Shown in pieces: positions 1-10,260 of a stretch of DNA of 10,260 nucleotides; positions within the stretch are counted from its first letter, which is position 1; every line of letters begins with the position of its first letter. Source of the DNA: Chrysochromulina parva (Eukaryota > Haptophyta > Prymnesiales > Chrysochromulinaceae); NCBI GenBank assembly GCA_002887195.1, contig PJAB01002150.1, positions 1 through 10,260 on the forward strand. The letters are read 5' to 3'. Below the pieces are notes generated by a model that was given only the letters and a program-made list of their open reading frames with translations, was not told where the DNA came from and did no database searches. Both the position numbers and the translations under genes were made by a program.

Positions 1-1647
1 CCGATGCGGTGGATGTAGTCCTCGATGGTGAGCGGGAACGTATAGTTGATGACCACCTCCACGTCAGGGATGTCGAGGCCGCGCGCTGCTACGTCCGTCG
101 CGATGAGCAGCGGGGTGCGCCCCGACTTGAACTGATCGAGCGCGTCGGTGCGCGCGGCCTGCGTCATGTCGCCGTGGATGGCGATGCACGAGTAGCCGGC
201 GCGCTGCACGTCCTGCTCGACGCGCGCTGCCTCCTTCTTGTAGAGGGCGAAGATGAGGCATCGGTTCGTGCGCGAGCCATGGTACCTAATGAGGGAGGTC
301 ATCAAGAGGTCATTAGATGAGGGAGGTCATCAGAGGCCAACAGAGGTCATCAAAGGCTATCAGAGATCATCAAAGGCCATGAAACGCACTCGGACGCAAT
401 CCAGACCCACTCAGACGCAAGCAGACGTACTTTTGGAGGAGCTCCTTGAGGCGCTTGGGCTTATTGGACTCGTCGATGACTTCGACCGTCTGCGTGACGC
501 GCTTGTTGGCAGTGAGGTCAAAGGAGCCGACGTTGATGCGGATGGGCTTCGAGAGGAACTCGTTCGCGAGAGCCTCGACTGAGTCGGGCCAGGTCGCCGT
601 GAACATCATCGTGCGCCGTGTGGGGCTCGTCATGCCGATGATGGCGCGCACGTCCTTCTCGAACCCCATGTCGAGCATCCGGTCAGCCTCGTCGAGCACG
701 AGGTACGTGACGCCGTCGAGCCGGAGCGCGCCGCTCCCCTCCTCGCTGGCGAGGTCCAGGAGCCGGCCGGGCGTCGCCACCACCACCCGCGCACCTTCCT
801 TGAGCGCTTGACGCTGTGGCTTCTTATCCACGCCGCCGTAGACGCACACACTCTTGAGGCCGATAGGCTTGCCTGCCTTCGAGCACACCTCCTCGCTCTG
901 CATGGCGAGCTCGCGCGTGGGCGCGAGCACGAGCACCGCCACGCCGGGTGCGCGTGGGCCGCCGGAATGCTTGAGCACGTGCGTCATCGCCGGAAGGAAG
1001 AAGGCGAGCGTCTTGCCGCTGCCCGTCTCAGCCACACCCACGGTGTCGCGACCCGACATCATCGGCGGCCAGCAGCAGCTCTGAATGGGCGTCGGGCGCG
1101 CGAAGCTGGTCGTCGCCTGCAGCGCCTCCGGCCCGAAGCCTGCCTCCGCGAAGCCCGCCACCGGCCGGAAGGCCTCAGCGCCCTCCCCGGTCACCGAGAT
1201 GACATTCTCCTTGCAGTACGCGTCGGCCGCCGCCTCGTCCATCATGCGCACCTGGCCGAGGACGCCGCTCGGGCCGGCCGGAACCACCGGTGCGGGGGCG
1301 CCGCCGTTGCTCGCCGGCTTGGCCTTCTTGGCCTGCGGCGGCTCCACGGTGGGCTCCTTGCGCTTTGCAGGCGCGGGAGCGGGAGCGGGAGCGGGAGCGG
1401 GCGCGGGCGGCGCGACGGCGTCATCCTCCTCCTCCTTGACGAACCTGACCAGCGAGCCCGTTTGCACGAAGCACGCCTCCTCAGAGAGCTTGCTCGCGAC
1501 GAGCTGCATGGCCTTCTGTTGCTTCTTGCCCGAAGCAACGAGTTGGGCGACGACGATCTGCTCGAGCTCGGCGCGCTCAAGCGTGTTCTTCTTGCCCGAG
1601 GCACGGCCCGCCTTGAGGGCCTGCTTGAGCAGCTTCTTGACGTTCAT
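1..1647 (-). CDS. DBP3: DEAD-box ATP-dependent RNA helicase, DBP3/RH5-like (two exons, C-terminus off window)
   Basis: ATP-dependent RNA helicase. Exon 1 is 1647-431 and exon 2 is 285-1; the join runs through a split Lys codon (AA|G, residue 406), and about 500 residues are visible. Motifs in order: Q-motif region (F182, Q189), motif I AETGSGKT (206-213), Ia PTRELA (243-248), GG (271-272), Ib TPGR (292-295), II DEAD (319-322), III as TAT (350-352), IV LIFALYK (416-422), V ATDVAARGLD (468-477), and the start of VI (HRIG, 498 onward) at the window edge. The wording around the junction (LLQK-YHGSR, then INYTFPLT) matches the fungal Dbp3 / plant RH5 class, known for nucleolar pre-rRNA processing; that role is inferred from family. 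Residues 1-75 form a basic helical extension I do not recognise, followed by an Ala-Pro repeat (~80-94) and a KRK/KKAK nuclear-localisation-like patch. The start is the first Met giving this extension; the frame stays open upstream but only as the antisense shadow of the next gene. Confidence 0.93.
286..430 (-). other. Spliceosomal intron of the helicase gene, built of short repeats
   Basis: 145-nt GT-AG intron (donor AAAA|GTACGTC at 430, acceptor CTCATTAG|GTACC at 286). Its length is not a multiple of three, so removal is needed to join the helicase halves. Nearly the whole intron consists of degenerate 10-11-bp units on the minus strand such as GRCCTYTGAT and TGCGTCTGAG. A 16-bp piece (plus strand atgagggaggtcatca) occurs twice, at 289-304 and 317-332. 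The acceptor-side module CCTCCCTCATTAG closely matches the end of the intron at 6470-6620 in a different gene. Donor and downstream exon both begin GTAC. Confidence 0.88.
1370..1410 (-). repeat. Hexanucleotide repeat coding Ala-Pro in the helicase
   Basis: About six copies of a gcggga/gcgggc hexamer encode the alternating Ala-Pro stretch (residues ~80-94) between the helicase N-terminal extension and its nuclear-localisation-like patch. It is a coding microsatellite and probably a flexible linker. Confidence 0.8.
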
Positions 1648-1885
1648 CACTCGTGGCGGTCGATGGAACCGGGGATGCAGGCCGGGTGTACGGCCCGGGG
1701 ACCCACGAGCACAGCCGACGGGGAGTGGATGGTATCGACGTGGACAGCTGCAGTCGTCGCGCGCCCGCCACAACGCTCCGAAAACGGCCGACTCGCATGC
1801 CTTGCGGTACACCGGACTTCCATTGCATCCACCGAGGGGTCGCGTAAGCGTCGTACCGGTACAGCGCGCTTTCGGGCGCGAATAG
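1648..1885. promoter_or_regulatory. Divergent intergenic interval, probable bidirectional promoter
   Basis: The helicase (minus) and the 690-residue protein (plus) start 238 bp apart, head to head, so both core promoters and 5' UTRs must fit here unless an upstream non-coding exon lies elsewhere. I see no clear TATA box. An in-frame TAG sits directly before the plus-strand ATG at 1886, which fixes that start as the first Met of its frame. Confidence 0.55.
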
Positions 1886-3958
1886 ATGGCGTCCACCGTC
1901 ACCGGCCCCATTCTCCATGTCGCGCTCGACGCGCACTGCGAGCTCACGAATGTGAGCGGGCAAGGCGCGCCCTCAAAGTTCGACAAGTTCGGCCTCGCGC
2001 TCTCCTCCGGCGCGCTCTGCCTCGCCGCCGGCGCGGGCGACAAGGTGTCTCTCCACGCGCTCGGCTCCATCAGCAAGGTGCATGCCAAGTTCCTCGAGAG
2101 CGGCAAGCTGACCTTCGAGCTGACCGCGCCGCGCGGCGGCATGCGGCAGCTTCTCGTCTCCAAGGCGCGCGCCGAAGACCTGAGAGGCGTGCTCGGCACG
2201 CTCGACCACGCGACAAAGCTCGCGCGCCAGCGTGGGCTCCCGGTGCTGCCGCAGGACGAGTGCGTGCTGCTGCTGCAGAAGCGGTACCCCGAGCAGGTGA
2301 ACAAGCAGCTCGCCAAGTTGCGCCAGGAGCGCGCGGGCAACGACGGGCCCGCGCCGAGCAAGGGCCACACGCGCGTGATGCTCGTGCTCGACGCGGCCGA
2401 CTCGTCGGGCCGCGCACTGAGCCCGGCGCAGGTGGGCAAGGAGCTGATGACGCTAGCGACGCAGGACTTTGGGCTGACGGCGCACGCGCGCCTCGCCGAG
2501 TCCAACGCGCAGTCGTTCGCGTGCGTCGCCAAGGACGCCGCCAAGGTGGCGCAGCTCGCGATGCGCTGCCGCACCTGCATGCACCACAGATGGTCGAATG
2601 CGGTCTGGCTCGACGTGGACGTTGGGGCGGGCGTGGATCCGACGGCCTTCCGCGTGGCGTGCGTCAAGCGGCTCGCGCTCGGTGACGAGAGCCGCGTGAG
2701 CGCCACCTCGCTCCCGCACGGCGCCATCAAGGAGAAGCTCGCGATGGGGCTGGTTGTGCACCTTCGATCGGGCACGCTCGGCGAGGGGGGGGGTGCGGAC
2801 TTTGGCACGCGGCTCGAGCTGCGCTGGTCGGAGCAGCCGGCGGACGGAGCGCCGCTGGGCGTGTGCGACGTGCGCTTCTGGGAGGAGGGCACTCGCACGC
2901 CCGCGCCCACGTGCGTCGCCTTCGAGATGCACAAGGAGTCGTGCAAGGCTTGGTCGTTGCTCAATGGCGACAAGAAGGTGTCCGTGCTCGCGGCATCGCT
3001 CGTCTCGCGGCTCGAGGTCTTCTGCCTGCGCCTGGCCGCCTCGAGCGCGGGCGCCGCCGTCCGCACCAAGGTGCTCGTCGCCGGCTGGTCAGCTGCCGTC
3101 ACGACCGAACCCTTTGTGCGCCGCGGCTTCCGCTTCGAAGGCGCCCCTGACGGCTCGTTGGGGTTCAAGATGCTCAAGTCGGAGGAGGCCAAGGCGCGCG
3201 AGGCCGCGGCGCGCGAGGAGGCCGCCAAGCTGGCCGCCGCCGCCGCTGCCGCCAAGGAGGCCGCCGCCGGCGGTGCGGCCGCCGAAGCTGTGAATGTGAA
3301 CGCTGGTGAGGGCCACCGCGTGACGGCTAGCGTGGCGCTCGGCCTTGGCGGCAAGCGCAAGCGCGCGGCGGCCCCGGGGGGCGACGTGGACAGCCCCCAG
3401 GGCACGTCGGGCGGGACGCCCGTGCCGCTGCGCACGCCCGGCACGACGCCCGGCACTGGCTCGAGTGAAGGCGCCTCGTCCTCGGGCGCCGTCTCGGGCG
3501 GCGCGGCTTCGTCAGCTTCGTCAGCGGAGCCTCGTCAGCGGAGCGGCGGCGGCCTGCTGCCCGAGGACTCTGATGATGATTCAGACGACTCACCCGACGA
3601 CGAGGACGAGGACGAGGAGGAGGAGGCGGCGGCCGAGGCGGGTGGCCGAGCGGCCAAGCGAGCCCAAGCCGCAGCCCAAGCCGCAGCCCAAGCCGCAGCG
3701 GCCCAGGCGGCGGCCGAAGAGGAGAGACAACGGCGTGTGGCCGACGCCGAGGAATGGGGCGAGATTTCGTCCCTCGGACGCTTTGCCACCCAATCGACCA
3801 GAACCGCCGAGGCGCCGTCTGGCGTGCCTGCGGGGGAGGAGAGCGGCGGCAGAGGCGGCGGCGGAGGCAGCTCGCTCCTGCCGGCGGGCAGCGCGCAGCT
3901 CGGCGACGGCGACTATTTGGATGATGTCGACGCGACCATGGCGGCCCTGCTCGGATGA
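1886..3958 (+). CDS. Unrecognised 690-residue protein with acidic, Ala-rich C-terminal half (probably nuclear)
   Basis: Single open exon; TAG immediately precedes the ATG in frame. I do not recognise the family. Residues ~1-110 alternate short hydrophobic strands and end in a helix, which could be a PH-like fold (weak guess). Residues ~160-430 form a second globular-looking region, including a conserved-looking block with WSNAVWLDVDV near 236-246. The remainder is low complexity: Ala/Glu helix 432-466, basic GKRKR patch 489-493 suggesting nuclear import, Gly/Ser/Pro linker 496-557, acidic Asp/Glu tract 560-580, Ala/Gln helix 583-615 and a short hydrophobic/acidic tail ending MAALLG. An NLS plus a long acidic tract is typical of chromatin or transcription factors, but that is inference from composition only. 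It is divergent from the helicase and may share its promoter. A run of nine G at 2785-2793 lies in the frame without breaking it. Confidence 0.85.
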   Translation: MASTVTGPILHVALDAHCELTNVSGQGAPSKFDKFGLALSSGALCLAAGAGDKVSLHALGSISKVHAKFLESGKLTFELTAPRGGMRQLLVSKARAEDLRGVLGTLDHATKLARQRGLPVLPQDECVLLLQKRYPEQVNKQLAKLRQERAGNDGPAPSKGHTRVMLVLDAADSSGRALSPAQVGKELMTLATQDFGLTAHARLAESNAQSFACVAKDAAKVAQLAMRCRTCMHHRWSNAVWLDVDVGAGVDPTAFRVACVKRLALGDESRVSATSLPHGAIKEKLAMGLVVHLRSGTLGEGGGADFGTRLELRWSEQPADGAPLGVCDVRFWEEGTRTPAPTCVAFEMHKESCKAWSLLNGDKKVSVLAASLVSRLEVFCLRLAASSAGAAVRTKVLVAGWSAAVTTEPFVRRGFRFEGAPDGSLGFKMLKSEEAKAREAAAREEAAKLAAAAAAAKEAAAGGAAAEAVNVNAGEGHRVTASVALGLGGKRKRAAAPGGDVDSPQGTSGGTPVPLRTPGTTPGTGSSEGASSSGAVSGGAASSASSAEPRQRSGGGLLPEDSDDDSDDSPDDEDEDEEEEAAAEAGGRAAKRAQAAAQAAAQAAAAQAAAEEERQRRVADAEEWGEISSLGRFATQSTRTAEAPSGVPAGEESGGRGGGGGSSLLPAGSAQLGDGDYLDDVDATMAALLG

Positions 3959-4464
3959 GAGCGTGTCCGGCAAATGAAGAAGACGGGCCGCTACTATTGC
4001 AGAGCGCCGCACCCCGGGGAGCAGAGGAGGCTCATGCCCTATCTGCTCGCGACTGCGTGGCACATCTCCGTCACATTATCTGCGGGGCACGTATCCGAAT
4101 CCATCACCGGGTGCGGATTGGATGCATGTCCAGTTGCATGGAGTGTGCGGGACAGTCCTGTGTCAGAGGTGGCACCGCAGCGGCCTCCTCGCCCACTCCA
4201 TCATCCTGGATGGCCACTCATGATGCGGGGCTTTCCCTGTGCACGCGCACGCGGGCGTGCTCGGTCACCTCTTGGACCGGCACAAACAAGTCGAAAAGAA
4301 TCCGATCTATGTCAGCCGATCCCGCAAAGATAATGACATGACATAGATTAAACATGACATAAACGTTAACGAACACCTAAAACTGAAAACTCGTACCGAA
4401 CTTGAACCGTTCATGTTACGTTCATGATCATGTCGCCGCTAACTTGCTAAAAATCCTTACCTTC
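3959..4464. other. Tail-to-tail intergenic spacer (3' UTRs)
   Basis: 506 bp between the converging ends of the 690-residue gene and the amidotransferase-like gene. I see no convincing gene. The left two thirds is GC-rich; from about 4310 composition shifts to AT-rich, as expected around 3' ends. Two copies of acatgacata lie 16 bp apart (4336-4345, 4352-4361). A GAAG|GTAAGG donor-like sequence follows the minus-strand stop at about 4460, with no partner that I can see. Confidence 0.6.
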
Positions 4465-5301
4465 TCAAATTGCCTTGCCGGCGTAGAGCACGTACGCGGC
4501 AACGACATCATTCAGGCGCGGCACCGTCTCCTCGGGGTGAGGGATCGAGATGAGCACGCGGCCCTCGCCGTACGTCGTGTAGGCAAGCGCGGTCGTCCCA
4601 ATCATTTGGCCCGTCGTCAGATTCGGATGGCCCGAGTGGATCTCGCTGGTGAAGGTCGCGCCGCTCGTGTAGCCCTTCGAAGGGTACGCACGGTCGGCGA
4701 TCGGCCCCTGGTAGTAGAGGACGCTCGTGTTCCGACCGCCACCGTACACGGCCGGGTCGAGCTTGAGCATGGCCACGGTGTTGTCGTCGTAGATCATCGA
4801 CACCATCCCGTGGCCCCGATCCCACGGCTCGGCAGCAGCGTAGTCGATGAGCGCGAGCGCATCCGTCTTGTTTGAGCAGCCGACGCCGCCGTCGCAGTAG
4901 CCGGGGAGCGCCGCGTGCGTCGAGTTTGAGCAGCACGTCGCGGTGAGTGCGAGGAAGCCGCCAGCGCACGTGCCATAATAGCCCTTCCCCGCCGCGACAA
5001 AGGCGCGCACCGCGGCCTGGCCCGCCTCCCCGATGGCGTTGAACTCGCCCGAGCCCGAACCGCCCGGGAAGACGACAACGTCGAAGGCGCTGGGCGTCAG
5101 CTTTGCACCGACATCCGCATCTGCCAGGCTGTCAAAGCTCGCTAGGACGCCCCGCGCGACGAGCTGCGCCAGCGCCTCGCTGAAGTTGCCAGCGCTGCCA
5201 GCGTTGCTACCGCTACCGACGTAGAGAGCGACACGCAGCGAGGAATCCGCCGCCGAACACGCAAAGACGGAGACGGAGGCGACGAGGTAGGCAAAGCGCA
5301 T
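4465..5301 (-). CDS. Secreted class I glutamine amidotransferase-like protein (BPL_N type)
   Basis: 278 residues. The N-terminus is a classic signal peptide: Met-Arg, a hydrophobic core to about residue 15, then a small-residue cleavage region (CSAAD), so it probably enters the secretory pathway. The rest has the Rossmann-like class I amidotransferase fold: first strand LRVALYVGSG (22-31), DVVVFPGGSGSG (74-85), nucleophile elbow GTCAGG with Cys112, and near the C-terminus SIPHPEE with His255 and Glu257, completing a plausible Cys-His-Glu triad. This resembles the family named after the N-terminal domain of yeast biotin-protein ligase (BPL_N), of unknown substrate; here the domain stands alone. 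Five N-glycosylation sequons (NFS, NST, NKT, NTS, NLT) and many Cys suit an extracellular or lumenal protein. I chose the ATG at 5301 because it begins the signal peptide; an in-frame ATG at 5361 would add 20 residues and bury it. Confidence 0.88.
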   Translation of the reverse strand: MRFAYLVASVSVFACSAADSSLRVALYVGSGSNAGSAGNFSEALAQLVARGVLASFDSLADADVGAKLTPSAFDVVVFPGGSGSGEFNAIGEAGQAAVRAFVAAGKGYYGTCAGGFLALTATCCSNSTHAALPGYCDGGVGCSNKTDALALIDYAAAEPWDRGHGMVSMIYDDNTVAMLKLDPAVYGGGRNTSVLYYQGPIADRAYPSKGYTSGATFTSEIHSGHPNLTTGQMIGTTALAYTTYGEGRVLISIPHPEETVPRLNDVVAAYVLYAGKAI

Positions 5302-5400
5302 ATCTGTAGCGTGAACAACAGAGACTTGTCCTGTGAATAGGAGGGTTCGTACTTTGTGCATCTCATCGTAATCTAGGCCTAATCTAGGACACCGCGGTTT
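5302..5400 (-). promoter_or_regulatory. Very short tandem intergenic interval with 11-bp direct repeat
   Basis: Only 99 bp separate the carboxypeptidase stop from the downstream amidotransferase-like start on the same strand, so the first gene's 3' UTR and the second's promoter or splice-leader site are packed together. It contains taatctagg twice, 11 bp apart (5369-5377, 5380-5388), around an AGGCCT palindrome. A TTCACAG acceptor-like sequence lies about 25 nt before the chosen ATG. Confidence 0.45.
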
Positions 5401-8400
5401 TCACCGGCACGAGGCGGTAGCCTTCTCCTCGTCGTCCGAGTCGGCGCCGCCGGTATTCGAGATGGTGTGCGCCTTGAGCCACGCGGGGAGCGACCCCTTG
5501 TACGCGTTGAGCGCCCTGCCGAGCTCCGACGGAGGGCCGAGGCGCGAGGCGGGGTTGGCGCCGGCGAAGTCGAGCATTGCGAGCGCGAGGCCCTTGCCCA
5601 CCTCGCGCCACGTCGACGGCCCGTAGCGCGCATGCGGGTGGAGCGGCGGCGGCGGCGGGCTGAGGCAGCGTGCGTCCTTCACGGCCGCCTCGTAGCGTGC
5701 AGGCAGCGTGTTGACCCTCTTGCCGTCATTGTAGTTGCACTCGAGTGTGAAGACGTGCGCGAGGCCGGTCGCCGCGTACACCGCCTCGCGTCCAGAGCCC
5801 GCGTGCCCGCTCGCGCCCTCGTAGAACACGCACTGGTCCGTATCGACGAAGCGCGTATTGAGGGCGAGCAGGAACGTGTACAAGGGGCCATCGAGGTGCC
5901 GCTGGTCGGTCGGCGCCATCCGGTTGCCGTACAGGAAGCAGCCGCGCTTGCCCGCGTGCGCGTGGCAGTCGATGTAGCATTCAAGCAGCCGGCGTGCATG
6001 CAAGCTCTTGAGCACGGCCGTCGCCGCAAAGATACTTGGCTGCCGCTCGAGGCTCGCGAAGTTGTAGCAGCGGTTGAGGTTGGCGCCGAACTGGTCGGAG
6101 CGGTAGTTGCAATCAGCATGCAATCAGTATGCACTCAGCATGCACTCAGCATGCACTCAGCATGCAATCAGCACCAGCATGCAATCAGTTGGCGCGCCTG
6201 GTCGGAGCGGTAGTTGCCGCGGTAGCAGCCGTCCGGGTTGAGCATCGGGATGAGCTTGAACACGTACCTGTGGGGAAGGGGAAGGGGCGCCGTGGTGAGC
6301 ACGTGCATGCTGATGCCGGGTTGAGCATCGGGATGAGCTTGAACACGTACCGCTCGCGCAGAGCGGCCGCGCGCGGGTCGGACTCGCGTAGGAGGAACTC
6401 GAGCAACCCGTCGAAGACGAACGAGGAGGGCGTCTCTCCCGGGTGGACCCGCGCGCTGAGGAAGATCACCTGATGAGGGAGGCAATCAGCATGCAATCAG
6501 AGACGATCGAGCAGCGCCGGAGATCATCGGTCCGTCGCGCGCAGAGGACGCTCACCTTCTTGTTGGGGAAGCTGCGCGCTGATGAGGGAGGCAATCAGCA
6601 TGCAATCAGAAGAAGCTCACCTTCTTATTGGGGAAGCTGCGCGCGCGTGGAGGGGGCGGCAGGCCCTCCCACCACGCCTTGACTCCGCGCTCAATCTCGG
6701 GCAGCATCGCCGGCTCGAGTGCCGGCTCGTACCTGTGGGGAAGGGGAAGGGGGCGTCGTGGTGAGCACGTGCATGCTGATGCTCCGTGAGCAATCAGCGC
6801 CGGCTCGAGCGCCGGCTCGTACCTGTGGGGAAGGGGAAGGGGCGCGCCGTGGTGAGCACATGCATGCTGATGCTCCGTGAGCAATCAGCGCCGGCTCGAG
6901 TGCCGGCTCGTACCACTGCGAAGGCTGGAACTGCGGCCGCTCAGCGAAGCCGCGCTTGCTGCTGATGGTGAGCAGGTCGATGCGCCGTCCGTCGACCGAG
7001 CGCGTGAGTAGCTCGCGATGGTAGTATACATTCGAAGGGCTCTCGAGAGGCAGCCGGGCCGCGGCGCTCATCGCCGCGGCCTCGGCAAGCTCGGCGTCCA
7101 TCTCCGCCCTTCCTAAAGCGATCACTTTGGTTTCGAGACGGTTCGTGGCCGCCGACAGGCGCTGTAGCAAGCGATCCAGTTGTGGCGTGACGGCGCGCGA
7201 AGCAGATGGACGCCCCGGAGGGATTGCACTGATTGCACTGATCATCAGGCTGCCCGCGTTGAACGACAGCGGCGGCAGCGACGACGGCGCGGGCACGCTC
7301 AAGGCGGCCGGGGCACGCGACGGGAGTGGAGGCGGAGGTGGGCCAGGCCAGAGGGGCGGTCTCTGGGTCAGACTCTGTACGAGGGCGCCTCCGCGGACCG
7401 CTGGCCTGTGAAGAGTCTCTGTGAAGGGGGCTGCTCCGCGGACCGCTGGCCTGTGAAGAGTCTCTGTGAAGAGGGCTCCTCCTCGGACCGCAGGCCGCCG
7501 TGTACCCTGAGAGAAACTGGCCATGTATGGGCTGCTCGCACCGGCCGTGTATGGGTTCGCTGCCGTGTAAGGGTTGCCTGCCGTGTAAGGGTGGCTCGCA
7601 CCTGACTTGAACATATTCTGCTCAAATCGGAGTAATGGCATCGGCGATGCGGTAGGCGGCGAGGGCGGCGGCGAAGACGGTGGCGGGTGGGGGGGTGAAG
7701 ACGGTGGCGGGTAGGGAGGTGAAGACGGTGGCGGGTAGGGGGGTGAAGGCGGTGGCGGGTGGGGGGGTGAAGGCGGTGGGGACGGCACGCTCTGAGCGGC
7801 CGGGGCACGCGCAGTAGCAGGGGCAGCAGCCTTCCTGGCGGCCCTAGCCGCCCGAGGCTCCGGTGCGAGCGCCTCGAGCGCCGCGTCGCGAGCGGCACTC
7901 AGCAGCCGCTCGCGGCGTAGATGATCCATTTGGTCCATCACTGCCGCCGGCTGGGCTCCCGCACTCAACGCGCTCGTGAGCGTGCCCATGAGTCCTGGGC
8001 CGCTCGATGCCGCGGCGGCCGTCGGAGCGGCCGCTGGCTCTCCACCGGTAGGCGCCATGGTGGGCGCCTCGCCACTCGGCGCACGTGGAGGCACTACCGC
8101 TGACTTGGGCAGCCCGAAGATGGCATCCAGCCACGCCAGGCGTGCCTGGCACTCGGCGTAGCTCTGAGGGTAGCTGAATGCAAAATACAGCGTCTCGTTG
8201 CGCCGCTCGACCTTGTGGGCAAAGGTGATTGCGAACTCGTGGGTATCCTTGCCGGCGCCGGCCTGCTGGCATGGAGTCCGGATCCGCTGCCAGTCTGGCT
8301 GCGACGGCAGGGAGCGGACCACTGGGCGCATATCCTGCTGGTACAAGGCCCTCTGCGGATTCATGTTTCGTATCTCAAAGAACAAGAGCATGCCAGGCGG

Positions 8401-8583
8401 AGCACCACGGACTGCAAAGTAAAACCAGGTGGCACGATTCCTCTCCCTGCTGCCGATGGCATCCGCACGCGTGTACAAGGTGAATTGGTTGCTCCCGCGC
8501 GCTTCCACGCTCTCTATATTGCCCGAATCAAAGTCGGCGTCGAAGATCAAGCCGCCGCACTCGTACGCGCTCACGCGGCTCAT
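5401..8583 (-). CDS. AGBL5: Cytosolic carboxypeptidase CCP5/AGBL5-like (M14 tubulin deglutamylase), five exons
   Basis: Zinc carboxypeptidase of the M14 CCP family; CCP5 enzymes remove branch-point glutamates from polyglutamylated tubulin. Exons: 8583-6914, 6732-6621, 6469-6351, 6267-6198, 6090-5401; all junction phases agree, giving 886 residues. Residues ~1-158 are the CCP N-terminal beta domain ([15 protein letters not shown], later YFAFSYP). Residues ~160-516 are a Pro/Ala-rich insertion. The catalytic domain starts at VYYHREL (~519). Zinc ligands are His603 and Glu606 in HPGE and His700 in [14 protein letters not shown] and GANLNR are substrate-pocket motifs; the catalytic Glu774 sits in TLECNY. 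The N-terminal wording and the TLECNY ending fit CCP5 rather than CCP1/4. The start is the first ATG; the same frame extends to 8649 only from a GTG. Every intron carries duplicated exon sequence (separate entries). An active enzyme is likely because all key residues are kept. Confidence 0.93.
6091..6197 (-). other. Intron 4 of the CCP5-like gene: GC-AG, filled with 11-bp repeats
   Basis: 107-nt intron between [12 protein letters not shown] and FGANLNR. A perfect 20-bp exon repeat (6091-6110 and 6198-6217, encoding NYRSDQ) flanks an 87-bp body (6111-6197). Because of the repeat the boundary could slide, but no GT donor exists in the repeat; the only usable pair is CAG|GCGCGC ... GACCAG|TTC, a GC-AG intron. 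The body carries about five tandem copies of TGCATGCTGAG or TGCATGCTGAT (11 bp). Length is not a multiple of three, so splicing is required. Confidence 0.82.
6268..6350 (-). other. Intron 3 of the CCP5-like gene: 83-nt exact tandem-duplication intron
   Basis: GT-AG intron (GAGCG|GTACGTG ... CCCCACAG|GTACGTG). A perfect 36-bp direct repeat of exon sequence (6233-6268 and 6316-6351, encoding [11 protein letters not shown]) flanks a 47-bp body (6269-6315). The upstream exon copy supplies the donor and the body supplies the polypyrimidine tract and acceptor. The 83-nt length breaks the frame if retained. Confidence 0.9.
6269..6315 (-). mobile_element. Introner-like element body, short form (47 bp)
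   Basis: On the minus strand the body begins CATCAGCATGCACGTGC and ends CCCCTTCCCCTTCCCCACA; the following G comes from the exon repeat and completes the CAG acceptor. It is nearly identical to the last 47-49 bp of the two bodies in intron 1, about 450-600 bp away, but lacks their first 16 bp. It has no coding capacity. The call as a mobile element rests on recurrence at different sites with flanking target-like duplications. Confidence 0.7.
6470..6620 (-). other. Intron 2 of the CCP5-like gene, containing a second copy of the exon end
   Basis: 151-nt GT-AG intron (AAGAAG|GTGAGC ... CTCATCAG|GTGATC). It holds a 30-bp copy of the exon 2 end plus donor (6550-6579, one mismatch to the real one at 6615-6644), which would encode RSFPNKK again. 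A 32-bp acceptor module ending CTCCCTCATCAG occurs perfectly twice (6470-6501 and 6579-6610). An inner 42-nt intron (6579-6620) plus a 23-nt pseudo-exon is possible but would shift the frame, so the outer splice is the likely one. Confidence 0.88.
6580..6614 (-). mobile_element. Introner-like element body, CTCATCAG subfamily (35 bp)
   Basis: Body between the 30-bp exon-end repeats in intron 2: it contains TGATTGCATGC followed by TGATTGCCTCCC and TCATCA. It ends in CA, and the G of CAG comes from the repeat, the same rule as in the CCCCACA subfamily. The 11-bp unit links it to the body of intron 4, and its end links it to the helicase intron. Confidence 0.6.
6734..6797 (-). mobile_element. Introner-like element body, long form copy 1 (64 bp)
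   Basis: The minus strand starts CTGATTGCTCACGGAG, then follows the shared core CATCAGCATGCACGTGCTC to the CCCCACA end. The first part can fold: TGATTGCTC and GAGCATCA are near-inverse around ACG. It contains CTGAT, a possible branch point. It differs from the neighbouring 65-bp copy at only a few positions. Confidence 0.72.
6824..6888 (-). mobile_element. Introner-like element body, long form copy 2 (65 bp)
   Basis: Same architecture as the 64-bp copy, with GCATGCATGTGC in place of GCATGCACGTGC and one extra base in the CG-rich segment before the pyrimidine tract. All three bodies of this subfamily lie in the sense orientation, which their acceptor role needs. Confidence 0.72.
7393..7497 (-). 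repeat. 45-bp minisatellite in the CCP5 linker
   Basis: Two full and one partial 45-bp units (starting 7393, 7438, 7483) encode a 15-residue repeat [15 protein letters not shown] and variants. The frame is kept, and the units differ by a few substitutions. It lies in the non-catalytic insertion. Confidence 0.85.
7544..7597 (-). repeat. 18-bp minisatellite in the CCP5 linker
   Basis: Three 18-bp units (7544-7561, 7562-7579, 7580-7597) based on gccgtgtaagggttgcct encode NPYTA(A/G) repeats within the insertion. Confidence 0.82.
7679..7774 (-). repeat. 24-bp minisatellite coding a Pro-Ser-rich tract
   Basis: Four 24-bp units (7679, 7703, 7727, 7751) of ggtggcggg-type sequence encode PPPSSPPY/H octads, resembling the extensin-like Pro-rich tracts of algal proteins. 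They are flanked by more degenerate PPPSPP sequence. Confidence 0.85.
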
Positions 8584-8823
8584 CCGCACTAGTCGGGCAG
8601 GGCGCGGCCGTTTGAACAAACTTTTGAACACCGAAAAAATCTCATTCACGGTCGTTCACGTTCATTCACACACCATGATTCCAGCACACCCTCCGAGAAC
8701 AGGCTTGCGCCACCGGAGAGTGGACACATTGGTCGACTGCGTTGAGCAAGGTCAACTCCAGGAGTAATGACAACCACAGTGTCACCAAACTCCACCCTCA
8801 TTACCACTCGTCGGTTTGTGGTG

Positions 8824-9065
8824 CGATATTGACGGGGGGGTCGCGATATCGTGGGATTCCGCGATTTCGTAGTCCGGTTAGCAATATCGTAGTACGCGCA
8901 CGATATCTTGGGAGGGCGCCGATATCGTGTCCCCGTGCCGATATGCACATCGTGTGAGAGGTTGCGATATCGTGGGTAATTTGCGAATTGCGATGCCGTG
9001 GGCGGTGGGCCGCGCGGTAATTTCGTACATAGGCCCACGATATCGTGAGATTTCGCGATATCGTG
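8824..9065. repeat. Array of about twelve GATATC-centred motifs (GCGATATCGTG)
   Basis: Six exact GATATC palindromes start at 8845, 8902, 8921, 8966, 9039 and 9057; diverged versions start at 8825, 8863, 8883, 8940, 8992 and 9019. Spacing between successive starts is 20, 18, 20, 19, 19, 19, 26, 26, 27, 20, 18. The fuller consensus is GCGATATCGTGGG; CACGATATCGTG at 9036-9047 is a perfect 12-bp palindrome. Sequence between motifs is not conserved, unlike an ordinary recent minisatellite. Confidence 0.8.
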
Positions 9066-9114
9066 CCCCCGCCCAGGACAACGCACATTCCCGTAAAGTG
9101 CTATGCCTGCTCCG

Positions 9115-9148
9115 ACTCAAAGACAGTCGAAACTCAAAGACAGTCGAA
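9115..9148. repeat. Perfect 17-bp tandem duplication
   Basis: actcaaagacagtcgaa occurs twice back to back (9115-9131, 9132-9148), followed by a related gttcaaaactgg. It lies between the GATATC array and the WD40 gene's 3' end. No function is apparent. Confidence 0.8.
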
Positions 9149-9438
9149 GTTCAAAACTGGAACCGTGGAGCTGCGGCACGGCGCGCACCGGCACGTACCC
9201 GGCCATGGTACCGGCAGCTGTGCAGCCACATGGCATGTCGGCGCGGATGTCGCGAAAGCATGTAAGTGCAAACTGAAACTACCTTCCCAACGCAAGATCC
9301 GCCCGGCCATTGAGCTCCCACGACATCTTCGTTAAACGTTAGGGACGCAGCTTCACGCACTTAGTATCAAAAAGTAAATCGGCTCGCGCCCAAACCATGC
9401 ATGGCCATGGCCCATGCGCAGCACGCCTCTCTGTTACA

Positions 9439-10260
9439 CTACCTCGCCTTCTTTGCAACGGCCGGCCTCCACACGAAGAGCTTGCCTTGGTCAGCATTGA
9501 GTCGCCCAGAACCCTCGCCATTGATCACGCTCGCGACAAAGCCGCCCGACGGCGAAATGGCCACGCTCCTCACATAGCCAGGGTGCTTGTCGAGTGTGGC
9601 GCACTCGCTCGCGTCGACGTCTTCGAGGAGCGACCAGACCTTGATCGTCATGTCGTCTGTACCGACGCTCACCAGCACCGAGCCACCGAGGGCGAGGCTC
9701 TGCACTGCTCCCTCGTGCCCGTGCAGCTCGCGCACGAGCTGGCCGGTGGAGAGAGCGAAGACGCGCACAATCGCATCCAGCCCCCCGGTGGCGAGCACGT
9801 CCCCTTGCATGCGCACCGCGTGCAAGGCGCTCGGATGGGCCAGCGTGCGCCGGCTGGCGCCGCCGCCGTCGCGCGGCCAGAGGCGGACGGTCGCATCATC
9901 GCTGCCCGTCGCGATCGCCTCCTCGCCCACATCGACGCAGCTCACACGTGCAGAGTGCTCCATCAGCGTGGCGATGCACTCGCGCGCGCGCAGGCGCCAC
10001 AGCTTGACCGTGCTGTCGGTGGAGCCGCTCACGACGAGGTCGCCGCGCACCGCGACGCAGTAAACGGACGAGCCGCTGTGCTGCAACTGGCCGGCGGTGG
10101 CGAGCGTCTCCGCGTCCCACAGGCGTAGGCTGCCGGACGAGTCGCCGGTGACGATGTGGACGCCGTCGGTGGCCACGGCGACCACGTCCGCCTCGTGCCC
10201 CTCGAGCACCCCGACTGTGCTCGCATCGGGTCGGTAGACGGTCGCGTTGCGCGTCGAGGC
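9439..10260 (-). CDS. WD40-repeat protein, C-terminal six repeats (N-terminus off window)
   Basis: 273 residues to a TAG stop; the frame is open to the right edge with no ATG, so the start lies outside. Six WD40 blades are readable: GHEADVVAVATDG...LRLWD; SGSSVYCVAVRG...VKLW; EHSARVSCVDVG...VRLW; HPSALHAVRMQG...VRVFAL; GHEGAVQSLALGG...IKVWSL; and HPGYVRSVAISPSGG...LFVWRP, ending VAKKAR. The last blade has a loop insertion (INGEGSGRLNADQ). A propeller usually has seven blades, so at least one more is expected upstream. WD40 propellers are scaffolds in protein complexes; the specific partner or family cannot be told from these repeats. TGTAA occurs one base after the stop, which is a poly(A) signal in green algae but could be chance here. 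Confidence 0.9.
   Translation of the reverse strand, partial: ASTRNATVYRPDASTVGVLEGHEADVVAVATDGVHIVTGDSSGSLRLWDAETLATAGQLQHSGSSVYCVAVRGDLVVSGSTDSTVKLWRLRARECIATLMEHSARVSCVDVGEEAIATGSDDATVRLWPRDGGGASRRTLAHPSALHAVRMQGDVLATGGLDAIVRVFALSTGQLVRELHGHEGAVQSLALGGSVLVSVGTDDMTIKVWSLLEDVDASECATLDKHPGYVRSVAISPSGGFVASVINGEGSGRLNADQGKLFVWRPAVAKKAR

What the first reader, a model, noticed from the sequence alone, without database searches (positions are those of the whole stretch)
6268..6913. Introner-like elements caught with long exon target duplications intact
Near-identical short bodies (47, 64 and 65 bp; common end CCCCTTCCCCTTCCCCACA) sit in two different introns of one gene. Each is bracketed by perfect or near-perfect direct repeats of the local exon (36 bp at one site, 26 bp at the other). 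The sequence shows that the duplicated exon supplies the GT donor and the body supplies the pyrimidine tract and acceptor. Intron-generating transposable elements (introners) with target duplications are known in Micromonas and Aureococcus, but those duplications are short; 26-36 bp is unusual. I infer a recently active family whose staggered break or copying step is long.
Basis: partly seen in the sequence, partly recalled or inferred. Interest (0 to 1): 0.93.

Follow-up and report, generated by a model that had tools for sequence, protein, structure and literature searches.

The report
Copied introns flanked by long duplications
In this probably algal genome, pieces of existing introns appear to be copied into new genes, and each insertion duplicates roughly 15-45 letters of the host gene, which then supply the missing splice signal, so the birth of introns can be studied almost as it happens.

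Summary
The body core matches 1,626 places (reversed control 54). Of 83 held non-tandem copies with a 3' splice site, 58 have an exon direct repeat starting right after the AG, 14-46 bp (median 25.5); 0 of 598 mismatched pairs do. A second body (family B, 2,675 matches) shows similar repeats in 10 of 34. The repeats came with the insertions: close alleles (97-98% protein identity) have the segment once at window site 6268-6350 and at a second locus. The body has no fixed 5' end and no terminal inverted repeats. In two lineages clearly, and a third less so, an intron carries exon sequence of a parent intron's own duplication into another gene. So the mobile thing seems to be the 3' part of an intron, not a bounded transposon. 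Best explanation: templated copying into a staggered break with a 15-45-nt overhang; an RNA-primed route remains possible. Splicing is inferred from frames only. Introners are known; repeats this long were not met in what I saw of six paper searches.

The parts
5401..8583 (-). Host gene: cytosolic carboxypeptidase 5-like (AGBL5/CCP5); exons 8583-6914, 6732-6621, 6469-6351, 6267-6198, 6090-5401
   Evidence: Spliced frame 886 aa; PDB 8v3m E 3.4e-107; Pfam PF00246 and PF18027; queries left out the proline-rich linker
6733..6913 (-). Intron 1: two tandem family A introns (64- and 65-bp bodies), GTACG...CCCCACAG
   Evidence: a close allele, P0011, reads through a single copy
6708..6733 (-). Exon repeat, exonic (3') copy, 26 bp
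6734..6797 (-). Family A body, 64 bp
6798..6823 (-). Exon repeat, middle copy (1 mismatch)
6824..6888 (-). Family A body, 65 bp
6889..6914 (-). Exon repeat, 5' copy supplying the GT donor
6470..6620 (-). Intron 2: composite family B intron (two CTGATTGCATGCTGATTGCCTCCCTCATCAG bodies) ending CATCAG|GTGATC; contains an imperfect duplicate of flanking exon (6542-6579 against 6607-6644)
   Evidence: pattern CTGATTGCCTCCCTCATCAG 2,675 matches genome-wide vs 0 control
6268..6350 (-). Intron 3: single family A intron, 83 bp
   Evidence: absent in P0001 and P0002
6233..6268 (-). 36-bp repeat, exonic copy
6269..6315 (-). Family A body, 47 bp (5'-shorter relative of the 65-bp bodies)
6316..6351 (-). 36-bp repeat, intronic copy supplying the GTACGT donor
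6091..6197 (-). Intron 4: GC-AG intron with an 11-bp TGATTGCATGC array; here the exon repeat (20 bp, 6091-6110 and 6198-6217) supplies the AG
   Evidence: absent in P0001/P0002

Best explanation
New introns arise when the 3' part of an existing intron (a variable upstream stretch, the branch-point-like TGCTCACC, a pyrimidine tract, CAG) is copied into a break in an exon. The two strands of the target are cut or nicked about 15-45 bp apart; both ends are filled in, so the exon segment flanks the insert twice; the insert's AG lands next to a GT that begins the duplicated segment. Splicing from the first GT to the insert's AG restores the message exactly. SHOWN by sequence: intron pieces shared between unrelated genes together with parental exon sequence, repeats absent from empty alleles, no fixed 5' end, donor supplied by the repeat, coding frames restored on removal. 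INFERRED: actual splicing, the overhang break, and that the template is DNA (or nascent RNA close by) rather than an excised intron RNA.
For: Repeats: 58 of 83 non-tandem copies with an acceptor, 14-46 bp, vs 0 of 598 null; 125 of 166 vs 14 of 991. In 59 copies selected for AG at the repeat start: donor GT 47, GC 3; intron 57-100 nt; length mod 3 = 22/18/19, so most would shift the frame if not spliced. Frames: of 48 of these with GT/GC donor and enough flank, the joined sense strand is stop-free over a median 0.993 of +/-300 bp, vs 0.763 retained, 0.833 antisense, 0.739 frame-shifted joins. Parent to daughter: the C2132 intron's copy of its own exon reappears inside the C240 intron; among the matches (40 of 71 candidates scored) no third locus extends into that 5' part beyond query position 26; the C24 exon repeat reappears in the C1211 and C492 introns; C451 exon sequence lies in the C1228 intron. 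Empty alleles: P0121 lacks the C240 intron while P0122 and P0123 carry it; P0001/P0002 lack window introns 3 and 4. Similar repeat lengths around an unrelated body. Local spread: 15 same-contig pairs >=250 bp apart are more alike than 4,435 other pairs (p 2.9e-4; the 15 pairs are not independent), one of them on opposite strands 5.2 kb apart. By my reading 8 of 76 non-tandem repeat-flanked copies end without AG. Precedent: paired nicks with 46-nt overhangs give tandem duplications; those made by polymerase theta occasionally carry templated inserts in cis (PMC5730883 passages).
Against: 51 of 76 non-tandem repeat-flanked copies have AG at the repeat start by rule, and 66 by my reading; an RNA intermediate would explain that without selection. 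14 of the 15 local pairs are on the same strand, which a shared transcript would also explain. Break repair alone does not explain why two bodies recur so often rather than random filler. Read by eye, the C240 5' junction shows about no microhomology. 20 of 83 copies with an acceptor show no anchored repeat (score <=6). Retained introns are stop-free over >=0.9 of the stretch in 20 of 48 cases, antisense in 17 of 48 and shifted joins in 36 of 96, against 31 of 48 for true joins, so the frame test is supportive, not decisive.
Confidence: 0.52

Rival explanations
1. RNA route: an excised intron attaches by its 3' end (AG) to one DNA strand (half of a reverse splicing reaction), a nick some 15-45 nt away on the other strand primes reverse transcription, and the copy is 5'-truncated. 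This would be a LINE-like or 'spliceosomal retrohoming' process.
For: AG at the repeat start in 51 (by rule) to 66 (by my reading) of 76 non-tandem repeat-flanked copies; variable 5' ends; daughters are 5'-shortened copies of parent introns; 14 of 15 local pairs on the same strand; five RVT_1 matches, four in stop-free frames of 1,345-2,709 aa; the model is named in PMC3443670 (passages).
Against: Some repeat-flanked copies end without AG: 8 of 76 (L040, L079, L081, three in L088, L095, L097; four of these lie in the mutually similar, repetitive L088/L095), and in composite introns the first copy in L092, the second in L014 and one in L074. Nearly identical bodies lie on opposite strands 5.2 kb apart (one pair). 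Selection for exact splicing could by itself produce the AG-precise set.
Confidence: 0.33
2. A non-autonomous DNA transposon (MITE-type introner) whose transposase makes an unusually long target duplication.
For: Some known introners look like this, for example in Symbiodinium and Aureococcus (PMC9860276; PMC7789003; passages). High copy number of a conserved core.
Against: No terminal inverted repeats (0 of 59 bodies with a run >=5, 1.0 expected). 5' end scattered over 0-57 bp from the core. Parental exon sequence is carried along. Repeat length varies from 14 to 46 bp, unlike the near-constant length of transposase products (recalled).
Confidence: 0.07
3. Ordinary tandem duplication, precise intron loss in the relatives, or assembly artefact.
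For: 64 of 166 copies lie next to another core and some are pure tandem arrays (L079, L116, L098); intron 1 of the window is a tandem duplicate.
Against: Bodies are shared between unrelated genes, and proteins from other sources show the same insertion (P0011, P0122, P0123) and its absence (P0121, P0001, P0002). Loss would have to remove one repeat copy plus the body exactly, in several genes.
Confidence: 0.04

Closest known systems
Introners / introner elements (Micromonas, Aureococcus, Symbiodinium, Chrysochromulina MAG; Gozashti et al. 2022, PMC9860276, passages)
   Same: Many similar short introns in many genes; a splice site co-opted from the target duplication; recent activity; a Chrysochromulina MAG with introners lacking TIRs is described there.
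   Different: Duplications mentioned in the passages are 3-9 bp (4 bp in the Chrysochromulina example, which carries its 5' site; here the 5' site usually comes from the duplication); here 14-46 bp. Here the 5' boundary is not fixed and parental exon sequence is carried to new genes.
Daphnia neointrons formed by staggered double-strand-break repair (PMC4202315, passages)
   Same: Direct repeat of the adjacent exon at the other end of the new intron; presence/absence polymorphism.
   Different: Repeats of that kind there are 4-12 bp and the source of most inserts is unknown; here inserts are copies of other introns.
Tandem duplications, sometimes with templated inserts, at paired nicks or staggered breaks (PMC5730883, passages; PMC8355091, abstract)
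   Same: Duplication of tens of base pairs at breaks with long overhangs.
   Different: Shown in mammalian cells with Cas9, not linked to introns; the templated inserts there are in cis.
Spliceosomal retrohoming / intron transposition (reviewed in PMC3443670, passages)
   Same: An existing intron is the template for a new one.
   Different: Full reverse splicing would give a complete intron without exon duplication (my inference); here introns are 5'-shortened and flanked by long repeats.

Membership tests
Introner (broad sense: repeated sequence that makes introns at many sites) | Many similar copies located as introns in unrelated genes | tested here: met
   1,626 core matches vs 54 control; joined frames open; of 10 joined proteins that I chose from the 24 printed of 31 (one shortened by four residues), 8 have a Pfam match and in 5 of those the match spans the junction (L093, second L019, L046, L049, L050)
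Introner (broad sense: repeated sequence that makes introns at many sites) | Copies are spliced from mRNA | not testable with these tools
   No RNA reads; only frame evidence
Introner (broad sense: repeated sequence that makes introns at many sites) | Recent gain: empty sites in close relatives | tested here: met
   P0001/P0002 and P0121 empty; P0122/P0123 filled; two loci only. A third locus (C1211) gave only relatives at 79-83% identity, empty, too distant to count
DNA-transposon (MITE) introner | Terminal inverted repeats | tested here: not met
   0 of 59 bodies with a terminal run >=5, 1.0 expected
DNA-transposon (MITE) introner | Short target duplication (3-9 bp) | tested here: not met
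   14-46 bp, median 25.5, in 58 of 83
DNA-transposon (MITE) introner | Fixed element ends | tested here: not met
   5' end 0-57 bp from core; parental exon carried over
Non-LTR-retrotransposon-like (TPRT) insertion | 5' truncation with common 3' end and variable duplications | tested here: inconclusive
   5' ends vary and 51 to 66 of 76 have AG at the junction, but 8 do not, and AG may be selected
Non-LTR-retrotransposon-like (TPRT) insertion | RNA intermediate | not tested
   No search for spliced carry-over was made; RT-like genes are present
Staggered-break repair intron | Exon direct repeat at both ends created at insertion | tested here: met
   Segment single in empty alleles, double in filled ones, read from proteins
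Staggered-break repair intron | Origin in a double-strand break or paired nicks | not testable with these tools
   Inferred from the repeat alone

The most novel reading that the evidence does not exclude
Introns in this lineage multiply without any bounded mobile element: the 3' half of whichever intron is used as template is copied into exon breaks with a characteristic overhang of about 15-45 nt, each generation replacing the intron's 5' half with a fresh duplicate of the new host exon. The conserved 'element' is then just the splicing-essential remnant left after repeated rounds, and one trans-acting process serves unrelated intron families. That would be a distinct route of intron birth, between transposition and break repair.
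Probability: 0.42. Interest if true: 0.92.

Novelty: new variant of a known kind. Interest (0 to 1): 0.82.

Why it matters
How new spliceosomal introns arise is a long-standing open question. Here parent and daughter introns, the duplicated target and empty alleles can be read in one lineage, so the template, the break geometry and the order of events become directly testable. If the boundary-less copying is right, intron proliferation need not require a transposon family.

Tried and rejected
Short repeats as the norm: rejected; anchored repeats scoring 7-10 are 5 of 83 against 23 of 598 by chance. Repeat length as mere compensation for short bodies: not settled; repeat length correlates with body length (-0.53), but the body's 5' limit is defined by the repeat's end, the core-to-AG part alone shows only -0.10, and family B with other bodies has similar repeats (10 of 34 at score >=34 vs 11 of 1,382 null; two of the ten, L020 and L042, look like repeats inside element arrays). 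TIR-bearing transposon: rejected. The exact 19-bp end as family marker: too narrow (4 hits). Organism identity by 18S: unanswered. Homologue search for the C1211 gene: relatives at 79-83% identity are empty at that site (P0144, P0148), too distant to count as allelic. On rechecking I found that the 59 copies were chosen for AG at the repeat start, so their AG share proves nothing; one search recounts without that choice. I also found that 14 of 15 local pairs are on the same strand. For both reasons I moved the repair model from 0.58 to 0.52 and the RNA route from 0.28 to 0.33. The acceptor pattern asked for AG followed by GT or GC (or CCCCACAG), so the GT share of its exonic repeat copies is partly built in.

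Full report
What is there. The window is a whole contig of a 45-Mb eukaryotic genome in 2,199 contigs, 66% G+C. The finding lies in a minus-strand gene for a cytosolic carboxypeptidase 5 homologue. Named algal relatives among the 120 listed hits are Prymnesium parvum and Chrysochromulina tobinii, so a haptophyte is likely; this is inference. Splicing out four introns gives a single 886-aa frame that aligns to the solved enzyme without a gap at the junctions of introns 2, 3 and 4.

A large family. The core GCATGCACGTGCTCACC matches 1,626 places at up to 2 mismatches, against 54 for the reversed pattern. I hold all 95 exact places plus relatives. In gene sense the body reads: variable 5' stretch, core (TGCTCACC resembles a branch point; recalled), ACGGCGC, a variable pyrimidine tract and usually CCCCACAG. 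A second, different body ending CTGATTGCCTCCCTCATCAG matches 2,675 places against 0.

The long repeats are real. With element cores masked, 125 of 166 copies have a flanking repeat scoring >=32 against 14 of 991 mismatched pairs. Of the 166, 64 lie next to another core; of the other 102, 76 score >=32 and 26 do not. Anchored exactly at the 3' AG, 58 of 83 non-tandem copies have a repeat scoring >=11 against 0 of 598; lengths 14-46, median 25.5; the two copies are about 96% identical at the median; the intronic copy begins with GT in 52 and GC in 3 of 58 (its acceptor pattern favoured AG followed by GT or GC). Repeats shorter than 14 are essentially missing, although scores of 9-13 would be visible (5 observed). 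Published ranges seen: introners 3-9 bp (PMC9860276, passages), Amoebophrya 3-5 nt (PMC7789003, passages), Daphnia 4-12 bp (PMC4202315, passages). PMC11782384 (passages) gives repeats of 4-30 bp, mean 11.4, near the borders of 213 introns of all classes; in the rows that I saw, those of 25-30 bp are plastid group II/III cases at 72-84% similarity. In the listings and passages that I saw from six searches of open-access papers there was no introner with repeats of this length; subscription papers were not available to me.

They behave as introns. In 59 copies selected for AG at the repeat start, the donor is GT in 47 and GC in 3, intron length is 57-100 (median 77), and lengths mod 3 are 22/18/19. 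Of the 48 with GT/GC donor and enough flank, the joined sense frame is stop-free over a median 0.993 of the stretch, versus 0.763 with the intron kept, 0.833 antisense, and 0.739 for joins shifted by 1-2 bases; at >=0.9 the counts are 31, 20 and 17 of 48 and 36 of 96. Of 10 joined proteins that I picked from the 24 printed of 31, 8 have Pfam matches, and in 5 the match spans the junction. RNA evidence is lacking.

The repeats arise with the insertion. The protein collection contains very close alleles. P0001 and P0002 (98% and 97% identity over 55% of the query) begin inside the 3' part of window intron 2; that codon is TTG in this window, which suggests a bacterial-style call on unspliced sequence. 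They run without interruption across sites 3 and 4, so the 36-bp and 20-bp segments occur once. That they are transcripts with intron 2 retained is not excluded. P0011 reads through intron 1 with a single copy of the intron, where the window has two. For the C240 gene, P0121 (97%, 33 member sequences) is empty, while P0122 and P0123 (95%, 94%) carry the intron; P0121's first residues (MQVLTTAPVPHR) resemble the read-through of a family A body (compare C240), so it looks like unspliced DNA. P0132 has a family B-like insertion where this genome has none, and its two matches to C240 overlap by 40 bases, as a target duplication would.

No bounded element. Body 5' ends lie 0-57 bp upstream of the core. 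There are no terminal inverted repeats (0 of 59 with a run >=5, 1.0 expected). Three lineages show what is copied. (1) C2132: the intron begins with a diverged copy of its own exon (GTACGTTTGGGCGA..CCACCTCCACGATCC); the C240 intron, in another gene with its own repeat of about 20-22 bp, contains AACCACCTCCACGATC followed by the same core and a nearly identical tract. In one search (40 of 71 candidates scored) only C2132 and C240 match beyond query position 26 in the 5' direction. In P0122 and P0123 this stretch matches the parent at 95% and 90% over 21 residues in translation. (2) C24: its 30-bp exon repeat ends CATGGACCACCCGGC, then CCCCATGCCTT and the core; introns at C1211 and C492, identical to each other over 70 bp, carry TGGACCGCCCGGCCCCCATGCCTT. 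(3) C451, an ATPase-like gene (by eye), and C1228, whose intron carries TTCTCGCTGCCCTCGTGCGC of the C451 exon; here the presumed daughter holds more of the parental exon than the parent's present repeat, so the parent lost some or the order differs. This third case is the weakest.

Mechanism. Each round seems to copy the 3' part of an intron and add a fresh exon duplicate in front. Two different bodies with similar repeat lengths (family B: 10 of 34 at score >=34 against 11 of 1,382; lengths 15-39; two of the ten look like array repeats) point to a shared trans-acting process. For DNA-templated repair: near-identical bodies cluster on contigs (15 pairs >=250 bp apart, not all independent, median similarity 0.56 vs 0.30 for 4,435 other pairs, p 2.9e-4), one of them an opposite-strand pair 5.2 kb apart; by my reading 8 of 76 non-tandem repeat-flanked copies have no AG at the junction, four of them in the similar, repetitive loci L088 and L095; paired nicks with 46-nt overhangs yield tandem duplications, and those made by polymerase theta occasionally carry inserts templated in cis (PMC5730883, passages; PMC8355091, abstract). 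For an RNA template: AG at the junction in 51 (by rule) to 66 (by my reading) of 76, two unclear; 14 of the 15 local pairs on the same strand; 5' shortening; and RT-like genes in open frames. Selection for exact splicing can explain the AG precision. I lean to the repair model at 0.52 and give the RNA route 0.33.

Verdict. An active, intron-making process with unusually long target duplications and without fixed element ends: a new variant of the introner phenomenon, possibly a distinct route of intron birth.

Noticed in passing
window 288-430 (minus strand): Intron-like array of TGATGACCTC/TGATTGCC-type units inside the helicase-like gene at the contig start (identified by eye); looks like another family B intron.
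   Followed up: no
window 7373-7496 and 7673-7779: 45-bp and 24-bp tandem coding repeats in the proline-rich linker of the carboxypeptidase; the close allele P0011 has fewer copies of both (by eye).
   Followed up: partly
window 8820-9080: Intergenic stretch with many GATATCGTG-like palindromic motifs (by eye); purpose unknown.
   Followed up: no
L079 (C760), L116 (C2114), L098 (C1387): Family A core in tandem arrays with units of 48, 33 and 51 bp, apparently not single introns.
   Followed up: partly
G000:C1434:8294, C324:5581, C103:30237, C34:41247: Four RVT_1 matches in stop-free frames of 1,345-2,709 aa; possible active reverse transcriptases.
   Followed up: no
P0132: A close allele of the C240 gene carries a family B-like insertion at a site that is empty in this genome.
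   Followed up: partly
window 6091-6197: GC-AG intron whose acceptor comes from the exon repeat, the reverse arrangement of introns 1 and 3, with an 11-bp TGATTGCATGC array.
   Followed up: partly
L069, L100, L031, L099: Copies in which the element carries its own GTACG donor and CACCACAG, and the exon repeat lies upstream of the donor (by eye): a second insertion geometry in the same family.
   Followed up: partly
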